Part shown: piece by piece, positions 1 to 64,000 of the stretch
Numbering within the stretch: position 1 is the stretch's first letter
Layout: the number at the start of each line of letters is the position of its first letter
NCBI GenBank assembly: GCA_017505535.1
Contig: JAFVPD010000013.1
Span: 1 to 64,000 of the forward strand
Source of the DNA: Muribaculaceae bacterium
GTDB lineage: Bacteria; Bacteroidota; Bacteroidia; Bacteroidales; Muribaculaceae
Length of the DNA stretch: 64,000 nucleotides
Reading direction: 5' to 3'
Made by a program: the position numbers and the translations under genes
The notes under the pieces: model-generated
What the model was told of the DNA's origin: nothing
Database searches by the model: none
The model's input: the letters and a program-made list of their open reading frames with translations, nothing else

Positions 1-569
1 CGGATAACGGTATTCTGCTGGCAATTCTTCTCGGTCTTTAAATAGAACTCAAATGCACGCACCAATTCGCCACTCACCTCTGTAATTGGCAAGTCCTCCT
101 TATCGTATTTCAATTTGATTAGTTCGGCAAGATAACGGGTACAACTTTCGTAACGCCTTACGGTGATTAGGGCAAAATCTTTACCCACTAGGGCTCGGCA
201 TTGCTCGTTATGTTCACGCATAGTACCAATGATGGTGCGTACTTGCTCCACCTTTTTGTCCACTCCAAAGAACTTTTCCTGCAATATTCGGGCAGTGATA
301 AGTTCCCCATTCTCTTCAAGTTGCGTGTAAATTCGGTGGAGTTTGATTCGACTCTCCTCGATGTAATTGTTTAGCTCGGTAGATTTGCGACTTTTACCCC
401 TCGCACACTCCTTTGCCTGGTTCCACGACACAGGCTCGATGCTTTTGCGGATGTTTGTTTCTACTCTTGCGCCATTGACTGTGATACGCATACATACTGA
501 AGCCTCTCCGTTCTTCAGCAACTTGGTTTTCTTGATAAAGAAAAGCACATTAAATGAATCTCGTCTCAT
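1..569 (-). CDS. Tyrosine recombinase of a mobile element, 5' part only
   Basis: The first 189 codons of a site-specific integrase; the catalytic half lies beyond the left window edge. I chose the ATG at 569 (reading MRRDSFNVLFFIKKTKLLKN). Residues 1 to about 90 resemble the Arm DNA-binding domain of Bacteroidetes integrases (FFIKKTKLLKNGEASVCMRI, then an R-rich stretch before a W). Residues about 100-189 resemble the SAM-like core-binding domain (FEFYLKTEKNCQQNTV at the edge). Such enzymes move conjugative or mobilisable elements and often sit at the element end. The gene points away from tRNA-Phe, whose 3' end is about 250 bp upstream, so an element may extend to the left. A -7-like TACTTTTG (minus strand) lies at 603-610. 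Family confident; whether the gene is intact cannot be seen. Confidence 0.85.
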   Translation of the reverse strand, partial: MRRDSFNVLFFIKKTKLLKNGEASVCMRITVNGARVETNIRKSIEPVSWNQAKECARGKSRKSTELNNYIEESRIKLHRIYTQLEENGELITARILQEKFFGVDKKVEQVRTIIGTMREHNEQCRALVGKDFALITVRRYESCTRYLAELIKLKYDKEDLPITEVSGELVRAFEFYLKTEKNCQQNTVI

Positions 570-698
570 TTTTCCCTACTTTTAAGTTAAACTTTTATTT
601 GGCAAAAGTAAGAATCTGAGTCCGTTTTGACGCTATGCAAAATGTTGTGAATCAACGAAAAGCACTCTTTCAAGGTGGAGATGTTTGGAACACCTGTT

Positions 699-719
699 TG
701 CTCCACCTCTTGCTCCACC
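699..719. repeat. Short direct repeat TGCTCCACC x2
   Basis: Two copies of TGCTCCACC, at 699-707 and 711-719, a 12-nt period, lie between the integrase start and tRNA-Phe. Inference: they could be arm-type integrase binding sites, which are usually short direct repeats near the att core. The sequence alone does not prove this. Confidence 0.3.
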
Positions 720-756
720 AAAGGCGGTCGTGAACCGCACTTTTTTGCGTTTTTGG

Positions 757-798
757 GGAAAATAAAAAATCCCGATTTTCGTTGAAAATCAGGATTTT
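757..798 (-). terminator. Intrinsic terminator after tRNA-Phe
   Basis: A 15-bp stem (766-780 with 784-798, one wobble pair, 3-nt loop) is followed on the minus strand by a T-rich run. It lies 25 nt past the tRNA-Phe 3' end and points the same way. Confidence 0.75.
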
Positions 799-822
799 AC
801 GTTGTTTTGCTTTTCTTTGCTG

Positions 823-895
823 TGGTGCCACCAGGAATCGAACCGGGGACACAAGGATTTTCAGTCCTTTGCTCTACCAACTGAGCTATGGCACC
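823..895 (-). tRNA. tRNA-Phe (anticodon GAA)
   Basis: The minus strand folds as a 73-nt cloverleaf: acceptor GGTGCCA with TGGCACC, D arm with TAGCTCAGTTGGTAGAGCA, anticodon stem AAGGA/TCCTT with loop CTGAAAA (anticodon GAA), T arm with GGTTCGATTCC, discriminator A. CCA is not encoded. It has its own promoter and terminator. tRNA 3' ends are common targets of tyrosine recombinases, and one is encoded next door. Confidence 0.97.
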
Positions 896-911
896 TTGCG
901 GAATTGCGATG

Positions 912-943
912 CAAAGGTAGTAATGATTTTTTAATTATGCAAA
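912..943 (-). promoter_or_regulatory. Bacteroidetes-type promoter of tRNA-Phe
   Basis: On the minus strand TTTG (943-940), a 20-nt spacer and TACCTTTG (919-912) match the consensus of the Bacteroidetes primary sigma factor. Transcription would start a few bases before the tRNA 5' end at 895. Confidence 0.8.
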
Positions 944-966
944 CATTTTAGCAAAAAAGTGCTTTT

Positions 967-2277
967 TTATGCTTTTTCTTCGGTTTGCGGACAGGTAACC
1001 CTCACAATTTCAAGGCGTGTAGCGGTTTTTTTGAGCACTTCAAACTTGAGGTTTTGCAGTTCAAATTCTTCGTTTGCATCGGGAATTTCACCAGTACAGG
1101 TAAATATATATCCCGATAGGGTTTGATATTCGTCCGATTCGGGGATATCTAAATGGTAGTTTTCGTTTAGGTCGGCCACTTCCATACGTCCTGAGAATTC
1201 ATATACACCCGGTGCGATGGTTTTGGCGTGAAGGTGTTTATTATCGTGTTCGTCTTGAATGTCGCCAAAAATTTCTTCAACGAGGTCTTCGAGCGTAACA
1301 AGTCCGGCCGTGCCACCAAATTCGTCAACCACTACTGCAACCGAGCGTTTTTCGGCAAGCAAGCGTCTCATCATTTTGTTTGCCAAGAGAGTTTCCGGAG
1401 CAAAAAGAACGGGTTTCACTTTTGTTTTCCAGTCGGCTGAGGGGTCAAATAATTCGCTCACATGAATATATCCCACCACGTCGTCGATATCTTCTTTGAA
1501 TACGATTATTTTTGAGCGGCCTGTTTTGGTAAACAATCGGCTTAGTTCTTCACGAGTAGTGGTATCGATGGGCACTGCTACAATTTCGTTGCGAGGTATC
1601 ACGCAATCACGAAGATGGGTTGAAGAGAAGTCAAGAGCGTTGTGAAATATTTTCACCTCATGCTCAACATCACTTTCTCCGTGGGCTTCATTGTCATCAA
1701 TGGTTTTTTCGATGTATTGGTTCAAATCGCCGATCGAGAGCATTCTAAGGCGGGTATTTTCACTTCTGATGCCAAACATTCTCATCAGCATATTTGACAG
1801 CCATGCTGTGAAACGAGATACTGGGAATAGGATTATGTAGAAAAAGAATAATGGTAGTGAAAATAGCTTTATGGAACGGTTGGGGTTTATGCGGAAGATT
1901 GCTTTGGGGAAGAATTCGCCCGTCAGTAGCACAATGGCAGTTGATATGATTGTTTGAAGGGCCAGGATAAATGCCTCGTTGTCCCAAATATAGGTCTGAA
2001 TCCACGGCTCAAGAAGCTTTGCGGCGCCCATACCATAAACGACAAGCATGATATTGTTTCCGACCAATATGGTTGAAATAAACAAGTCTTGTCGCGCGTA
2101 GTATTTATTTATAATATAGCTTATTACACCACCTTTCTTCACATCGAGTTCAATGCGCACTCTATCGGAGGAGATGTAGGCAATCTCCGAGCCTGAGAAT
2201 AGGGCCGAGAACATCAGGGATACCACTATAATTGTTATCCACATCCAAAATTCTTCAATAGTAACACCTAAGATCAT
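967..2277 (-). CDS. CNNM/CorC (hemolysin C family) membrane protein with CBS pair
   Basis: A 436-aa integral membrane protein. Residues about 10-190 are a DUF21/CNNM domain with several membrane helices and the family sequence FSGSEIAYISSDRVR near the N-terminus. Two CBS motifs follow (about 215-330, including VVVDEFGGTAGLVTLEDLVE), then a CorC_HlyC domain to the end. Relatives take part in divalent cation (Mg2+/Co2+) transport, and GldE of gliding Bacteroidetes belongs to the same family; the substrate here is unknown. The start overlaps the lptC stop as ATGA, so the genes are translationally coupled and this is the last gene of the coaX operon. A Mg2+/Co2+-type exporter or regulator is the likely role. 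Family assignment strong, function moderate. Confidence 0.88.
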   Translation of the reverse strand: MILGVTIEEFWMWITIIVVSLMFSALFSGSEIAYISSDRVRIELDVKKGGVISYIINKYYARQDLFISTILVGNNIMLVVYGMGAAKLLEPWIQTYIWDNEAFILALQTIISTAIVLLTGEFFPKAIFRINPNRSIKLFSLPLFFFYIILFPVSRFTAWLSNMLMRMFGIRSENTRLRMLSIGDLNQYIEKTIDDNEAHGESDVEHEVKIFHNALDFSSTHLRDCVIPRNEIVAVPIDTTTREELSRLFTKTGRSKIIVFKEDIDDVVGYIHVSELFDPSADWKTKVKPVLFAPETLLANKMMRRLLAEKRSVAVVVDEFGGTAGLVTLEDLVEEIFGDIQDEHDNKHLHAKTIAPGVYEFSGRMEVADLNENYHLDIPESDEYQTLSGYIFTCTGEIPDANEEFELQNLKFEVLKKTATRLEIVRVTCPQTEEKA

Positions 2278-3098
2278 TTCGTTGGTTTTATTTCTTGAAA
2301 ATTGATCGGTTGATCGCTAATGGGTTTTACTTTTTCACTTTTATATACGCCCGATGAGGGTCTCAATTGTTTGGGTTTCAATTGGGGCGATGAATTTGCC
2401 GAAGGTGATGGCTTGGGCAAAGGTTCTTGTGAAGGGACAAGCCTTGGTTGAGCCGGGATTGTATCTCTTGGTTGTGCCGGCGTATTATTCTTAGCGTCAG
2501 CATTGTCGCCGATAGAGTCGTTTTGCAGTTGCTCATTCACAGGGAATATACCCGACACCTTTTTGACAACATATTGTGTCATATTCTCATTTGAAGTGAA
2601 TCCATAACCTTCAATTATGCGATCACTACGTTCGATGTGAATAAATGAGTCGGTATATACTTTTTTATCGCGAGAATCCCAAAATAGTTGTTCGGTATCA
2701 AATCGATCGCCTGCTACGTTGACGGCTTTCACTCGAGAATCAAATCGCCATAATTTGCGTTCGCTCAAATACTTAGCCGAGTCACAATCAAACGATGCAT
2801 CTTCTTGCATTTGCGAGTCATACTTGAGCATGTGCAACCCTTTTGGGAAATTCCATCGGGGGTCCTCGGCTTCGTCAAACACAAGCCACAAAGGAGCCGT
2901 TATGCGATAGCGAATGAGTCCCGAATCGGAGATTACGGTCTCCACATCAGTTGTGCGCATCGTAGGGACATACTCGTAATCTACGCCCATATCTATGAGC
3001 TCATTTTTTTCTTTACCGCAAGCCGACAACAATACTGCCACGACTATTATCACAATCGCAGCAAAGTAATGTTTCGTAAAATTATCGTCAAGCGACAT
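2274..3098 (-). CDS. lptC: LPS export periplasmic protein LptC, lipoprotein form
   Basis: A 274-aa protein. The ATG at 3098 is preferred over an in-frame TTG two codons upstream. A hydrophobic N-terminus ends in a lipobox (LLSAC), so it is probably a lipoprotein. The core to about residue 190 shows the LptC beta-jellyroll pattern (SDSGLIRYRITAPLWLVFDE, then repeated strands such as LWRFDSRVKAVNVAGDRFDT). LptC takes lipopolysaccharide from LptBFG and passes it to LptA on the way to the outer membrane. The last 75 residues or so are a Pro/Gln/Ser/Lys-rich tail, unusual for LptC, which normally stops near 190 aa. It sits 17 nt after the barrel-protein gene and overlaps the CorC-like gene. No lptA or lptB is nearby. 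Confidence 0.87.
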   Translation of the reverse strand: MSLDDNFTKHYFAAIVIIVVAVLLSACGKEKNELIDMGVDYEYVPTMRTTDVETVISDSGLIRYRITAPLWLVFDEAEDPRWNFPKGLHMLKYDSQMQEDASFDCDSAKYLSERKLWRFDSRVKAVNVAGDRFDTEQLFWDSRDKKVYTDSFIHIERSDRIIEGYGFTSNENMTQYVVKKVSGIFPVNEQLQNDSIGDNADAKNNTPAQPRDTIPAQPRLVPSQEPLPKPSPSANSSPQLKPKQLRPSSGVYKSEKVKPISDQPINFQEIKPTK

Positions 3099-3115
3099 GA
3101 GCAATAACAGAAAAA

Positions 3116-4405
3116 TTATCGGATTTTGTTACGCCAGAACCACATTTCATTAAAGTTGATGCCGAGAGTGATGTTAAAATAATCTTCTTTAATGAGGGCA
3201 TTGGGCGATGCTTGTCTATGGCGCCATTCAAACCCGAGGTTTATCATTGTTTTTGATTGAGGAGCAGGCAATCCAAAACCTAATGACACGCCATAGTCAC
3301 GCACATTGTTATCAGTCACGCGTTGAGTAGTTGGGTCCCTATATCCCACCACCATATAGTCGTGATTAAAGAATCCACCCACTCGATAGGTGATACGTTG
3401 CAAATATCCTCCACGCACTTTTGGTGTGTATTGCAATCCGGCAGCAATCTTCCATCTATTGTCAAATGTTGATTTGTCAAATACAACTTGCCCATTGTCT
3501 TCATTAATAATTGGCGAAGATTTAGCGTCTTTCCACTGTTGGTAGGTGAAATCGACTTCGGCAAGGAGTTTTTTATTCCATGTCCAACTGATACCGGCAC
3601 CCCAACTATCGGGGAGAGAGTATTTATCTTTAAGAGAAGAGTATCCTACTGTGTCGGCGCTTGATTCGGCCGAGATGTCGTAATAAGTACCCCAAGTTTT
3701 TCCACGAAGCGATTTACCCGGAGTATATACCGCACCAAGAGTAACGCTATTGCGTTCACTAATAGGCAATTCATATTGCACACCAAATTGCACTCGCCAG
3801 TCTCTCACCTGCATCACACGTTCAAAAAGCGATTGAGAGCCCGATGTCGTGTAGGCATAGGCATCATTTATGGTAGTACCAAAGAGGTATGAGATGTTGG
3901 CTCCGACATACAAGTTCTTGAACGGAGTTCCACCCACACCGGCATATAGTTGATTTATACCACCCACACCTTCACGCGCGTTAGAGCCATGTACGATTTC
4001 AGTGCCGAAAGAGTATCCTACCGATGAGAATGGCAACAATCCCACACTGGCACCAATATACTTATTGATGGGGAATTGCATTGTGATATAATCGAGTCCC
4101 CCACCAAAATCTTTTCCGGGGACACCATTTTCCTCCGACCACAAAGCAGTCACATCGAGACCAATATCAAACAAGAACGTTAAGCTGTCGATAGCTGCAT
4201 AGCTTGCCGGGTTCATCACATTTATTTGTCGTCCCGATTTCATGGCATATCCCACTCCACCCATAGCACGTTGGGCCGACGATGCGTTGTCACTAAGCAA
4301 TCCATATCCAAATTTAGAGTATGGACTCATGGCATTTTGTGCCGAAACACCTATGGCAGAACACGCTACCAATAGGGCTAAAATAATTGATTTATTTAGT
4401 TTCAT
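3116..4405 (-). CDS. Outer-membrane beta-barrel protein, function unknown
   Basis: A 429-aa exported protein with a clear signal peptide (MKLNKSIILALLVACSAIGVSAQ). The mature part alternates polar and aromatic residues in many beta strands and ends KIR, as in Bacteroidetes outer-membrane barrels. Early motifs (MSPYSKFGYGLLSDNASSAQ, RAMGGVGYAM, NPASYAAIDSLTF) resemble the OmpP1/FadL-like hypothetical proteins common in Bacteroidales next to coaX. A transport role is plausible, but the substrate is unknown. The start overlaps the end of coaX by 14 nt. Localisation confident; the FadL relation is tentative. Confidence 0.75.
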   Translation of the reverse strand: MKLNKSIILALLVACSAIGVSAQNAMSPYSKFGYGLLSDNASSAQRAMGGVGYAMKSGRQINVMNPASYAAIDSLTFLFDIGLDVTALWSEENGVPGKDFGGGLDYITMQFPINKYIGASVGLLPFSSVGYSFGTEIVHGSNAREGVGGINQLYAGVGGTPFKNLYVGANISYLFGTTINDAYAYTTSGSQSLFERVMQVRDWRVQFGVQYELPISERNSVTLGAVYTPGKSLRGKTWGTYYDISAESSADTVGYSSLKDKYSLPDSWGAGISWTWNKKLLAEVDFTYQQWKDAKSSPIINEDNGQVVFDKSTFDNRWKIAAGLQYTPKVRGGYLQRITYRVGGFFNHDYMVVGYRDPTTQRVTDNNVRDYGVSLGFGLPAPQSKTMINLGFEWRHRQASPNALIKEDYFNITLGINFNEMWFWRNKIR

Positions 4406-5120
4406 TATATCTTAATATACAATTCAATCCTTCGTTAACCAAATGGGGAATAACCTCCACTTTGAGGTTGAGTAGCTGCGCAACATGAGAGGCCGAGCCA
4501 CCGGTAAGTGCCACAATTGTGTTTTGAGGCATTCGAGCATGATAATACTCAATTTCGGCAACAACACCATTGAGCGCACCTGCTCTCATGGCCGACACCG
4601 TATCAATGCCCCAAAGAGCACTTTTCCCATCTATCTCCACCTGTGGAAGCCGCGCGGTGAAATGATGCATTGCATCAAGTCTCATTTTCACTCCCGGGGC
4701 TATATTTCCTCCGGCAAAGTGACCATCGGCCGTTACCACATCGTAGGTTACAGCAGTGCCTATATCCACCACCAATATTGTATTTCCCCGGAACTTGTCG
4801 TATGCGCCCATTGCAGCAGCAATACGATCTCGCCCCAACGTTTGAGGAGTGGCATAGTCCAAGATTAATGGCATCGGTGTTGTATGGCTCAGTTCAAGCA
4901 CTATTCCCTTTACAAAATTTCGGAGGCTTTCAACCACCCGAGTTTCGGCATTTCCCACCGAGCAATATATTGCGTTCTCAATAGGAAATTGATTTGCCAA
5001 CTCCCTAATTTCAGAGTCGGAAAAAGTTGAATAGTGACTTACGGCAACTAAATTGTTGTCGCACCACACCACCACTTTTGCAGCGCTGTTTCCTTGGTCA
5101 ATAGTGAGATTATATCCCAT
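4392..5120 (-). CDS. coaX: Type III pantothenate kinase
   Basis: A 242-aa cytoplasmic enzyme that phosphorylates pantothenate, the first step of coenzyme A synthesis. Motifs: DQGNSAAKVVVW at residues 8-19 (phosphate-binding loop), GRDRIAAAMGAY in the middle (substrate site), then DIGTAVTYDVV (second ATP/metal motif) and a late ALTGGSA. Length is typical. It is the first gene of the coaX-barrel-lptC-corC run. A TAATTTTG -7 element lies only 8 nt upstream of the ATG, so the mRNA may be almost leaderless. Confidence 0.95.
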   Translation of the reverse strand: MGYNLTIDQGNSAAKVVVWCDNNLVAVSHYSTFSDSEIRELANQFPIENAIYCSVGNAETRVVESLRNFVKGIVLELSHTTPMPLILDYATPQTLGRDRIAAAMGAYDKFRGNTILVVDIGTAVTYDVVTADGHFAGGNIAPGVKMRLDAMHHFTARLPQVEIDGKSALWGIDTVSAMRAGALNGVVAEIEYYHARMPQNTIVALTGGSASHVAQLLNLKVEVIPHLVNEGLNCILRYNETK

Positions 5121-5127
5121 TTTGTCG

Positions 5128-5135
5128 CAAAATTA
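5128..5135 (-). promoter_or_regulatory. -7 element upstream of coaX
   Basis: TAATTTTG on the minus strand matches TAnnTTTG. Its distance to the ATG at 5120 places the predicted start point within 1-2 nt of the start codon. No convincing -33 element was seen. Confidence 0.5.
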
Positions 5136-5227
5136 GTAAATCCTCATCAATAAATAGATTAATCGACGAGGTATTTTATATTTTAGCAACGTCAAAAAAG
5201 CATAAACGCCTATTATTTAACGCATTT

Positions 5228-5641
5228 TCACCCTTTTTGCTCCTTTTGTGCTTTAGCCAATGCACGCGGAATCATTATTGATGTATAAATCTGCACCAAT
5301 CCTCCGGCAAGAGTAAACGCAAGCCAATCGGTGCGCCCCGCTCCTTCATAAAACATAAAGAACGCAGCCGCACAAAAGAATATTGCGCTCCACACTTCAA
5401 TGCGAGAGAGTCGTTTCACTCTGAATACATCGCCCTTATACGGCGTCATAATTCGTCCTATCAACAAGAGAATGGCACCAGCCGAGTATATATACTTAAA
5501 CAAGTCGCCACCCACATTGAACAGAGGCAATAACGTCCCGGCTACAATGAGCAACATTGAGCAGGAAATCAAATATAACATCAACGTTGATGGTTGTTGT
5601 GGCGTTGATGTTGATTTGTCTTTTGATGATGAATTCTTCAT
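5228..5641 (-). CDS. Small four-helix membrane protein, unknown
   Basis: A 137-aa protein of unrecognised function. A polar Ser/Lys/Thr-rich N-terminus (about 18 residues) is followed by four hydrophobic segments (about 20-40, 46-64, 81-99 and 105-124) and a Lys/Gln-rich tail. The positively charged loop GDVFRVKRLSRIE between helices 2 and 3 suggests a cytoplasmic face. It lies 15 nt after the divIC/ftsB-like gene and is probably cotranscribed with it. A link to division is only positional. Confidence 0.7.
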   Translation of the reverse strand: MKNSSSKDKSTSTPQQPSTLMLYLISCSMLLIVAGTLLPLFNVGGDLFKYIYSAGAILLLIGRIMTPYKGDVFRVKRLSRIEVWSAIFFCAAAFFMFYEGAGRTDWLAFTLAGGLVQIYTSIMIPRALAKAQKEQKG

Positions 5642-5656
5642 TGAGGTTATATTATG

Positions 5657-5956
5657 TTATTCAAACACATACACGTCCTCATTGGGGCGCTGCATGTGAT
5701 AATGTTCACGCACGATGCGCTCCATCGTCTCTGGATCATCACTCAGACGTTGAAGCAGTTGATTGTAATAGGCGGTGGTGTCTTCATTTTGCTTTATCGC
5801 ATTATTGATACGTTCAATTTCATTATTCACTTCCATGCTTTTGACAGAACTTTCATTGAAGAACATACTGTAAACCATAAAGCCAACAACAATAACCGAC
5901 ATTACAGTTACATAACGCCGACACCATTTCCACACATTAGTCAAAGTTTCTTTCAT
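5657..5956 (-). CDS. Septum formation initiator (FtsB/DivIC family)
   Basis: A 99-aa single-pass membrane protein. The start is the ATG at 5956 (METs further upstream are out of register with a signal-anchor). Cytoplasmic MKETLTNVWKWCRRY, one membrane helix (about 14-35), then a coiled coil (SMEVNNEIERINNAIKQNED) and the family ending in which a DDPETMERIVREHYHMQ stretch precedes the C-terminal VYVFE. FtsB/DivIC bridges FtsL and FtsQ and helps activate septal peptidoglycan synthesis. Length and layout match Bacteroidales homologues. Promoter-like TATCTTTG at 5988-5995. Confidence 0.9.
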   Translation of the reverse strand: MKETLTNVWKWCRRYVTVMSVIVVGFMVYSMFFNESSVKSMEVNNEIERINNAIKQNEDTTAYYNQLLQRLSDDPETMERIVREHYHMQRPNEDVYVFE

Positions 5957-5987
5957 ATTTGTAGTATTAAGATATTGGATTATTACA

Positions 5988-6021
5988 CAAAGATAAGACA
6001 TTTAACCGAAATCGTAACAAT
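5988..6021 (-). promoter_or_regulatory. Promoter of the ftsB/divIC-like gene
   Basis: TATCTTTG (5995-5988, minus strand) with ATTG at 6021-6018, spacer 22 nt: a good -7 and a partial -33 element. Predicted start about 25 nt before the ATG. Confidence 0.55.
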
Positions 6022-6037
6022 CTCGCGGGGTAAAATC

Positions 6038-6063
6038 GGACACCTGTCCAAAAATGGACACCT
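6038..6063 (+). promoter_or_regulatory. Candidate activator site (palindromic UAS) of the efflux operon
   Basis: TGTCCA-AAAA-TGGACA at 6045-6060 is a perfect 6-bp inverted repeat. It is embedded in two direct copies of GGACACCT (6038-6045 and 6056-6063); GGACA-CC-TGTCC at 6038-6049 is a second overlapping inverted repeat. It lies about 44 bp before the TTGGCACG element of the candidate sigma-54 promoter. A dimeric NtrC-type regulator is encoded downstream in the same direction, which makes this its probable binding site (inference). Confidence 0.65.
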
Positions 6064-6103
6064 CAACAAAACGCACAGACCTGTTGCTCAGCGACTTACG
6101 ATT

Positions 6104-6120
6104 TTGGCACGATATTCGTC
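6104..6120 (+). promoter_or_regulatory. Candidate sigma-54 promoter
   Basis: TTGGCACG at 6104-6111 is a perfect -24 box. After GG (6106-6107) and exactly 10 nt comes GT (6118-6119) where sigma-54 promoters have GC; the -12 box is therefore TCGT instead of TTGC. Predicted start about 6131, 23 nt before the first gene. The NtrC-type regulator with a GAFTGA loop downstream supports the call; the weak -12 box lowers it. Confidence 0.6.
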
Positions 6121-6153
6121 ATATAATGTAGCAAACAAAACAATCAAACAATT

Positions 6154-7401
6154 ATGGACAGAAAAATTCCCATAGAAGAAATTCGCCGTCGCAAACGTAA
6201 ACTGTGGCTACGCCTCGGAGTTATCACAGCCACAATCATCACCATTCTCATCATGATTATACTCCTTTCACGTCCACAAGTGAGTAGAGATGACATCAAA
6301 ATTGCAATAGTTGACCGAGGAGACATCGAGCCAAGCGTTGCCGCATCGGGCATCGTAGTGCCATCAACCGAAGAAATGGTTATATGTCCCATCAACTCTC
6401 AGATACTTGAAGTGCTCCATCATAGTGGCGATGCGGTTGAAGCCGGCACGCCATTGCTGCGTCTCAACACTCAAAATGCCCAAGACGAATATCAGAAAAG
6501 TTTTGACCAGTTGCAAATGCAACACAGTCAGCTCGAGCGCCTCAAAATCAACAATCGCACTTATCTTGATGACCTCAACATGAAAGTAAAAGTCACCTCA
6601 ATGGAGCTTGATCGACTTGAAGCCGAACTCCGCAACGAACAGTACCTCGACAGTTTGGGCTCGGGCACTCACGACAAAGTAAAGGAAGCTCAATTTTCAT
6701 GCCACACTAAACGTTTACAACTTGAGCAGCTACAACAACAACTCGCCAACGAACGCCTTGTAAAAGCCGCCGATGAACATGAGAAACAATTAGAAATCAA
6801 CATTGCCTCACGCAATTTGGCTGAGATTAAGCGCACACTTGATGATGCTGCCATACGCTCGCCACGCAATGCAATCATTACTTATATTGTCGATGAAGTG
6901 GGAGCACAGGTATCACAAGGGAGCAAAATTGCCGTTGTGAGTGATCTGAGTCACTTCAAAATCGATGCAACAATTGCCGATGCCTATAGTGAGTATGTCA
7001 GTCCGGGAGGGAAAGTCACAGCCAAAATGGGCAGCGACATTCTTGAAGGAATCGTGGGTAGTGTCACCCCATTAAGCAAAGATGGAGTGATATCATTCAC
7101 CATCAACCTTAAGGAGAATAATCACCCTCGATTGCGTTCAGGACTGAAAACCGATGTTTTCGTCATCAATTCCATTAAGGAAAACATCTTGAGATTGCCA
7201 AACGCAAGCTACTATGTAGGCCCCGGGAACTACTCATTGTTTGTTGTTGACAGCGACAACAATCTCACTCAGCGCACAGTGACTCTTGGCGAATGCAGCC
7301 ACGATTATGTAGAGGTTATTGACGGCCTCAACCAAGGCGACAACGTCGTAATCAGCAATATGCAACAATTCATTAACAATAAAACAATAACACTAAAATA
7401 A
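6154..7401 (+). CDS. Membrane-fusion (HlyD/MacA-type) adaptor of an ABC pump
   Basis: A 415-aa periplasmic adaptor anchored by one N-terminal helix (about 21-41, after KRKLWLRLG). The order is typical: a first half-lipoyl segment (PINSQILEVLHHSGDAVEAG), a long coiled-coil hairpin (about 105-230, DEYQKSFDQLQMQHSQLERL), a second lipoyl half (AIITYIVDEVGAQVSQGSKI), a beta-barrel domain and a C-terminal membrane-proximal part. Such proteins link an inner-membrane ABC transporter to a TolC channel. First gene of a five-gene operon; the ATPase starts 2 nt after its stop. Probably sigma-54 controlled. Substrate unknown; a MacAB-like export or envelope-stress role is the best guess. Confidence 0.9.
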   Translation: MDRKIPIEEIRRRKRKLWLRLGVITATIITILIMIILLSRPQVSRDDIKIAIVDRGDIEPSVAASGIVVPSTEEMVICPINSQILEVLHHSGDAVEAGTPLLRLNTQNAQDEYQKSFDQLQMQHSQLERLKINNRTYLDDLNMKVKVTSMELDRLEAELRNEQYLDSLGSGTHDKVKEAQFSCHTKRLQLEQLQQQLANERLVKAADEHEKQLEINIASRNLAEIKRTLDDAAIRSPRNAIITYIVDEVGAQVSQGSKIAVVSDLSHFKIDATIADAYSEYVSPGGKVTAKMGSDILEGIVGSVTPLSKDGVISFTINLKENNHPRLRSGLKTDVFVINSIKENILRLPNASYYVGPGNYSLFVVDSDNNLTQRTVTLGECSHDYVEVIDGLNQGDNVVISNMQQFINNKTITLK

Positions 7402-7403
7402 CT

Positions 7404-8078
7404 ATGACAATGATTAAACTTAGCGGCATTAACAAAATTTACCGCACAAATGAGATTGAGACTCAAGCACTTGAAAATGTCAATTTAGAGGTAAAAACCG
7501 GTGAGTTTCTTAGCATAATGGGACCATCGGGTTGTGGCAAGTCAACCCTGCTTAACATCATCGGATTGCTTGATAGCCCCTCAAGTGGGACTATTGAAAT
7601 CAATGGCAAACTCATTGACACTAAAATGAGCGACAAAGCATTGGCCAAATTCCGCAACGAGACTCTCGGCTTTGTGTTTCAATCATTCCACCTCATACCA
7701 TCTCTCAACGTGATTGATAACGTTCAACTCCCATTGATGTACCGTGGCATCTCCCACAAGGAATCAATCGAAAGAGCAAAAGCAGTGCTCAACAGAGTGG
7801 GACTGAGTCATCGACTTCACCACATGCCATCTCAACTTTCGGGAGGTCAATGCCAACGTGTGGCCATTGCACGTGCCATCATTGGACAACCGCAAATTAT
7901 TCTCACCGACGAGCCCACCGGTAATCTTGATTCAAAGATGGGTACTGAAGTGATGGCATTGCTTCACCAACTCAACGTTGACGACCACTGCACAATTGTA
8001 ATGGTAACACACAACGAAGAACAAGCCAAACAAACCTCACGCATCGTGCGATTCTTTGATGGCCGTCAAGTACAATAA
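7404..8078 (+). CDS. ABC transporter ATP-binding protein (MacB/LolD type)
   Basis: A 224-aa nucleotide-binding subunit. Walker A GPSGCGKST (about 39-47), Q-loop in LGFVFQSFHLIPSLNVIDNV, signature LSGGQCQRVAIARAI, Walker B IILTDEPTGNLDS, H-loop VTHNEEQA. The DEPTGNLDSKMG stretch is typical of the LolD/MacB/FtsE group that works with FtsX-type permeases. It drives the pump formed with the adaptor, the two downstream permeases and TolC. An alternative ATG lies two codons in (7410). Confidence 0.95.
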   Translation: MTMIKLSGINKIYRTNEIETQALENVNLEVKTGEFLSIMGPSGCGKSTLLNIIGLLDSPSSGTIEINGKLIDTKMSDKALAKFRNETLGFVFQSFHLIPSLNVIDNVQLPLMYRGISHKESIERAKAVLNRVGLSHRLHHMPSQLSGGQCQRVAIARAIIGQPQIILTDEPTGNLDSKMGTEVMALLHQLNVDDHCTIVMVTHNEEQAKQTSRIVRFFDGRQVQ

Positions 8079-8105
8079 TGTCAATCTCAATTTAAAAAGC
8101 CAATA

Positions 8106-9410
8106 ATGAACAAGATATCATTATACATCAAACAAGCTTGGACTATGATGCGACAAGATCGATTGTATTCAAGCATCTATATTACAGGGACAGGATTGTC
8201 CATTGCATTGACAATGACATTGTTTGTGATTCTGTATGTGAAATTTGCGCCCCTATACCCCGAGTATAAACGCGATCGCACACTCATTATCAATGCGGTA
8301 TCTATGACACCCAAAGATACAACCAGCAACAATTTTTGGCAAAGCACTCCTAACTATAAATTGGTTGAAAAACTTCGTGAATTACAGAACATTGATGCCG
8401 TAACAGGCATCGTATGTGAATGGAACGACGAATTTCACGAAGCATCAACCCGGCTCTCCTCGTCGGGCGTATCTCCCCTCTTTGTTGATGCCGACTATTG
8501 GAAAGTTTACGACTTTGAGTTCCTCTCGGGATCGCCATTCACTTCTACCGACTTTACAGCTAAGACAAAAGTAGCGGTCGTTTCAAAAAGTTTTGCCGAA
8601 ACGCTCTTTAAATCTACCGATGTTTTAGAAAATAAATTTTCCCTTGATGGCAGTGAATATAAAATCGTAGGCGTAGTTAAAGATGTTCCCTCTTCCATGC
8701 ACCAACACACTACTGCTGATTTATGGTTGCCTGCCACTTGTACCAGCATTTATGCCCCGGGTGAAAACGACTATGATTTAAGAGGTGGTGTTTTCATCGC
8801 CATGACAGCCAAATCCCCCAACGTCATTGATGATTTACAAGATGAAGTTGACGAAATGATGCGCAAGCACAATCAACAAGACAAGGTCTATAACCACAAA
8901 CTGCTTGGTCCCGACATTTTTTGGGCCAACGGGTTTAGACAAGGAGAGTATCTTGATGAATTTGACTCACTGATGACCTATGGCTACATACTGCTTGCAC
9001 TACTCATAATTCCGGCGCTCAATCTCAGCGGAATGATTTCTTCTAAGATGAATCGCCGACGCAATGAACTCGGCATACGCAAAACCTACGGAGCCACCAA
9101 TCGCCAATTGCTGACACAAATTCTTTGGGAAAATCTTTTTCTCACCTTTGTGGGAGGCATTGTCGGCATCATTCTGTCATACCTGATTTTGATGAGTACC
9201 AGCAACTGGATTATAAGCCTACTATCCGACGGGTTTATATACTCTAAAGACCTCCTATCGTCAAATCTCTCTGTCGAGATGTTGTTTAACTGGAGTATTT
9301 TTGGAGGAGTCGTTGCGTTGTGTTTCCTTCTCAATTTCCTATCGGCAACTATCCCCGCCATCGCATCGTTGCGTCATTCTATAATTAACTCGTTAAACCA
9401 AAAACAATAA
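8106..9410 (+). CDS. FtsX-type ABC permease, first of two
   Basis: A 434-aa membrane subunit: one N-terminal helix (about 22-45), a large periplasmic MacB_PCD-like domain (about 50-285) and three C-terminal helices forming the FtsX domain (about 290-425). The coupling-loop sequence SSKMNRRRNELGIRKTYGAT between helices 2 and 3 is characteristic. These proteins transmit ATP-driven movement to the periplasm rather than forming a wide channel. The neighbour is a paralogue of similar size, so the pump is probably a heterodimer. Substrate unknown. Confidence 0.92.
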   Translation: MNKISLYIKQAWTMMRQDRLYSSIYITGTGLSIALTMTLFVILYVKFAPLYPEYKRDRTLIINAVSMTPKDTTSNNFWQSTPNYKLVEKLRELQNIDAVTGIVCEWNDEFHEASTRLSSSGVSPLFVDADYWKVYDFEFLSGSPFTSTDFTAKTKVAVVSKSFAETLFKSTDVLENKFSLDGSEYKIVGVVKDVPSSMHQHTTADLWLPATCTSIYAPGENDYDLRGGVFIAMTAKSPNVIDDLQDEVDEMMRKHNQQDKVYNHKLLGPDIFWANGFRQGEYLDEFDSLMTYGYILLALLIIPALNLSGMISSKMNRRRNELGIRKTYGATNRQLLTQILWENLFLTFVGGIVGIILSYLILMSTSNWIISLLSDGFIYSKDLLSSNLSVEMLFNWSIFGGVVALCFLLNFLSATIPAIASLRHSIINSLNQKQ

Positions 9411-9421
9411 TACACCGTGCC

Positions 9422-10741
9422 ATGTTCAGAACAATCTTAAAACAAATATGGAATCAGCGACTTCAAAATGGGTGGATTTTCTTTGAGTTGCTTTTGGTTG
9501 GAATATTCTTGTGGGTGGTTCTTGATCCGCTTTGCTCACAAACAGCCAACAAAAACATCGACCGCGGATACCAACAAGAGGGTATGTACCTCCTCAACAT
9601 GAACAAATATGCCCCAAATTCCCATAAATACAACAAAGAGTTGGACTCTGACTCTCTCGCTCGATTGCAATATCTTGACATCATCAGAGCAATACGCAAT
9701 TTGCCCGAAGTGGAAAGCTTTAGCGTGACCTATGGTATGTCTTATGCCAATAGCGGAGCATTCAACGGAGGCGAAATATTTGCCGACTCGGCATTTTCCC
9801 TTAAGAAACATTATCAAGCCTATTTCTTCTGTCCGGTAGAAGGAAGCGATATTTTAAGGACCTACCGGTTTAGAGATGCACAGTCGGGCGAAGTTATGAC
9901 CATTGCTCCCGATTTTGCCACACGCAACTTGATATATATCTCTGAAAATTTAGCACGACTGCTCTACGACCGCACTGATGTTGTGGGAGAGAAATGCTAT
10001 GACTATAACAAAACCGAGTATGAAATTGCCGGAGTATTTAAAGATTACAAAGATCGTGACTACAACCAACCCTACCCCACTGCTTTGTTAACACCCTACT
10101 TTAGCAAAAGTCTTAGGGGAAGCGCCAACATGCATTGGCAAAACATGATTATGTTCCGCATTAAAGACAATGTTGATGCCGATGAATTTGAACACCGATT
10201 TGAAAACGAAATCAAACCGACTCTCGCTCGCGGCAACTATTACTGTACCGGCATCTCTACATTTGAAGAAATCGCACTGAAAACAGCCCACACGTTTGGC
10301 GAACTAAATCAAGCTCGTAAAAACTTTGCATTTGCAATATTCGGATTGTTGTGTGTGTTTCTCGGTATCGTGGGCACATTTTGGGTGAGAGCCAACATGC
10401 GTCGCCAGGAAATTGGCGTTATGCGCAGCATTGGGGCCTCAAAATCACGCATCATGCTTCAATACCTCACCGAGTCGGGCATTTTAGTCACTGCGGCAAT
10501 TCTCGTGAGCACAATCATTATGGCCAACTATGTTTACGCCAATGGATTTTTCTATTACCCCTCAATGGTAACACTTGAAACTATCGCCGCCGATTATTGG
10601 CAAAACAGCCCGTTGTTACACTTTGGAGTGATATCGGGGGTAGTGTATCTTGTAACACTTCTCATCGCATTGATAGGTACTTACATTCCTGTGAGTCGCA
10701 CAATTAACGAACTTCCATCAGAGGCATTAAGAGATGAATAA
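9422..10741 (+). CDS. FtsX-type ABC permease, second of two
   Basis: A 439-aa paralogue of the upstream permease with the same plan: N-terminal helix (about 20-38), periplasmic domain (about 45-300), then three helices with the coupling loop RANMRRQEIGVMRSIGASKS. It starts 11 nt after the first permease and overlaps the tolC-like gene by 8 nt, so the subunits are made together. Confidence 0.92.
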   Translation: MFRTILKQIWNQRLQNGWIFFELLLVGIFLWVVLDPLCSQTANKNIDRGYQQEGMYLLNMNKYAPNSHKYNKELDSDSLARLQYLDIIRAIRNLPEVESFSVTYGMSYANSGAFNGGEIFADSAFSLKKHYQAYFFCPVEGSDILRTYRFRDAQSGEVMTIAPDFATRNLIYISENLARLLYDRTDVVGEKCYDYNKTEYEIAGVFKDYKDRDYNQPYPTALLTPYFSKSLRGSANMHWQNMIMFRIKDNVDADEFEHRFENEIKPTLARGNYYCTGISTFEEIALKTAHTFGELNQARKNFAFAIFGLLCVFLGIVGTFWVRANMRRQEIGVMRSIGASKSRIMLQYLTESGILVTAAILVSTIIMANYVYANGFFYYPSMVTLETIAADYWQNSPLLHFGVISGVVYLVTLLIALIGTYIPVSRTINELPSEALRDE

Positions 10742-12248
10742 ATTCACCCTCAAAAACATTCTCATGAAACGCTTTTTCATTCTTATATTATCGGCATTTG
10801 CTTGGGGCGGAGCATCATTCTCGGCCCCGGCACAAGCCGTGGCGCACGAACTATCACTCTCCGAAGCCATAGCCATCGCACGACGCAATAGTGTTGATGC
10901 CGCCGTTGCTCTCAATGAATTAAAAACGGCCTATTGGGAATATCGCACTTTCCGTGCCGATCTACTCCCTGAGATTAATTTCTCCTCGACATTACCAAGC
11001 TACAATAAAAACTATAATGTCTATCAGCAGAGCGATGGGAGCCACACCTATGTGCGCAACGACTATTTAGGATTGAACGGAGAAATTTCAATCGACCAAA
11101 ACATTTGGCTCACCGGTGGGAAACTCTCGTTGTCATCATCACTTGATTTTCTAAAACAATTGAGCGGAGATAAATCAAAACAATTTATGAGTGTCCCAAT
11201 AGCACTCACATTCACCCAACCCATCTTCGGCACAAACACCATTAAATGGGATCGTCGCATCGAGCCTCTGCGCTATCGCGAGGCAAAAGCCGCCTTTCTA
11301 TCGGCAACCGAAGAGGTGACGATGACCACAATAAGTTACTTTTTCAATCTGCTTCTGGCCCGAGAAAACGTCTCTATTGCTCAACAAAATCTTGAAAATG
11401 CCCAAAAGCTATACAAAGTGGCGCTTGCCAAACGCGAAATGGGTAAAATCAGTGAGAACGACGTGCTACAACTTAAGCTCAACCTATTAAACGCCCAATC
11501 AGATCTCACCGACAATGAAAGAACGATGAAAAGCAACATGTTTAAATTATGCTCGTTTCTCGACCTCAACGAGGATCACGAGATTATTCCCATCGTTCCC
11601 GATTCCATTCCACAAGTAGAGCTTATATATCAAGATGTTCTTGACAAGGCATTGCAAAACAACCCATTTGCTCACAATATACGTCGCCGACAACTTGAAG
11701 CCGACTATCAAGTGGCTAAGGCTCGCGGCAATATGCGTGAGATATCATTATATGCCCAAGTAGGATTTACCGGAACAAGCAATCAATTTTCGCAATCCTA
11801 TAAACATCTGAAAGATAATCAAATCGTTGAAATAGGCATCAAAATACCCATTCTTGACTGGGGTAAACGCCGAGGCCAGGTTAAAGTGGCTGAGAGCAAT
11901 CGCGATGTGATTGAAAATCAAATCAGACAAGAAACAATGAATTTTCGTCAAAACCTGTTTATTCTAACAGAACAATTCAACAATCAACGACGTCAACTTC
12001 TCATTGCGTGCGAGGCCGACACCATTGCTCAACGTCGCTACAACACCAACGTCAAGACGTTCATGATTGGGAAACTCAGTACGCTTGACCTTAACGATGC
12101 ACAAACGAGCAAAGATCAAGCCCGACAGAAACGCATAAACGAGTTGTTCTACTATTGGTATTACTACTACCAAGTGCGAAGCATCACCCTTTGGGATTTT
12201 GCCAATAATTTCAGCATCAATGCCGACTTTGAAGCGATTGTCAAATAG
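10734..12248 (+). CDS. TolC-family outer-membrane efflux protein
   Basis: A 504-aa protein. A signal peptide begins at the internal Met 11 (MKRFFILILSAFAWGGASFS), so translation may start at 10734 or 10764; 10734 overlaps the permease stop and would couple the two. The body has two OEP repeats with long coiled-coil helices (ARENVSIAQQNLENAQKLYK, AKREMGKISENDVLQLKLNL) and beta strands containing GISIDQ-like outer-membrane sequence. It forms the trimeric exit duct of the pump and closes the operon; a promoter for the regulator gene follows. Confidence 0.9.
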   Translation: MNKFTLKNILMKRFFILILSAFAWGGASFSAPAQAVAHELSLSEAIAIARRNSVDAAVALNELKTAYWEYRTFRADLLPEINFSSTLPSYNKNYNVYQQSDGSHTYVRNDYLGLNGEISIDQNIWLTGGKLSLSSSLDFLKQLSGDKSKQFMSVPIALTFTQPIFGTNTIKWDRRIEPLRYREAKAAFLSATEEVTMTTISYFFNLLLARENVSIAQQNLENAQKLYKVALAKREMGKISENDVLQLKLNLLNAQSDLTDNERTMKSNMFKLCSFLDLNEDHEIIPIVPDSIPQVELIYQDVLDKALQNNPFAHNIRRRQLEADYQVAKARGNMREISLYAQVGFTGTSNQFSQSYKHLKDNQIVEIGIKIPILDWGKRRGQVKVAESNRDVIENQIRQETMNFRQNLFILTEQFNNQRRQLLIACEADTIAQRRYNTNVKTFMIGKLSTLDLNDAQTSKDQARQKRINELFYYWYYYYQVRSITLWDFANNFSINADFEAIVK

Positions 12249-12261
12249 CCCCAAAAGCCAC

Positions 12262-12293
12262 CTTGCATAAATAATAAAAAGTTACTACATTTG
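12262..12293 (+). promoter_or_regulatory. Promoter of the NtrC-type regulator gene
   Basis: CTTG (12262-12265), 20-nt spacer, TACATTTG (12286-12293). Predicted start near 12300, 18 nt before the ATG. The regulator therefore need not depend on the upstream sigma-54 promoter. Confidence 0.6.
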
Positions 12294-12317
12294 CATTTAT
12301 AGTTAAAGATTTCGGTC

Positions 12318-13661
12318 ATGATACTGGTGATAGATGACGACATAGCAATACGCACCTCTTTGTCTTTGGTGCTCAAACGGGCAGGCTACGAAGTGCAAAC
12401 TGTTTCCTCGCCTGCTGAGGCCATGACCGTCGTGAGGGAAACGGCTCCTACTCTCATTTTAATGGATATGAATTTCTCGCTATCAACCGATGGCGCAGAA
12501 GGGCTCACCCTGCTTAAACAAGTAAAAATATTCCGTCCGCAAGTTCCGGTTATTCTTATGACGGCATGGGGTAGCATTCAACTTGCAGTAGAGGGTATTA
12601 AAGCCGGAGCGACCGATTTTGTCACAAAGCCATGGGACAATCTTTCGTTGTTACAAAGCATCTCAACCGCAATCAAGTTATCGCAAGAGTCAACGGCTAC
12701 CGGCAGCGATGAATTTGACCGATGTGGCATTGTGGGACAAAGTCCGCAACTCATCTCGGTGCTTGAAACCGTAAGACGCATTGCACGAACCGACGCATCG
12801 GTACTCATCACCGGAGAAAGTGGCACCGGGAAAGAACTCATCGCCGAAGCCATTCATCGCAATAGCTGTCGCAATAATAAATCATTTGTCAAAGTCAACC
12901 TCGGAGGGATTTCTCAAAGCTTGTTTGAAAGCGAAATGTTTGGCCACCGAAAAGGCGCATTTACAGGTGCCGTTAGCGACCGACAAGGGCGATTTGAGCT
13001 TGCCGATAAAGGTACAATTTTCCTTGATGAAATAGGCGATCTTGACAAGAATTGTCAAGTTAAATTGCTCAGAGTGCTACAAGATCGCACCTATGAAGTT
13101 CTTGGCGATAGTCATCAACGTCGCACCGACGTGCGCGTAGTGAGTGCGACCAATGCCAATCTCAACTCAATGGTAGCCGATGGTACATTCCGCGAAGATT
13201 TATTTTACCGCATAAACCTCATTACACTGCATCTGCCTCCACTGCGTGAGCGTCCCGACGACATTCCTCTGCTGGTTAATCATTTCATTGAAAAAGCCTG
13301 CAAACAGAATGCCATGCCGATTGTAAAGGTTGACGATTCGGCAATAAACTATCTTAAAGGTCTTCCTTTTACTGGAAACATTCGCGAACTGAAAAATTTG
13401 GTAGAGCGCACCCTTTTGGTCAGCGATAACTCCCGCCTCACAGCCGACGATTTCCGCCGACAATACAATTCCAATCAGTCCTCCTCAGACGAAGATGTGC
13501 AACCAATCTTTGAAGGGACAACTCTTGACGACATGGAACGTCAAATGATTGTTGGAGCAATTGCCCGTTACAACGGAAATATGACGCAAGTAGCTGCATC
13601 GCTCGGGCTAAGTCGCGGCGCTCTATATCGCCGCATGGAAAAATACGGCATCAAGCAGTGA
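12318..13661 (+). CDS. Sigma-54-dependent response regulator, NtrC/AtoC type
   Basis: A 447-aa activator with all three domains. Receiver (1-118): acidic pocket D6-D8, phospho-acceptor D50 (LILMD), T82, K104. AAA+ domain (about 138-365): Walker A GESGTGKE (166-173), sigma-54 contact loop GAFTGA (213-218), Walker B FLDE (235-238) and the arginine-finger region [21 protein letters not shown] Fis-type HTH ends the protein ([20 protein letters not shown]). The intact GAFTGA loop means it should act on sigma-54 polymerase, and the candidate -24/-12 element and palindrome at 6038-6120 are its likely target. Cognate kinase: probably the convergent gene 5 nt downstream. Confidence 0.95.
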
Positions 13662-13666
13662 AATCC

Positions 13667-14968
13667 TCAAGGGAACGTGATTTTAAAGCGAGTCAAGCCA
13701 TCGTCATAGGTGCGCAACGAGAATGCACAATTATGCTTGAGCAGCACCTCTCTGATGAATATGAGACCCAACCCCTCTCCATTGGGCTTTGTTGAGAAGA
13801 ACGGGGTAAACAATTTATCGGCAACCTCATCTGAAATACCTGCTCCATCATCGGTTATAACAATTGTCTTTTGAGGGTTAGATGCGGTTGTAATCGTTAT
13901 TTGCCCACCATGATTGATACTCTCAGCCGCATTCTTTATCACATTGACAAGCACTTGCTCAATGAGTGCCGAATCGATATTTACCTCAACTTCTCCATCA
14001 TTTACATTCAGCTGAAGAGTTATTTCACGTTCAGAACACACGCTTTCCATGAATGCTTTGGCACTCATCACGCATTCATTTAAATCGACCTTGACCAATT
14101 CGGGCTCAGGAATTTTAACCACATCGGCAAAGCGTGTTATGAAACGGCTGAGGCCATAACACCTTTCAATACACACAGTCATTGCATCGCGCATATCGGC
14201 CGAATCGTCATCACCGCTCATCGAGTCTTGTATTGTGTCAAGAGTTGAGGTCACCCCGGCCACGCTATTATTAACCTCGTGAGCAATCATGCGTATTACT
14301 TTTTCGTAGGCTTTTTTCTCGGCTTTCATCACCTCAGAGGTAAGACTCTCAATGAGAATGAACGGGTGTTGCGCTCCTCGATCAATAAATGACAATCGTG
14401 AGCAACGATAAATCATTGCATCGCCCAATCGTAATGTTTCAGAATTGCCCTGTTTTACAAGTTTTAAGCGCTCGGCAAGTGGCGATGTCAATGACTCAAG
14501 ATTATGCCCGAGCATATCTGATTGGCTTTGATAGCCCATAAATTGTAGCGCCGATTCATTTACCGACATTACATTGCTGTCAAAGTCAAGTATTATCACG
14601 CCCATGGGCGATGACTGAATGATGAGGTCGAGAAAGCCATTTTGTTCTCGCAGCCGCAATCGCTCCGACTTGAGTTGAGCCATCATGCGATTAAAAACCT
14701 CAACAATGCGATCGGCATCATATTGCCCCACACGAGCAAGCCTGCTACTGAAGTCTTGCTCATTGAGAAGGTCCATACCGTTGGCAAGTGCATTAAGAGT
14801 CTTTATCACTTTGTGGAAGAAATACACCACAAATCCCACGCATAGCGCGAGGAATCCCTCGGCGGCATAGAGCACACGTTTATCAAGCCCGGTTGATATC
14901 ACAATGAGCATCACTCCTGCAGCAACGAGCAACATTGCCAATAGTATAAATTGATTGCGCAACTTCAT
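13667..14968 (-). CDS. Sensor histidine kinase (NtrB-like), partner of the adjacent regulator
   Basis: A 433-aa membrane kinase. The ATG at 14968 is chosen because the longer reading runs into the gapA terminator. Two N-terminal helices (about 8-26 and 33-51) with almost no periplasmic loop suggest sensing in or near the membrane. Then come a HAMP-like linker, a PAS domain (LIIQSSPMGVIILDFDSNVM), an H-box with RMIAHEVNNSVAGVTS, an N-box (VLVNVIKNAAESI) and G-boxes (DDGAGIS, FSTKPNGEGLGL). Tail-to-tail with the regulator gene (stops 5 nt apart). A -7 element sits 6 nt before the ATG, so the transcript may be leaderless. Confidence 0.92.
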   Translation of the reverse strand: MKLRNQFILLAMLLVAAGVMLIVISTGLDKRVLYAAEGFLALCVGFVVYFFHKVIKTLNALANGMDLLNEQDFSSRLARVGQYDADRIVEVFNRMMAQLKSERLRLREQNGFLDLIIQSSPMGVIILDFDSNVMSVNESALQFMGYQSQSDMLGHNLESLTSPLAERLKLVKQGNSETLRLGDAMIYRCSRLSFIDRGAQHPFILIESLTSEVMKAEKKAYEKVIRMIAHEVNNSVAGVTSTLDTIQDSMSGDDDSADMRDAMTVCIERCYGLSRFITRFADVVKIPEPELVKVDLNECVMSAKAFMESVCSEREITLQLNVNDGEVEVNIDSALIEQVLVNVIKNAAESINHGGQITITTASNPQKTIVITDDGAGISDEVADKLFTPFFSTKPNGEGLGLIFIREVLLKHNCAFSLRTYDDGLTRFKITFP

Positions 14969-14973
14969 GAGCA

Positions 14974-14981
14974 CAAAGATA
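14974..14981 (-). promoter_or_regulatory. -7 element of the histidine kinase gene
   Basis: TATCTTTG (minus strand) ends 6 nt before the ATG at 14968, so the predicted start point falls on or next to the start codon. No -33 box was identified. Confidence 0.5.
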
Positions 14982-15020
14982 ATAATCTTAGTGGGAATTT
15001 CTATCAATTCCTCGTTCTTA

Positions 15021-15060
15021 AAACACAAAAGCGACCCGGAAAATTTTCCGAGTCGCCTTT
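15021..15060 (-). terminator. Intrinsic terminator of gapA
   Basis: On the minus strand GCGACTCGGAAAA pairs with TTTTCCGGGTCGC (no real loop, one wobble), followed by CTTTTGTGTTTT. It lies 25 nt past the gapA stop. Confidence 0.85.
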
Positions 15061-15084
15061 ATTTGTTGGTTATTCTAAAATAGA

Positions 15085-16107
<1,023 letters not shown>

Positions 16108-16177
16108 TTATTGGGTTATAAATTTATTTTCACCTTAGTTTCACACGGGCAAATTGCTTCTACCCTTTTTTGCACCG

Positions 16178-16185
16178 CAAAATTA
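16178..16185 (-). promoter_or_regulatory. -7 element upstream of gapA
   Basis: TAATTTTG (minus strand) about 80 nt before the gapA ATG; no -33 element at the expected distance. The predicted 5' leader is about 75 nt. Confidence 0.4.
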
Positions 16186-16292
16186 GTAATTTTTTTTCAA
16201 TTAGATGGACTACAAATCAAAATAACGGAAAATTTTCCTTATTTTTGTGCCACAATTATCAATTATCTCATTTTTAACACATCTTTTGCATC

Positions 16293-16736
16293 ATGAAATG
16301 TAAATTTCTCACTGATTTCAAAGAATTTGCCATGAAGGGCAATGTTATCGACATGGCCGTCGGTGTTATCATTGGCGGTGCGTTTGGTAAAATAGTAACT
16401 TCGCTCGTTAACGACGTTATCATGCCGGCCGTTGGTTGCGCCATTGGCGGGTTGAATTTCAAAGATTTAAGCTATGTATTGAAAGAGGCTGTAATGGAGG
16501 GTGAAACTGTTATCACTCCGGCGGTGACTCTCAACTATGGTAATTTCATTCAAAACGTGGTTGACTTCATCATTATCGCTTTCTGTATTTTTATTATGAT
16601 CAAACTCATAATGAATCTCAAACGCAAGAAAGAAGAGCCTGTGGTTGAAACTCCTGCTCCAGAGCCTGCTCCAAGCAAGGAAGAATTACTTCTCACTGAA
16701 ATTCGTGATCTCCTAAAAGAAAACAACAAAAAATAA
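16293..16736 (+). CDS. mscL: Large-conductance mechanosensitive channel
   Basis: A 147-aa inner-membrane channel that opens under high membrane tension and protects against osmotic downshock. The N-terminal amphipathic helix and TM1 read [20 protein letters not shown], with the small-residue pore lining [22 protein letters not shown]2 is [20 protein letters not shown]; the C-terminal cytoplasmic helix ([11 protein letters not shown]) follows a Pro/Glu-rich linker. Monocistronic with its own terminator. Confidence 0.97.
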
Positions 16737-16765
16737 CAGTCGTTTTCTTGTGTGACAATACACTT

Positions 16766-16803
16766 AGGCCGGGCTCAAATTTATTGCCCGGCTTTATTTT
16801 TTA
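16766..16803 (+). terminator. Intrinsic terminator of mscL
   Basis: GCCGGGC (16768-16774) pairs with GCCCGGC (16786-16792), 11-nt loop, then TTTATTTTTT. Confidence 0.85.
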
Positions 16804-16890
16804 TCATTGCCCCACCAAAATTCGTCTATTTAATGAACCTCGTTAAACATAATTATGTTTTACAAACATCATTGTGTAAATTAAATCATT

Positions 16891-16898
16891 TATCTTTG
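16891..16898 (+). promoter_or_regulatory. -7 element of pfkA
   Basis: TATCTTTG, an exact TAnnTTTG match, about 53 nt before the pfkA ATG. The -33 region is poor (ATTG with a 16-nt spacer). Confidence 0.55.
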
Positions 16899-16951
16899 CA
16901 ATATTCAATTTTTATATTGACAATATATGATTCATTTAAAATAACACGAAA

Positions 16952-17932
16952 ATGGGAGCAATTAATTGTATAGGAATTCTCACATCAGGAGGCGATGCCC
17001 CCGGTATGAATGCGGCAATACGTGCCGTGACTCGCTCGGCTATTTATGCCGGAATGACGGTTAAAGGCATATATCGTGGATATCGCGGACTTCTGACTAA
17101 TGAGATTGTTGATTTCAAAACCCAAAATGTGTCAAACATCATTCAAATGGGTGGCACAATTCTTAAAACTGCCCGATGCAAAGAATTTCAAACTCTTGAA
17201 GGTCGCCAAAAAGCCTATGAAATACTCAAAAGCCATGGAATTGACGCCCTGGTTGTCATAGGTGGTGATGGATCACTCACCGGCGCTCGCATATTTGCCA
17301 ACGAGTTTAACTTGCCCATCATAGGGTTGCCGGGCACCATCGACAACGACCTCTACGGTACCGACACCACAATAGGATATGACACAGCTCTAAACACCAT
17401 TATGGAATGTGTCGATAAAATACGTGACACTGCTACAAGCCATGAACGCTTGTTCTTTATTGAGGTGATGGGACGTGATGCCGGATTCCTTGCCCTAAAC
17501 GGCGCTATTGCCTCAGGAGCTGAAGCCGCTATTATCCCGGAAATTTCTACCGAGGTTGACCAATTGGCCGAATTGATTCAAAATGGTTTCCGCAAGAGTA
17601 AAAACTCTTCAATTGTACTTGTTGCCGAAAGTCCGGTCACAGGAGGAGCTATGGCACTTGCCGAACGCGTAAAAAATGAATATCCCGGCTATGACGTGCG
17701 CGTGTCTATTCTCGGACATCTTCAACGAGGAGGATCACCCACTGCCCACGACCGCATTCTTGCATCTCGCATGGGTGCTGCCGCCATTGATGCTCTCTTG
17801 GACGACCAACGCAATGTAATGATTGGTGTCAAGAACGATGAAATTGTATATGTTCCTTTCTCTAAGGCAATTAAGAACGACAAGCCCATCAATCGAGACC
17901 TATTAAATACTCTACGTCGATTATCAATCTAA
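16952..17932 (+). CDS. pfkA: ATP-dependent 6-phosphofructokinase
   Basis: A 326-aa bacterial-type enzyme phosphorylating fructose 6-phosphate, the committed step of glycolysis. N-terminal [23 protein letters not shown] (104-108), whose second Gly marks ATP rather than pyrophosphate as donor; catalytic PGTIDND (127-133); MGRDAGFLA and GHLQRGGSP for sugar-phosphate and allosteric contacts. Length matches the E. coli PfkA type. Monocistronic, followed by tRNA-Ala. Confidence 0.97.
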
Positions 17933-17981
17933 AAAATCTAAAAAACAGATAAATTTGACTCAATAAAAATGTTATAAAATT

Positions 17982-18011
17982 TTTGCTTTGCAAAATATTG
18001 TATTACCTTTG
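17982..18011 (+). promoter_or_regulatory. Promoter of tRNA-Ala
   Basis: TTTG (17982-17985), 18-nt spacer, TACCTTTG (18004-18011); tRNA begins 12 nt further on. Confidence 0.75.
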
Positions 18012-18023
18012 CAAGCAAAAATC

Positions 18024-18097
18024 GGGGTATTAGCTCATCTGGCTAGAGCGCGACACTGGCAGTGTCGAGGTGAGCGGTTCGAGTCCGCTATACTCCA
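18024..18097 (+). tRNA. tRNA-Ala (anticodon GGC)
   Basis: A 74-nt cloverleaf: acceptor GGGGTAT with ATACTCC contains the G3-U70 wobble that identifies tRNA-Ala; D stem GCTC/GAGC; anticodon stem CGACA/TGTCG with loop CTGGCAG (anticodon GGC); T arm AGCGG-TTCGAGT-CCGCT; discriminator A. CCA is not encoded. Confidence 0.95.
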
Positions 18098-18103
18098 CAG
18101 CAT

Positions 18104-18144
18104 AAGCGACTGATAATCAAATGATTGTCGGTCGCTTTTCTTTT
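18104..18144 (+). terminator. Intrinsic terminator of tRNA-Ala
   Basis: A 15-bp stem (18104-18118 with 18123-18137, two wobbles) with a 4-nt loop AAAT, then TTTCTTTT. The 157 nt beyond it up to 18301 hold only a short GGGTAA/TTACCC inverted repeat at 18184-18197. Confidence 0.88.
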
Positions 18145-18301
18145 ATAAAACACTCCATTCTTGGCTCAGTTGCAAAAAGGTGTGGGTAAAATTACCCTCG
18201 GATAATCGCGACCGTGTACTAAAATCGTGCGGAGCGCTTCACACGTCTTCCACTAAAAAGCTACAGAGCCTCAATCAGCCGACAACAATGCTAGGGGGAT
18301 T

Positions 18302-18682
18302 TTATATGTTGAAAATATTGCGTGCTATCCACCAAACGACAATCAGCCCACACGCTATCAATGCCACTTTTCGGGAATTAACCCTACTATAAAATCGAGG
18401 GTGGCTTTCTCTCAAAAATTCGGCCACAATCAGCGCCACGATATAAGGGAAAAACACAAATATTGCAGCATTATATTTCCAGGCCGAGATGAAATCGCCG
18501 TGCATCATTGCATGAAGTGCCCGTTGTATTCCACAACCAGGACAGTCCCACCCTGTAGTAGCATGAAATACACACTTGGGTGAATAGTCCTCAACGGGGT
18601 TGATGAAATAATATACACATATAACAACGATGGCAAGCGCCAAGCCTGCCATCAATATCGTGCGAGAGGGTGGCAATTTCAT
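18302..18682 (-). CDS. DUF2752 membrane protein
   Basis: A 126-aa protein, start ATG at 18682 overlapping the preceding stop by ATGA. Three hydrophobic segments (about 9-27, 70-90, 101-121). After helix 1 comes the DUF2752 signature: a Cys in KCVFHATTGWDCPGCGIQRA, in which the CPGCGxxRA core is diagnostic. The function of the family is unknown. The protein is paired with a GYF_2/CD225 protein, a pairing I believe is common in Bacteroidales; joint membrane function is an inference. Confidence 0.85.
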   Translation of the reverse strand: MKLPPSRTILMAGLALAIVVICVYYFINPVEDYSPKCVFHATTGWDCPGCGIQRALHAMMHGDFISAWKYNAAIFVFFPYIVALIVAEFLRESHPRFYSRVNSRKVALIACGLIVVWWIARNIFNI

Positions 18683-19185
18683 GCAGCACCATTCATTTGA
18701 AACAGCATCACAAATGGTTGCGCCACAAGCCCTATAACGATGCTCAAAATTGTCCACCAGGCAGCGCGTTCCGACGCCTTTTTGGCTCCTTCATAGTCTC
18801 CAAGATTATATTTCGTTGAGACTTGAGAACCATAGATTATCGCGATAACCGACAATGGGAAGCAACAACATAGCAACGAAATTACTGCCCACACCAAATT
18901 GGACGGCGGACATGGTGGTCGATTTTCTTCTTTAGTGGTATTAGCTACCGGAGACTCAGTCGCTGTTGCGTGTTGCTGAGGCATTGAGCCATCTTGATTT
19001 GCAATATTTTGAGCCGATTTGGCGGCTTCAAGCTTGCTACTTAGTTCATCGATCAACCCCAGAGGAGTCCAATCGGTGAGTCCTTCGTGCCACACCAAAG
19101 TCTCGTCGGTAACATTTCTTGCCAATAATTCCTCGGCCGACATAGGGCCTATTCGTTCTTCATTTTCAACAATCCAATATCTCAT
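18679..19185 (-). CDS. GYF_2 (DUF4339) plus CD225/dispanin membrane protein
   Basis: A 168-aa two-domain protein. Residues 1-50 are a GYF_2 domain (YWIVENEERIGPMSAEELL, then VWHEGLTDWTPLG), a likely peptide-binding module. A Gln/Thr/Pro-rich linker follows (about 55-95). Residues about 95-165 are a CD225-like two-helix unit (PSNLVWAVISLLCCCFPLSV, GDYEGAKKASERAAWW), the family of eukaryotic IFITM proteins. The cluster of Cys residues next to the first helix could be acylated in eukaryotic relatives; here this is unproven. Lies between deoC and the DUF2752 gene in one operon. Confidence 0.87.
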   Translation of the reverse strand: MRYWIVENEERIGPMSAEELLARNVTDETLVWHEGLTDWTPLGLIDELSSKLEAAKSAQNIANQDGSMPQQHATATESPVANTTKEENRPPCPPSNLVWAVISLLCCCFPLSVIAIIYGSQVSTKYNLGDYEGAKKASERAAWWTILSIVIGLVAQPFVMLFQMNGAA

Positions 19186-19206
19186 ATACTTATAAATCCT
19201 GATTGA

Positions 19207-20091
19207 TTAAAAAAACTTGATTGTCTCACCTACAATGTCACTTAGCAAATTGTTGGCCAATCGACTTGCGCCGATGCGGAAATACTCGTTGTTGAGCCAT
19301 TTTTCGCCAAGCACTTCTTTGATTATGGTATAATAGGCCACAGCATCTTGAGTGGTTGACACCCCTCCCGAAGCTTTAAATCCAACCATGTTTCCGGTGC
19401 GCTGATAATAATCCTTGATGCACGACGCCATCACATAGGCAGCCTCAAGAGTTGCTCCGGGATAACCCTTGCCGGTTGATGTCTTTAAGAAATCGGCGCC
19501 GGAATACATTGACAACACCGATGCTTTCTTGATGTTTGCAGCCGTTTGGAGTGCTCCGGTTTCAAGTATCACTTTGAGACGAGCCTCGCGACACACTTGT
19601 TTGAGTTCGATTATTTCATCACACACTGCTTCGTAATCGTTGTCAAGATAATTGCCCACGTTAAACACTATATCAATCTCGTCGGCTCCGCCATCTATTG
19701 CAAGCGCAGTCTCGGCAATTTTGACTTCGGGGAATGTTTGAGTAGATGGGAAACCTCCCGAAACCGCAGCAATCTCAACGTCAGAAACCTCAAGAATAGT
19801 GCGCACCACCTGAGTGAAGCAGGGGTAAACACATATCGCTGCAACGTTTTTCAAGTGGGGATACTCGTTGTCAAAATCGTTGACACGTTCCACAAAACGA
19901 GCTACCGACTGAGGCGAATCGGTCGTGTTGAGAGTCGTAAGGTCTATTGTATTGAAGAGGAATTTATACACCTCTTCGTTCATGTTTTCTTCAAGATGTT
20001 TTGCCAAGATTTGCTCTACTGCACTTTTCACTTGGGCATCGTCCTCAGTAACCTGACATGCCGCAATGGCGTCTTGATATTTATCGCTCAT
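19207..20091 (-). CDS. deoC: Deoxyribose-phosphate aldolase
   Basis: A 294-aa TIM-barrel aldolase cleaving 2-deoxyribose 5-phosphate to acetaldehyde and glyceraldehyde 3-phosphate in deoxynucleoside catabolism. Schiff-base lysine in VGFKASGGVST, second active-site lysine in DFLKTSTGKG, and EIDIVFNVG for the Asp. Longer than the short DeoC class, in keeping with Bacteroidetes homologues. Operon with mazG-like, dtd and two membrane genes. Confidence 0.95.
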   Translation of the reverse strand: MSDKYQDAIAACQVTEDDAQVKSAVEQILAKHLEENMNEEVYKFLFNTIDLTTLNTTDSPQSVARFVERVNDFDNEYPHLKNVAAICVYPCFTQVVRTILEVSDVEIAAVSGGFPSTQTFPEVKIAETALAIDGGADEIDIVFNVGNYLDNDYEAVCDEIIELKQVCREARLKVILETGALQTAANIKKASVLSMYSGADFLKTSTGKGYPGATLEAAYVMASCIKDYYQRTGNMVGFKASGGVSTTQDAVAYYTIIKEVLGEKWLNNEYFRIGASRLANNLLSDIVGETIKFF

Positions 20092-20112
20092 AGTTTTATC
20101 GTGTTTATTTAA

Positions 20113-20457
20113 TTATTTTTTCAGTTTATCATTCTCTTTGTGACGAGTGGCGTCACGAGTTGTTTTCTTTTCAATATTTCGATGTAATGCCTCGGTGAGG
20201 TCCACTCCTGTTTGATTGGCTATTGCCATTAACACCCACATCACATCGGCCAATTCATCGCTCAAATCATCTTTCTCTCCCGGTTTAAATGATTGGTCGC
20301 CATATCGACGAGACATAATGCGAGCTACCTCTCCGACCTCCTCCATCAGAATAGCCATATTGGTCAGAGGCGAAAAATATCTCACACCGACTGTCGTAAT
20401 CCAATCATCGACAATCTTTTGAGCTTGGCGCAATGTAACATCTTCTGAAGCCATCAT
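20113..20457 (-). CDS. MazG-like nucleotide pyrophosphohydrolase
   Basis: A 114-aa all-alpha NTP pyrophosphohydrolase. Metal-binding motif EEVGEVARIMSRR, then the second acidic pair in DLSDELADVMWVLMAIANQ. Members hydrolyse non-canonical or excess nucleoside triphosphates to monophosphates, a house-cleaning role. A second in-frame ATG follows at 20454; the stop of dtd overlaps the start. Confidence 0.9.
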   Translation of the reverse strand: MMASEDVTLRQAQKIVDDWITTVGVRYFSPLTNMAILMEEVGEVARIMSRRYGDQSFKPGEKDDLSDELADVMWVLMAIANQTGVDLTEALHRNIEKKTTRDATRHKENDKLKK

Positions 20458-20906
20458 TCTTTGAGTTTTGAATCTATTATTATGGTAACAGGCCCATCAT
20501 TGACCAATGCTACTTGCATATCGGCTCCAAACACACCTTTTTTTGTTTCTCTTGAGAGAGATTCCGACACTAAATCGCAAAAGGCATCATAAAGCGGAAT
20601 TGCAATATCGTGCCCTGCGGCATGAATATATGACGGACGGTTCCCTTTGCGAGTTGACGCATTGAGAGTAAATTGGCTCACAGCCAACACTTCTCCTCCA
20701 ACATCGGCAACCGAGCGATTCATCACACCATTCTCATCATCAAAAATGCGCATCGCCACCGTCTTTGCGGCAAGCCATTTCGCGTCGTCAATGGTATCGC
20801 CTTGGGCTACACCCACAAGAACCATCAGTCCGCAACCAATTGCAGAATGTTGTTGCCCTGCAATGGACACAGAGGCCTCTTTTACACGTTGAATAACAAG
20901 TCTCAT
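20454..20906 (-). CDS. dtd: D-aminoacyl-tRNA deacylase
   Basis: A 150-aa enzyme that recycles D-aminoacyl-tRNAs. N-terminal MRLVIQRVKEASVSI, the catalytic motif VSQFTLNASTRKGNRPSY (the SQxT motif) and the cross-subunit GP motif in NDGPVTIII are all present. First gene of a five-gene run to DUF2752, with a -7 element 26 nt upstream. Confidence 0.96.
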   Translation of the reverse strand: MRLVIQRVKEASVSIAGQQHSAIGCGLMVLVGVAQGDTIDDAKWLAAKTVAMRIFDDENGVMNRSVADVGGEVLAVSQFTLNASTRKGNRPSYIHAAGHDIAIPLYDAFCDLVSESLSRETKKGVFGADMQVALVNDGPVTIIIDSKLKE

Positions 20907-20931
20907 TTAATGACAATTTTCTTCCTTTTAG

Positions 20932-20939
20932 CAAAGATA
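20932..20939 (-). promoter_or_regulatory. -7 element of the dtd operon
   Basis: TATCTTTG on the minus strand, predicted start about 20 nt before the dtd ATG. No clear -33 box. Confidence 0.5.
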
Positions 20940-21004
20940 CACAAAAGTTCTCATTAACAGAACATTCAGCCTGATGATTTTTACTCCGGTGGTAAAATGA
21001 AGTG

Positions 21005-22030
21005 TTATCCCGCAACCTCACTACGATAATTATAGTTATTGCGTAGGGCTTCAAACGCCGAGGCATCACGTTTTAGAGACGCGGTGTCAATAAATGGGTT
21101 ATAGGATTCTAAAATGGCGCTTTCGGTTACACATTGGGCTGCACCGGGTTTCACACACTCGGCCATTTCAACCAATGGCAGTCCAAAGAATCGCGTGAAT
21201 GCGTTCACTGCCATTGCCGTAGCTCTGATTTTCCCCTCCCGGGAATATCCTGCAATGTGAGGAGTGGCAATTACAGCTCGTGATAGCAGTTCGGCCGAGA
21301 GATGTGGCTCATTTTCCCAACAATCGATGACGACATCGGCAATCAATCGGTTGTCGAGGGCCTCAATTATGTCGTGAGTGTTTATGATCGGGCCTCGAGC
21401 GCTATTAATGATGAGTGTTTCGGGGTTTACGTTGTCGATAAAACTTCGGTCACACATGTGATAGGTTGCATATTCTCCGCTACGAGTGAGAGGTGTGTGA
21501 AATGTTATGATATCACTTCCTTGTGCGATGGTCGATAACGACACAAATTTATTGGTGCATTCAACTTTTTGGCGAGGGGGGTCACATAGTAGCACTTTCA
21601 TGCCAAGTTGTCGAGCCCATTGCTCAACAATAGAGCCAACATGCCCCACTCCAACAATGCCCAACGTCAACGATTGCAGAGGACGAGAATCATTGCGCAT
21701 GCGACGCCAATGCAATATTGAGGCCATTACATATTGCGCCACTGCAGGGGCATTACACCCCGGAGCATTTGAAACTGTTATGCCATTTCTTTGACAATAT
21801 TCAAGGTCAATGTGGTCGGTGCCGATTGTTGCCGTAGCAATAAATCTGCATTGCGAGCCTGCAAGCAACGACGCGTCACAGCGAGTGCGAGTGCGAGTAA
21901 TCAGCGCATCGGCCTGCGACATAGTCTCGGCGGTTATATCCTCCGGTGCAAGATATTTTACATTACAATAATCCTCAAGCAATCCCTTTATGAATGGGAT
22001 TTTATTTTCTACTACAACATTTACCCTCAT
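21005..22030 (-). CDS. pdxB: Erythronate-4-phosphate dehydrogenase
   Basis: A 341-aa NAD-dependent D-2-hydroxyacid dehydrogenase, second step of DXP-dependent pyridoxal-phosphate synthesis. ATG at 22030 preferred (MRVNVVVENKIPFIKG); the longer reading adds nine residues overlapping the upstream gene. Signature TIGTDHIDLEYCQRNGITVS, nucleotide-binding GIVGVGHVGSIVEQWA, catalytic residues in SARGPIIN and the PHIAGYSREGK with His. Ends with a PdxB dimerisation tail. Last gene of the block that begins with pdxJ, another PLP gene. Confidence 0.93.
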   Translation of the reverse strand: MRVNVVVENKIPFIKGLLEDYCNVKYLAPEDITAETMSQADALITRTRTRCDASLLAGSQCRFIATATIGTDHIDLEYCQRNGITVSNAPGCNAPAVAQYVMASILHWRRMRNDSRPLQSLTLGIVGVGHVGSIVEQWARQLGMKVLLCDPPRQKVECTNKFVSLSTIAQGSDIITFHTPLTRSGEYATYHMCDRSFIDNVNPETLIINSARGPIINTHDIIEALDNRLIADVVIDCWENEPHLSAELLSRAVIATPHIAGYSREGKIRATAMAVNAFTRFFGLPLVEMAECVKPGAAQCVTESAILESYNPFIDTASLKRDASAFEALRNNYNYRSEVAG

Positions 22031-22038
22031 CACCTCGC

Positions 22039-23013
22039 CTAAGTTAAACTCCAGCAATACAACGCTACATAAATCAGAATCACCGATAGGATTGCGATAT
22101 AACTGCGCTTTGACCTATTTAACGCAAAAAAATGCCCCACTTGAAATGCCGTGCAACAATTCAGCAACGGAATATAAATGGACAAATTGGTATAATCAAT
22201 CACAACCATCAAGGTGGTTACCACCGATAATACCAGCAAGAACCCATTATAGGCTCGCATCTTTGAGTTGTAGTTAAACACCTTCAGCAGATTTAAAATC
22301 GACATTACGATGGCCAATACTCCGGTTATTGCGGCAACCGATATAATGTGCAATGCATCATGGCTATCAAGAGCTGAAAAGATGTTCACATAATGAGGCA
22401 CCTCAAGGGAAGAGAACGACACAAAGCCAAACCCCACCATTATCCAAATGGGAGTTATTACCCCGATAATGGCCGCCATCAAAGTCTTCCACCCAAAAAT
22501 GCGCATTTGAGCACACCCCAACAGAAAAATCGGGATATAAGCGATGTAGGCATATTGAGTCATTGTGCCCACTGTCAACAATAGAAATATCAGGAAGATT
22601 GGCTGACGAGGATAGGGCTGGTTGTAGGTGCAATATAGCACAATGGTTGAGAACAAGACGATAAAACACATCAATGTTCCGCCATAGAACTGACCCATGA
22701 GCGACGGCTCCGACATCTGCATTATGAGAAAGACTCCGGCTCCAAGGTCAGACATTGTTCGCAACACGTTAAACCACTTGTTGAGCAAAACGAGCATTCC
22801 GGCAACAAGAACGTTTAACAACACGTTGACAAACATAGAGGCGATGCCGGGTGTCATCCAATCGTTTGCCGACGGGAGCCACAGTCCGGTATCGCCTGGT
22901 AAATCTTCTATATTACCTAAACAATAGGACACAACTACGGCTATAATTGCGATTGCCATCATTGACATCGCGCCAAAGCGAGAGTGCAAAAACCTCACAA
23001 AGTTGTGTTCCAT
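22039..23013 (-). CDS. Polytopic membrane protein, DUF6427-like
   Basis: A 324-aa protein with about nine hydrophobic segments and short loops, no signal peptide and no catalytic motif I recognise. The N-terminal HNFVRFLHSRFGAMSMMAIA and the GGTLMCFIVLFSTIVLY segment resemble the Bacteroidetes DUF6427 family; this is a tentative match. It starts 27 nt after purD and ends 8 nt before the chosen pdxB start, so it is probably cotranscribed with them. Function unknown. Confidence 0.65.
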   Translation of the reverse strand: MEHNFVRFLHSRFGAMSMMAIAIIAVVVSYCLGNIEDLPGDTGLWLPSANDWMTPGIASMFVNVLLNVLVAGMLVLLNKWFNVLRTMSDLGAGVFLIMQMSEPSLMGQFYGGTLMCFIVLFSTIVLYCTYNQPYPRQPIFLIFLLLTVGTMTQYAYIAYIPIFLLGCAQMRIFGWKTLMAAIIGVITPIWIMVGFGFVSFSSLEVPHYVNIFSALDSHDALHIISVAAITGVLAIVMSILNLLKVFNYNSKMRAYNGFLLVLSVVTTLMVVIDYTNLSIYIPLLNCCTAFQVGHFFALNRSKRSYIAILSVILIYVALYCWSLT

Positions 23014-23040
23014 AGTTAGAGAAATGAACGTTTTTTATTT

Positions 23041-24315
23041 TTACTTGCGCAAATCGTTACCAATATCACGACGGAAGTATTTGCCATCAAAGTCAACCAA
23101 TGCTATGCTGGCATAACTCTTGGCCAATGCTTCTTCCATGTCTTTTCCATAGGAACTTGCAGCAATTACACGACCTCCTGAGGTAACTACACCTCCGTCA
23201 GCAGCTTTTGTTCCTGCGTGGAACATAATGCTATCGGAAACTTTTTCAAGACCGGTGATTTTCTTTCCTTTTTCATAGTCACCGGGATAACCGCCCGATA
23301 CCATCATTACAGTAACAGCCGTGCGAGGATCTTCTTTAAGCTCCAATGAGCCCAAATTACCCTTAGCGGCAGCGTGCATGAGTTCGACCAAGTCGCTATC
23401 GATGCGCAACATCACGGCTTCGGTCTCAGGGTCGCCCATGCGCACATTATATTCAATCACCATTGGTTCTCCACCCACATTTATGAGGCCCAAGAAGATA
23501 AATCCACGATACACAATCTTCTCGGCGAGCAACCCCTTGATAGTTGGCTCAATGATGCGTTGACGCACTTTTTCCATGAATACCTCGTCGGCAAACGGAA
23601 CCGGGCTCACAGCACCCATTCCACCTGTATTCAAACCTGTGTCACCTTCACCAATGCGTTTATAATCTTTTGCTACCGGCAATACACGATAAGAGCCATT
23701 GCCATCGGTCAACACAAATACCGAACATTCAATACCTGAAAGGAACTCTTCGATGACTACAGTTGCCGATGACGCGCCAAACATGCCTGAAAGCATTTCT
23801 TTGAGCGATGCACGAGCTTCCTCAATTGTGGGAACAATGAGCACACCCTTTCCGGCAGCCAATCCGTCGGCCTTGAGCACATAGGGAGCTTGAAGTTCCT
23901 CCAAGAAGCGGTATCCGTCTTCAATTGTGTCGGCTGTGAAACTACGATAACGTGCAGTCGGGATATTGTTCTTCACCATGAACTGCTTGGCAAAGTCCTT
24001 GCTTCCTTCGAGAGCAGCACCCGCTTTAGATGGTCCTACGACCAAAGTTTCATCGTTTTCAAAATCGTCATAAATTCCCTTCACCAACGGATCTTCGTTG
24101 CCCACTACAATCATCTTCACATCATTGGCTTTGACAAATTCTTTCACAGCGTCAAAGTCAAGAGGCGATAGGGCCACATTTGTGCCATATTGAGATGTTC
24201 CTCCATTTCCGGGAGCGATATATAACTTACCCAAAAGAGGGCTTTGTGACATTTTCCATGCCAAAGCCGACTCACGTCCACCAGAGCCGAGCAAAAGTAT
24301 ATCCATTTTTTCCAT
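23041..24315 (-). CDS. purD: Phosphoribosylamine-glycine ligase
   Basis: A 424-aa ATP-grasp enzyme joining glycine to phosphoribosylamine, step two of purine synthesis. [20 protein letters not shown] at the N-terminus, [17 protein letters not shown] (ATP binding), the acidic metal site [15 protein letters not shown]. An in-frame ATG three codons later (24306) fits the family start better and may be the real one. It lies 8 nt after the RNA methyltransferase gene. Confidence 0.95.
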
Positions 24316-24323
24316 ATCGGTAA

Positions 24324-25862
24324 TTATTGATTTTCAGTGTTTTCAGATGAATCTTTTTTAGTCTCAGCTTTTTTCCACCCACGACGAGAACGCATTATGC
24401 GTTGGTCCTCGGTAGCGGGTTTGTGTGCACCACGCTTAAGCACAGCTTCCAACAAGCCTTCATTGCGACGCACTGCCAATGGGTTTTCACTATTTGCAGA
24501 CGCATTTTGACGACGACGCTCGCGTCCTTTTGGTTTTGCTTGATATTTCTCTTCGAGCTTGTTGCGAGGTGATTTCTTTTCCTGTCGAGAATCTTTTCCT
24601 CCCATTCCTTTGCGACGGGCATCGGCCTTCCACTCGCGATCAGATATGCGGCGTGGCTTCTTGTCTTTATTATCGGTTTTAGCTCGTTCTTTTTTCAATG
24701 TGCCACCTTCGCTACGGAATGTCTTTTTATCGCCTTCAAAAATCACATATTCACGCAATTCACATTCAAGGGCACCATTCAATATGGGAGTTTTTGACGA
24801 TGGGGTGAGTCCTACTTTATCAAAAAACTCATTACGATAGCCTATTATCCACGCTTTTCCCTTGAACACATGCTTGAGTTTGCTACCTATGGTATCATAC
24901 AATCCCTCCATGTCATCGGCCGAGATGCGTTCTCCGTAGGGAGGATTTGTGATTACCACACAATTTTCAGGCGCTTCTTCCCATTGTGCCAATGGTTTAA
25001 TCTCAAGATTGATATATTTTGACACGCCGGCTTGTTTTATATTTTTCTCTGCGATGGCTATAGCCTTTGGCGAGATATCGGCTCCATAGATTTTATACTC
25101 AAACTCACGTTCAGCCGAGTCGTCATTGTACAAGCGGTCGAAAAGTTCCTCATCAAAATCGGGCCACTGTTCAAATGCAAATGATTTGCGATAAACTCCG
25201 GGATTGATATTTGCGGCAATGAGAGCAGCTTCAATGAGGAAAGTTCCCGAGCCGCACATCGGATCAACCAAAGGAGATTGACCGTTCCACCCGCTTTTGA
25301 GTATAATTCCTGCCGCAAGCACTTCGTTGATTGGCGCCTCAGTTTGCGCCACACGATAACCACGCTTGTGCAATGACTCTCCCGAAGAGTCGAGCGACAA
25401 TGTAATGCGATCTTGAGCAATGTGAACGTTTATATTTACATCGGCATCTTGAAGACGCACTCCGGGACGTTTATCAGGCCCATATTTGTCTTTGAAAAAA
25501 TCCACAATTGCATCTTTTACTCGATAGGTAACAAATCGAGAGTGTGAAAATTCTTCGGAATTCACGACCGAATCAATCGAGAACGTTTTTTCTAAATTGA
25601 GCACTTGTGTCCAATCATAGTCCTTGACCATTTCATACAACGAATCGGTATCATTGGCTATGAATTTATATATTGGTTTAAGAATGCGCAAAGCTGTGCG
25701 ACAGCACAAATTGGCCTTATATAGCAACTCTTTGTCACCCTCAAACGACACCATGCGTCGGCCCACTTGAATATTTTGCGCGCCCAATGCTTTTAATTCT
25801 TCGGCAAGCACCTCCTCAAGACCTTGAAAGGTCTTTGCTACCATTTCAAAACAATCCTTCAT
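24324..25862 (-). CDS. THUMP-domain rRNA (guanine-N2) methyltransferase, RlmL/YpsC type
   Basis: A 512-aa SAM-dependent RNA methyltransferase. The ATG at 25862, sharing one base with the preceding TGA, is preferred to the GTG just before it. N-terminal ferredoxin-like and THUMP region (about 1-160), then a Rossmann-like domain with [20 protein letters not shown] (SAM loop) and catalytic NPPY in [12 protein letters not shown]. The homologous part of E. coli RlmL modifies 23S rRNA G2445. After about residue 385 comes an unusual 125-residue Lys/Arg/Glu-rich disordered tail (for example [18 protein letters not shown]), probably RNA-binding. Confidence 0.92.
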
Positions 25863-26782
25863 CACTGCTTAAATCTTAATATATTGTTAGCCTTTGCTTG
25901 TACAAGTTTCTCCCCTTCAGCCACATCTTCAGTAACCCAAATGTTACCTCCAATCACAGCATTTGCGCCCACATGAATGCGACCAAGAATTGATGTATTG
26001 GAATAAATCACGACATTGTCACCAATAACCGGGTGGCGTGGTATTCCTTTTATGGGATTATTATTCTCGTCGGTATCAAAACTTTTTGCGCCAAGTGTTA
26101 CCCCTTGATAGATTTTTACATTATTTCCGATAATAGCTGTTTCACCCACCACAATGCCGGTACCATGGTCAATGGTAAACGATTCGCCAATAGTTGCGGC
26201 CGGGTGAATATCGATTCCGGTTTCACTATGGGCCTGTTCACTAATCATTCGTGGGATAATGGGCACATCTAATTTTACCAATTCATGTGCTATGCGATAA
26301 TTACTAATAGCACGTATTGCCGGATAGCAGTATATCACCTCATCGGTTGATTTTGCTGCCGGATCGCCAAGATAAGTTGCTTTTACATCGGTTGTCAACA
26401 AACGTCGCAATTCGGGTAAATTAGCAATAAATGCTTCGGCCTTTTCCTCGGCTTGTCGCTGAAGTTCGTTCAATTGCATTTCTTCGCCACCTTCGACATT
26501 GAAACACAACCCGGCCATAATCTGATTTACCAACACGACAAACAATCGTTCACACCTTATTCCGGTGTAATGCTCCACATTAAAACGGCTCACATCTCCG
26601 TCACCAAAAAATCCCGGGAAAATCAGAGCGCGACACAACTCAACAATCTCTGCCACGGCTCGCTGCGATGGCAATGGCTCTCCCTGCCACCTTAGATGGC
26701 ACACACTATGCAAATTTTCAGGGCGCGACAATGCCGTTACGATGTCGGCCATTTGTTTAACGCGTCGATTTGTCTGCTCCAT
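25862..26782 (-). CDS. cysE: Serine O-acetyltransferase (EpsC type)
   Basis: A 306-aa enzyme making O-acetylserine, the first step of cysteine synthesis. The ATG at 26782 is preferred over an in-frame TTG. A long alpha-helical N-terminal region (to about 170) is followed by the left-handed parallel beta helix: IDIHPAATIGESFTIDHGTG, VVGETAIIGNNVKIYQGVTL and hexapeptide repeats to the end. Active-site His and Asp in DHGTG are present. The long N-terminus is the EpsC-type form of Bacteroidetes. Confidence 0.93.
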   Translation of the reverse strand: MEQTNRRVKQMADIVTALSRPENLHSVCHLRWQGEPLPSQRAVAEIVELCRALIFPGFFGDGDVSRFNVEHYTGIRCERLFVVLVNQIMAGLCFNVEGGEEMQLNELQRQAEEKAEAFIANLPELRRLLTTDVKATYLGDPAAKSTDEVIYCYPAIRAISNYRIAHELVKLDVPIIPRMISEQAHSETGIDIHPAATIGESFTIDHGTGIVVGETAIIGNNVKIYQGVTLGAKSFDTDENNNPIKGIPRHPVIGDNVVIYSNTSILGRIHVGANAVIGGNIWVTEDVAEGEKLVQAKANNILRFKQ

Positions 26783-26865
26783 ACGTTTCAATTAGCAATA
26801 TTTCTGCAAAGTTACACCAATCAAGCCAATAAAGCAAGTTTACAAACCCTTTATTCCGACCATTT

Positions 26866-27645
26866 TTATTCAAATCGCCAGGTAATGATGCCCACTTGTT
26901 CGGCTGTAGCATCAAGAGCAACAGAGAAACGCGACACTTTTGATGCTTCTATGCAACTATTTCGCACATCGGCACGAGAGGCCGCGGGGCCATCACCCCC
27001 AACATATTCTGGGACTCCTACGACTTGTCCCTGCCGATTAACTCTCACTTTAATGCGCAGTTCGCCTGTCAGCCTACTTTTAGGACGACCAAATGACTCC
27101 ATCGTGCGACCACGCAAAGTGTGCCCCGGAGAGCCATTTGCGGCACCCACGGTTGCATTTCCATCGGGAGATCCGGCATTTCCGTCACCATTTCCACCTC
27201 CACCAAATTTTACTTGATTGCGAATGCGTTCAGCCGCCTCCTGCTCACGTTTGGCACGTTGTTGCTCGGCGATTTCTTCCTCTGTTGGGCCTGGAGTTGT
27301 AGTCTTAGGTTTTTCTTTCACTTTGGCAGGTGATTCTTGCTGCGACGAAACGAGCGATTGGGGTTGACCGGTAGTTCCCTCCGAAACAACATCATCACCA
27401 TCAACCGACTTAGCCGGCGATTGGTCGGGTGACGGAGTTGACTTCCCGGGAGTGGTCAAATTATGTCCAAGCATCACATATTCTCCCCCAAAAAGTATTT
27501 CACTCGAATCAACCGGTGGCCACTTGCGAGTTTCCGAGGCATTATATCGCAACGTTGCAACCATCATTATCACGAGTATTAACACGTGAAAAACAATAGT
27601 AGCAATTAAAGCCACCGAATGGTTGCGACGATTCTCGGATTTCAT
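26866..27645 (-). CDS. TonB-like energy transducer
   Basis: A 259-aa inner-membrane-anchored protein. One N-terminal helix (about 11-28), a Pro/Lys/Gln/Glu-rich spacer and coiled segment (about 55-150; GPTEEEIAEQQRAKREQEAA), a Gly/Asn-rich linker, then a TonB-type C-terminal domain (LRIKVRVNRQGQVVGVPEYV to the end). With ExbB and ExbD just upstream it should couple proton-motive force to outer-membrane transport or cell-envelope work. A TolA-like role in cell-envelope constriction is the alternative; I cannot tell which. Confidence 0.85.
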   Translation of the reverse strand: MKSENRRNHSVALIATIVFHVLILVIMMVATLRYNASETRKWPPVDSSEILFGGEYVMLGHNLTTPGKSTPSPDQSPAKSVDGDDVVSEGTTGQPQSLVSSQQESPAKVKEKPKTTTPGPTEEEIAEQQRAKREQEAAERIRNQVKFGGGGNGDGNAGSPDGNATVGAANGSPGHTLRGRTMESFGRPKSRLTGELRIKVRVNRQGQVVGVPEYVGGDGPAASRADVRNSCIEASKVSRFSVALDATAEQVGIITWRFE

Positions 27646-27653
27646 GGTGTAAC

Positions 27654-28076
27654 TTATTTACGATTACGTCCTGCGGGCTTTGTGGCAAGCACCATTTTCA
27701 GATTATTCTGCGCTCCCATTTCAAGGATTTTCACAATTTCGCCATAAGGCACCTCCTCATCGGCAAAAAGAGCTATATAACTTTCGGGAGATTGTGCTTG
27801 AGTCATTTTAAGGAACGACAACAGAGCACCGGCCTCAATGGGCTGTGGCTCTTCTTTCCCGAATGATGCATACAATTTCAATTCTTTATCGAGATATACT
27901 CGTGTTCCGGGCTTAATGGCTGTTTGTTCTGAACTTTGTGGCAAATTCACCTCAAGCGCCGTAGGGAACACAAATGTTGACGTCACCATAAAAAAGATCA
28001 GCAACAAGAAGATAACATCGGTCATCGATGCCATCGAAAACATTGCCATCATGTCGTGTTGTTTTTTCAGTGCCAT
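27654..28076 (-). CDS. exbD: ExbD/TolR biopolymer transport protein
   Basis: A 140-aa protein with one membrane helix (about 16-38) bearing the key acidic residue in SMTDVIFLLLIFFMVTSTFV (the conserved Asp), followed by a periplasmic domain. With ExbB it forms the proton-driven motor for TonB or TolA. It lies 33 nt after exbB and 8 nt before the TonB-like gene. Confidence 0.93.
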   Translation of the reverse strand: MALKKQHDMMAMFSMASMTDVIFLLLIFFMVTSTFVFPTALEVNLPQSSEQTAIKPGTRVYLDKELKLYASFGKEEPQPIEAGALLSFLKMTQAQSPESYIALFADEEVPYGEIVKILEMGAQNNLKMVLATKPAGRNRK

Positions 28077-28109
28077 AGCTCAAAAGGCTTATATTGTCGT
28101 GATAATCTA

Positions 28110-28814
28110 TTATTGGGCCGGCTCGTTGAGCAAGTCCATAAATTCCATTGTTTTGGCCTCTAGCATATTCATCACTTTATTGATGCGTGCCACCAAGTAA
28201 TTATATGCAAACATGGCAATAATTCCCACAATGAGACCGGCAACAGTAGTTACAAGTGCCTCATATATGCCACCGGCAAGCACATCTATGTTGGCCGAGC
28301 TTCCGGCACTTGCAAGGTTGTAAAAGGCATCGACCATACCCATCACCGTTCCTAAAAATCCGAGCATTGGCGCACCGGCAGCAGTTGTTGCCAACCAAGG
28401 CAATCCTTTCCCCAAGGTGGCAATTTCAAGATTTCCTGTGTTTTCGATTGCAACAAGCACGTCATTCATGGGGCGGCCTATGCGTGAAATACCTTTCGCA
28501 ATGAGACGAGAATAGGGCGAATAGTTTTTCTTGCAAAGGTTCATAGCGCTTTCTATTTCTCCTTCATGAATGTAGTCTTTTATACGTTTCATGAACGTGC
28601 TGTCCTCGCGACTTGCGTCTCTAATTACTATTGCTCGCTCAATCAAAATGTATATACACACTACCGAAAGTATCAACAACGGAATCATAATGAAACCGCC
28701 TTCAAGGCACAAATCCCAGACCGACAATTCGGCTGTCTTTTGTGTTGCTACAGCTGCAATGCTATCGGTTGCTATCGGTGCTGCATCGGGTGTTATCAGT
28801 GAAAATATTGACAT
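28110..28814 (-). CDS. exbB: ExbB/TolQ/MotA proton channel protein
   Basis: A 234-aa inner-membrane protein with three helices: about 33-55, 130-155 and 175-200. The family pore sequence is seen in LPWLATTAAGAPMLGFLGTV and LVTTVAGLIVGIIAMFAYN. It forms the proton channel with ExbD. The N-terminus is an extended hydrophobic stretch after the ALAT-type start. First gene of the exbB-exbD-tonB unit, 37 nt after pdxJ. Confidence 0.93.
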   Translation of the reverse strand: MSIFSLITPDAAPIATDSIAAVATQKTAELSVWDLCLEGGFIMIPLLILSVVCIYILIERAIVIRDASREDSTFMKRIKDYIHEGEIESAMNLCKKNYSPYSRLIAKGISRIGRPMNDVLVAIENTGNLEIATLGKGLPWLATTAAGAPMLGFLGTVMGMVDAFYNLASAGSSANIDVLAGGIYEALVTTVAGLIVGIIAMFAYNYLVARINKVMNMLEAKTMEFMDLLNEPAQ

Positions 28815-28851
28815 AATGTTGTGTTTTTTGTTAAGATGAAGAAAAGTTTAA

Positions 28852-29565
28852 TTATACCAGACACGCCTTGTAGCGTTTGATTGTCTCTTCAAGACCATAG
28901 TACAACGCGTCACAAATGAGAGCATGTCCTATTGAAACTTCATTGAGGTAGGGCAGATTTTGAGCGAAAAATTGAAGATTTTCAAGGCTCAGGTCATGCC
29001 CGGCATTGACGCCAAGTCCCACTTTATGAGCGGCTTTACTTGCCTCAACAAATGGAGCTACTGCAGCCTCAGGATTTGTTGGATAACGATCGGCATAGGG
29101 CTTAGTGTACAATTCTACACGGTCGGCTCCGGCCTTGGCTGCATATTTAATGTTTTCCACATCGGTTCCCACAAATATCGATGAACGTATTCCGGCATCG
29201 CGCAACGTATCGATTATGCCTGTAAGAAATTCCAAATGTTTGGCAACGTCCCAACCGGCACTCGAAGTGATTGCGTCGGGTGCATCGGGCACGAGAGTTA
29301 CTTGCGCCGGCTTTACCTTAAGCACCAAATCCATAAATTCGGGAGACGGATATCCCTCGATGTTAAACTCGGTTTTTACCATCGGGCGAAGGGTGAACAC
29401 ATCGTCACGACGTATGTGTCGTTCATCGGGACGAGGGTGCACCGTAATGCCATTAGCACCAAAAGCCTCACAATCAAGGGCAACTTGTTGTACATTAGGA
29501 CGATTTTCTCCTCTGGCATTGCGCAATGTCGCAATTTTGTTGATATTAACGCTTAAATTTATCAT
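28852..29565 (-). CDS. pdxJ: Pyridoxine 5'-phosphate synthase
   Basis: A 237-aa TIM-barrel enzyme that condenses 1-deoxyxylulose 5-phosphate with aminoacetone phosphate to pyridoxine 5'-phosphate. [40 protein letters not shown] (active-site HPRxDxRHI), and the closing [15 protein letters not shown] with a catalytic His. Head of the operon reaching pdxB; divergent from nadK. Confidence 0.97.
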
Positions 29566-29670
29566 TGATTTTACCTAAATTCTCTTAACTTTTTATTGTA
29601 GATGCTTGTTTCTGTGACAAATGTGAAGAATTATTCATATATTTGCCATGCAAAATCAGATTTCAGACTA

Positions 29671-29678
29671 CAAAAGTA
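29671..29678 (-). promoter_or_regulatory. -7 element upstream of pdxJ
   Basis: TACTTTTG (minus strand), about 105 nt before the pdxJ ATG. No perfect -33; the longer leader may be untranslated. The 246-nt pdxJ-nadK gap holds nothing else recognised. Confidence 0.45.
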
Positions 29679-29810
29679 ATACGAAATAATAAGAATGCGA
29701 AAGTTTTGACGGCAAAAGATATATTTTTTAAACAAAAATACATGCCTTTCACCTAAAATTAACAACGTGATTATCGACTTCTCAATAACTTTCGCAAAAA
29801 AGAATTGACA

Positions 29811-30683
29811 ATGAAAATAGCCATCTACGGAAATAAACATCAAGAGGCTCACATTGAGGCCCTCTTCCGCTTTTTTGAAGCATTGTCAAGCCACCCGGGC
29901 TTGTCGGTGGCAATGGAATACACTTTTTTCAATTATCTTAGTCGCATACTACCTTCTCAACCCCACGTCGATGAGGTGATACATGGCGACAAATTCTCGG
30001 CTCAATTTGCCCTGAGTCTCGGTGGAGATGGCACTTTTCTGCGTACGGCTCAGTGGGTAGGGTCCAAAAATATTCCAATCTTGGGTATCAATACCGGACA
30101 TTTGGGATATTTGGCCGACACTCAAATTGATGAAGCGACCGACATTATTGATGGCATCATTAATAATCAGTTTAAAATTGAAGAACGTAGTCTCATTGAA
30201 GTTGAAACCGACAACGAGTCAGGCCCCGACTGGAAATTTGCACTGAACGAAGTAGCGATTCTGAAACAAGACACTGCATCAATGATAACCGTAAAAGCAG
30301 CAATTGATGACGTTGATATCGCGTCATACAAGTGCGACGGGCTCATTATTGCCACTCCTACAGGGTCAACCGGCTACAACCTTTCGGTGGGTGGACCCAT
30401 CATCGAGCCATGTGCGCCCAATTGGGTTATATCGCCCATTGCCGCCCACTCGCTCACGATGCGTCCGCTCGTTGTGCGCAACACCGGAATCATTACAGCT
30501 ACTACCACGTCGCGAGCATCTAATTATCTGCTGAGTTTAGATGGACGATCAACAACGATGCAATCCGGCACAACCATAAAAATTCGCAAGGCTCCATTTT
30601 CAATCAAAGTGGCTCAACGCCCCGACCATCATTTTTGTGACACTTTACGCGACAAACTTCTTTGGGGCATTGACAAACGCTGA
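29811..30683 (+). CDS. nadK: NAD kinase
   Basis: A 290-aa enzyme phosphorylating NAD to NADP. The ATG at 29811 is chosen over a TTG two codons upstream. GGDG at 71-74 (SLGGDGTFLRTA), NEVAI at 146-150 and ATPTGSTGYNLSVGGPI with the NTP-binding loop are all intact. The stop overlaps the next start as TGATG, so translation of the metallopeptidase is coupled. Confidence 0.97.
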   Translation: MKIAIYGNKHQEAHIEALFRFFEALSSHPGLSVAMEYTFFNYLSRILPSQPHVDEVIHGDKFSAQFALSLGGDGTFLRTAQWVGSKNIPILGINTGHLGYLADTQIDEATDIIDGIINNQFKIEERSLIEVETDNESGPDWKFALNEVAILKQDTASMITVKAAIDDVDIASYKCDGLIIATPTGSTGYNLSVGGPIIEPCAPNWVISPIAAHSLTMRPLVVRNTGIITATTTSRASNYLLSLDGRSTTMQSGTTIKIRKAPFSIKVAQRPDHHFCDTLRDKLLWGIDKR

Positions 30684-31402
30684 TGGGAACACCAATCACT
30701 CATAGCCATGACTTTTTTCACCCCTCGTTGGGAAAGGTCCACATGATCATCAGAATGAACTCCCGACGCATCTCGGCCGGGTGGAAAAATGGGGTTATAC
30801 ATCTAAATGTCCCTTATGGAGCTGATTCCGACACTGTTATTGACGCATTAAATCATTTTGCACCAAACTTGCTCAATTCTAAATCCAAACTACGATATCA
30901 CGACTTGCAGGAATTACATTTCGATGGATTGTCTATTAAAATCATACGACAATCAATCGACCCCGAATCGGTATTGGGCCAAGTGCGCCCTAATCAATCA
31001 ATCATTAGTGTTGGGAGCAAGCTCAAATTTAACGACGATTCCACCACTCGCAGCATTAGCAACATCATGTGTCGCATAGCCAAACGCGTCGCACCTCAAA
31101 TATTAATTCCACGAGCCGAAGAATTGGCCCATAGCATTGGAGTAAAACCCTCGGGGTGGGACATCTCAACAGGACACACCATCATGGGGCGATGCGATTC
31201 CAAAGGGTTCATTCTTCTTTCCTATATGCTGGTTTTTGTGCCCCAACACCTGCGAGATTACATTGTATGTCACGAGTTGGCCCATCTCACCGAAATGAAC
31301 CATAGCCCTCGATTTCACCAGCTTTGCAACCAATATTGCAATGGCCGAGAAGCTCAGCTCATCAAGGAGATGAAAGAGTTCAAATGGCCCGTACTCAGGT
31401 AA
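30683..31402 (+). CDS. YgjP-type (DUF45) zinc metallopeptidase
   Basis: A 239-aa protein with the SprT-like motif HELAHLTEMNHSPRFHQLCN at about 196-215: HExxH plus the third ligand His seven residues on. The fold and active-site spacing match the YgjP/DUF45 family. Zn-dependent hydrolase activity is expected; the substrate is unknown. Overlaps nadK; ends just before the promoter of the large exported protein. Confidence 0.85.
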   Translation: MGTPITHSHDFFHPSLGKVHMIIRMNSRRISAGWKNGVIHLNVPYGADSDTVIDALNHFAPNLLNSKSKLRYHDLQELHFDGLSIKIIRQSIDPESVLGQVRPNQSIISVGSKLKFNDDSTTRSISNIMCRIAKRVAPQILIPRAEELAHSIGVKPSGWDISTGHTIMGRCDSKGFILLSYMLVFVPQHLRDYIVCHELAHLTEMNHSPRFHQLCNQYCNGREAQLIKEMKEFKWPVLR

Positions 31403-31422
31403 ATAGTTTCAAAAAAAATTCC

Positions 31423-31430
31423 TACCTTTG
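31423..31430 (+). promoter_or_regulatory. -7 element upstream of the 1053-aa exported protein
   Basis: TACCTTTG, exact match to TAnnTTTG, about 54 nt before the ATG. The -33 region is weak. Confidence 0.55.
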
Positions 31431-31483
31431 CACGTCTGTTTCTTATTGACATACAATAACTCAACAAATTATAAATTCATCTT

Positions 31484-34400
31484 ATGAGAAAATTTTTACA
31501 CATTGCATGTGTAGTCACATTGTTATTTTCAGCTCTGACAATAATGGCTACAAACCGCATTGCATCTTTTAACCAAGATGCAGTTAAACATCTTCTTTCC
31601 AAAGATCATCAATGGAAAACGGCTTCATTTAAAAAGCCCTCACACTCAACCGTTGCCCAATATGGAGCGACATTGGGACCATCAAGCGACTACAGTTTTA
31701 TAAGTGGCCCCGATAATTCTGAATGGTATGCTACACAACAGTTCTCCGTTGAAGGTAGCTATTACACTGCCTCAAAAATAACTATCTACAATAATTTAGG
31801 CGAGCAACAAGGTCAGTTTAACGTTACAATGCCCGACAATGGCAATTGTAACCAAATTCTCGTAGGCGAGGCTGTTTCAACAAATCTTTTTGACCGAGAC
31901 AAAACAACCTATGAAATTCCGGTGATTTTCAACGTAATCATCAAACCGGGCGAAATCGTCAAAGTTACCCACATCTACGATCTCGCTTCGGGCGAATTAA
32001 AACAAACCTATGATGGATTCATGTCGGTATATCCCTATAGCACCGGATATAGCACCGAATGGATAGGTGTAAGAAGCTACTCTTCTACCGAAAACAATGT
32101 AGCAACTACCAACTATGACATCTACATGAAACCAACCTACGGCAATGATCAAGCTGTACTAAAAAAAACGTTCTCGGTTCCAACAACTCTTGCCGAGTAT
32201 CAAATAGGTCGAGTGCTTAATATCTACGTAATTGACAATAGTCTCTACTATGTTGTTTCTCACTACGAAAAAGAATACCTCGCACCCGAGTCCTACCAAG
32301 AACCCTGGGATATGATTCCTACCTCCGATAATAACTTCATTGCCACAATCTATAATAAGAATTTCACTGAGATCGGAAGCGACACAATTCCGGTTACTTC
32401 TACGGCCCAATATTTGGTTCAATATGGTGTAGGATTGTTCAGCAACGAAGACCTTTCTAAAAATATATGGGACAACAGCGATGAATTCAGACTTGTTGTG
32501 GCTTCTTCAGGGTTCCAAGTAAACACCGAAAGTGAAAATTTGTCTTTTAGTGTATATGACATGAATAGCAATGTCGTAAAAACTATTGCATCTAACGTAG
32601 GCGATTGGCTAAAGATGTATGACATACCCGGCCAACCATCGCAATATGCGTTCCTTTCAAGTAGCGGAACAACCCTCAGCATGGTTGATATTCCTTCATG
32701 TGAAGTAGTAATCACTATTGGCACCACAATCGGAGAATACTCAACATCGACCAACATTGACCGCTATCCTATCAATGATAGTTACCAATATGTGATGAGC
32801 GTTGCAAATGCTACAACCGGCGATAATGGCGAATTTATTCAACGCTTGTTGTGGATCAATAAAGACGCATCGGTTAATCATGTAGTAAACTTCAACCTTG
32901 GCACCAACAATGCAAGTTGGACTCCTCTCGTGATGGGCGAAGCTTTCAATCCATACCTCTTTGACACCGATGATGCACATGAATACATGTTCATTGCTAA
33001 CCAATATGCCGAAGGTGCTACCTCCGGAAACATCACCGACCAATTGCGCATCGTTAAAGAAGATGGCACTGAAGTGCGCACCTACGTTGAAGACCCCAAC
33101 GGAAAAGGCGACATTGGTTCTTGTATGCTTTTAGGCCTAAATTCCAATACTCCAACACTTGTTATCCCCTATCGCAACTCTTCAACCGACAGCTATACTC
33201 TTGATTTGGAATTCCTCCCATTTTCAATGTTTAAAGCAGGCGGTGACGGGTCAATCCAAAATCCCTACCTCATCTCAAGCGCCGGCGACATGGCTATGAT
33301 TGCTCGCAACCCGGCAGCTCACTACCGCATTGTCAACGACTTTAGTGCCGCGAGCTATGGCGCATGGACTGCAATTCCCTCATTTACAGGCGCTCTTGAT
33401 GGTGGTAACTTCACTATTTCTGACCTTACTATTGATGGCAACCAAGCAAGTGCTGCAATTTTTGCATCGGCCGAAAATGCTAAAATCAGCAACTTCACTC
33501 TCGACAATACATCTATTGAAATCGACCAAGCTACGACTGCCGCTTTTGTGGTTGCCGAAGCATTGACCGACACCATCTCTAACATTACAATCACCAACGC
33601 AACCATCACAGCCAACGACAATGCCTATGCCACAATCGGAACTGTCATGGGTAGCGCAATGTTCAACTCGGTAATTGAAGGTTGCTACGTTTCCAATCTA
33701 TTTATCGAAGCTCCTTCTTGTAGCAACATCGGTGGTATCGTGGGCGACACTCGCACAGGCTCTTCAATCGCAGCATGTGCCGTAGATGGCAAAATAAAAG
33801 GCTCGTCAACCGTAGGAGGTATCGTAGGTGCTCTCGGAACCGACTGCTCGGCTCTCAACTGCCACGCTTCAGTTGAAATCAATGCCCTCAACACTATTGG
33901 TGGTATCGCAGGAACAGCCGACCGTGGTGGCATTCACCTTTGCTATGTTGAAGGTTCGCTCATCGCAACCGAAGCAGATTATAACGGCTATTACTCAGTG
34001 GGCGGTATCACCGGCAATCTTGCCATTAATTGGGACTCTACTATTGATACTACTCTACCCTGGAATGGAATGGTAATTTCCAACAACGTGATTTCTCTCA
34101 GCGAGATTAACACTACAGGCAAAGGCGTTCACCGTGTAATCGGCTACTCTCGTTGGGACGACGATATCGAAGCATCTAAATGGGATTCTTCAATCGTGCC
34201 CACTGCCGAAAATGCTATTGCCAACAATTATGTTGTCGCCAGCATAAACGCCATCGATAAAAGCATTGAGCCTAACGACTCTACAACCGAAGGTGCCGAT
34301 GTGGCCGTTGCCGACCTAAACAAAGATTTCTTTGCCAACCTCGGTTTTGTATTTGGCAACGACAATGCCAACCCATGGAACACCAATTCAACAAACGATC

Positions 34401-34645
34401 CCGGATTGTACTTTGAACAAATTGAGGCTAATGGCGTTGATTGCGTAATTAAGGCCAATCCGTTGAACATCACAATTGCTGATGGCGTTATCGATGTTGA
34501 AGGTGCTACCGATATTGAAATTTACAATGTAAATGGTGTAAAAGTTGCCACACAAGCTCCCGCCCACCTCAACGCCGGCATCTATATTGTCGTAGCAACC
34601 GACGAAAGCGGAAACCGCTCTGTTTCAAAAATCATGATGAAATAA
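31484..34645 (+). CDS. Large exported protein with GLUG-like repeats and T9SS-type C-terminus
   Basis: A 1053-aa protein. Signal peptide MRKFLHIACVVTLLFSALTI. The first about 590 residues are beta-rich, with many Tyr/Asn/Thr and no recognised catalytic motif. Residues about 590-850 carry GLUG-like repeats (GALDGGNFTISDLTIDG, SNIGGIVGDTRTGSSIAAC, SSTVGGIVGALGTDCSALNC, NTIGGIAGTADRGGIHLCYV). The last about 70 residues form a type IX sorting-like domain (ATDIEIYNVNGVKVATQAP, then NAGIYIVVATDESG and an ending in IMMK). It is probably a cell-surface protein, perhaps adhesive; the substrate is unknown. Confidence 0.8.
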   Translation: MRKFLHIACVVTLLFSALTIMATNRIASFNQDAVKHLLSKDHQWKTASFKKPSHSTVAQYGATLGPSSDYSFISGPDNSEWYATQQFSVEGSYYTASKITIYNNLGEQQGQFNVTMPDNGNCNQILVGEAVSTNLFDRDKTTYEIPVIFNVIIKPGEIVKVTHIYDLASGELKQTYDGFMSVYPYSTGYSTEWIGVRSYSSTENNVATTNYDIYMKPTYGNDQAVLKKTFSVPTTLAEYQIGRVLNIYVIDNSLYYVVSHYEKEYLAPESYQEPWDMIPTSDNNFIATIYNKNFTEIGSDTIPVTSTAQYLVQYGVGLFSNEDLSKNIWDNSDEFRLVVASSGFQVNTESENLSFSVYDMNSNVVKTIASNVGDWLKMYDIPGQPSQYAFLSSSGTTLSMVDIPSCEVVITIGTTIGEYSTSTNIDRYPINDSYQYVMSVANATTGDNGEFIQRLLWINKDASVNHVVNFNLGTNNASWTPLVMGEAFNPYLFDTDDAHEYMFIANQYAEGATSGNITDQLRIVKEDGTEVRTYVEDPNGKGDIGSCMLLGLNSNTPTLVIPYRNSSTDSYTLDLEFLPFSMFKAGGDGSIQNPYLISSAGDMAMIARNPAAHYRIVNDFSAASYGAWTAIPSFTGALDGGNFTISDLTIDGNQASAAIFASAENAKISNFTLDNTSIEIDQATTAAFVVAEALTDTISNITITNATITANDNAYATIGTVMGSAMFNSVIEGCYVSNLFIEAPSCSNIGGIVGDTRTGSSIAACAVDGKIKGSSTVGGIVGALGTDCSALNCHASVEINALNTIGGIAGTADRGGIHLCYVEGSLIATEADYNGYYSVGGITGNLAINWDSTIDTTLPWNGMVISNNVISLSEINTTGKGVHRVIGYSRWDDDIEASKWDSSIVPTAENAIANNYVVASINAIDKSIEPNDSTTEGADVAVADLNKDFFANLGFVFGNDNANPWNTNSTNDPGLYFEQIEANGVDCVIKANPLNITIADGVIDVEGATDIEIYNVNGVKVATQAPAHLNAGIYIVVATDESGNRSVSKIMMK

Positions 34646-34668
34646 TCGCTTATACCATTTTATACAAA

Positions 34669-34703
34669 TAAAGCGCAGCCACGATGGTTGCGCTTTATTT
34701 TTT
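34669..34703. terminator. Bidirectional terminator between convergent genes
   Basis: AAAGCGCAGCC (34670-34680) pairs with GGTTGCGCTTT (34686-34696), loop of 5 nt, flanked by TTATTTTTT on the plus strand and a T-rich run on the minus strand. It serves the large exported protein gene and the convergent winged-helix gene. Confidence 0.85.
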
Positions 34704-34721
34704 CGATATCGTGTGTCCTGA

Positions 34722-34901
34722 TTATTTCGCAGGCTCCCACTTGCAACGAACTGGCGAAATGATTGCCCCTTCGGCTTTCAATTGCTTCATTGCACCATCA
34801 ACCTCCTTACGGTCAAGGCCACTGAGTTCGGCGATTTTACCTGCATTTAATGGTTCTCCGGCAGCTTTCATCGTTGCCAATACTTTTTCTTTTGCTTCCA
34901 T
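34722..34901 (-). CDS. 59-aa winged-helix DNA-binding protein
   Basis: A short gene reading [20 protein letters not shown] then [20 protein letters not shown] and ending KCKWEPAK-like (CKWEPAK). Predicted helix-turn-helix plus wing: helix [12 protein letters not shown], helix-turn-helix [26 protein letters not shown], wing AIISPVRC. It matches a small Bacteroidales winged-helix family; regulon unknown. Encoded opposite to the large exported protein, with its own promoter at 34973-35005. Confidence 0.8.
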
Positions 34902-34972
34902 AATTTTTTGAGTTTATTTATTACATATTTCGTTCACTTTGATCCTAACAAATCATTGTTATCATCAGTTCA

Positions 34973-35005
34973 CAAAGGTAACGAAATTTTTTAATTATCC
35001 ACAAC
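34973..35005 (-). promoter_or_regulatory. Promoter of the 59-aa winged-helix gene
   Basis: GTTG (35005-35002), 21-nt spacer, TACCTTTG (34980-34973) on the minus strand. Predicted leader about 65 nt. Confidence 0.65.
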
Positions 35006-35083
35006 TGATGTAAAATTGCTATCAAAATCTATATTAAGGATACTTCTATAAGTTGCTTTGTGATGATTTATGAAATTTTATTT

Positions 35084-35175
35084 GAAGGGATTTTGATTTT
35101 TTGTCGAATGAGCATAGCAAGCTATGCGATTGAGCGTTCTTACTAATAAGCGCTTCCCAAAATGGCGTAAAACCC
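35084..35175. repeat. Palindromic intergenic element
   Basis: GCATAGC-AA-GCTATGC at 35112-35127 is a near-perfect palindrome. AAGGG upstream (about 35093) and CCCTT downstream (about 35165) can close a larger stem around it. The layout resembles dispersed palindromic repeats of Bacteroidales genomes, which I recall but cannot check. No second copy was noticed in this window. Confidence 0.4.
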
Positions 35176-35230
35176 TTATTTTTTGGACTAATTGGGATTT
35201 TCTGCTAAAAAACATCTTTAAATATTTGGT

Positions 35231-35250
35231 TATATATATATATATATATT
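35231..35250. repeat. (TA)n dinucleotide tract
   Basis: About nine and a half TA units, 37-55 nt upstream of the lipoprotein gene at 35286, preceded by TTTG at 35225-35228. Slippage in this tract would change the promoter spacing (inference). The 34920-35285 gap otherwise holds only the winged-helix promoter and the palindrome. Confidence 0.6.
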
Positions 35251-35285
35251 CGCACAATATTTTTAACTTTTAATACTTCTATAAT

Positions 35286-35711
35286 ATGAAAAATTTTTTC
35301 TTTTCTTTTGGAGTTATTCTAATCATAAGTCTTAGTGCTTGTGGTGGTGGCGATTCACTAACAAAAAATTGCAATTCACCTGAAGAAGAGTTGCAAGTTA
35401 TTCTGCAGAATGATGGCTGGGAGTTAATCTCTAATTCTACTAATATTTATCGAAAAGAACTGAGTTATGACGGGGGCTACGACTGTAATTATTGGTATAC
35501 AGCATCTATTTTCTGTAAAGAAAATGGTGGTCAAACCAAATATATCGTAGCAAGAGTGGTATATAACGATACTGATGCACAACGACATAGCGATGGAAAG
35601 CTTAAGTATAAAACCTTTTCTATTGTTGAATGCGATTATACTAGCAAATATGGGACTCCGTATAATGGCTATATAAATGATGGGGGCTCTACTGGTTATC
35701 TAAATTATTAA
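35286..35711 (+). CDS. Small lipoprotein, unknown
   Basis: A 141-aa protein with a signal peptide and lipobox (IISLSACGGGDS), so a probable lipoprotein. The mature part contains EEELQVILQNDGWELISNST, repeated Tyr and a Cys pair (YDCNYWYTASIFC) and ends with Gly/Tyr/Asn-rich sequence. I recognise no family. Codon use is AT-rich compared with the neighbours, a sign of recent gain or weak expression. The stop overlaps an ATG of the next gene. Confidence 0.7.
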   Translation: MKNFFFSFGVILIISLSACGGGDSLTKNCNSPEEELQVILQNDGWELISNSTNIYRKELSYDGGYDCNYWYTASIFCKENGGQTKYIVARVVYNDTDAQRHSDGKLKYKTFSIVECDYTSKYGTPYNGYINDGGSTGYLNY

Positions 35712-35722
35712 TGATTTGTCAT

Positions 35723-36070
35723 ATGAAAAAATTACTACTATCCATTTGTGTTATTTTAGCTCTATGTCTAAGCGGAAATAGTCAAGAATCTTTTGCTACT
35801 AACACTAAAAAGGCTTCTGTTTCAGCCGAATTATTGGCTCAAAACAATAGATATCAATATCTTGGATCAATTACCGCATATTTCATTAATCAATATGGAC
35901 AATGGCAAAAAAATACCACTCTTAATTTTGGACTTTATTCTGATGCATATGGGAACAAAGTTATTGGTTGTTCAAACAGATATGGCACTTCTTTTCATAA
36001 TATAGTTTCAAGTGATTATCGTGATTTTAGATTTGCGTTCTATTGTCATGGTTGGTATTATTTCAACTAG
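35723..36070 (+). CDS. Small exported protein, unknown
   Basis: A 115-aa secreted or periplasmic protein. The ATG at 35723 begins a good signal peptide (MKKLLLSICVILALCLSGNS); an earlier ATG at 35711 overlaps the lipoprotein stop. The mature part is beta-rich and Tyr/Asn-rich (AYFINQYGQWQKNTTLNFGL, then YSDAYGNKVIGCSNRYG). No family recognised. AT-rich like its partner, with which it is probably cotranscribed. Followed by a strong terminator. Confidence 0.68.
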   Translation: MKKLLLSICVILALCLSGNSQESFATNTKKASVSAELLAQNNRYQYLGSITAYFINQYGQWQKNTTLNFGLYSDAYGNKVIGCSNRYGTSFHNIVSSDYRDFRFAFYCHGWYYFN

Positions 36071-36091
36071 TTAATTTTTTATCTTCTACAC

Positions 36092-36138
36092 ATAACGAAT
36101 GTTACTATTCCTTTTTTGGGGTAACATTCGTTTTTTAC
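36092..36138 (+). terminator. Intrinsic terminator after the small exported protein gene
   Basis: AACGAATGTTAC (36094-36105) pairs with GTAACATTCGTT (36121-36132), 15-nt loop, followed by TTTT. A-rich sequence precedes it. Confidence 0.85.
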
Positions 36139-36182
36139 ACGTTTTTTACAAACTAACACCGCAAAAAATATTTTGATAAAAA

Positions 36183-36214
36183 TTTGTAGGATTCAAAAAT
36201 AACTCATACCTTTG
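36183..36214 (+). promoter_or_regulatory. Strong Bacteroidetes-type promoter ahead of the structured-RNA locus
   Basis: TTTG (36183-36186), 20-nt spacer, TACCTTTG (36207-36214): a complete consensus match. Transcription should start near 36221, 40 nt before the 19-codon ORF. No long gene follows for over 500 nt. Confidence 0.8.
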
Positions 36215-36260
36215 TTGCATCAATCCATAAAACGCACGAAATTTTCAATAATTAAATGCT

Positions 36261-36320
36261 ATGAACAGTATCTCAATGAATTTAGCTCAAATATTTAGAC
36301 GACGGCATCACGCTACATAG
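36261..36320 (+). CDS. Putative 19-aa leader peptide ending RRRHHAT
   Basis: ATG to TAG encodes MNSISMNLAQIFRRRHHAT. It lies 40 nt after the predicted transcription start. Three Arg codons (AGA, CGA, CGG) and two His codons sit just before the stop, inside a hairpin (36291-36346), as in leader peptides that sense ribosome stalling. No amino-acid biosynthesis gene follows, so a direct attenuator of that kind is unlikely; a translation-stress or efflux response is possible. Coding is unproven. Confidence 0.35.
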   Translation: MNSISMNLAQIFRRRHHAT

Positions 36321-36457
36321 TGAGGTCCAAATATTCGTTTAAATATGTTTTGCTGTGTTCATTGACGTATTGGACGCCGATTATGGTTGTGGGGCAATGG
36401 TCCTGCCATATTTTCGGCAGTCGTAGTTGATAGCTCCAATCAATTGCGACATTCTCT

Positions 36458-36495
36458 TTGTCAACCCATTTCTTTTCGGTTGACAATTATTCTTT
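36458..36495 (+). terminator. Terminator-like hairpin closing the structured transcript
   Basis: TTGTCAACC (36458-36466) with GGTTGACAA (36478-36486), perfect 9-bp stem with 11-nt loop, followed by TTATTCTTT. The T run is interrupted, so it may be an attenuator rather than a strong end. Confidence 0.55.
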
Positions 36496-36760
36496 CCAGC
36501 CACAGGTAGCCAACAACCTGAGTCTAAGCTTTTTCCACATAACTATGGGGGGGGTGATAACAAAAGACTTTGCAACTCACCCTTTCAGGACTCATTCTAA
36601 GGTATGAGATACTATATATTATGGTTGTCAGATGTCCAGATTAAATCTCTATGCATAATATAAACAGTATCTCTTACTTTTTATGGCTTTACAATTGGCT
36701 GGGAAATAACTATTTATTCTTTATCTAATTATTTTTTCAACAATTTTAAAGCATTTAATT
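36496..36760 (+). other. AT-rich spacer with a G8 tract and small hairpins
   Basis: Holds a run of eight G (36547-36554), GGGTGA/TCACCC (36552-36557/36577-36582), CTCAT/ATGAG (36591-36595/36604-36608) and a second copy of AACAGTATCTC (36663-36673; first copy 36264-36274). No gene, and no promoter with a full consensus, was seen. It could be the rest of a long leader for the gene at 36761. Confidence 0.4.
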
Positions 36761-37105
36761 ATGAAACAGACAACTTCTAAAAACAACAGCTCAAACCAAT
36801 CATCAGTTATCGTTCTCAACGCCGACAACACCACAACAATCCATTCTACGAAGGGCAAAAGTCGCGCTTTTACATCAAGAGTGGCAAAACAGCATCGTTG
36901 TGACCGCATCACCTCTCGACTCAGTCGAAATATCGCCCACTATGGCGTTACCATTGAAACTGACCACGCTCTCAACGTGTGTCTTTGGGGGCATGTTGAT
37001 AATGTCAACATTGTAGGACTCACAAAGTATCTCAATCTTGAACGCATCAAGATGAAAGATTTGCTCTTGTGGGACAACGGAGAATTTATGCTCATTTTAA
37101 AATAA
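36761..37105 (+). CDS. Orphan 114-aa protein, unknown
   Basis: I do not recognise this protein. The N-terminus is Ser/Thr/Asn-rich and polar (residues 1-35), followed by a basic segment with a predicted helix (KSRAFTSRVAKQHRCDRITS, SRLSRNIAHYGVTIETDHA) and a C-terminal part with Leu-rich strands (LNVCLWGHVDNVNIVGLTKY). No signal peptide or membrane segment: cytoplasmic. It is followed at once by a perfect terminator, and a palindromic region then precedes the second efflux operon. A regulatory role is suggested only by position and basic charge. Confidence 0.65.
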   Translation: MKQTTSKNNSSNQSSVIVLNADNTTTIHSTKGKSRAFTSRVAKQHRCDRITSRLSRNIAHYGVTIETDHALNVCLWGHVDNVNIVGLTKYLNLERIKMKDLLLWDNGEFMLILK

Positions 37106-37111
37106 CAGCAA

Positions 37112-37149
37112 TAAGGGCGATAAACAGCGATTTATCGCCCTTAATTTTT
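37112..37149 (+). terminator. Strong intrinsic terminator after the orphan gene
   Basis: AAGGGCGATAAA (37113-37124) with TTTATCGCCCTT (37131-37142), 6-nt loop, then AATTTTTC. Confidence 0.9.
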
Positions 37150-37185
37150 CCTCTGTGATTATTGAACTTTTAACGTTCCTCATCT

Positions 37186-37231
37186 GTTATTTATAATAAG
37201 GGACTTATAGAAATTCCCTATTATAAATAAC
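37186..37231. promoter_or_regulatory. Long inverted repeat before the second efflux operon
   Basis: GTTATTTATAATAAGGGA (37186-37203) pairs with TCCCTATTATAAATAAC (37215-37231) over 17 bp with a single bulged A; the loop is 11 nt. It ends 17 nt before the ATG at 37249. No T run follows, so it is not a normal terminator. It may be an operator for a dimeric repressor or a hairpin hiding the translation start. Confidence 0.6.
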
Positions 37232-37248
37232 TATATCTTCTAATTCCC

Positions 37249-38703
37249 ATGATTAAATTTATTATAACACTCTCTCTAATCTTGTGCCCGGCCATACCAC
37301 TCTCGGCACAAACCGATTTGGTCACACTCGATTCTTGTAGGGCAATGGCATTAAAACACAATCGCCAATTAAAAATCAAGCGTCTCAACATCAAAGCAGC
37401 CGATTATCAACACCAAGAAGCTACTGCCGCGTTTCTTCCTGCTATTGACTTTTCGGGAGGATATTCCTATAACCAGAAAAAACTATCGGTCTTTGATAGT
37501 GACCAACTACTTCCAACAAAAACTTTTAACCCGGCCACCGGCAATTATGAATTTAATCTGGTTAAAAATCCAACAACCGGAGAGCCAATAAAATCGCCCG
37601 ATGGGCAATATATCCCCGAGACAGTAGCTCTTATCCCCAAAGAATCCATGACCTACGACGTTCATAACGTATTCTTCGGAGCAATAACAATCTCTCAACC
37701 GATTTATATGGGCGGAAAAATTTTGGCAATGAACCGTCTCTCAAAATTTTCCCAAAAACTTGCCACAACTCTGCTTGACCACGAGACCGAAGAGGTTATC
37801 TGTGCCGTAGATGCCGCTTATTGGCAAGTCATCTCCCTGTCGGCTAAGCACAAATTGGCCTTGAGCTATATCACATTGCTCGATTCTCTGCGTATAAATG
37901 TAAATGCGATGCTCAACCAAGGAGTCGCAACAAAAGCCGATTTACTCAACATCGAGGTAAAGCTCAACCAGGCACAAGTCGATCTCGCTCGAGTGGAAAA
38001 TGCTTCTACCCTTGCACTAATGGCCCTTGCCAAAATCTGCGGTCTGGACCTTAACACCACCCTTTTGCTTCCCAACGAGCTCTCAGCAACGTCGCTCCTG
38101 CCTCAACCAAATATTAACGATAGCCTCAACCATGTTTTGGCTCGCCGTCCCGATTACCATGCACTTGAACTCGGAGTAAAAATGCGACAACAGCAAGAAC
38201 GCATCGCACTCTCTGAAATGCTCCCAAACGTGGCAATGGTGGGCGCCTATACATTTAGCAATCCAAACATGTTTGATGGATTCTCCAAACGCTTTGACGG
38301 CGCTTTTTCCATTGGAGCAATGGTAACCATTCCCATTTGGCATTGGGGTGGCGATTACAATAAATACCGCATTGCTAAAACCAACGTCAATATCGCGAAA
38401 CTTTCGCTCGACGAAGCTCGTGACAACATCGCCTTACAAGTTTCACAAGCCACACACAAAGCGCAAGAAGCACAAAAAACATTGATTGCCGCAACGACTC
38501 TACTTGACAAAGCCAATGAGAACTTGCGCATTGCCATGATTTCATTTAAAGAAGGGGTTATTCCCTCTTCCGATGTCATGGAGGCACAAACAGCCTGGCT
38601 CAGTGCTCAATCTCAACTGATTGATGCAAAAATCGAGGTGAGACTATGCAACCTTTATTTATCAAAAGCCCTTGGGACTTTACAATATGACACAAACTCT
38701 TAA
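37249..38703 (+). CDS. TolC-family outer-membrane efflux protein
   Basis: A 484-aa protein with signal peptide (MIKFIITLSLILCPAIPLSA). Two OEP repeats with coiled-coil helices (LDSLRINVNAMLNQGVATKA, MLNQGVATKADLLNIEVKLN, later ATTLLDKANENLRIAMISFK) and beta strands; FFGAITISQPIYMGG is the membrane-facing motif. First gene of a four-gene pump operon with adaptor and two ABC-2 permeases. Not closely similar to the first TolC of this window by eye. Confidence 0.9.
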   Translation: MIKFIITLSLILCPAIPLSAQTDLVTLDSCRAMALKHNRQLKIKRLNIKAADYQHQEATAAFLPAIDFSGGYSYNQKKLSVFDSDQLLPTKTFNPATGNYEFNLVKNPTTGEPIKSPDGQYIPETVALIPKESMTYDVHNVFFGAITISQPIYMGGKILAMNRLSKFSQKLATTLLDHETEEVICAVDAAYWQVISLSAKHKLALSYITLLDSLRINVNAMLNQGVATKADLLNIEVKLNQAQVDLARVENASTLALMALAKICGLDLNTTLLLPNELSATSLLPQPNINDSLNHVLARRPDYHALELGVKMRQQQERIALSEMLPNVAMVGAYTFSNPNMFDGFSKRFDGAFSIGAMVTIPIWHWGGDYNKYRIAKTNVNIAKLSLDEARDNIALQVSQATHKAQEAQKTLIAATTLLDKANENLRIAMISFKEGVIPSSDVMEAQTAWLSAQSQLIDAKIEVRLCNLYLSKALGTLQYDTNS

Positions 38704-38716
38704 ATAACTCATAATC

Positions 38717-39721
38717 ATGGATACCATCACAAAAAAAGAAGAACGCCGATTATTGTTAATATTGGGAGCCGTGATTGCCTCCTTGGCTCTTATTGCCATT
38801 ATTGGTTTTATATTTCTGTCGCCGCCACAACCCATCGTTGAAGGGCAAGCCGAGGCAACCGCTATCAGAATCTCAGGAATGCTTCCGGGAAGAGTGGCTC
38901 ATATATATGCCACTGAAGGCTCTCAAGTAAAAGCCGGAGACACTCTCGTGCACATTTACTCAGCTTCGGCCGAGGCAAAACTCGCTCAAGCCGAAGCAAT
39001 GGAGGCGGCAGCTGCCGCCCAAAACAAAAAAATCAATGCCGGCACCCGCTCTCAGGTAAAACAGAGCGCCTACGACATTTGGCAACAGGCCATTGCAGCC
39101 AAAGAGATTGCTAAAAAAACCTATGAGCGCATGGAATCACTTTATGCCCAAGACGTAATCTCGGAACAAAAAAGAGATGAAGCATTAGCAGCATACCAAG
39201 CGGCACAAGCAGCCGAAGGTGCGGCTCATAGCCAATACACCCTAGCATTAGAGGGGGCTCAACAAGAGGACAAATCAAGCGCCATAGCAATTGTTGATGC
39301 TGCTCGTGGCTCGGTAAAAGAGGTTGAATCGGTGTTGAACGACCAATATCTCACAGCACCATGCGACGGAGTGATTGATGAAGTCTATCCCAACGAAGGC
39401 GAATTGGTTGCCACAGGGACTCCGATCATGAGCCTACTCAAAAACGATGATATGTGGGTTACATTCAATGTGAGAGAAGAACTGCTCAACGATTTACCCA
39501 TTGGAGACACTATCTCTATTATGATACCGGCGCTTAATCGCACCAAAACAAAGGCGCAAGTGTTCTATTCACGAGACATGGGGACTTATGCCATATGGCG
39601 TGCAACAAAAGCCTCCGGACAGTGGGATAGTCGCACTTTTATGATTAAAGCTCGACCTCTTGAGCCCATTGACAACCTACGTCCCGGAATGACCATCATC
39701 TACAATCCGCCTCAAAAATGA
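38717..39721 (+). CDS. HlyD/EmrA-type membrane-fusion adaptor
   Basis: A 334-aa adaptor with one N-terminal helix (about 14-34). Lipoyl halves MLPGRVAHIYATEGSQVKAG and APCDGVIDEVYPNEGELVAT flank a coiled-coil hairpin rich in Ala/Glu/Lys (about 85-195). A beta-barrel domain ends in a stretch containing RPLEPIDNLRPGMTIIYNPP. It joins the ABC-2 permeases to TolC. The start is 13 nt after TolC; the stop overlaps the permease start. Confidence 0.9.
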   Translation: MDTITKKEERRLLLILGAVIASLALIAIIGFIFLSPPQPIVEGQAEATAIRISGMLPGRVAHIYATEGSQVKAGDTLVHIYSASAEAKLAQAEAMEAAAAAQNKKINAGTRSQVKQSAYDIWQQAIAAKEIAKKTYERMESLYAQDVISEQKRDEALAAYQAAQAAEGAAHSQYTLALEGAQQEDKSSAIAIVDAARGSVKEVESVLNDQYLTAPCDGVIDEVYPNEGELVATGTPIMSLLKNDDMWVTFNVREELLNDLPIGDTISIMIPALNRTKTKAQVFYSRDMGTYAIWRATKASGQWDSRTFMIKARPLEPIDNLRPGMTIIYNPPQK

Positions 39722-40884
39722 TTTTTGCCACTGTAATATCTTCGCTAAAACGCGAATTTAGAAACTTAATATCGCGTCGCATCTATTTTGCCACAATGAT
39801 TGTTGTGCCAATTGCCTCGGCGTGTTTTCTTCTGAGTTTGCTTGGCGATGGATTACCCGTAAAAACACCTGTTGCGGTTGTCGATCTTGACAATTCAACA
39901 ATGTCTCGACAACTCACACGCACACTTTCAGCCCTACAATCGGTTGACGTTGCCTATCGCTATCCCAATTTCAACGAAGCGATGAATCAACTACAAGAAG
40001 GTAACATCTATGGATTTTTCCTCATACCCGAAGATTTTGAGCGTGAAGCCACAAGCAACCTCGCGCCCACTCTTTCCTATTTCTGCAATATGTCCTACTA
40101 TATTCCGGGAACACTCTCTTTTAAAGGATTTAAGACAATGGCAGTAAGCACCTCGGGCTCGATCGTGAGCGCTCAATTATTGGGGGTTGGCGCCGAAGAA
40201 GGCCAAGTTGATACCATTCTTCAACCAATTGTCATACAGGAACACCCTCTTAACAATCCGTGGTCCAATTACTCGATATATCTCTGCAACTCATTCATTC
40301 CCGGCATTATTGCTCTAATGGTCCTATTAGTAACGGTATTCTCGGTTTGCAGCGAGATAAAAAACTCAACGTCTCCTCAATGGCTTCATACGGCCGGAAA
40401 TTCTATTTACATTGCACTTTTGGGAAAACTGTTGCCTCACACATTAATTTTCTCAACCGTAGCTATAATGTGTCAATCGCTCATGTATGGCTACAACCAC
40501 TTCCCACTTAACTGCAATGCACTCACGATTATCTCGGCAATGATGTTATTGGTGATTGCATGTCAGTCGGTCGGTTTAATCGTATGCTGCATCATGCCAA
40601 ATTTGCGTCTTGCCCTGAGCATTGTGTCTCTGTTAGGTATTTTATCATTTTCTATCACCGGATTCTCATTCCCGGTAGAGAGCATGTATGGAGCTATCGG
40701 CATCTTCAGCTATCTGATTCCGGTGAGGCATTACTTTTTGATATACATCGACCAAGCCCTCAATGGCATTGACATCTATTACTCTCGATGGCAATTTGTA
40801 TCACTTGTGATATACCCCATCATTGCCTGCTTCCTTGTTCCACTACTAAAACGCCGATTGTCTCACCCCATTTATGTCCCATAG
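39718..40884 (+). CDS. ABC-2 type permease, first of two
   Basis: A 388-aa protein: an N-terminal cytoplasmic stretch (LKREFRNLISRRIYFA), one helix (about 22-40), a large extracytoplasmic domain (about 45-185; PVAVVDLDNSTMSRQLTRTL), then five hydrophobic segments of the ABC2_membrane_3 domain. The overlap with the HlyD gene (ATGA) couples them. No nucleotide-binding domain is fused. It pairs with the next gene, a paralogue. Confidence 0.9.
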   Translation: MIFATVISSLKREFRNLISRRIYFATMIVVPIASACFLLSLLGDGLPVKTPVAVVDLDNSTMSRQLTRTLSALQSVDVAYRYPNFNEAMNQLQEGNIYGFFLIPEDFEREATSNLAPTLSYFCNMSYYIPGTLSFKGFKTMAVSTSGSIVSAQLLGVGAEEGQVDTILQPIVIQEHPLNNPWSNYSIYLCNSFIPGIIALMVLLVTVFSVCSEIKNSTSPQWLHTAGNSIYIALLGKLLPHTLIFSTVAIMCQSLMYGYNHFPLNCNALTIISAMMLLVIACQSVGLIVCCIMPNLRLALSIVSLLGILSFSITGFSFPVESMYGAIGIFSYLIPVRHYFLIYIDQALNGIDIYYSRWQFVSLVIYPIIACFLVPLLKRRLSHPIYVP

Positions 40885-40887
40885 CTC

Positions 40888-42072
40888 ATGAATCAATCAT
40901 CTTTCAAACAATGGAGCTCGGCTCTACTAAAAGTGTGGACACGAGAATTTGTACTTGTATTTAGCGATATCGGAGTACTACTTTTTTTCATCTTACTCCC
41001 CACTATATATCCGTTAATATACACGCTCATATACAACCCCGAAGTTGTGCACGATATCCCGGTTGCAGTGGTTGACAACTGTCGTTCAACCAATAGCCGA
41101 CAATTTGTGCGCATGGCCGATGCCACCGAGGCCATTCACATTGTGGGATATGCCGCCTCCATCAGTGAAGCACGCGAGTGGAAAAATGAGAAAGCCTGCT
41201 ATGGAGTCCTTTTAATTCCACACGATTTTGACCGCAACTTGAACACCCATCAACAGGCCACCATTGAATTTTATTGCGACATGAGTTTATTGATACGCTA
41301 TCGGGCATTTGTTTCATCATTGACCTCCTTGTCGCTTGCCTATGGAGCACAGGTCAGACATCAACAATACTCTCTTCCATCATCTACCCCCGTTAATAGC
41401 CATGCTGTTTTTACCGGCAATCCGTCCGAAGGATTTGCCTCATTCTTGATTCCAGGAATACTCATTCTCATTATACAACAAAGCCTTATTCTGGGCATTT
41501 CAATGCTTGGAGGAGGGAGAGCTGAACGTCGGAAAATAAATGGGAATTCCGATCCGTTGACCATCATCGCACCTTCATCAGCCTCTATATTAGGCAAGGC
41601 CCTCTGCTACACCGTCATATATATCCCTTTGGTGCTATACATGTTGCTTTTTATTCCTACAATATTCAATCTACCTCGCTCCACGAATATTATCGACATT
41701 ATACTCATGAGTTTGCCTCTCCTACTCTCGTCGTCATTCATGGGATTGAGCGTGCAAAAACTATCATCGGAACGAGAATCCTCCATGCTCGTCATAGTGT
41801 TCACCTCAGTTATTTTCATCTTCCTATCGGGACTCACATGGCCCCGTTATGCCATGTCGCCAATATGGTATGGCATAAGTTCTCTAATTCCGGCAACATG
41901 GGGAATTGAAGCATTCGTAAATATAAACTCGATGGGGGCCAATCTCAACCTAACCGCCACCCCTTATTTAATGCTATGGGGCCTAACGCTTGCTTACTAC
42001 ACTCTCGCAATTGTCATAGAAACGCACAATAAGAAATCAGCAAAAGCGATTAGCAGCGTTAACAAACATTAA
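40888..42072 (+). CDS. ABC-2 type permease, second of two
   Basis: A 394-aa paralogue with the same plan (LKVWTREFVLVFSDIGVLLF N-terminal helix, extracytoplasmic domain with PVAVVDNCRSTNSRQFVRMA, then about five helices with ASFLIPGILILIIQQSLILG). Starts 3 nt after the first. No ATP-binding gene follows: the next gene is preceded by its own promoter. Either an ATPase encoded elsewhere powers the pair or the pair works without one. Confidence 0.9.
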   Translation: MNQSSFKQWSSALLKVWTREFVLVFSDIGVLLFFILLPTIYPLIYTLIYNPEVVHDIPVAVVDNCRSTNSRQFVRMADATEAIHIVGYAASISEAREWKNEKACYGVLLIPHDFDRNLNTHQQATIEFYCDMSLLIRYRAFVSSLTSLSLAYGAQVRHQQYSLPSSTPVNSHAVFTGNPSEGFASFLIPGILILIIQQSLILGISMLGGGRAERRKINGNSDPLTIIAPSSASILGKALCYTVIYIPLVLYMLLFIPTIFNLPRSTNIIDIILMSLPLLLSSSFMGLSVQKLSSERESSMLVIVFTSVIFIFLSGLTWPRYAMSPIWYGISSLIPATWGIEAFVNINSMGANLNLTATPYLMLWGLTLAYYTLAIVIETHNKKSAKAISSVNKH

Positions 42073-42161
42073 TTACCATATAATATAGCCAAAATCTCTC
42101 CTATTTGCTATAAACAATACAGGATTTTAAATAAACTGTTACAACATAAGGATTATTTACG

Positions 42162-42169
42162 TAATTTTG
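42162..42169 (+). promoter_or_regulatory. -7 element upstream of the 140-aa exported protein
   Basis: TAATTTTG with TGTT at 42137-42140 (21-nt spacer) as a weak -33. About 27 nt before the ATG. Confidence 0.5.
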
Positions 42170-42195
42170 TATTTAATACTAACTCTACAATAATC

Positions 42196-42618
42196 ATGAA
42201 GCACAAAATAATTCTACTATTTGCGGCATTACTCTGTTCAGTAATGGCGGTAGCTCAAGAAGTGAGCCCCGAGACATTAGCCAAACGTCAAAAACGTAAA
42301 AACCTCACAGTCACCGAATGGAACACCGATTCCAAAGGTCGCAACCGCTGGATGGACCACTTGACAATATATGATGAACAAGGCCGCAAAATCGAAGAGA
42401 TAGAATATGCATCATACGGCCAACGTGAACGCGTCGTTACTACATACGGCGATAACGGATTGGTGGCCAAAGAAATCGTATATAACGACCGCAATAAACC
42501 GGTGCGCATTCGCAAATATGAATATAACGCCGACGGCACTAAGAAAAAACAATACAACTATTTGCCCAATGGCAAACTGTATTCCATCAAAGAATACAAT
42601 TATAAATTTGAGGAATAG
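42196..42618 (+). CDS. Small exported protein with YD-like repeats
   Basis: A 140-aa protein with signal peptide (MKHKIILLFAALLCSVMAVA). The mature part repeats short beta-hairpin units (WMDHLTIYDEQGRKIEEIEY, VVTTYGDNGLVAKEIVYNDR, KPVRIRKYEYNADGTKKK) like the YD or Rhs-type hairpins of secreted proteins. It is too short to be a toxin core. Function unknown. It precedes the VTC operon; cotranscription is possible (22 nt gap). Confidence 0.75.
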   Translation: MKHKIILLFAALLCSVMAVAQEVSPETLAKRQKRKNLTVTEWNTDSKGRNRWMDHLTIYDEQGRKIEEIEYASYGQRERVVTTYGDNGLVAKEIVYNDRNKPVRIRKYEYNADGTKKKQYNYLPNGKLYSIKEYNYKFEE

Positions 42619-42640
42619 ATCCCGATAATCAGTGCCATAA

Positions 42641-43438
42641 ATGGAATCGACCCCCATTACCGAATCAGCCATCTACGATACAATGCAACGCATCACCCTC
42701 AGTGAAATGAAGGCGGTGAAACTCATGAATCGTACCGACACAAAATTTGTGGCTCCTCGGTGTGCTTTGGCTGAAATTCTCTCTCGAGCAAAAGAGATGG
42801 GATACATGGTACAATATACCAATGGGGTATTATCAAGTTATTCAACCATATACTTTGACACTCACGATCTTGAGATGTACACGATGCACCACAATCGCAA
42901 GTTACGACGTCAAAAGATTCGTTGTCGCACATATGTCGAATCAAAATTATCGTTCCTTGAAATTAAAAATAAGAATAACAAAGGGCGCACGAAAAAAATT
43001 CGCATCACGGTAGATGAATCCGATTCCATCGCTCTTAGGCAAAACGATGAGGCTATTGACTTTGTTAATTCAAACACTAAATATCGGTTTAACGAGCTTG
43101 TTCCGGCATTAACCACTGAATTTTCACGCATCACACTTGTTAATCCCGAGAAAACCGAACGCATTACAATTGACCTAAACGTAAGCTTCTACAACTTTTT
43201 CAACAAACAATGTGGCAATCTCAAACCCATCATCATCATTGAGCTTAAACAAGATGGACGCTACGTGTCAACAATGCGACAAATTTTGCGTGATCTGCGC
43301 ATCATGCCCTTGAAAATGAGCAAATATTGCATGGGCACAGTCATCACAACAACAAATCCTAACGTAAAGACCAATCGTTTCAAGATAAAACTAAAGAAAA
43401 TAAAAAAACTTTCATCACAGAATTATGATAGAATTTGA
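42641..43438 (+). CDS. VTC-domain polyphosphate polymerase-like protein
   Basis: A 265-aa protein of the CYTH-like VTC superfamily. NRTDTKFVAP near the N-terminus, the basic tunnel strand RKLRRQKIRCRTYVESKLSF, LEIKNKNNKGRTKKIRI, RITIDLNVSFYNF and IIIELKQDG with acidic metal ligands, ending MSKYCMGTV. VTC proteins of eukaryotes synthesise polyphosphate from ATP; bacterial members are often linked to DUF4956 membrane proteins, as here. The start of the partner overlaps its end. Activity is inferred. Confidence 0.87.
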   Translation: MESTPITESAIYDTMQRITLSEMKAVKLMNRTDTKFVAPRCALAEILSRAKEMGYMVQYTNGVLSSYSTIYFDTHDLEMYTMHHNRKLRRQKIRCRTYVESKLSFLEIKNKNNKGRTKKIRITVDESDSIALRQNDEAIDFVNSNTKYRFNELVPALTTEFSRITLVNPEKTERITIDLNVSFYNFFNKQCGNLKPIIIIELKQDGRYVSTMRQILRDLRIMPLKMSKYCMGTVITTTNPNVKTNRFKIKLKKIKKLSSQNYDRI

Positions 43439-44144
43439 AGAATTTGACCAAAGCATAGCCGATGAATTTGGCTATCCAGGAGATACCGTAGTGAGCATGT
43501 TTGGCGCTCCACTTTGGAATGCCGAAGAAATGTGGCACATGTTGTTACGTTTCAGTTTCCACATGCTTGTGTGTTTCATAATGATTCATTTTTGCTACTA
43601 CCGCAAAAACCGAAATCGCGAATACTACAAATCTCTGATATTTTTCTCTGCAGGAATGTTCCTACTGCTTTTCCTCTTGGAAAGCATCAAACTGCAGATA
43701 GGACTCACACTTGGTCTGTTGGCAATATTTGGCGTTATACGTTATCGCACCGAGACAGTGCCCATCAAGGAAATGACCTATCTTTTTATGGTTATTGCCA
43801 TATCGGTAATCAATGGATTGTCGCTCAGCGTTTCTTATGCTGTTTTAGGAGCTACTAATCTTTTGATTCTGCTCATCGTGGGATTCTTTGAATTTCAAAA
43901 ATTTTTATCAAGCACAAGCTCTAAACTCATTTTGTATGACCGCATTGAACTCATCACTCCCGACAAACACGATGAGTTGATGGCCGACCTTTGCAAACGC
44001 ACAGGGCTTAATATCGAAAAGATAGAAATCGGACACATTGATTTTCTACGCGATGCAGCATTCATCAGAGTTTACTACCCCGGTGGAACTGAAACATCAA
44101 ATACTGCTCTAAATAATATCACAAAACTTAAACCCGAATTATAA
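43425..44144 (+). CDS. DUF4956 membrane protein, VTC partner
   Basis: A 239-aa protein with about four helices (about 40-60, 75-95, 95-115, 130-150). Family motif LQIGLTLGLLAIFGVIRYRT then ETVPIKEMTYLFMVIAISVI; C-terminal soluble domain (KLILYDRIELITPDKHDELM). The DUF4956 family is regularly found beside bacterial VTC proteins and probably forms the membrane part of a polyphosphate-making or -moving complex. It overlaps the VTC gene and abuts the DUF2490 gene. Confidence 0.9.
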   Translation: MIEFEEFDQSIADEFGYPGDTVVSMFGAPLWNAEEMWHMLLRFSFHMLVCFIMIHFCYYRKNRNREYYKSLIFFSAGMFLLLFLLESIKLQIGLTLGLLAIFGVIRYRTETVPIKEMTYLFMVIAISVINGLSLSVSYAVLGATNLLILLIVGFFEFQKFLSSTSSKLILYDRIELITPDKHDELMADLCKRTGLNIEKIEIGHIDFLRDAAFIRVYYPGGTETSNTALNNITKLKPEL

Positions 44145-44941
44145 TGAAAGTTTTACGCTCTATACTAATAGGAATTCTCCTTGCCACTGCATTTTCTGCA
44201 TCGGCACAAGAAGTGCCTGTATATGAAACAACCGACAATGATTTTCAATTTCGTGCAGGTTGGGCCATCACAAAAAGTCTCTCTCGAAAAGTAAATCTTG
44301 AATGGAGCGAAGAGTTTCGCATCAGAGACACTTTTGGAGCATTTGATCGCATGTATTCTGAGCTTGGAGTTGAATACACTGCTCTTGATTGGCTCAAAAT
44401 ACAAGGCCGCTATACCCACATGCTCATAAATCAAGAAGGAAAGAACAAAACAAACAATAAAGGATATTGGGAAAATCGTCATCGCGGAACTTTGGGCGTG
44501 ACATTCTACTACAAGACTTATTACAATTGGCGCTTCAGCCTTCGTGAACTTGCCCAAGTTACATTCCTCGACAAGGAGGTGCATGGCTATAAACTTTATG
44601 ACGAGGGCGAGAAATCCAATCCCAAATGGGTGCTAAAAAGCCGTCTGAAAGCCGAATACACGTTCCGCCACATTCCCATCATTCCCTATGCCTATGTTGA
44701 GATTGCCAATACTCTAAACGCGCCCAAACACGCAGGAAACGAGTATATCGAGAAAGTGCGCTCGGCAATAGGCTGCGAGTATCGATTTGACCGACGCAAT
44801 AGCATCGACATCTATTATCGTTTTGACTATGAATTCAACAAAGATGTTAATATAGGTGCAAACTCAGGACAATTCAAGGATTTGACAAAAGAAACAACAT
44901 TTGTAAACATCATAGGTGTAAACTACAAATTTAAATTCTAA
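44144..44941 (+). CDS. DUF2490 outer-membrane beta-barrel protein
   Basis: A 265-aa exported protein (signal peptide MKVLRSILIGILLATAFSAS, cleavage near SAQ). Amphipathic beta strands alternate (VNLEWSEEFRIRDTFGAFDR, RYTHMLINQEGKNK, RNSIDIYYRFDYEFNKD) and the chain ends in aromatic-Lys-Phe, as in outer-membrane barrels. DUF2490 function is unknown. Overlaps DUF4956 by one base, so the three genes form a unit; the terminal gene overlaps the convergent queG by 4 nt. Confidence 0.88.
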   Translation: MKVLRSILIGILLATAFSASAQEVPVYETTDNDFQFRAGWAITKSLSRKVNLEWSEEFRIRDTFGAFDRMYSELGVEYTALDWLKIQGRYTHMLINQEGKNKTNNKGYWENRHRGTLGVTFYYKTYYNWRFSLRELAQVTFLDKEVHGYKLYDEGEKSNPKWVLKSRLKAEYTFRHIPIIPYAYVEIANTLNAPKHAGNEYIEKVRSAIGCEYRFDRRNSIDIYYRFDYEFNKDVNIGANSGQFKDLTKETTFVNIIGVNYKFKF

Positions 44942-45873
44942 TCGCCCGCCTTCTCGGCCAACACCCGAGAAAGGTTGCGCATAAAGCCGACATATTTTGT
45001 TCGCTTTATGGCCGAATGCCTGAACAATGCCGAAAACTGCTCGGGAGTGAGAGTTTTCATGGCTTCCTCATCTAAGGTCAGCAACGCTTCTGAGGCTTGA
45101 AAATCGCTGATTGTAGTAGGCGATGAACAAAGATTGTGTGGACACACGTCCTGACACACATCACACCCATATACTTTGTTGCCAAGTTTCACATCGGCCG
45201 GGAGATCCCCTCGATGCTCTATGGTGAGATAGGAAATGCATCGTTGTGTATCAATTGACCCATCGGCATTTATTGCTCGAGCAGGACAAGCCTTAACACA
45301 AGCCCCACACCGCAAACATTTCTGAGTACAAGGTTCATCTGATGGAAATTTCTCGGTAATCAATATCTCTCCAAGGAAAAAACGTGAGCCTCGCGATGGG
45401 ATAATCAGCTGATTGTTTATTCCCACAAAACCTAAGCCCGATTTCACAGCCCAATATCGCTCGCGCAAAGGAGCAGTGTCAACACACACTCGTGTTTTGG
45501 CACCTGTGAGTTGTTCTATATATGCTGCAAGTGTCGATAGTAGCTCTCTCACAACCTCATGATAGTCGCGACCGAGTGCATAGGAAGCGATTTGGGGCAC
45601 ATTTGTGTCTTGGCGTTGTCGCGGTTGATAATTTATGGCACAACACACAATAGTCTTTGCTCCCGGCAACAGAAGAGCCGGATTATCTCTCACGTCGGAA
45701 TATTTCTCCATGTAGGCCATCTCCCCATGATGCCGACCCTCAATCCACCGTTGATATATGTTGCGTGCCTCATCATCAACGGGGTCAATAGAAGCAAATG
45801 CAATCTTTTCCACCCCCAAACGAGAAGCCTCGGCTACAATTAATTCTTTACATTGAGATGGGGTCAAATTCAT
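44938..45873 (-). CDS. queG: Epoxyqueuosine reductase
   Basis: A 311-aa cobalamin- and Fe-S-dependent enzyme, last step of tRNA queuosine synthesis. C-terminal two [4Fe-4S] sites: CLRCGACVKACPARAI and CDVCQDVCPHN. The N-terminal domain reads MNLTPSQCKELIVAEASRLG and the cobalamin-binding region includes RYWAVKSGLGFVGINNQLII. Overlaps the polysaccharide deacetylase gene by 26 nt and the DUF2490 gene by 4. Confidence 0.95.
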   Translation of the reverse strand: MNLTPSQCKELIVAEASRLGVEKIAFASIDPVDDEARNIYQRWIEGRHHGEMAYMEKYSDVRDNPALLLPGAKTIVCCAINYQPRQRQDTNVPQIASYALGRDYHEVVRELLSTLAAYIEQLTGAKTRVCVDTAPLRERYWAVKSGLGFVGINNQLIIPSRGSRFFLGEILITEKFPSDEPCTQKCLRCGACVKACPARAINADGSIDTQRCISYLTIEHRGDLPADVKLGNKVYGCDVCQDVCPHNLCSSPTTISDFQASEALLTLDEEAMKTLTPEQFSALFRHSAIKRTKYVGFMRNLSRVLAEKAGD

Positions 45874-46465
45874 ATCCTTGCTCTATAAGCCACTCGATTG
45901 CTTTTGGCAATGCATAGCGCAAATTATGTTCGGCCTTGAGAGAGTCATGAAACACTATAATAGACCCATTGCGAGCATAACGACGCACATTGGCAAACAC
46001 CTGCTCTCCACTGAGTTTTTTACTATAATCACGCGTAACAAGGTCATACATCACTATGTTATAGTGGTCTTTTATCGCTCGAGCTTGTGACCACCTTATC
46101 AGTCCATGAGGAGGGCGGAATAGCGAACTATTAATCAAGGTGTTGGCTTGAGTGATGTTGCGCATATAACGCAATGTTGTCACTTTTGAGCCTTGAAGAT
46201 GATTCATCGTGTGATTACCATAACTATGACCACGACTCTTTATCTCCTCCAACAGATGAGGATTGCGCGCAACATTATCTCCCACGAGGAAAAATGTTGC
46301 CTTTATTCCGTAATGATCCAACAAGTCAAGCACCCAAGGAGTCACCTCAGGAATTGGGCCATCATCAAATGTAAGATACACCACCCGCCGATTACCTCGC
46401 TTGATGCGCCACACCGCTTCAGGGAACAGTAGTCGATACAATAATGGTGGTTGCTCTATAAACAT
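45848..46465 (-). CDS. Polysaccharide deacetylase (NodB domain)
   Basis: A 205-aa hydrolase. Motif 1 TFDDGPIPEVTP (catalytic base and metal Asp), motif 2 HSYGNHTMNH (two metal His), motif 3 FRPPHGLIRWSQ (Arg-Pro-Pro), and late IVFHDSLKAEHN with the catalytic His. No signal peptide is visible and the N-terminus begins within 30 residues of motif 1, so it may be cytoplasmic or membrane-associated. It removes N-acetyl groups from peptidoglycan or a surface polysaccharide; the substrate is unknown. Confidence 0.9.
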   Translation of the reverse strand: MFIEQPPLLYRLLFPEAVWRIKRGNRRVVYLTFDDGPIPEVTPWVLDLLDHYGIKATFFLVGDNVARNPHLLEEIKSRGHSYGNHTMNHLQGSKVTTLRYMRNITQANTLINSSLFRPPHGLIRWSQARAIKDHYNIVMYDLVTRDYSKKLSGEQVFANVRRYARNGSIIVFHDSLKAEHNLRYALPKAIEWLIEQGYEFDPISM

Positions 46466-46477
46466 GGTGCCGAGATA

Positions 46478-49400
46478 TTAATTCTTGAGCTGCTCCAAGA
46501 TTTTATGGAAATTAACACCTTGCACGCTCAACTCTTCCATGAGCGCTTCAACATCGGCGTCGGCATTACTATACATTTGCAACAATGTCGTAAAATATGC
46601 GCTCTGAATATATCGGTCGTTGCGTTGCAATGTTGCAAATTCATAGGGTTTGAGGCTCTGGAAGTAAATCATATATTGAGCATAACGGCGTATTTCGCTA
46701 TCAAGAATCTCTATTGCTTTTTCTCGGAGAGTGTCATCACCAAGAGGTAGAGACAATCGCAAATACAAGTCGGCAATGTTGGCTCCAATTTGTATTGAAT
46801 AGGGACAAGCCTCTACCGGCAAATTTTCCATCATGGTATCCATCACGTTGAGAGCCATCTGATAGCGTTGTCCGGCAAATTCCTTCAAGTCTTTAACCTC
46901 AACGGCCGTTGTATCACCATATTCCTCGGCAACAGCCTCGGCTCTTACGCCTTCATTATATAATGCGGTAGCAAGGTCAAGTAACGCGCTACGATGGGTT
47001 GTAACCATGCGACGCACTGTCTCATCAAGATAAATATCTGCTGGAGACTCTACCTTGTCAAGGCCACCCCAACGGAACTTATTCATCACATTGTCATACA
47101 TCTTATCGGTGTTGACTGCAGCAGAATATTCATCACCTTCAAGGAGAGGAGTAACCTCGTAGGCAAGACCTGTGCAACTCATATATGGAGTCAATGACAT
47201 ATAATAATCATCGGGAACAGTCATTGCAAAATATATGGGTCGATTCCAACCATTGGCAACACTTGAGCTGAGCATGTCAAGAACAAGTGTCTTGTTGAGC
47301 GCTATTCCACCTTCCGATGAACATTTTCCATCTTCCGAAAGATTGATTTTGATATATTCCTGAATAGCCTCAGCCAATTCGGGAGCCACACGACCCGATT
47401 CTATCGCAGCTTGTGGATCTACCGGGATATACATATTAGGATATTTCATCTCAGGAACACCATGCTTGTTTTTTTCTGCATCATCGGAATATAATGCTCG
47501 CAACGATGCCGAAACAGGCACAGCAGTTGTATCGGGCGTCAAGAAATAGTTAAATTGTCGGCGATCATGTCCATAGTCGGCCGGTGTTGCTTGAATATCA
47601 ACAGCTGGAGCATCATAATAGGGATAACGCAACTGATTGGCATACCAATCGGTAGTGAGATAAGATAAATTCACTACACGCACGTCGGTGCGATAGCCTT
47701 CTACCTCTTGGGCATACCACAATGGGAATGTGTCATTATCGCCATTGGTAAATATTATCGCATTTGGGTCAAGGCTCGACAAATAGTTCATACCAAAGTC
47801 ACGAGCAGCATAACGTCCCGAGCGATCATGATCGTCCCACGTTTGTGACACCATTTGCAATGGCACGGCAATGCCCAATACACATGCTACAGCAGCCGCA
47901 ACTTTTGATTCAGGGGCTTTCTTGGCAATAAAATCTTTTAGGATATTATACAATGCAGCCACTCCAAAACCTATCCATATTGCATAGGCATAGAATGATC
48001 CGGCAAATGCGTAATCACGTTCTCTTGGCTGACCGGGAGTCTGATTCAAATATAGTACAATCGCAATACCGGTCATAAAGAACAAGAAGAAGATAACCCA
48101 GAATTGCTCTATTCCACGCTTTGACACAAACGCTTGCCACAATAGTCCTATGATACCCAACAATAATGGCAACAGATAGAACACATTGTGACCTTTATTT
48201 CCTTCACCAAGATCGTCGGGGAGCAACGATTGATCGCCCAATCGTGCATTGTCAATGAAGGGAATTCCCGATATCCAGTTACCATGATTAACCTCTCCAT
48301 TGCCCTGAATATCATTTTGACGGCCGGCAAAGTTCCACATGAAATAACGCCAATACATGTGATTGAGTTGATAGGTGAGGAAGAATTGGAAATTCTGACC
48401 AAACGTTGGGCGTTCACGTTTTTCCTTATATAACGATTGCCCATTTTCATCAACATAGATTGTTGCATCGACAAATTTTGTGTTGGTCGAATTCATTCCC
48501 ACCCAACTCTTATAGGCTGCAACATGCGACCCTTTTGTGCTATACATGCGAGGGAATATCATATTGAGCTCGGGTATCATTTCATAATCCACCTTTTGCC
48601 CTGTCATGACATAACGGTCAGGCTCATCGGCCGACGTTTTAATCACTTTATTATACATCTTAGAGCCATGAGTTTGACATGCTTTTACAGCTCCGGTGCT
48701 TGGATCGGCCTCATAGAGCACGCCCGAATTATAGGTTTGACCATAAAACAATGGACGGTCGCCATATTGCTCACGGTTGAGATATGATGCCAACGCAAAC
48801 ACATTGTCGGGTGCATTCTGGTTCATCGGTGTATTGGCATTAGAGCGTATGAGCAACAATGCATATGAAGAGTAACCAATAAAGATTACCAAGATACTTG
48901 TCACTGCAATATTGAGAATTCTCACCGGCAATTTCTTACAGAACCAGAAGAAATAAATAATCGCACCGGCAAGCACAAGCACCGGAATCATAGCATTGTC
49001 GCCAATAAATGCGATTCCCGATACAACCAGGCTCATAATCACGCCCAATTTTATATTGCGAGAACTCTTCTGACGATAAATTTCATAAATGGTCCACACA
49101 AGCACAGCTACGGTTACAATAGCATAGGCCAAAACGCCCGAATTATAGCTCATGCCCAATGTGTTAACTGCAAACAGTTCAAAATACTGAGATACTTCGA
49201 TGAATCCTGGAACCAAGCCATAAAGAATCAGCCCCACTATCACACAAGACACGCCAAGAGCAATGAGCGAGCCCTTTGCCGAAGTGTTTTTAAACTTGCG
49301 ATAATACACCACAAGCACAATTGCCGGGATACACAACAAGTTCAACAAGTGGACGGCTATTGAAATACCTATCACATAGGCTATTAATATCAAATATCGA

Positions 49401-49927
49401 TCACTCAGTGGATTATCGGCCCTATTTTCCCATTTGAGAATGAGCCAGAACACCAAGGCAGTACAGAACGATGAAAATGCATAAACCTCTCCCTCAGTTG
49501 CCGAGAACCAAAATGTATCGCTCCATGTATAGGCCAACGAACCAACTAAGCCTGAGCCAAAGATTACAAGCATCTGTGTAAGAGATACTGTCGTAGCGTC
49601 ATCTTTTACAATGAGACGTTTCACCAAGTGGGTTATTGTCCAAAACAACAACAAGATGGTTCCTGCGCTCAACAACGCCGACATCGCATTTACTGCAATG
49701 GCTACATTGGCAGGATCTCCTCCGGCAAAATTCACAAAGAATCGAGCGGTCAACATCCAAATAGGGTTGCCCGGTGGGTGTCCAACTTCAAGTTTAAATC
49801 CTTGTGATATAAACTCGGGACAATCCCAAAAACTTGCGGTAGGCTCAAGTGTGAGCAAATAAGTAACGGCGGCTATTATGAAGCAAAACCAGCCGAGCGA
49901 ATTGTTTATTATCTTATACTTTTTCAT
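46478..49927 (-). CDS. DUF2723 membrane protein (glycosyltransferase-like)
   Basis: A 1149-aa protein; the ATG at 49927 gives a normal N-terminus (MKKYKIINNSLGWFCFIIAA). Twelve or so helices fill the first about 680 residues, with the diagnostic LEPTASFWDCPEFISQGFKL and GHPPGNPIWMLTARFF near the front, where a conserved acidic residue sits in the position of O-mannosyltransferase catalysis. The last about 470 residues are a soluble region with TNGDNDTFPLWYAQEVEGYR. In Bacteroidetes this family is thought to act in protein O-glycosylation; the reaction here is inferred. A full promoter precedes it. Confidence 0.87.
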   Translation of the reverse strand: MKKYKIINNSLGWFCFIIAAVTYLLTLEPTASFWDCPEFISQGFKLEVGHPPGNPIWMLTARFFVNFAGGDPANVAIAVNAMSALLSAGTILLLFWTITHLVKRLIVKDDATTVSLTQMLVIFGSGLVGSLAYTWSDTFWFSATEGEVYAFSSFCTALVFWLILKWENRADNPLSDRYLILIAYVIGISIAVHLLNLLCIPAIVLVVYYRKFKNTSAKGSLIALGVSCVIVGLILYGLVPGFIEVSQYFELFAVNTLGMSYNSGVLAYAIVTVAVLVWTIYEIYRQKSSRNIKLGVIMSLVVSGIAFIGDNAMIPVLVLAGAIIYFFWFCKKLPVRILNIAVTSILVIFIGYSSYALLLIRSNANTPMNQNAPDNVFALASYLNREQYGDRPLFYGQTYNSGVLYEADPSTGAVKACQTHGSKMYNKVIKTSADEPDRYVMTGQKVDYEMIPELNMIFPRMYSTKGSHVAAYKSWVGMNSTNTKFVDATIYVDENGQSLYKEKRERPTFGQNFQFFLTYQLNHMYWRYFMWNFAGRQNDIQGNGEVNHGNWISGIPFIDNARLGDQSLLPDDLGEGNKGHNVFYLLPLLLGIIGLLWQAFVSKRGIEQFWVIFFLFFMTGIAIVLYLNQTPGQPRERDYAFAGSFYAYAIWIGFGVAALYNILKDFIAKKAPESKVAAAVACVLGIAVPLQMVSQTWDDHDRSGRYAARDFGMNYLSSLDPNAIIFTNGDNDTFPLWYAQEVEGYRTDVRVVNLSYLTTDWYANQLRYPYYDAPAVDIQATPADYGHDRRQFNYFLTPDTTAVPVSASLRALYSDDAEKNKHGVPEMKYPNMYIPVDPQAAIESGRVAPELAEAIQEYIKINLSEDGKCSSEGGIALNKTLVLDMLSSSVANGWNRPIYFAMTVPDDYYMSLTPYMSCTGLAYEVTPLLEGDEYSAAVNTDKMYDNVMNKFRWGGLDKVESPADIYLDETVRRMVTTHRSALLDLATALYNEGVRAEAVAEEYGDTTAVEVKDLKEFAGQRYQMALNVMDTMMENLPVEACPYSIQIGANIADLYLRLSLPLGDDTLREKAIEILDSEIRRYAQYMIYFQSLKPYEFATLQRNDRYIQSAYFTTLLQMYSNADADVEALMEELSVQGVNFHKILEQLKN

Positions 49928-49970
49928 GCTAATGCTATTTATGATTAGGCATACCACACCAATCAATCGG

Positions 49971-50002
49971 CAAAGATAGAAATTAAATGCCTATTGACCA
50001 AT
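49971..50002 (-). promoter_or_regulatory. Promoter of the DUF2723 gene
   Basis: ATTG (50002-49999), 20-nt spacer, TATCTTTG (49978-49971) on the minus strand; predicted start about 37 nt before the ATG. Confidence 0.65.
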
Positions 50003-50108
50003 TCATAATGCATAATGTCTGTTAAATCCCACATTTGCTGTTCAAAGTATTTGCTGACTAAGCTTTATTTTGTACATTTACCTCGCAATTAAACTACAAT
50101 ATTACACC

Positions 50109-52208
50109 ATGGGAGATTTCTTCAACAAAGCATTCTTTAAAATCAAATTATATCTACGACACTTCGGTCTCAATTTTGACCGAGATTTTTCACGTGGGCT
50201 CAAACGACAAATCATGTGGTTACTAGCGTTAATGCTTGTCGTTTATCTCTTACTATTAGCTTTTAGCAAGATTACCGGCGCCTATAATTCAGCATTAAAT
50301 ACAACAGGATATGGTGCATGGTATGATATTTTGTATCTTCTCATTGACCCGGGCGCACCAAATGCCTCTCTTTCAGCCACTTTTTCTATTATCTGTGCCG
50401 TTTTTGGGCTGGCAATTTTCAGTGGCATGCTCATCTCGGTAATCAGCAACGTTCTTGACCGACGCGTTGAGAGCTATTCCAAAGGCCTAACAATCTACAA
50501 CCTAAAGCATCACATTGTGATTTTAGGATTTAATCGTAGCGTTCCCTCTCTATTGACTAAGATTTATGATGACATAAAGCACAATTCCGACAAATTTATT
50601 CTTCTAATGAGCGACCGTGATTGCGAAGATGTACGCAACCACATTCATGTAAACGTTAGCCATGATGTCGAATCTCGATTAGTCGTGCTAAGAGGGGCTC
50701 GTAATGCCTACGAAGATCTTGAACATCGATTGCAATTACACAACGGGGTAGATACTATTTACTTGTTAGGCGAAGAAAATGAGTCGGCCCACGATGCCAT
50801 TAATGTTGAATGTGCCAAGAAAATTAATCTCATTCTGCAAAAATGCAGGCCCAACGATTCCACCAAAGTAAAGTGCCACATTCAAATTAACTCACACATA
50901 ATGTTCCGATTGGTGCAAACAATCGACGTCATGAATTCGCCTTTAAGCAATAATAATTCCCATTTGGAATTATTGCCTTTTAATTTTAACGAGATATGGG
51001 CACAAAAAGCATTGGCGACAATCCCATCATCGGTCACCATCAATGGCGACATTCAACATTGGGTCTACCAACCACTTGACGGAAAAGGCATTACTCCTCA
51101 GAGCAACCAACGCGTCCACTTGGTTATTTCCGGCATGAACGATATGGCAATAGCACTTGCCACCAATGCCGCACAAATACTTCATTTTCCTAATTTCAAA
51201 GAAGAGGACAACAATACTCGTTCGCGCATCACTTTTATCTCCAATGATGCCAATCAAGCAGGATCAGAATTTCGCAGTTTCTATCATAATCTATTTGATT
51301 TAGCACGATGGCGCGAAATCAATAATATTGCCGACATCGACAATTCTCCATGGATAGACCCCATAGCCGACAAAGATTCAGAATCACCTTATCATGAGAT
51401 CCTTGGCGATAAAAATTTCCTTGATATTGAATGGGAATTTATTTCCGGGAATTTGACCGATAGTCACATCTCAAAATATCTACGCCAAAAGAGCTCCGAC
51501 AAAACCATTTTACTTACTATCGCACTTTGTGAGCCCGACTCTGAGCACAACGTAAAAACATGCATGTCGCTTCATCACGAAATTATACACGACTCATACA
51601 ACATTTTAGTTAGACAAAACGAAAGCCCGGTGCTCATCAACCAATTAAGGAAACGTCAAGGGTTTGAAAGAGTTGTACCTTTTGGCATCACATCGGAATG
51701 CTACCACGGAGAGGTGTTACACCACGACTTGGGCAAATTGGTACATAGTTGCTACTGTTCCACCGACAAAGACCCGGAAAAAGAATGGGAGACACAACCC
51801 ACCATTAATAAATGGTCAAGCATATACTCTGCAAATATGCTTTTCATGAAATTACGTTTTATTGGTCTTGACACTTCTAAACCTCTACAATCTGAACAGA
51901 TTATTAATGCTGTACAGAACAATGCCAATGCGATGCGTCTCACCGAGCATAACCGATGGACCACTGAGCGATTATTGTTGGGATTTCGCCCTCTGAGGAC
52001 TGAAGAAGAAAGAGTCAAATGGAAAAACTGTAGTAAATCTAAAGATGAAATGAAAAGCGAAATGTTACACCTTGACATTTTGTCAAATGAAATGTTCCCC
52101 GAAATCGATAAGGAAACATACGAGAAAGACAATGACATGAAAGTCAACAACCAATTGCACCGACTATATAGCGAAGCAATTAGGTTGATCAAGGCGATAG
52201 AGAACTAA
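50109..52208 (+). CDS. CASTOR/POLLUX-like ion channel with C-terminal RyR domain
   Basis: A 699-aa protein, ATG at 50109. Two helices (about 35-53 and 91-113) flank a re-entrant segment (WYDILYLLIDPGAPN). Next comes an RCK/TrkA-N-type regulatory domain from about residue 134 (HHIVILGFNRSVPSLLTKIY) and a second similar unit (QRVHLVISGMNDMAIALATN). The last about 100 residues match a ryanodine-receptor repeat: TEHNRWTTERLLLGFRPL and DKETYEKDNDMKVNNQL. Plant CASTOR/POLLUX are ligand-gated nuclear cation channels. The RyR domain suggests a nucleotide-type ligand, but this is inference. Confidence 0.85.
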   Translation: MGDFFNKAFFKIKLYLRHFGLNFDRDFSRGLKRQIMWLLALMLVVYLLLLAFSKITGAYNSALNTTGYGAWYDILYLLIDPGAPNASLSATFSIICAVFGLAIFSGMLISVISNVLDRRVESYSKGLTIYNLKHHIVILGFNRSVPSLLTKIYDDIKHNSDKFILLMSDRDCEDVRNHIHVNVSHDVESRLVVLRGARNAYEDLEHRLQLHNGVDTIYLLGEENESAHDAINVECAKKINLILQKCRPNDSTKVKCHIQINSHIMFRLVQTIDVMNSPLSNNNSHLELLPFNFNEIWAQKALATIPSSVTINGDIQHWVYQPLDGKGITPQSNQRVHLVISGMNDMAIALATNAAQILHFPNFKEEDNNTRSRITFISNDANQAGSEFRSFYHNLFDLARWREINNIADIDNSPWIDPIADKDSESPYHEILGDKNFLDIEWEFISGNLTDSHISKYLRQKSSDKTILLTIALCEPDSEHNVKTCMSLHHEIIHDSYNILVRQNESPVLINQLRKRQGFERVVPFGITSECYHGEVLHHDLGKLVHSCYCSTDKDPEKEWETQPTINKWSSIYSANMLFMKLRFIGLDTSKPLQSEQIINAVQNNANAMRLTEHNRWTTERLLLGFRPLRTEEERVKWKNCSKSKDEMKSEMLHLDILSNEMFPEIDKETYEKDNDMKVNNQLHRLYSEAIRLIKAIEN

Positions 52209-52211
52209 TTA

Positions 52212-53594
52212 CTATTTCTCTATGTCTCGTTTGAGGGTTTCAACGTATTGGTCTATGCGGTGTAATTGCCCCGGAATATCAATACGTTGAGGGCACGATG
52301 GTGAACATTTTCCACAACCGATGCAGTGACTTGCTTGACGCAATCGTGGCACACTACGATCGTAGCCGATGAGAAACGCGCGACGAGCTGTGCGATAGCC
52401 CTCTTCCCCTTTGTTGAGAATACGCCCTTCGTTGAGGCATGCGTTATAATGAGAAAACACTGCAGGAATGTCTATCCCATAGGGGCATGGCATACAGTAT
52501 TTGCAATCGGTGCATGGGACCGAAGGATATTGCATCATTATATCGGCCGTATCTTGCAAAAATTGCAATTCTTCAGCCGTGAGAGGCTGCAACGGCGAGT
52601 AGGTATTGAGATTGTCCTTGAGATGCTCCATATAGGTCATACCACTCAATACAGTGAGGACTCCGGGATAGGTACCGGCAAATCTAAACGCCCACGAAGC
52701 AACACTTTGCTGTGGCTCACGCTGTTTGAGACGCGCAACAATGTGGTCGGGGACTTTAGCCAAACGGCCACCCAAAAGCGGTTCCATAATCATCGCAGGG
52801 ATACCACGTTTTTCCAATTCGCCATAAAGATATTCGGCATTGGTGTTTGCTTGATTAATTTCTTTTGCATGACGCCAATCAAGATAATTCATTTGAATGA
52901 GCACAAAATCCCATTTTATCTCATCGTGGATTGAGAGCATATAATCAAACACCTTCACGTCGCCATGATATGAAAATCCGAGGTTGCGTATGCGCCCGGC
53001 CTTCCGCTCTTCAAGTAAAAACTCAAGCACTCCATTGTCAAAATAGCGTTGATTGAGCAATCCCATTCCGTCGCCACCGCCAATTGAATGCAATAAGTAA
53101 TAATCAATATAATCTACTTGCAGATTTTTGAATGAATTGTGATACATCTCAATCGATGCCTCGCGCGAGTAATTGTGCATGTTTGAGAGCTTAGTTGAGA
53201 TGTAGTATTTATCACGAGGGTGACGTTTTAGGGCTATTCCTGTAGATTTTTCCGACCATCCTTGCATATACACCGGTGATGTGTCAAAGAGATTAACTCC
53301 ATGATCTATTGCGTAGTCAATCAATTCATTCACCGCCTCTTGGTCGATTACATTTCCATCAGGCGCCGGCTCAGATAGTCGAGGCCAACGCATACACCCA
53401 TATCCCAACAATGAAACCTTATCGCCGGTTGATGGAGTTGTGCGATAGGTCATCTCTCCTTGAGGCGCTGTAGATGTAATTGCATTGCGTGATTTTTCTG
53501 TTGAACAACCGGCCATTGCCGCAGCGGTTGCAGTTGCGCCCAATCCCATCATCTTGAGGAAATTGCGACGAGTTATATCTTTGTTTTGTGACAT
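52212..53594 (-). CDS. Tat-exported Fe-S aldo/keto reductase
   Basis: A 460-aa protein. Twin-arginine signal TRRNFLKMMGLGATATAAAM followed by a lipobox-like MAGC, so a periplasmic lipoprotein. AKR barrel (about 50-350): catalytic Asp and Tyr in LFDTSPVYMQGWSEKSTG, Lys in YYISTKLSN and His in YYLLHSIGG. A C-terminal Fe-S region follows with CTDCKYCMPCPYGIDIP and CIGCGKCSPSCPQRIDIP. It is 12 nt after the polyferredoxin gene, which could pass it electrons. Reaction unknown; an electron-driven reductase is likely. Confidence 0.9.
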   Translation of the reverse strand: MSQNKDITRRNFLKMMGLGATATAAAMAGCSTEKSRNAITSTAPQGEMTYRTTPSTGDKVSLLGYGCMRWPRLSEPAPDGNVIDQEAVNELIDYAIDHGVNLFDTSPVYMQGWSEKSTGIALKRHPRDKYYISTKLSNMHNYSREASIEMYHNSFKNLQVDYIDYYLLHSIGGGDGMGLLNQRYFDNGVLEFLLEERKAGRIRNLGFSYHGDVKVFDYMLSIHDEIKWDFVLIQMNYLDWRHAKEINQANTNAEYLYGELEKRGIPAMIMEPLLGGRLAKVPDHIVARLKQREPQQSVASWAFRFAGTYPGVLTVLSGMTYMEHLKDNLNTYSPLQPLTAEELQFLQDTADIMMQYPSVPCTDCKYCMPCPYGIDIPAVFSHYNACLNEGRILNKGEEGYRTARRAFLIGYDRSVPRLRQASHCIGCGKCSPSCPQRIDIPGQLHRIDQYVETLKRDIEK

Positions 53595-53606
53595 GATATT
53601 ACGATT

Positions 53607-55112
53607 TTAGATTGTGTGGTGAACGTTATTACCCTCTACATATATGGCACTGAATGGACGCGCAGGGCACAAATTTTCACATGCTCCGCAGCCGATACAT
53701 CTTTCGGTATTTACCACAGGAATTTTGCGTGATGTTTCGTCATTGGCATCAATGGGCACCATGAGAATTGCTCCTGATGGGCAATGACGTGCGCAGTTGC
53801 CACATTCGACATTGTCGGTTAGCACTACGCAATTTTCCTTTACCCAAACAGCATGTCCTATCTGTATCGAAGATTTTTCTTCTATTGTAATGGGTCGAAT
53901 TGCATCAGAAGGACAAACATCGGCACATCGTGTACACTCCGGTCGGCAATATCCACGTTCATACGACATTTCGGGTTGCATGAGTGTTGCTAAGTCGCTT
54001 GACGGACGCAAAACTTGATTGGGACACATCGACACACACAATTGACATGCGGTACAATGTTGCGACAGATGTCGTGCGCTCAATGCTCCGGCCGGAACTA
54101 TGGGCGTGTCTCGATGAGGAATTTTCTTGTCTTGAATTATTGCCAAACCTCCATCAACTTTCATTTTGTGTTTACGTCGCTGAGCATCAACGATCAACGA
54201 AGTCCCGACAATTGCTGTGGTTGCAATAAATCCACGACGGCTCTCGTCGGTTGGCTTACTTTCGGAGGATTTTTCAGCCTCCATCTTTTTCAGTCGAGAT
54301 TGCAATTTAATTGCTCCTTGGCTACAATTGTCCAAACAATCCATACAAGCCACACATCGGCTATAGTCTATGGTGTGAGATTTATGGTCAATGCACGACG
54401 ATTTGCACTTACGAGCGCATAGGCTGCAACCGGTACATAAAGAGGTGTCAATTACAGGGCGCAATAACGACCATCGTGATATAACTCCGAGAATCGTACC
54501 CACCGGACATATCGTATTGCAATAAGTGCGACCACCTCGCCAAGCAAGTACTGCGATTATCACAAACGTGCCAATGGCCACTCCCAACGTTACCACACTT
54601 TTTATCCACACTTCGGTGCGATAAAAAGCATAGCTATTGGCTCGTTCAGCAAAGTAGGCAAGCACATTGTTTCCCCATTGATATATAGGAGCAAAGAGAT
54701 TTGACGCGATGCGCCCATACGCACTATATGGGGCAATTATTGATACTATGGCTGTAAATCCCGCGATTATTGCCACGATAAACAATGCCAATACAATGTA
54801 TCTCAAGAGTGATTTAGCAGGAGTGTAGCCAAAACGTGCTTTTTTCCCACGTCGGCGACCACTAATCCATGATATGATATCTTGCATTACACCCAAAGGA
54901 CATACTACCGAACAGTATATGCGCCCGAAAATCAGCGTGAGTAACACGAGTGCAATTACCACCCCAACATTGAGGGCTAACACCGCAGGCAAGAATTGTA
55001 CTTGGGCAGTCCACCCAAGCCAAGTATGTACCGCACCGGTAAAATCAAGAAACAAAAAAGTAACAGCGATGAAAAACAACGCAGCTAAAGTTATCCTTAT
55101 TTTTCGTAGCAT
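53607..55112 (-). CDS. Membrane polyferredoxin, NapH- plus NapG-like fusion
   Basis: A 501-aa protein. N-terminal half with about five helices and two NapH-type Cys motifs (YCSVVCPLGVMQDIISWI and YCNTICPVGTILG), then two ferredoxin sites (CTGCSLCARKCKSSC, CVACMDCLDNCSQGAI). In the middle a twin-arginine-like segment (SRRGFIATTAIVGTSLIVDA) leads to a C-terminal NapG-like part with four more [4Fe-4S] sites (CTACQLCVSMCPNQVL, CRPECTRCADVCPSDAI, CGNCARHCPSGAIL, CIGCGACENLCPARPF). The C-terminal half would be on the periplasmic side. It probably carries electrons from the membrane to the reductase encoded downstream. Confidence 0.9.
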   Translation of the reverse strand: MLRKIRITLAALFFIAVTFLFLDFTGAVHTWLGWTAQVQFLPAVLALNVGVVIALVLLTLIFGRIYCSVVCPLGVMQDIISWISGRRRGKKARFGYTPAKSLLRYIVLALFIVAIIAGFTAIVSIIAPYSAYGRIASNLFAPIYQWGNNVLAYFAERANSYAFYRTEVWIKSVVTLGVAIGTFVIIAVLAWRGGRTYCNTICPVGTILGVISRWSLLRPVIDTSLCTGCSLCARKCKSSCIDHKSHTIDYSRCVACMDCLDNCSQGAIKLQSRLKKMEAEKSSESKPTDESRRGFIATTAIVGTSLIVDAQRRKHKMKVDGGLAIIQDKKIPHRDTPIVPAGALSARHLSQHCTACQLCVSMCPNQVLRPSSDLATLMQPEMSYERGYCRPECTRCADVCPSDAIRPITIEEKSSIQIGHAVWVKENCVVLTDNVECGNCARHCPSGAILMVPIDANDETSRKIPVVNTERCIGCGACENLCPARPFSAIYVEGNNVHHTI

Positions 55113-55137
55113 AATCTAAATATTCTTTTCTTTGCCA

Positions 55138-55168
55138 CAAAATTAAACAAAATCATTGAAAAAACAAT
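55138..55168 (-). promoter_or_regulatory. Promoter of the polyferredoxin-reductase operon
   Basis: ATTG (55168-55165), 19-nt spacer, TAATTTTG (55145-55138) on the minus strand; predicted start about 20 nt before the ATG at 55112. Confidence 0.6.
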
Positions 55169-55188
55169 CGTCCGATTAATTTTGAACC

Positions 55189-55236
55189 ATATAAAACAAT
55201 ACAGCCACAAATCCCGCTAAAGATTTGTGGCTGTAT
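55189..55236 (-). terminator. Intrinsic terminator after the LRR gene
   Basis: TACAGCCACAAATC (55200-55213) with GATTTGTGGCTGTA (55222-55235): a perfect 14-bp stem with an 8-nt loop. On the minus strand TTGTTTTATA follows. It separates this operon from the polyferredoxin genes. Confidence 0.8.
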
Positions 55237-55258
55237 ATAGTTATAGTCCGAGTCGATT

Positions 55259-58200
55259 CTACTTTACAAGCAATTTATAGACTTTAGAGCCTACTGAAAG
55301 GACATATATTCCTCCTTGTAGATTACCAATTGTAGTGACTCCGACCTGAGTGATTGTTGATGCAATAAGCGAGCCATTCATATTGTGCAAAGCGATTGAT
55401 TGGCCTGCAACATCGGTTGTAATTGTAATAACACCGCCCACGACTTTTACCTCAACAGAATTGTCGGCCAAGAGTTCTTCAATGCCTGAGACATTCATCA
55501 AATTGGTGTAGATGAACACATTCGGAAGAGCTGCATTGGTCATTACACACATCACGTTATTGAAATCGGTTAGGAATTGTGTCACACCTTTATCAAGAGT
55601 ATATTCAGTATCAATAATCAACTCTTCACCAACGAGATTTCCGACTTCATCTTGTTCCGGTACATTGAGAAACCATCGGTAAACAGTTTCGGTAGCGTCA
55701 ACCATATACTGGTCACTAAGATCAATCATACCATTAACCGAAGGAACAGTCATCGGGGCTTGATTGGCATAGTTATAAACAGCATATTGAGCTTTAACTC
55801 GTGGCAAAGTGGCAAATGTGAGATTATTTCCGATAACACTCAACATTCTAAGATTGGTCAATTCATCAACATTTATTGAGGTGAGTTGATTGCTTGACAA
55901 CGACAACTGACTGATTGCAGGGGCTCCGCCAAGGTCAATTGTTGAGAAGTTGTTATTATCAAGATACAATGCCCACATCAATGGATTGTTGAGTTTCACG
56001 CTTGTGAGTTGATTATATGATGCCGACAATAGTTGTAGATTGGCCAAAGATGAAACATCTAATCCGGTCAATTGGTTATTATTTAGGCTCAAAATAGAAA
56101 GCGACGGATAAGGAGTTACATCAAACACGGTAAATGCATTTCCATCAAGAGTGAGTTCTGATAAAGTTGTTCCTTTAGGAAGTTCTATCGATGAAAGTGA
56201 TGCATCACTCACATTTATACATATCGCATCATTCAACTTTGACACATCACAATCACTAAGAGTAGCTCCCGACATACTGAACACAGTTATTTTTTCACCT
56301 TCATCATAGGTATATACATTCACTTGTGTGTTAGCCTTAGTTGTAGCAGAGAACAACTTGTAGGTGTTTTCAAGCATATATTGGCTCAAATTCTCATTTC
56401 CGTCCCAACCGATATAAATGGCTGTACCTGATTTTTCGGCAGCCAACGAAAGGCTCACTGCCTCACCATCATTTAGCGTAGTAAACGATGCAACAACATT
56501 TGTGGGCATCGCTGCGGCAAGAATAGGAGTAGTCTTGAAAACTTTATCTCCAACAAATTGCGGATATGCCGCATTTGTCATTTCACATACAACATTACCT
56601 ACTTCAGTATTGCGGAAGATTGTTACACCATTGTTTATGGTATAATCTACACCTTCGTTGAGAACATTACCATTGCTATCCTTCCAAGTAAATATCGTTC
56701 CAACGCCATTGATCACTATGTTTTGCTCCGACAAATCAATTCCGGGTCCTTTTGTTGGGATAGGGAGATCGGCTTGAGGTGCGTAAATGTAATTCTCATC
56801 ATCAAGTGTACCATGTTTAGGAAGTGTTGCAAGAGTGAAATAGTTATTGCTACAATTGAAATAATTCAACGCTATTTCTGTGGGCATAACTATTGACGAG
56901 AGTTTATTGCCTGATACATTGAGACTTGTCATCACCGAGCAATAGGTGAAATCCAATGTTCCCAATAGGTTATTGCTCAAATCAACATTGATAATATAGT
57001 CGGCATCACTCAAGTCAATTTCCGTCAATTGGTTATTGCTGAGATTGAGCGATTTAATTGCCTTAATATTATTGAGCGTCAAGTCGGTCAAGCGGTTATT
57101 GCTAAGATTGATTTCTGCGAGAGAGTTCTTTTCATAGTATCCATTTGCTCCGGCAAGGGTAAATGATGACAGATTATTCTGTTGAAGGTCAAGCGAAGCC
57201 AAGCAACGATTCATAGATAAGTCAATAGAATACAGGCCTGCGTTTACTATATTGAGAGTGTGAAGAGAAGGAGCCGCCGATGTATTTGCCGAATAAAGAG
57301 TTATATCTCTAATATCAACAGATGTGAGTTGATCGCCATCTTTTACATACACCTCAACAGGTCCGTATCCTGCACGTGAACCGATCACGTTAGGAGTAGA
57401 TGGAACGTCGGCCGTTGTTGCAACAAATTTCACCAAATTACCATCACCAAGATTTACGTAGAAATCCTTCGGATTTTGAACTGTTGCTCCCGCTATACCC
57501 ACTGAAAATGATAGTTGTTGCCCTGGAGCTACTGCTGTTGTAAAGGTAAATGTCTTCACATCTTTTCCATAGTCCTCTTCCGATAAAATCTTGAACTTTT
57601 CTGTTTGCATTATCGCATCGGGAAACAATGTGTTGGCAAATGCGATATAGATACTATCTTCAGGAATCTCATTTATGGTGAGAACTCCATCGGCATAAGT
57701 ATAAGATGACACGTCAATAGGAGTTGGACTTTCAGGAGAAGCTTCTGAAACGCTATATACAATAGCTTCAGTGACGCCTCCTTCACGCAACACACGCCCA
57801 CTGAAGTCAAACGTTGCCCCCACTTTATAGCTCTTTTCTACCGGGAAATTGCGTTGGCCATAATAATAGGTGTTCCACACACCGGGGTCAAGAGGCAACG
57901 TTGCAAAGTCCATACAGTTTTTGTTTATCTCTACAATATATAAATTGGGGTTATGTGACACATCAATCGAAGTTAGATAGTTGTCAGTCGCCGAAAGAGT
58001 TATCAACTTGGGACACTTTGAAATATCAAGACTTGTCAATTTATTCCCGGCACAGAAAAGATAAACCAATTCGGGATTGTGAGTTATATCAAGCGATTCA
58101 ATTTTGTATTCATTATTATAACTTCCTGAATGATCACAATAGAGCTGTATTAAATAAGGGTTGTGACTCACGTCAAGATTTGTGATGCGTGTGTTTGACA

Positions 58201-58948
58201 CATTTAAAATCATTAGATTTCCATTCTTTGACACGTCAATCGTCTCTACGGGAGTAACATCAAGAGTGAGACGCAACAAATTGGGACAACCTGTTGGGTC
58301 ACATTTTTTCAAGCCTAAGTTGTGATAACCATCAAAGGATATCAATGCGGGATAATCCGACAAATTAAACGATTCGTCAAGATAGTCGATTGTATTCATC
58401 TCCAAAATCTTGAGATTGGGCTTATTACCTCCAATCTTCAAGGGAGTAGCTGCAGTAAATTTGTTATCCGATAAATACAATGCCTGAACATTGGTCATTG
58501 CACTCAAGTCAAGGCTTTCAAGTTCATTATGAGAAAGGTCAAGAATGTCAATATACTCGGGGTTGGAAAATTCAATCCAAGAGATATAACATCCACTGGC
58601 ATTGAGGTAATCAATCTGAGCAGGGTCGCCATAGATTTTCACAAGGCCCTCTTTTGATACTTGACACTCAATATATGTCCCGCCAATTTGCGACAAAGAG
58701 TCGATACGCGCCTGTTGAGTTACATATTCAACCTTTCCATAGCCGCAATCGACATCGATATATTGCAAACTGTCAACAGTTCCTATCACCAATGAAAACT
58801 GATTGCTTTCACCGTAACTGTCATAAATATTTGTTTTAAATGTAATTACAGGCTCGTCCCAGGTTTGAGCTGAGACCGGAACATAAGTAGCGATGAGCAT
58901 TAATGCTCCCATGAGTCGGATTACTACATTTTTAATTGAATTATTCAT
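55259..58948 (-). CDS. Leucine-rich-repeat surface protein with T9SS-type C-terminus
   Basis: A 1229-aa protein with signal peptide (to about residue 27). Three blocks of short LRRs (for example LTSLDISKCPKLITLSATDN, IKSLNLSNNQLTEIDLSDAD, LSILSLNNNQLTGLDVSSLA) are separated by related beta domains, each with an about 80-residue segment that includes the pattern YTINNGVTIFRNTEVGN. The last about 70 residues look like a type IX sorting domain (QSIALHNMNGSLIASTITQV) and end YKLLVK. Likely surface-exposed and protein-binding, target unknown. It lies 28 nt after the subtilase gene in one transcript. Confidence 0.85.
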   Translation of the reverse strand: MNNSIKNVVIRLMGALMLIATYVPVSAQTWDEPVITFKTNIYDSYGESNQFSLVIGTVDSLQYIDVDCGYGKVEYVTQQARIDSLSQIGGTYIECQVSKEGLVKIYGDPAQIDYLNASGCYISWIEFSNPEYIDILDLSHNELESLDLSAMTNVQALYLSDNKFTAATPLKIGGNKPNLKILEMNTIDYLDESFNLSDYPALISFDGYHNLGLKKCDPTGCPNLLRLTLDVTPVETIDVSKNGNLMILNVSNTRITNLDVSHNPYLIQLYCDHSGSYNNEYKIESLDITHNPELVYLFCAGNKLTSLDISKCPKLITLSATDNYLTSIDVSHNPNLYIVEINKNCMDFATLPLDPGVWNTYYYGQRNFPVEKSYKVGATFDFSGRVLREGGVTEAIVYSVSEASPESPTPIDVSSYTYADGVLTINEIPEDSIYIAFANTLFPDAIMQTEKFKILSEEDYGKDVKTFTFTTAVAPGQQLSFSVGIAGATVQNPKDFYVNLGDGNLVKFVATTADVPSTPNVIGSRAGYGPVEVYVKDGDQLTSVDIRDITLYSANTSAAPSLHTLNIVNAGLYSIDLSMNRCLASLDLQQNNLSSFTLAGANGYYEKNSLAEINLSNNRLTDLTLNNIKAIKSLNLSNNQLTEIDLSDADYIINVDLSNNLLGTLDFTYCSVMTSLNVSGNKLSSIVMPTEIALNYFNCSNNYFTLATLPKHGTLDDENYIYAPQADLPIPTKGPGIDLSEQNIVINGVGTIFTWKDSNGNVLNEGVDYTINNGVTIFRNTEVGNVVCEMTNAAYPQFVGDKVFKTTPILAAAMPTNVVASFTTLNDGEAVSLSLAAEKSGTAIYIGWDGNENLSQYMLENTYKLFSATTKANTQVNVYTYDEGEKITVFSMSGATLSDCDVSKLNDAICINVSDASLSSIELPKGTTLSELTLDGNAFTVFDVTPYPSLSILSLNNNQLTGLDVSSLANLQLLSASYNQLTSVKLNNPLMWALYLDNNNFSTIDLGGAPAISQLSLSSNQLTSINVDELTNLRMLSVIGNNLTFATLPRVKAQYAVYNYANQAPMTVPSVNGMIDLSDQYMVDATETVYRWFLNVPEQDEVGNLVGEELIIDTEYTLDKGVTQFLTDFNNVMCVMTNAALPNVFIYTNLMNVSGIEELLADNSVEVKVVGGVITITTDVAGQSIALHNMNGSLIASTITQVGVTTIGNLQGGIYVLSVGSKVYKLLVK

Positions 58949-58976
58949 ACTTTAATTGGTATTATTGGGGGATTAA

Positions 58977-61265
58977 TTATTTCACTAACACTCGGCAATT
59001 GTGGCAACCATTCACACTTAGCACATAAACTCCGGGAGCCAAAGCCGAAGTATCTACATCTATTTCATCGCCTGATGCAAAAGACGTAATCACCGGCTGT
59101 CCCGAGATATTATACAATGTTACATTCATTGACTCGGCGCCGCCAAGGAAAATGTTAAACTGATTATCATTAGATGAAACCACAAGACGATTGCGTTCAT
59201 CGGCCATAACTTTTCCTACTGATGAATTGCGACGTATCACCTCTTTGAGTCCATCATAAGCATTGAATTTACCTGCTCCCCATTGCACCTTGTCGCCGGT
59301 GAACGATGAAACTTGAGCGTCAACAGTAGCAGTCGATGTAGCAATCTCCTTGACCTCGTCAATGGTCAACGTGGGGTCAGCTTCAAGCCATAGAGCAATT
59401 GCACCGGCAACGGCCGGTGTAGCCATTGATGTGCCCACCTCTTGATGCCAATAATTCTTGCGTTTCCTTTCAATGAGCTTAGCTTGAAGTCCTGGGTCAA
59501 TATTGGCATAAGAATCAATAAAATAGGAGTTTGACGATGAAATAATTGTTGCACCTGGGGCACACACATGAGGCAGATTGCGTCCATCAATCAGAGTTCC
59601 ATAAGATGAAAAACTTGAAACCTCTCCGGGTATGTAATTTGTCCCGATTGTGTAAGCCTTTTTATCGAGTGATACCCATGAATTGCGCACATTGTAGGAG
59701 CCCACGACAAGCACGTTGTGGGCACAAGCCATGTCGCTGATAGTGCCATTGGTGCTTCCTTTAGCCCAACCTTCCACTCCATAATTGTCAAAGAATGTAT
59801 ATGTCGCATCACAGAAACAATCAATGCGTTGGCCGGGTTTTCCACTAACAATGATTCCCAAAATATAATTACTATCGCTGTTTGTGGACATATTATTGTG
59901 TACAAAGCAATCAATCAAAGCACTATATCGTCCTGATTCAGAATCGGTCATTGTTCCCATTCCCACATAACCGGCAAATGCTCGAGTGAAATTAACATTG
60001 GTTTTATCAGTGTCATATTCCACATATTCGGGAGACGCATAGTAGATTGCATTTCCTTGCATATTCTCGGTAATTGCATGGCGGAACACGATCGTACCAC
60101 GAGTGCGATTATATATTACCAATTCAAGTTTAAACTCAGTCGAGTCGTTACTGAAGATTTCGGTCTGTCCGTAACGCAATTGATAGAACGTTCCATTTGA
60201 TGCAGTTACATCTCCATACAAGGGTGCGATAAACGTCTGCAACGCAGTGTCGCCGGTGGCAAAAGTCTTATTTACTGCAATGGGCATTTCTCCTTCGTTA
60301 CCGGCTGCAATACATATTATAGCCTCCTCACCAGCCAAGTCAAGATATTGGCTCATTGTCTCAGAACCATCGCGAGCACCGGCATTGCTACCCAATGAAA
60401 GATTAATTACCGCAGGTTGCTCGGTTCTGTAGGCATAATCAAGTACCCCTTCAATACCCAGCGCTATTAACATGTCGGCCATATCACCACAAGATGCCGC
60501 GATGTCTGATTCATAGGCAGAGCCATAGTAAGGATTATAATCCGACACCACATTGGCGGTGAGCGATGTAGTACCGGTTGACATGGTCAACGTGTCTCGA
60601 TAACCTCCGGCCATAATTCCCATCGTGTGGGTACCATGGTAGGTTGAAGCATAATCGGTTGTAAACTCTGATATAGTGTCACCCGTATATGTATCAACAT
60701 TAAAGTCGGTACCTGCACTATTCACATATATGTGCGTGAGTTGTTTTATGCGAGATGTTCCATCAGAATTGCGAAAATTCACATGATTTGGGTCCATTCC
60801 AGTATCTACAATCCCGGTGATTACACCTTTTCCGGTATAAGCTTGAGGCAATCCCTCTCCGGCGTGAATTTTATCAACACCCATTGCCACTCGTGCCTTG
60901 TCCATTTTGGGCAACACTTTGCGAGAAAGTGATAGTTTCTTTATACAATCAAGGCGTGAAATGCGCTCTACATCAGCTACCGGCATTGAAACCATCGCAA
61001 TATTTCCACGTGTACGCACCACATTTACCCCCTCGGCTTGTAATTGCTCGGCAGTTACTCCGTCGGCCATAGAAATGAGTGCTGTTACATGTGTTGCAGG
61101 AATTCCTGCCTTTTCAAGAGCCTTGGTATAAGCATTGTGTACAGGTACTTGCTCCATTTGATAGGAACGCAATGCGGCTCGACTACGCAAGTCAAGTTTT
61201 GACTGAGCAAAAATCGTTGTTGCAATGCCACAACAAATCAAGAGACTTAAACAGATTTTTCTCAT
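58977..61265 (-). CDS. Subtilisin-like (S8) protease with T9SS-type C-terminus
   Basis: A 762-aa exported protease. Signal peptide (to about Ala20), an I9-like propeptide region (about 30-115), and the S8 domain with catalytic Asp154 (ITGIVDTGMDPNHVNF), His210 (STYHGTHTMGIMAG), oxyanion Asn in VINLSLGSNAG and Ser in GTSMATPAVAGAIALW (about 615). The end carries a type IX sorting-like domain (VTLYNISGQPVITSF) and ends CRVLVK. A cell-surface or secreted protease; target unknown. First gene of a two-gene run with the LRR protein. Confidence 0.92.
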   Translation of the reverse strand: MRKICLSLLICCGIATTIFAQSKLDLRSRAALRSYQMEQVPVHNAYTKALEKAGIPATHVTALISMADGVTAEQLQAEGVNVVRTRGNIAMVSMPVADVERISRLDCIKKLSLSRKVLPKMDKARVAMGVDKIHAGEGLPQAYTGKGVITGIVDTGMDPNHVNFRNSDGTSRIKQLTHIYVNSAGTDFNVDTYTGDTISEFTTDYASTYHGTHTMGIMAGGYRDTLTMSTGTTSLTANVVSDYNPYYGSAYESDIAASCGDMADMLIALGIEGVLDYAYRTEQPAVINLSLGSNAGARDGSETMSQYLDLAGEEAIICIAAGNEGEMPIAVNKTFATGDTALQTFIAPLYGDVTASNGTFYQLRYGQTEIFSNDSTEFKLELVIYNRTRGTIVFRHAITENMQGNAIYYASPEYVEYDTDKTNVNFTRAFAGYVGMGTMTDSESGRYSALIDCFVHNNMSTNSDSNYILGIIVSGKPGQRIDCFCDATYTFFDNYGVEGWAKGSTNGTISDMACAHNVLVVGSYNVRNSWVSLDKKAYTIGTNYIPGEVSSFSSYGTLIDGRNLPHVCAPGATIISSSNSYFIDSYANIDPGLQAKLIERKRKNYWHQEVGTSMATPAVAGAIALWLEADPTLTIDEVKEIATSTATVDAQVSSFTGDKVQWGAGKFNAYDGLKEVIRRNSSVGKVMADERNRLVVSSNDNQFNIFLGGAESMNVTLYNISGQPVITSFASGDEIDVDTSALAPGVYVLSVNGCHNCRVLVK

Positions 61266-61304
61266 ATTATGTATTTAAGAGTGTTATTAAGCAAATAAAG
61301 GTGA

Positions 61305-61331
61305 TGTCAAAGCCCTTTTAAGGCTTTGACA
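61305..61331 (-). terminator. Hairpin between two surface-protein genes
   Basis: TGTCAAAGCC (61305-61314) with GGCTTTGACA (61322-61331), perfect 10-bp stem, 7-nt loop. It lies 40 nt past the 624-aa protein gene in its direction; the following T run is weak (ATCACCTTTATTT), so it may be a partial terminator. Confidence 0.6.
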
Positions 61332-61372
61332 CACCCTTATCAACAAATTCTTTTTTGTAACAACGTAGTGAA

Positions 61373-63247
61373 TTATTTCACTGCTACTTTCTTGCCGTTT
61401 ATGATATATAATCCGGCAGGGAGAGCGTTAATTTGAGACTCGGTTGCATTCTTGACAACGAGAATACCTTGGAGATTGTAAACATTATTGTTTAATGTTT
61501 CTACCTCAACAACCTCTTCAATTGCATTTGTTTTGTCAACTACAATATTAGTCTCTTTAGTGATAACCACGTTATATTTGCCATCTGCGTCGGCTTCAAC
61601 AGTGGCTCCATCTACTGTTACACTTGCTTTAGTGTCGGCAAGAGTGATAGAAACTACTGTTCCGTCCAATACTGTAAAGCCTGATGCATAATTGCTATAG
61701 GCTTGACCATCGGTTGCAACAGCCGAGATTGCATCTTCTACATTTTGAGTAATTGTAACTGCATATTTTTCAGGTTGGCTTGCAAGATATACTTTGATAT
61801 CATCGCCATCAACAAGAGTTACATAGTAAGATGTACTACCTTCATATTGAGGAACTAAATAAACGCCATTGACAAAGATTGAACAATATGTAGGTTGATA
61901 GAACGACAGATAATATGGGTTATCGGTGTCGGCAAAATTTACAGTTACAGCCACCCCTGAAATCAAATTGATTGATGCACGGTCGGAATAGCGTTGAACG
62001 CTATAACCATACATTGCTGCAGTCAAATCATCAACCCAAATATATGCCTCTTTTTCACGAACAAGTTTATCGGCAGTGATGACGATAGTGTCGTTTTCGG
62101 CCAATCCACGAACAGAAACACTTGAAGTGCCATAGTTGCTACCATATTCCACTCCATTAACCAAAACAGAAGTAATGAAGCAATCGGTTGCCGGCATGAT
62201 GTTGATGTAGTTGTTATTTGAGGTCAACGCAATTGCAGTTGTATCGGTGGTCAATGTGATGACGTCATTTGAAGTTCCGGCATAAACACTGATATATTCA
62301 GGAGTAGCAGTTGTGGCATACACGTTAAACGTTGTGTATTTGGTTGCGTCTATACTGATTGCATATTCTGTTTTTGTTGCAGTGAACTCATAGTTTCCAC
62401 TGAAATATACACTTGCGCCATCAACATAGATGCTATAGTTGAAATTGTATAGATTTACATCACCCTCGATAGTTATTTTTTGGCCAAGTTTAGCAGTCAA
62501 TGTTTTACCATCAAAGTCTTCAACAGCCTCACCATCAACTTTCACACTGAGACAGCCTAATACTTCGGCCTCATTGTCGCCATAAGAGAATGTAATCGTT
62601 GTTGGTTCATCGGGGAAATCGGACTTGATATCTAAAACATCGCCATCGGCTACCGACACTACATATCGACCGTAAGAGTCGGTTTGAACAACGTTGTTAA
62701 GTGCCACTTGGTAAAGGCTTTCTCCATAACTGGCATGAGAAATCTGAAATGGAGTTTCATTATTGGGGTTGAACTTAATAGTGTTTGCACCATTGACAAG
62801 TTCGATTTTTGTACCGCTATAATATGACATGTTCACTTTAGAAGCATCATCAACATTTACAGTACAAGAAGCTGTGCGAGTTGCTTCCAAATCGGCAGAA
62901 GTTACCGATAATACAGCATCGGCATAAATGTAGAAGTAGGTGCTTGAACCTATTGAAGCGCTACTTCCGGTTGTTTCATTCATTGCCGACGTGATAGTGT
63001 TGCCATCTGTAGCATAAATATTTACATAGCAATAGCTCGCTGGAACAGTAAAAGTAGCGCCTTCACCCGTGAACTGAGTAAGGTCAAGACTTACCTCCTT
63101 AGCAGTGTAGTCGGCACCATAGTATTGGTAATTGGCAGTCAAACGAGTTGCATCGTCAACTTTGAGGGTAACTGTGATATCGGCTTTGGCATTAAATGCA
63201 ACAATAGCCATAATAGCCATCACAAAAATTGAGTAAAATTTTTTCAT
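61373..63247 (-). CDS. Surface beta-repeat protein with T9SS-type C-terminus
   Basis: A 624-aa protein with signal peptide (MKKFYSIFVMAIMAIVAFNA). The mature part is nearly all beta with repeated units of about 85-95 residues that close in patterns such as VSVADGDVLDIKS, VRGLAENDTIVITA and VTLVDGDDIKVYLA. Many Tyr, Thr and Asn; no catalytic motif. The C-terminal about 50 residues (NNVYNLQGILVVKNATESQI and INGKKVAVK) are T9SS-type. Function unknown, probably adhesive or structural. Confidence 0.8.
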   Translation of the reverse strand: MKKFYSIFVMAIMAIVAFNAKADITVTLKVDDATRLTANYQYYGADYTAKEVSLDLTQFTGEGATFTVPASYCYVNIYATDGNTITSAMNETTGSSASIGSSTYFYIYADAVLSVTSADLEATRTASCTVNVDDASKVNMSYYSGTKIELVNGANTIKFNPNNETPFQISHASYGESLYQVALNNVVQTDSYGRYVVSVADGDVLDIKSDFPDEPTTITFSYGDNEAEVLGCLSVKVDGEAVEDFDGKTLTAKLGQKITIEGDVNLYNFNYSIYVDGASVYFSGNYEFTATKTEYAISIDATKYTTFNVYATTATPEYISVYAGTSNDVITLTTDTTAIALTSNNNYINIMPATDCFITSVLVNGVEYGSNYGTSSVSVRGLAENDTIVITADKLVREKEAYIWVDDLTAAMYGYSVQRYSDRASINLISGVAVTVNFADTDNPYYLSFYQPTYCSIFVNGVYLVPQYEGSTSYYVTLVDGDDIKVYLASQPEKYAVTITQNVEDAISAVATDGQAYSNYASGFTVLDGTVVSITLADTKASVTVDGATVEADADGKYNVVITKETNIVVDKTNAIEEVVEVETLNNNVYNLQGILVVKNATESQINALPAGLYIINGKKVAVK

Positions 63248-63309
63248 AAGATTATATTAAATGTAGTTAATTTATTCCTTTATTTATACCAGAATGCTAT
63301 AAAACGCGG

Positions 63310-63317
63310 CAAAAGTA
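63310..63317 (-). promoter_or_regulatory. -7 element of the 624-aa surface protein gene
   Basis: TACTTTTG on the minus strand, predicted start about 56 nt before the ATG at 63247. Confidence 0.5.
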
Positions 63318-63513
63318 GTAATTTTTATGCTATTATGCGTCATTTTCCTCGCAAAAAGTTCGTTTTTTTCACCTCTAATAATTCATAAAATTAACCTTTT
63401 TATATGTTTTGAATGTCAATTTGTCAATATAATCTCAGAACTACTAAAAAAAAATCTACAATTCATCTATAACCTCTCAAACTTGTTGCAAATGCATCAC
63501 ATACTATTGTGGG

Positions 63514-64000
63514 CTACTTGCGATTACGAGGATGGTGGGTCAAAATTTCCTCGCGCAGACGTGTACGATCAATGTGTATATATATTTCGGTTGTGGAGAT
63601 GCTTTCATGCCCCAACATTTGTTGTATGGCTCTAAGATTGGCACCTCCTTCAAGGAGGTGCGTTGCGAAGGAATGGCGCAAAGTATGGGGACTCACTTGG
63701 CGTCTAATGCCCGCCAATTCGGCCAAACGTTTTATGATATAGAAAATCATCACTCGGCTTAAACGTCCTCCTCGCTTGTTTAGGAATAGGATATTGTCAT
63801 CGCCTCGCTTGATTGTTTGCATGCTACGTTGTTCATTTATATACAGTAATATTTGCTCTTGCGCAACTTCTGAAATGGGAACAAGGCGCTCTTTGCTACC
63901 TTTGCCACGTATCACCACATATCCTTCATCAAGATATAACTTACTTATTTCAAGGTTTATGAGCTCCGAAACACGCAATCCACAGCCATAAAGCGTTTCT
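63514..64000 (-). CDS. xerD: XerD-type tyrosine recombinase, 3' part only
   Basis: The C-terminal about 161 residues of a tyrosine recombinase; the rest lies past the right edge. Arg in ETLYGCGLRVSEL, beta hairpin Lys in RGKGSKERLVPIS, HTLRHSFATHLLEGGANLRA with the H-x-x-R pair, the HxxH-like His in LGHESISTTEIYIH with the nucleophilic Tyr in EIYIHID. This is the XerC/XerD pattern for chromosome dimer resolution. The XerD identity (rather than XerC) is moderate. Confidence 0.85.
   Translation of the reverse strand, partial: ETLYGCGLRVSELINLEISKLYLDEGYVVIRGKGSKERLVPISEVAQEQILLYINEQRSMQTIKRGDDNILFLNKRGGRLSRVMIFYIIKRLAELAGIRRQVSPHTLRHSFATHLLEGGANLRAIQQMLGHESISTTEIYIHIDRTRLREEILTHHPRNRK

Follow-up and report, generated by a model that had tools for sequence, protein, structure and literature searches.

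A candidate structured leader predicted to close on the start codon of its own small gene in a Bacteroidales-type genome

A self-contained unit, probably comprising an undescribed and unusual structured RNA, was located in the 64-kb window, i.e. the whole stretch of 64,000 nucleotides analysed, which consists of unremarkable chromosomal DNA from a Bacteroidales-type draft genome of 2.3 Mb, 90.6% complete. The first choice among the explanations, with a probability of about 0.42, is a structured leader, apparently restricted to the lineage, that would cover the start of the gene behind it, ORF114, and act in cis as a translational lock. A processed stable RNA follows as a close second.

Table 1. 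Computed features of the unit and its borders, in 5' to 3' order.
Feature	Position	Strand	Remarks
Terminator-like hairpin behind the upstream orphan genes	36094..36138	+	stem 36094-36105/36121-36132, 12 bp inverted repeat, 100%, T-rich tail; bounds the unit on the left
Promoter TTTG-N20-TACCTTTG, of the sigma-ABfr type found at tRNA genes	36183..36214	+	predicted transcription start ~36221
P1 5' arm	36250..36260	+	pair probability 0.95-1.0
19-codon ORF MNSISMNLAQIFRRRHHAT	36261..36320	+	probably chance
Hairpin A, long, imperfect	36266..36372	+	includes 12-bp helix 36291-36302/36335-36346
Hairpin B	36376..36418	+	predicted fold; flagged terminator-like
Hairpin C, 12 bp	36420..36450	+	predicted fold; flagged terminator-like
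Hairpin D, 9 bp, 11-nt loop, T-rich tail	36458..36486	+	weak terminator candidate
Domain E, branched, closed by 10-bp helix	36493..36705	+	predicted fold
P1 3' arm	36750..36760	+	abuts ATG of ORF114
ORF114, orphan gene, 114 aa, pI 9.8	36761..37105	+	host-like codon usage, no relatives found
Strong terminator	37112..37150	+	13 bp, T-run; sets the unit apart from the efflux operon (from 37249)

To the left of the unit lies a small orphan gene pair (35286-36070), to its right a conserved efflux operon that begins at 37249. It is made up, from 5' to 3', of a terminator-like hairpin, a promoter, a long leader, one gene of 114 codons and a strong terminator (Table 1). The orphan pair consists of two small overlapping genes with signal-peptide-like starts, the first one lipoprotein-like; a family match was not found for these genes.

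The promoter is composed of TTTG (36183-36186), a 20-nt spacer and TACCTTTG (36207-36214), with zero mismatches to the sigma-ABfr consensus of TTTG near -33 and TAnnTTTG near -7 (PMC7366714). A full consensus promoter had been claimed here by an earlier sequence-only reading of this DNA, and the claim was confirmed: with both strands counted, the 64 kb contain only four perfect matches, one at the unit, one inside a gene, and two immediately upstream of tRNA genes, of which the window has no others. BLAST with the promoter stretch gave short matches in 19 of 149 family genomes, mostly upstream of tRNA genes, and because its look-alikes are placed in this way the promoter is assigned by sequence to the class driving stable RNAs. 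Transcription from it is what we infer; for a small gene kept locked, a promoter of the tRNA class would be unusual. A part of the promoter, TAACTCATACCTT at 36200-36212, recurs inverted within domain E (36599-36611, 12 of 13 bases). A similar promoter elsewhere in the same genome (contig C26:3160; L002:1501-1850) drives a stretch without Rfam match; a terminator-like hairpin and T-run close its first ~110 nt, which represent a candidate small RNA.

The fold was compared with shuffled sequences. Positions 36215-36495 fold at -87.3 kcal/mol, versus -58.0 +/- 4.3 for the shuffles (z -6.8; none of 200 shuffles equal), and the 12-bp helix of hairpin A, noticed in the sequence-only reading, is present in these better-than-chance surroundings. 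A second, branched domain (36492-36707) reached z -5.4 and the whole 546-nt unit z -9.5. Among 256 windows of 500 nt covering both strands of the 64 kb (mean z -0.8, sd 1.5), the 500 nt from 36231 ranked first with z -7.9, and the next non-overlapping window reached -5.9. Pair probability averaged 0.92 for the unit as a whole and 0.96 for hairpins A-D. The RNA is thus probably larger than the interval 36183-36495 to which it had been assigned: that this interval belongs to a structured RNA was upheld, but the end at 36495 was not, since the second domain and the closing helix lie beyond. The helices described as nested at 36369-36440 were recovered as two separate hairpins (B and C). The hairpin of 9 bp at 36458-36486 exists as described; as a terminator it is only a weak candidate, not flagged by the terminator scan.

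The leader is closed by P1, an 11-bp long-range helix that encloses about 500 nt and whose last paired base immediately precedes the ATG of ORF114. In the full 930-nt transcript P1 was predicted at 0.95-1.0, covering the ORF114 start region. When transcripts of increasing length were folded, the local hairpins appeared early and P1 only at the end, and with the 5' arm kept open the predicted pairing of the start region dropped from 0.68 to 0.44. The duplex energy of P1 was matched by 14 of 5000 shuffled pairs. P1 is A/T-rich, and of 44 further gene starts in the window one makes a better duplex with its 5' arm; both points are counted against the lock. Where translation starts is governed in this phylum by mRNA structure and by bases such as the A at -3 rather than by Shine-Dalgarno sequences (PMC6847099), and for this reason a P1-type helix over the start should repress translation of ORF114. 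The stretches before the 19-codon ORF (36242-36270) and before ORF114 (36734-36771) are loosely alike (TTTTCAAYAATT ... TATGAAxCAG), possibly as a duplication scar or by A/T-rich chance.

From these predictions we infer masking in the cell, its trigger and any role of ORF114 as follows. A single transcription unit would extend from ~36221 to the strong terminator and carry ORF114 as its one protein gene. The leader of ~540 nt would be highly structured, with hairpins A-D and domain E folding locally; P1 would then join the 5' end of the leader to the bases right before the ATG and mask the start. ORF114 would be made only if P1 were prevented or undone, and possible openers are a bound protein, an sRNA, a ligand, cleavage, or a ribosome on the 5' arm. 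Counted in favour of the lock are the perfect promoter, the excess of the fold over chance, the surplus of G.U over A.C on the + strand, the predicted strength and placement of P1, and the host-like codons, A at -3 and own terminator of ORF114.

ORF114 itself has A at -3, and its stop lies six bases before the terminator stem. The product is basic and non-hydrophobic (GRAVY -0.39). Families above cut-off were not found in Pfam, PHROG, NCBIfam or PADLOC, and no relatives were found in the genus, family, order, genome_contigs, viral contigs, phages or plasmids searched. An AlphaFold model computed without alignment (pLDDT 38) was unusable.

The comparison with Rfam 15, which took in OLE, ROOL, GOLLD, 6S, tmRNA, RNase P and riboswitches, gave only the two tRNAs of the window at gathering score, and no match near threshold was obtained in a permissive search. 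Assignment of the unit to any described RNA family was therefore rejected. The earlier claim of a promoter-driven structured RNA outside the described families is supported by the perfect promoter, the fold excess and this lack of an Rfam match. The sequence-only reading had also named a decayed gene as a possible refutation; this was not borne out against a structured RNA, because all six frames of the unit, read through, were without Pfam match or protein remnant, and a decayed protein gene was rejected.

Relatives of the RNA were searched for by several routes. BLAST within the genus gave chance-level matches only; in the 149 family genomes only the promoter stretch was matched. Matches in 393 order genomes fell mostly on the A/T-rich stretch 36704-36775, and none covered the fold. 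Phages, plasmids and viral contigs contained no match to the unit, and back-translated frames found no relative in genome_contigs (84,980 species) or viral_contigs. Covariance models of the RNA gave weak matches, and those inspected lie in genes or have no promoter. Such a search had been proposed in the sequence-only reading: its statement that no described family is recognised was supported, and for conservation of the helices in relatives no homologue was found to score. Since no homologue was found in the collections searched, there is no covariation behind the fold, which is counted against the lock. The RNA is apparently lineage-restricted. As a sign that it is unique, the absence of relatives is weak, because the genomes compared are distant relatives (best efflux-protein identity 52-62%), the covariance models were built from one sequence, and scans of the collections detect close relatives only.

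The closest competitor to the leader acting on ORF114 is a stable independent non-coding RNA of ~490-540 nt, transcribed from the tRNA-class promoter and freed by cutting in P1, with ORF114 as a neighbour on the primary transcript. This is somewhat unlikely, although it fits the promoter class, which is that of tRNA genes, better than a lock does, and P1 surrounds the entire folded RNA like a processing stem. Its release would have to be by cutting, since the terminator scan gave no hit at the 3' end of domain E. However, P1 ends exactly on an ATG that opens a gene-like ORF, and this ORF has a terminator to itself, an arrangement needless for an independent RNA, and the lack of detected conservation would be unusual for a housekeeping-type RNA. 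Precursors of rRNA have a strong stable-RNA promoter and long-range processing stems that enclose the folded RNA and are cut in the flanks. The unit resembles them in its stable-RNA promoter and enclosing long-range stem, but no rRNA or tRNA lies inside. A wider proposal, which must be regarded as quite unlikely, is a new Bacteroidales class of large RNA: a self-closed RNA of ~500 nt, produced at high level from a tRNA-type promoter and followed at once by the gene of a basic partner protein, ORF114, which would become accessible on opening or cutting of P1, so that both would form an RNA-protein module.

The predicted lock was compared with known systems. The hok mRNA of the hok/sok type I toxin-antitoxin system (PMC4147584) shares with the unit an exceptionally long, structured 5' leader, concealment of a small gene's start by pairing between distant ends (predicted for the unit), and an upstream small ORF, the counterpart of which in the unit looks like chance. 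In hok the lock is provided by the mRNA's own 3' end (PMC4147584), whereas the predicted lock of the unit lies within the leader. In addition, hok encodes a small membrane toxin under control of the antisense RNA Sok (PMC4147584), whereas ORF114 is a non-hydrophobic protein of 114 aa. A search of the unit's minus strand for an antisense promoter gave one-mismatch candidates but no perfect match. Pairing of the ends over the start was found as a prediction in the full transcript, but the unit was not placed among hok-like type I toxin-antitoxin systems: its protein is not a hydrophobic toxin of small size, and beyond these promoter candidates there was no sign of an antisense RNA.

In Bacteroides, where the median 5' UTR is 32 nt (PMC7366714), the hypothetical gene BT_4401 is preceded by a 462-nt 5' UTR with small ORFs (PMC7366714). 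Compared by length and setting alone, that leader is like the one described here in being very long, in preceding a hypothetical gene and in having the same promoter type. The large ornate RNAs OLE, ROOL and GOLLD (PMC12286853) share the size class and the structure density, but their Rfam models give no match in the unit, and ROOL and GOLLD are found in phages or prophages (PMC12286853) whereas the unit lies in an ordinary chromosomal setting.

If the lock is true, a tightly folded leader of 540 nt, driven by a tRNA-class promoter and closing on the start codon, would mark an extreme of translational control, and this in a phylum not using Shine-Dalgarno sequences. If the unit is a stable RNA instead, it would be a large one. 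In either case an RNA evident by its fold would be invisible to comparative searches, because no close relative is among the collections searched.

Transcription attenuation in the leader, by which hairpin D (or C) would stop most transcripts at ~36490 to give an RNA of ~270 nt and readthrough would lead to ORF114, appears improbable. The 9 bp and T-rich tail of hairpin D would suit this, as would the terminator-like flags on B and C, but hairpin D was itself unflagged and has an 11-nt loop. No competing antiterminator pairing was seen among the partial transcripts folded, and the strong domain E and P1 downstream would be left without a role.

Palindrome-rich DNA, e.g. a mobile-element remnant, that folds by accident and is not an RNA element is about equally improbable. 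With z -4.7 the minus strand of the unit, too, is folded better than expected by chance, which is counted against the lock as well; the unit was found in a single genome only, and the loose likeness of the stretches before 36261 and 36761 would also fit. Palindromic DNA would fold alike on both strands. However, in the helices common to the predicted folds of both strands, G.U pairs outnumber A.C on the + strand by 18 to 4 (p ~0.005, base composition allowed for), an indirect indication that favours selection for pairing in RNA from the promoter's strand. The promoter, moreover, reads into the better-folding strand. Also against such DNA, the unit is single copy in its own genome, by which a multicopy element was rejected, has no match in phages, plasmids or viral contigs, and is without protein remnant in six frames.

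The 19-codon ORF ending RRRHHAT is present as the sequence-only reading described it, but not beyond chance expectation: when the stretch is shuffled, 63% of the resulting sequences contain an ORF of 19 codons or more on the + strand. Its synonymous codon usage falls in the lowest 1.4% of 19-codon pieces from the window's genes, and it starts in a poor context, with G at -3 and an overlapping ATG five bases upstream. On account of the shuffle frequency and the atypical codons the ORF is probably chance, though it may be translated. Its Arg codons are AGA, CGA and CGG; genuine rarity holds for CGG alone (12 of 588 Arg codons), CGA being common enough (115). A leader peptide with regulatory codons, as had been suggested, is at odds with both the chance-level ORF and its atypical codons.

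The weakest explanation, a leader-peptide attenuator of the downstream efflux operon, could point to the location of this ORF within hairpin A, but it is hardly credible given the poor start and chance level of the ORF, and it was ruled out as a candidate by the 13-bp terminator and ORF114, which intervene, and by the lack of synteny. The efflux operon is found across the genus, and in 10 related genomes it is preceded by unrelated genes and by no such leader, so that this part of the sequence-only reading was abandoned. Directly before the efflux operon lies a 46-bp near-palindrome (37186-37231; 21-nt arms, 86%), which could be an operator for a pump repressor.
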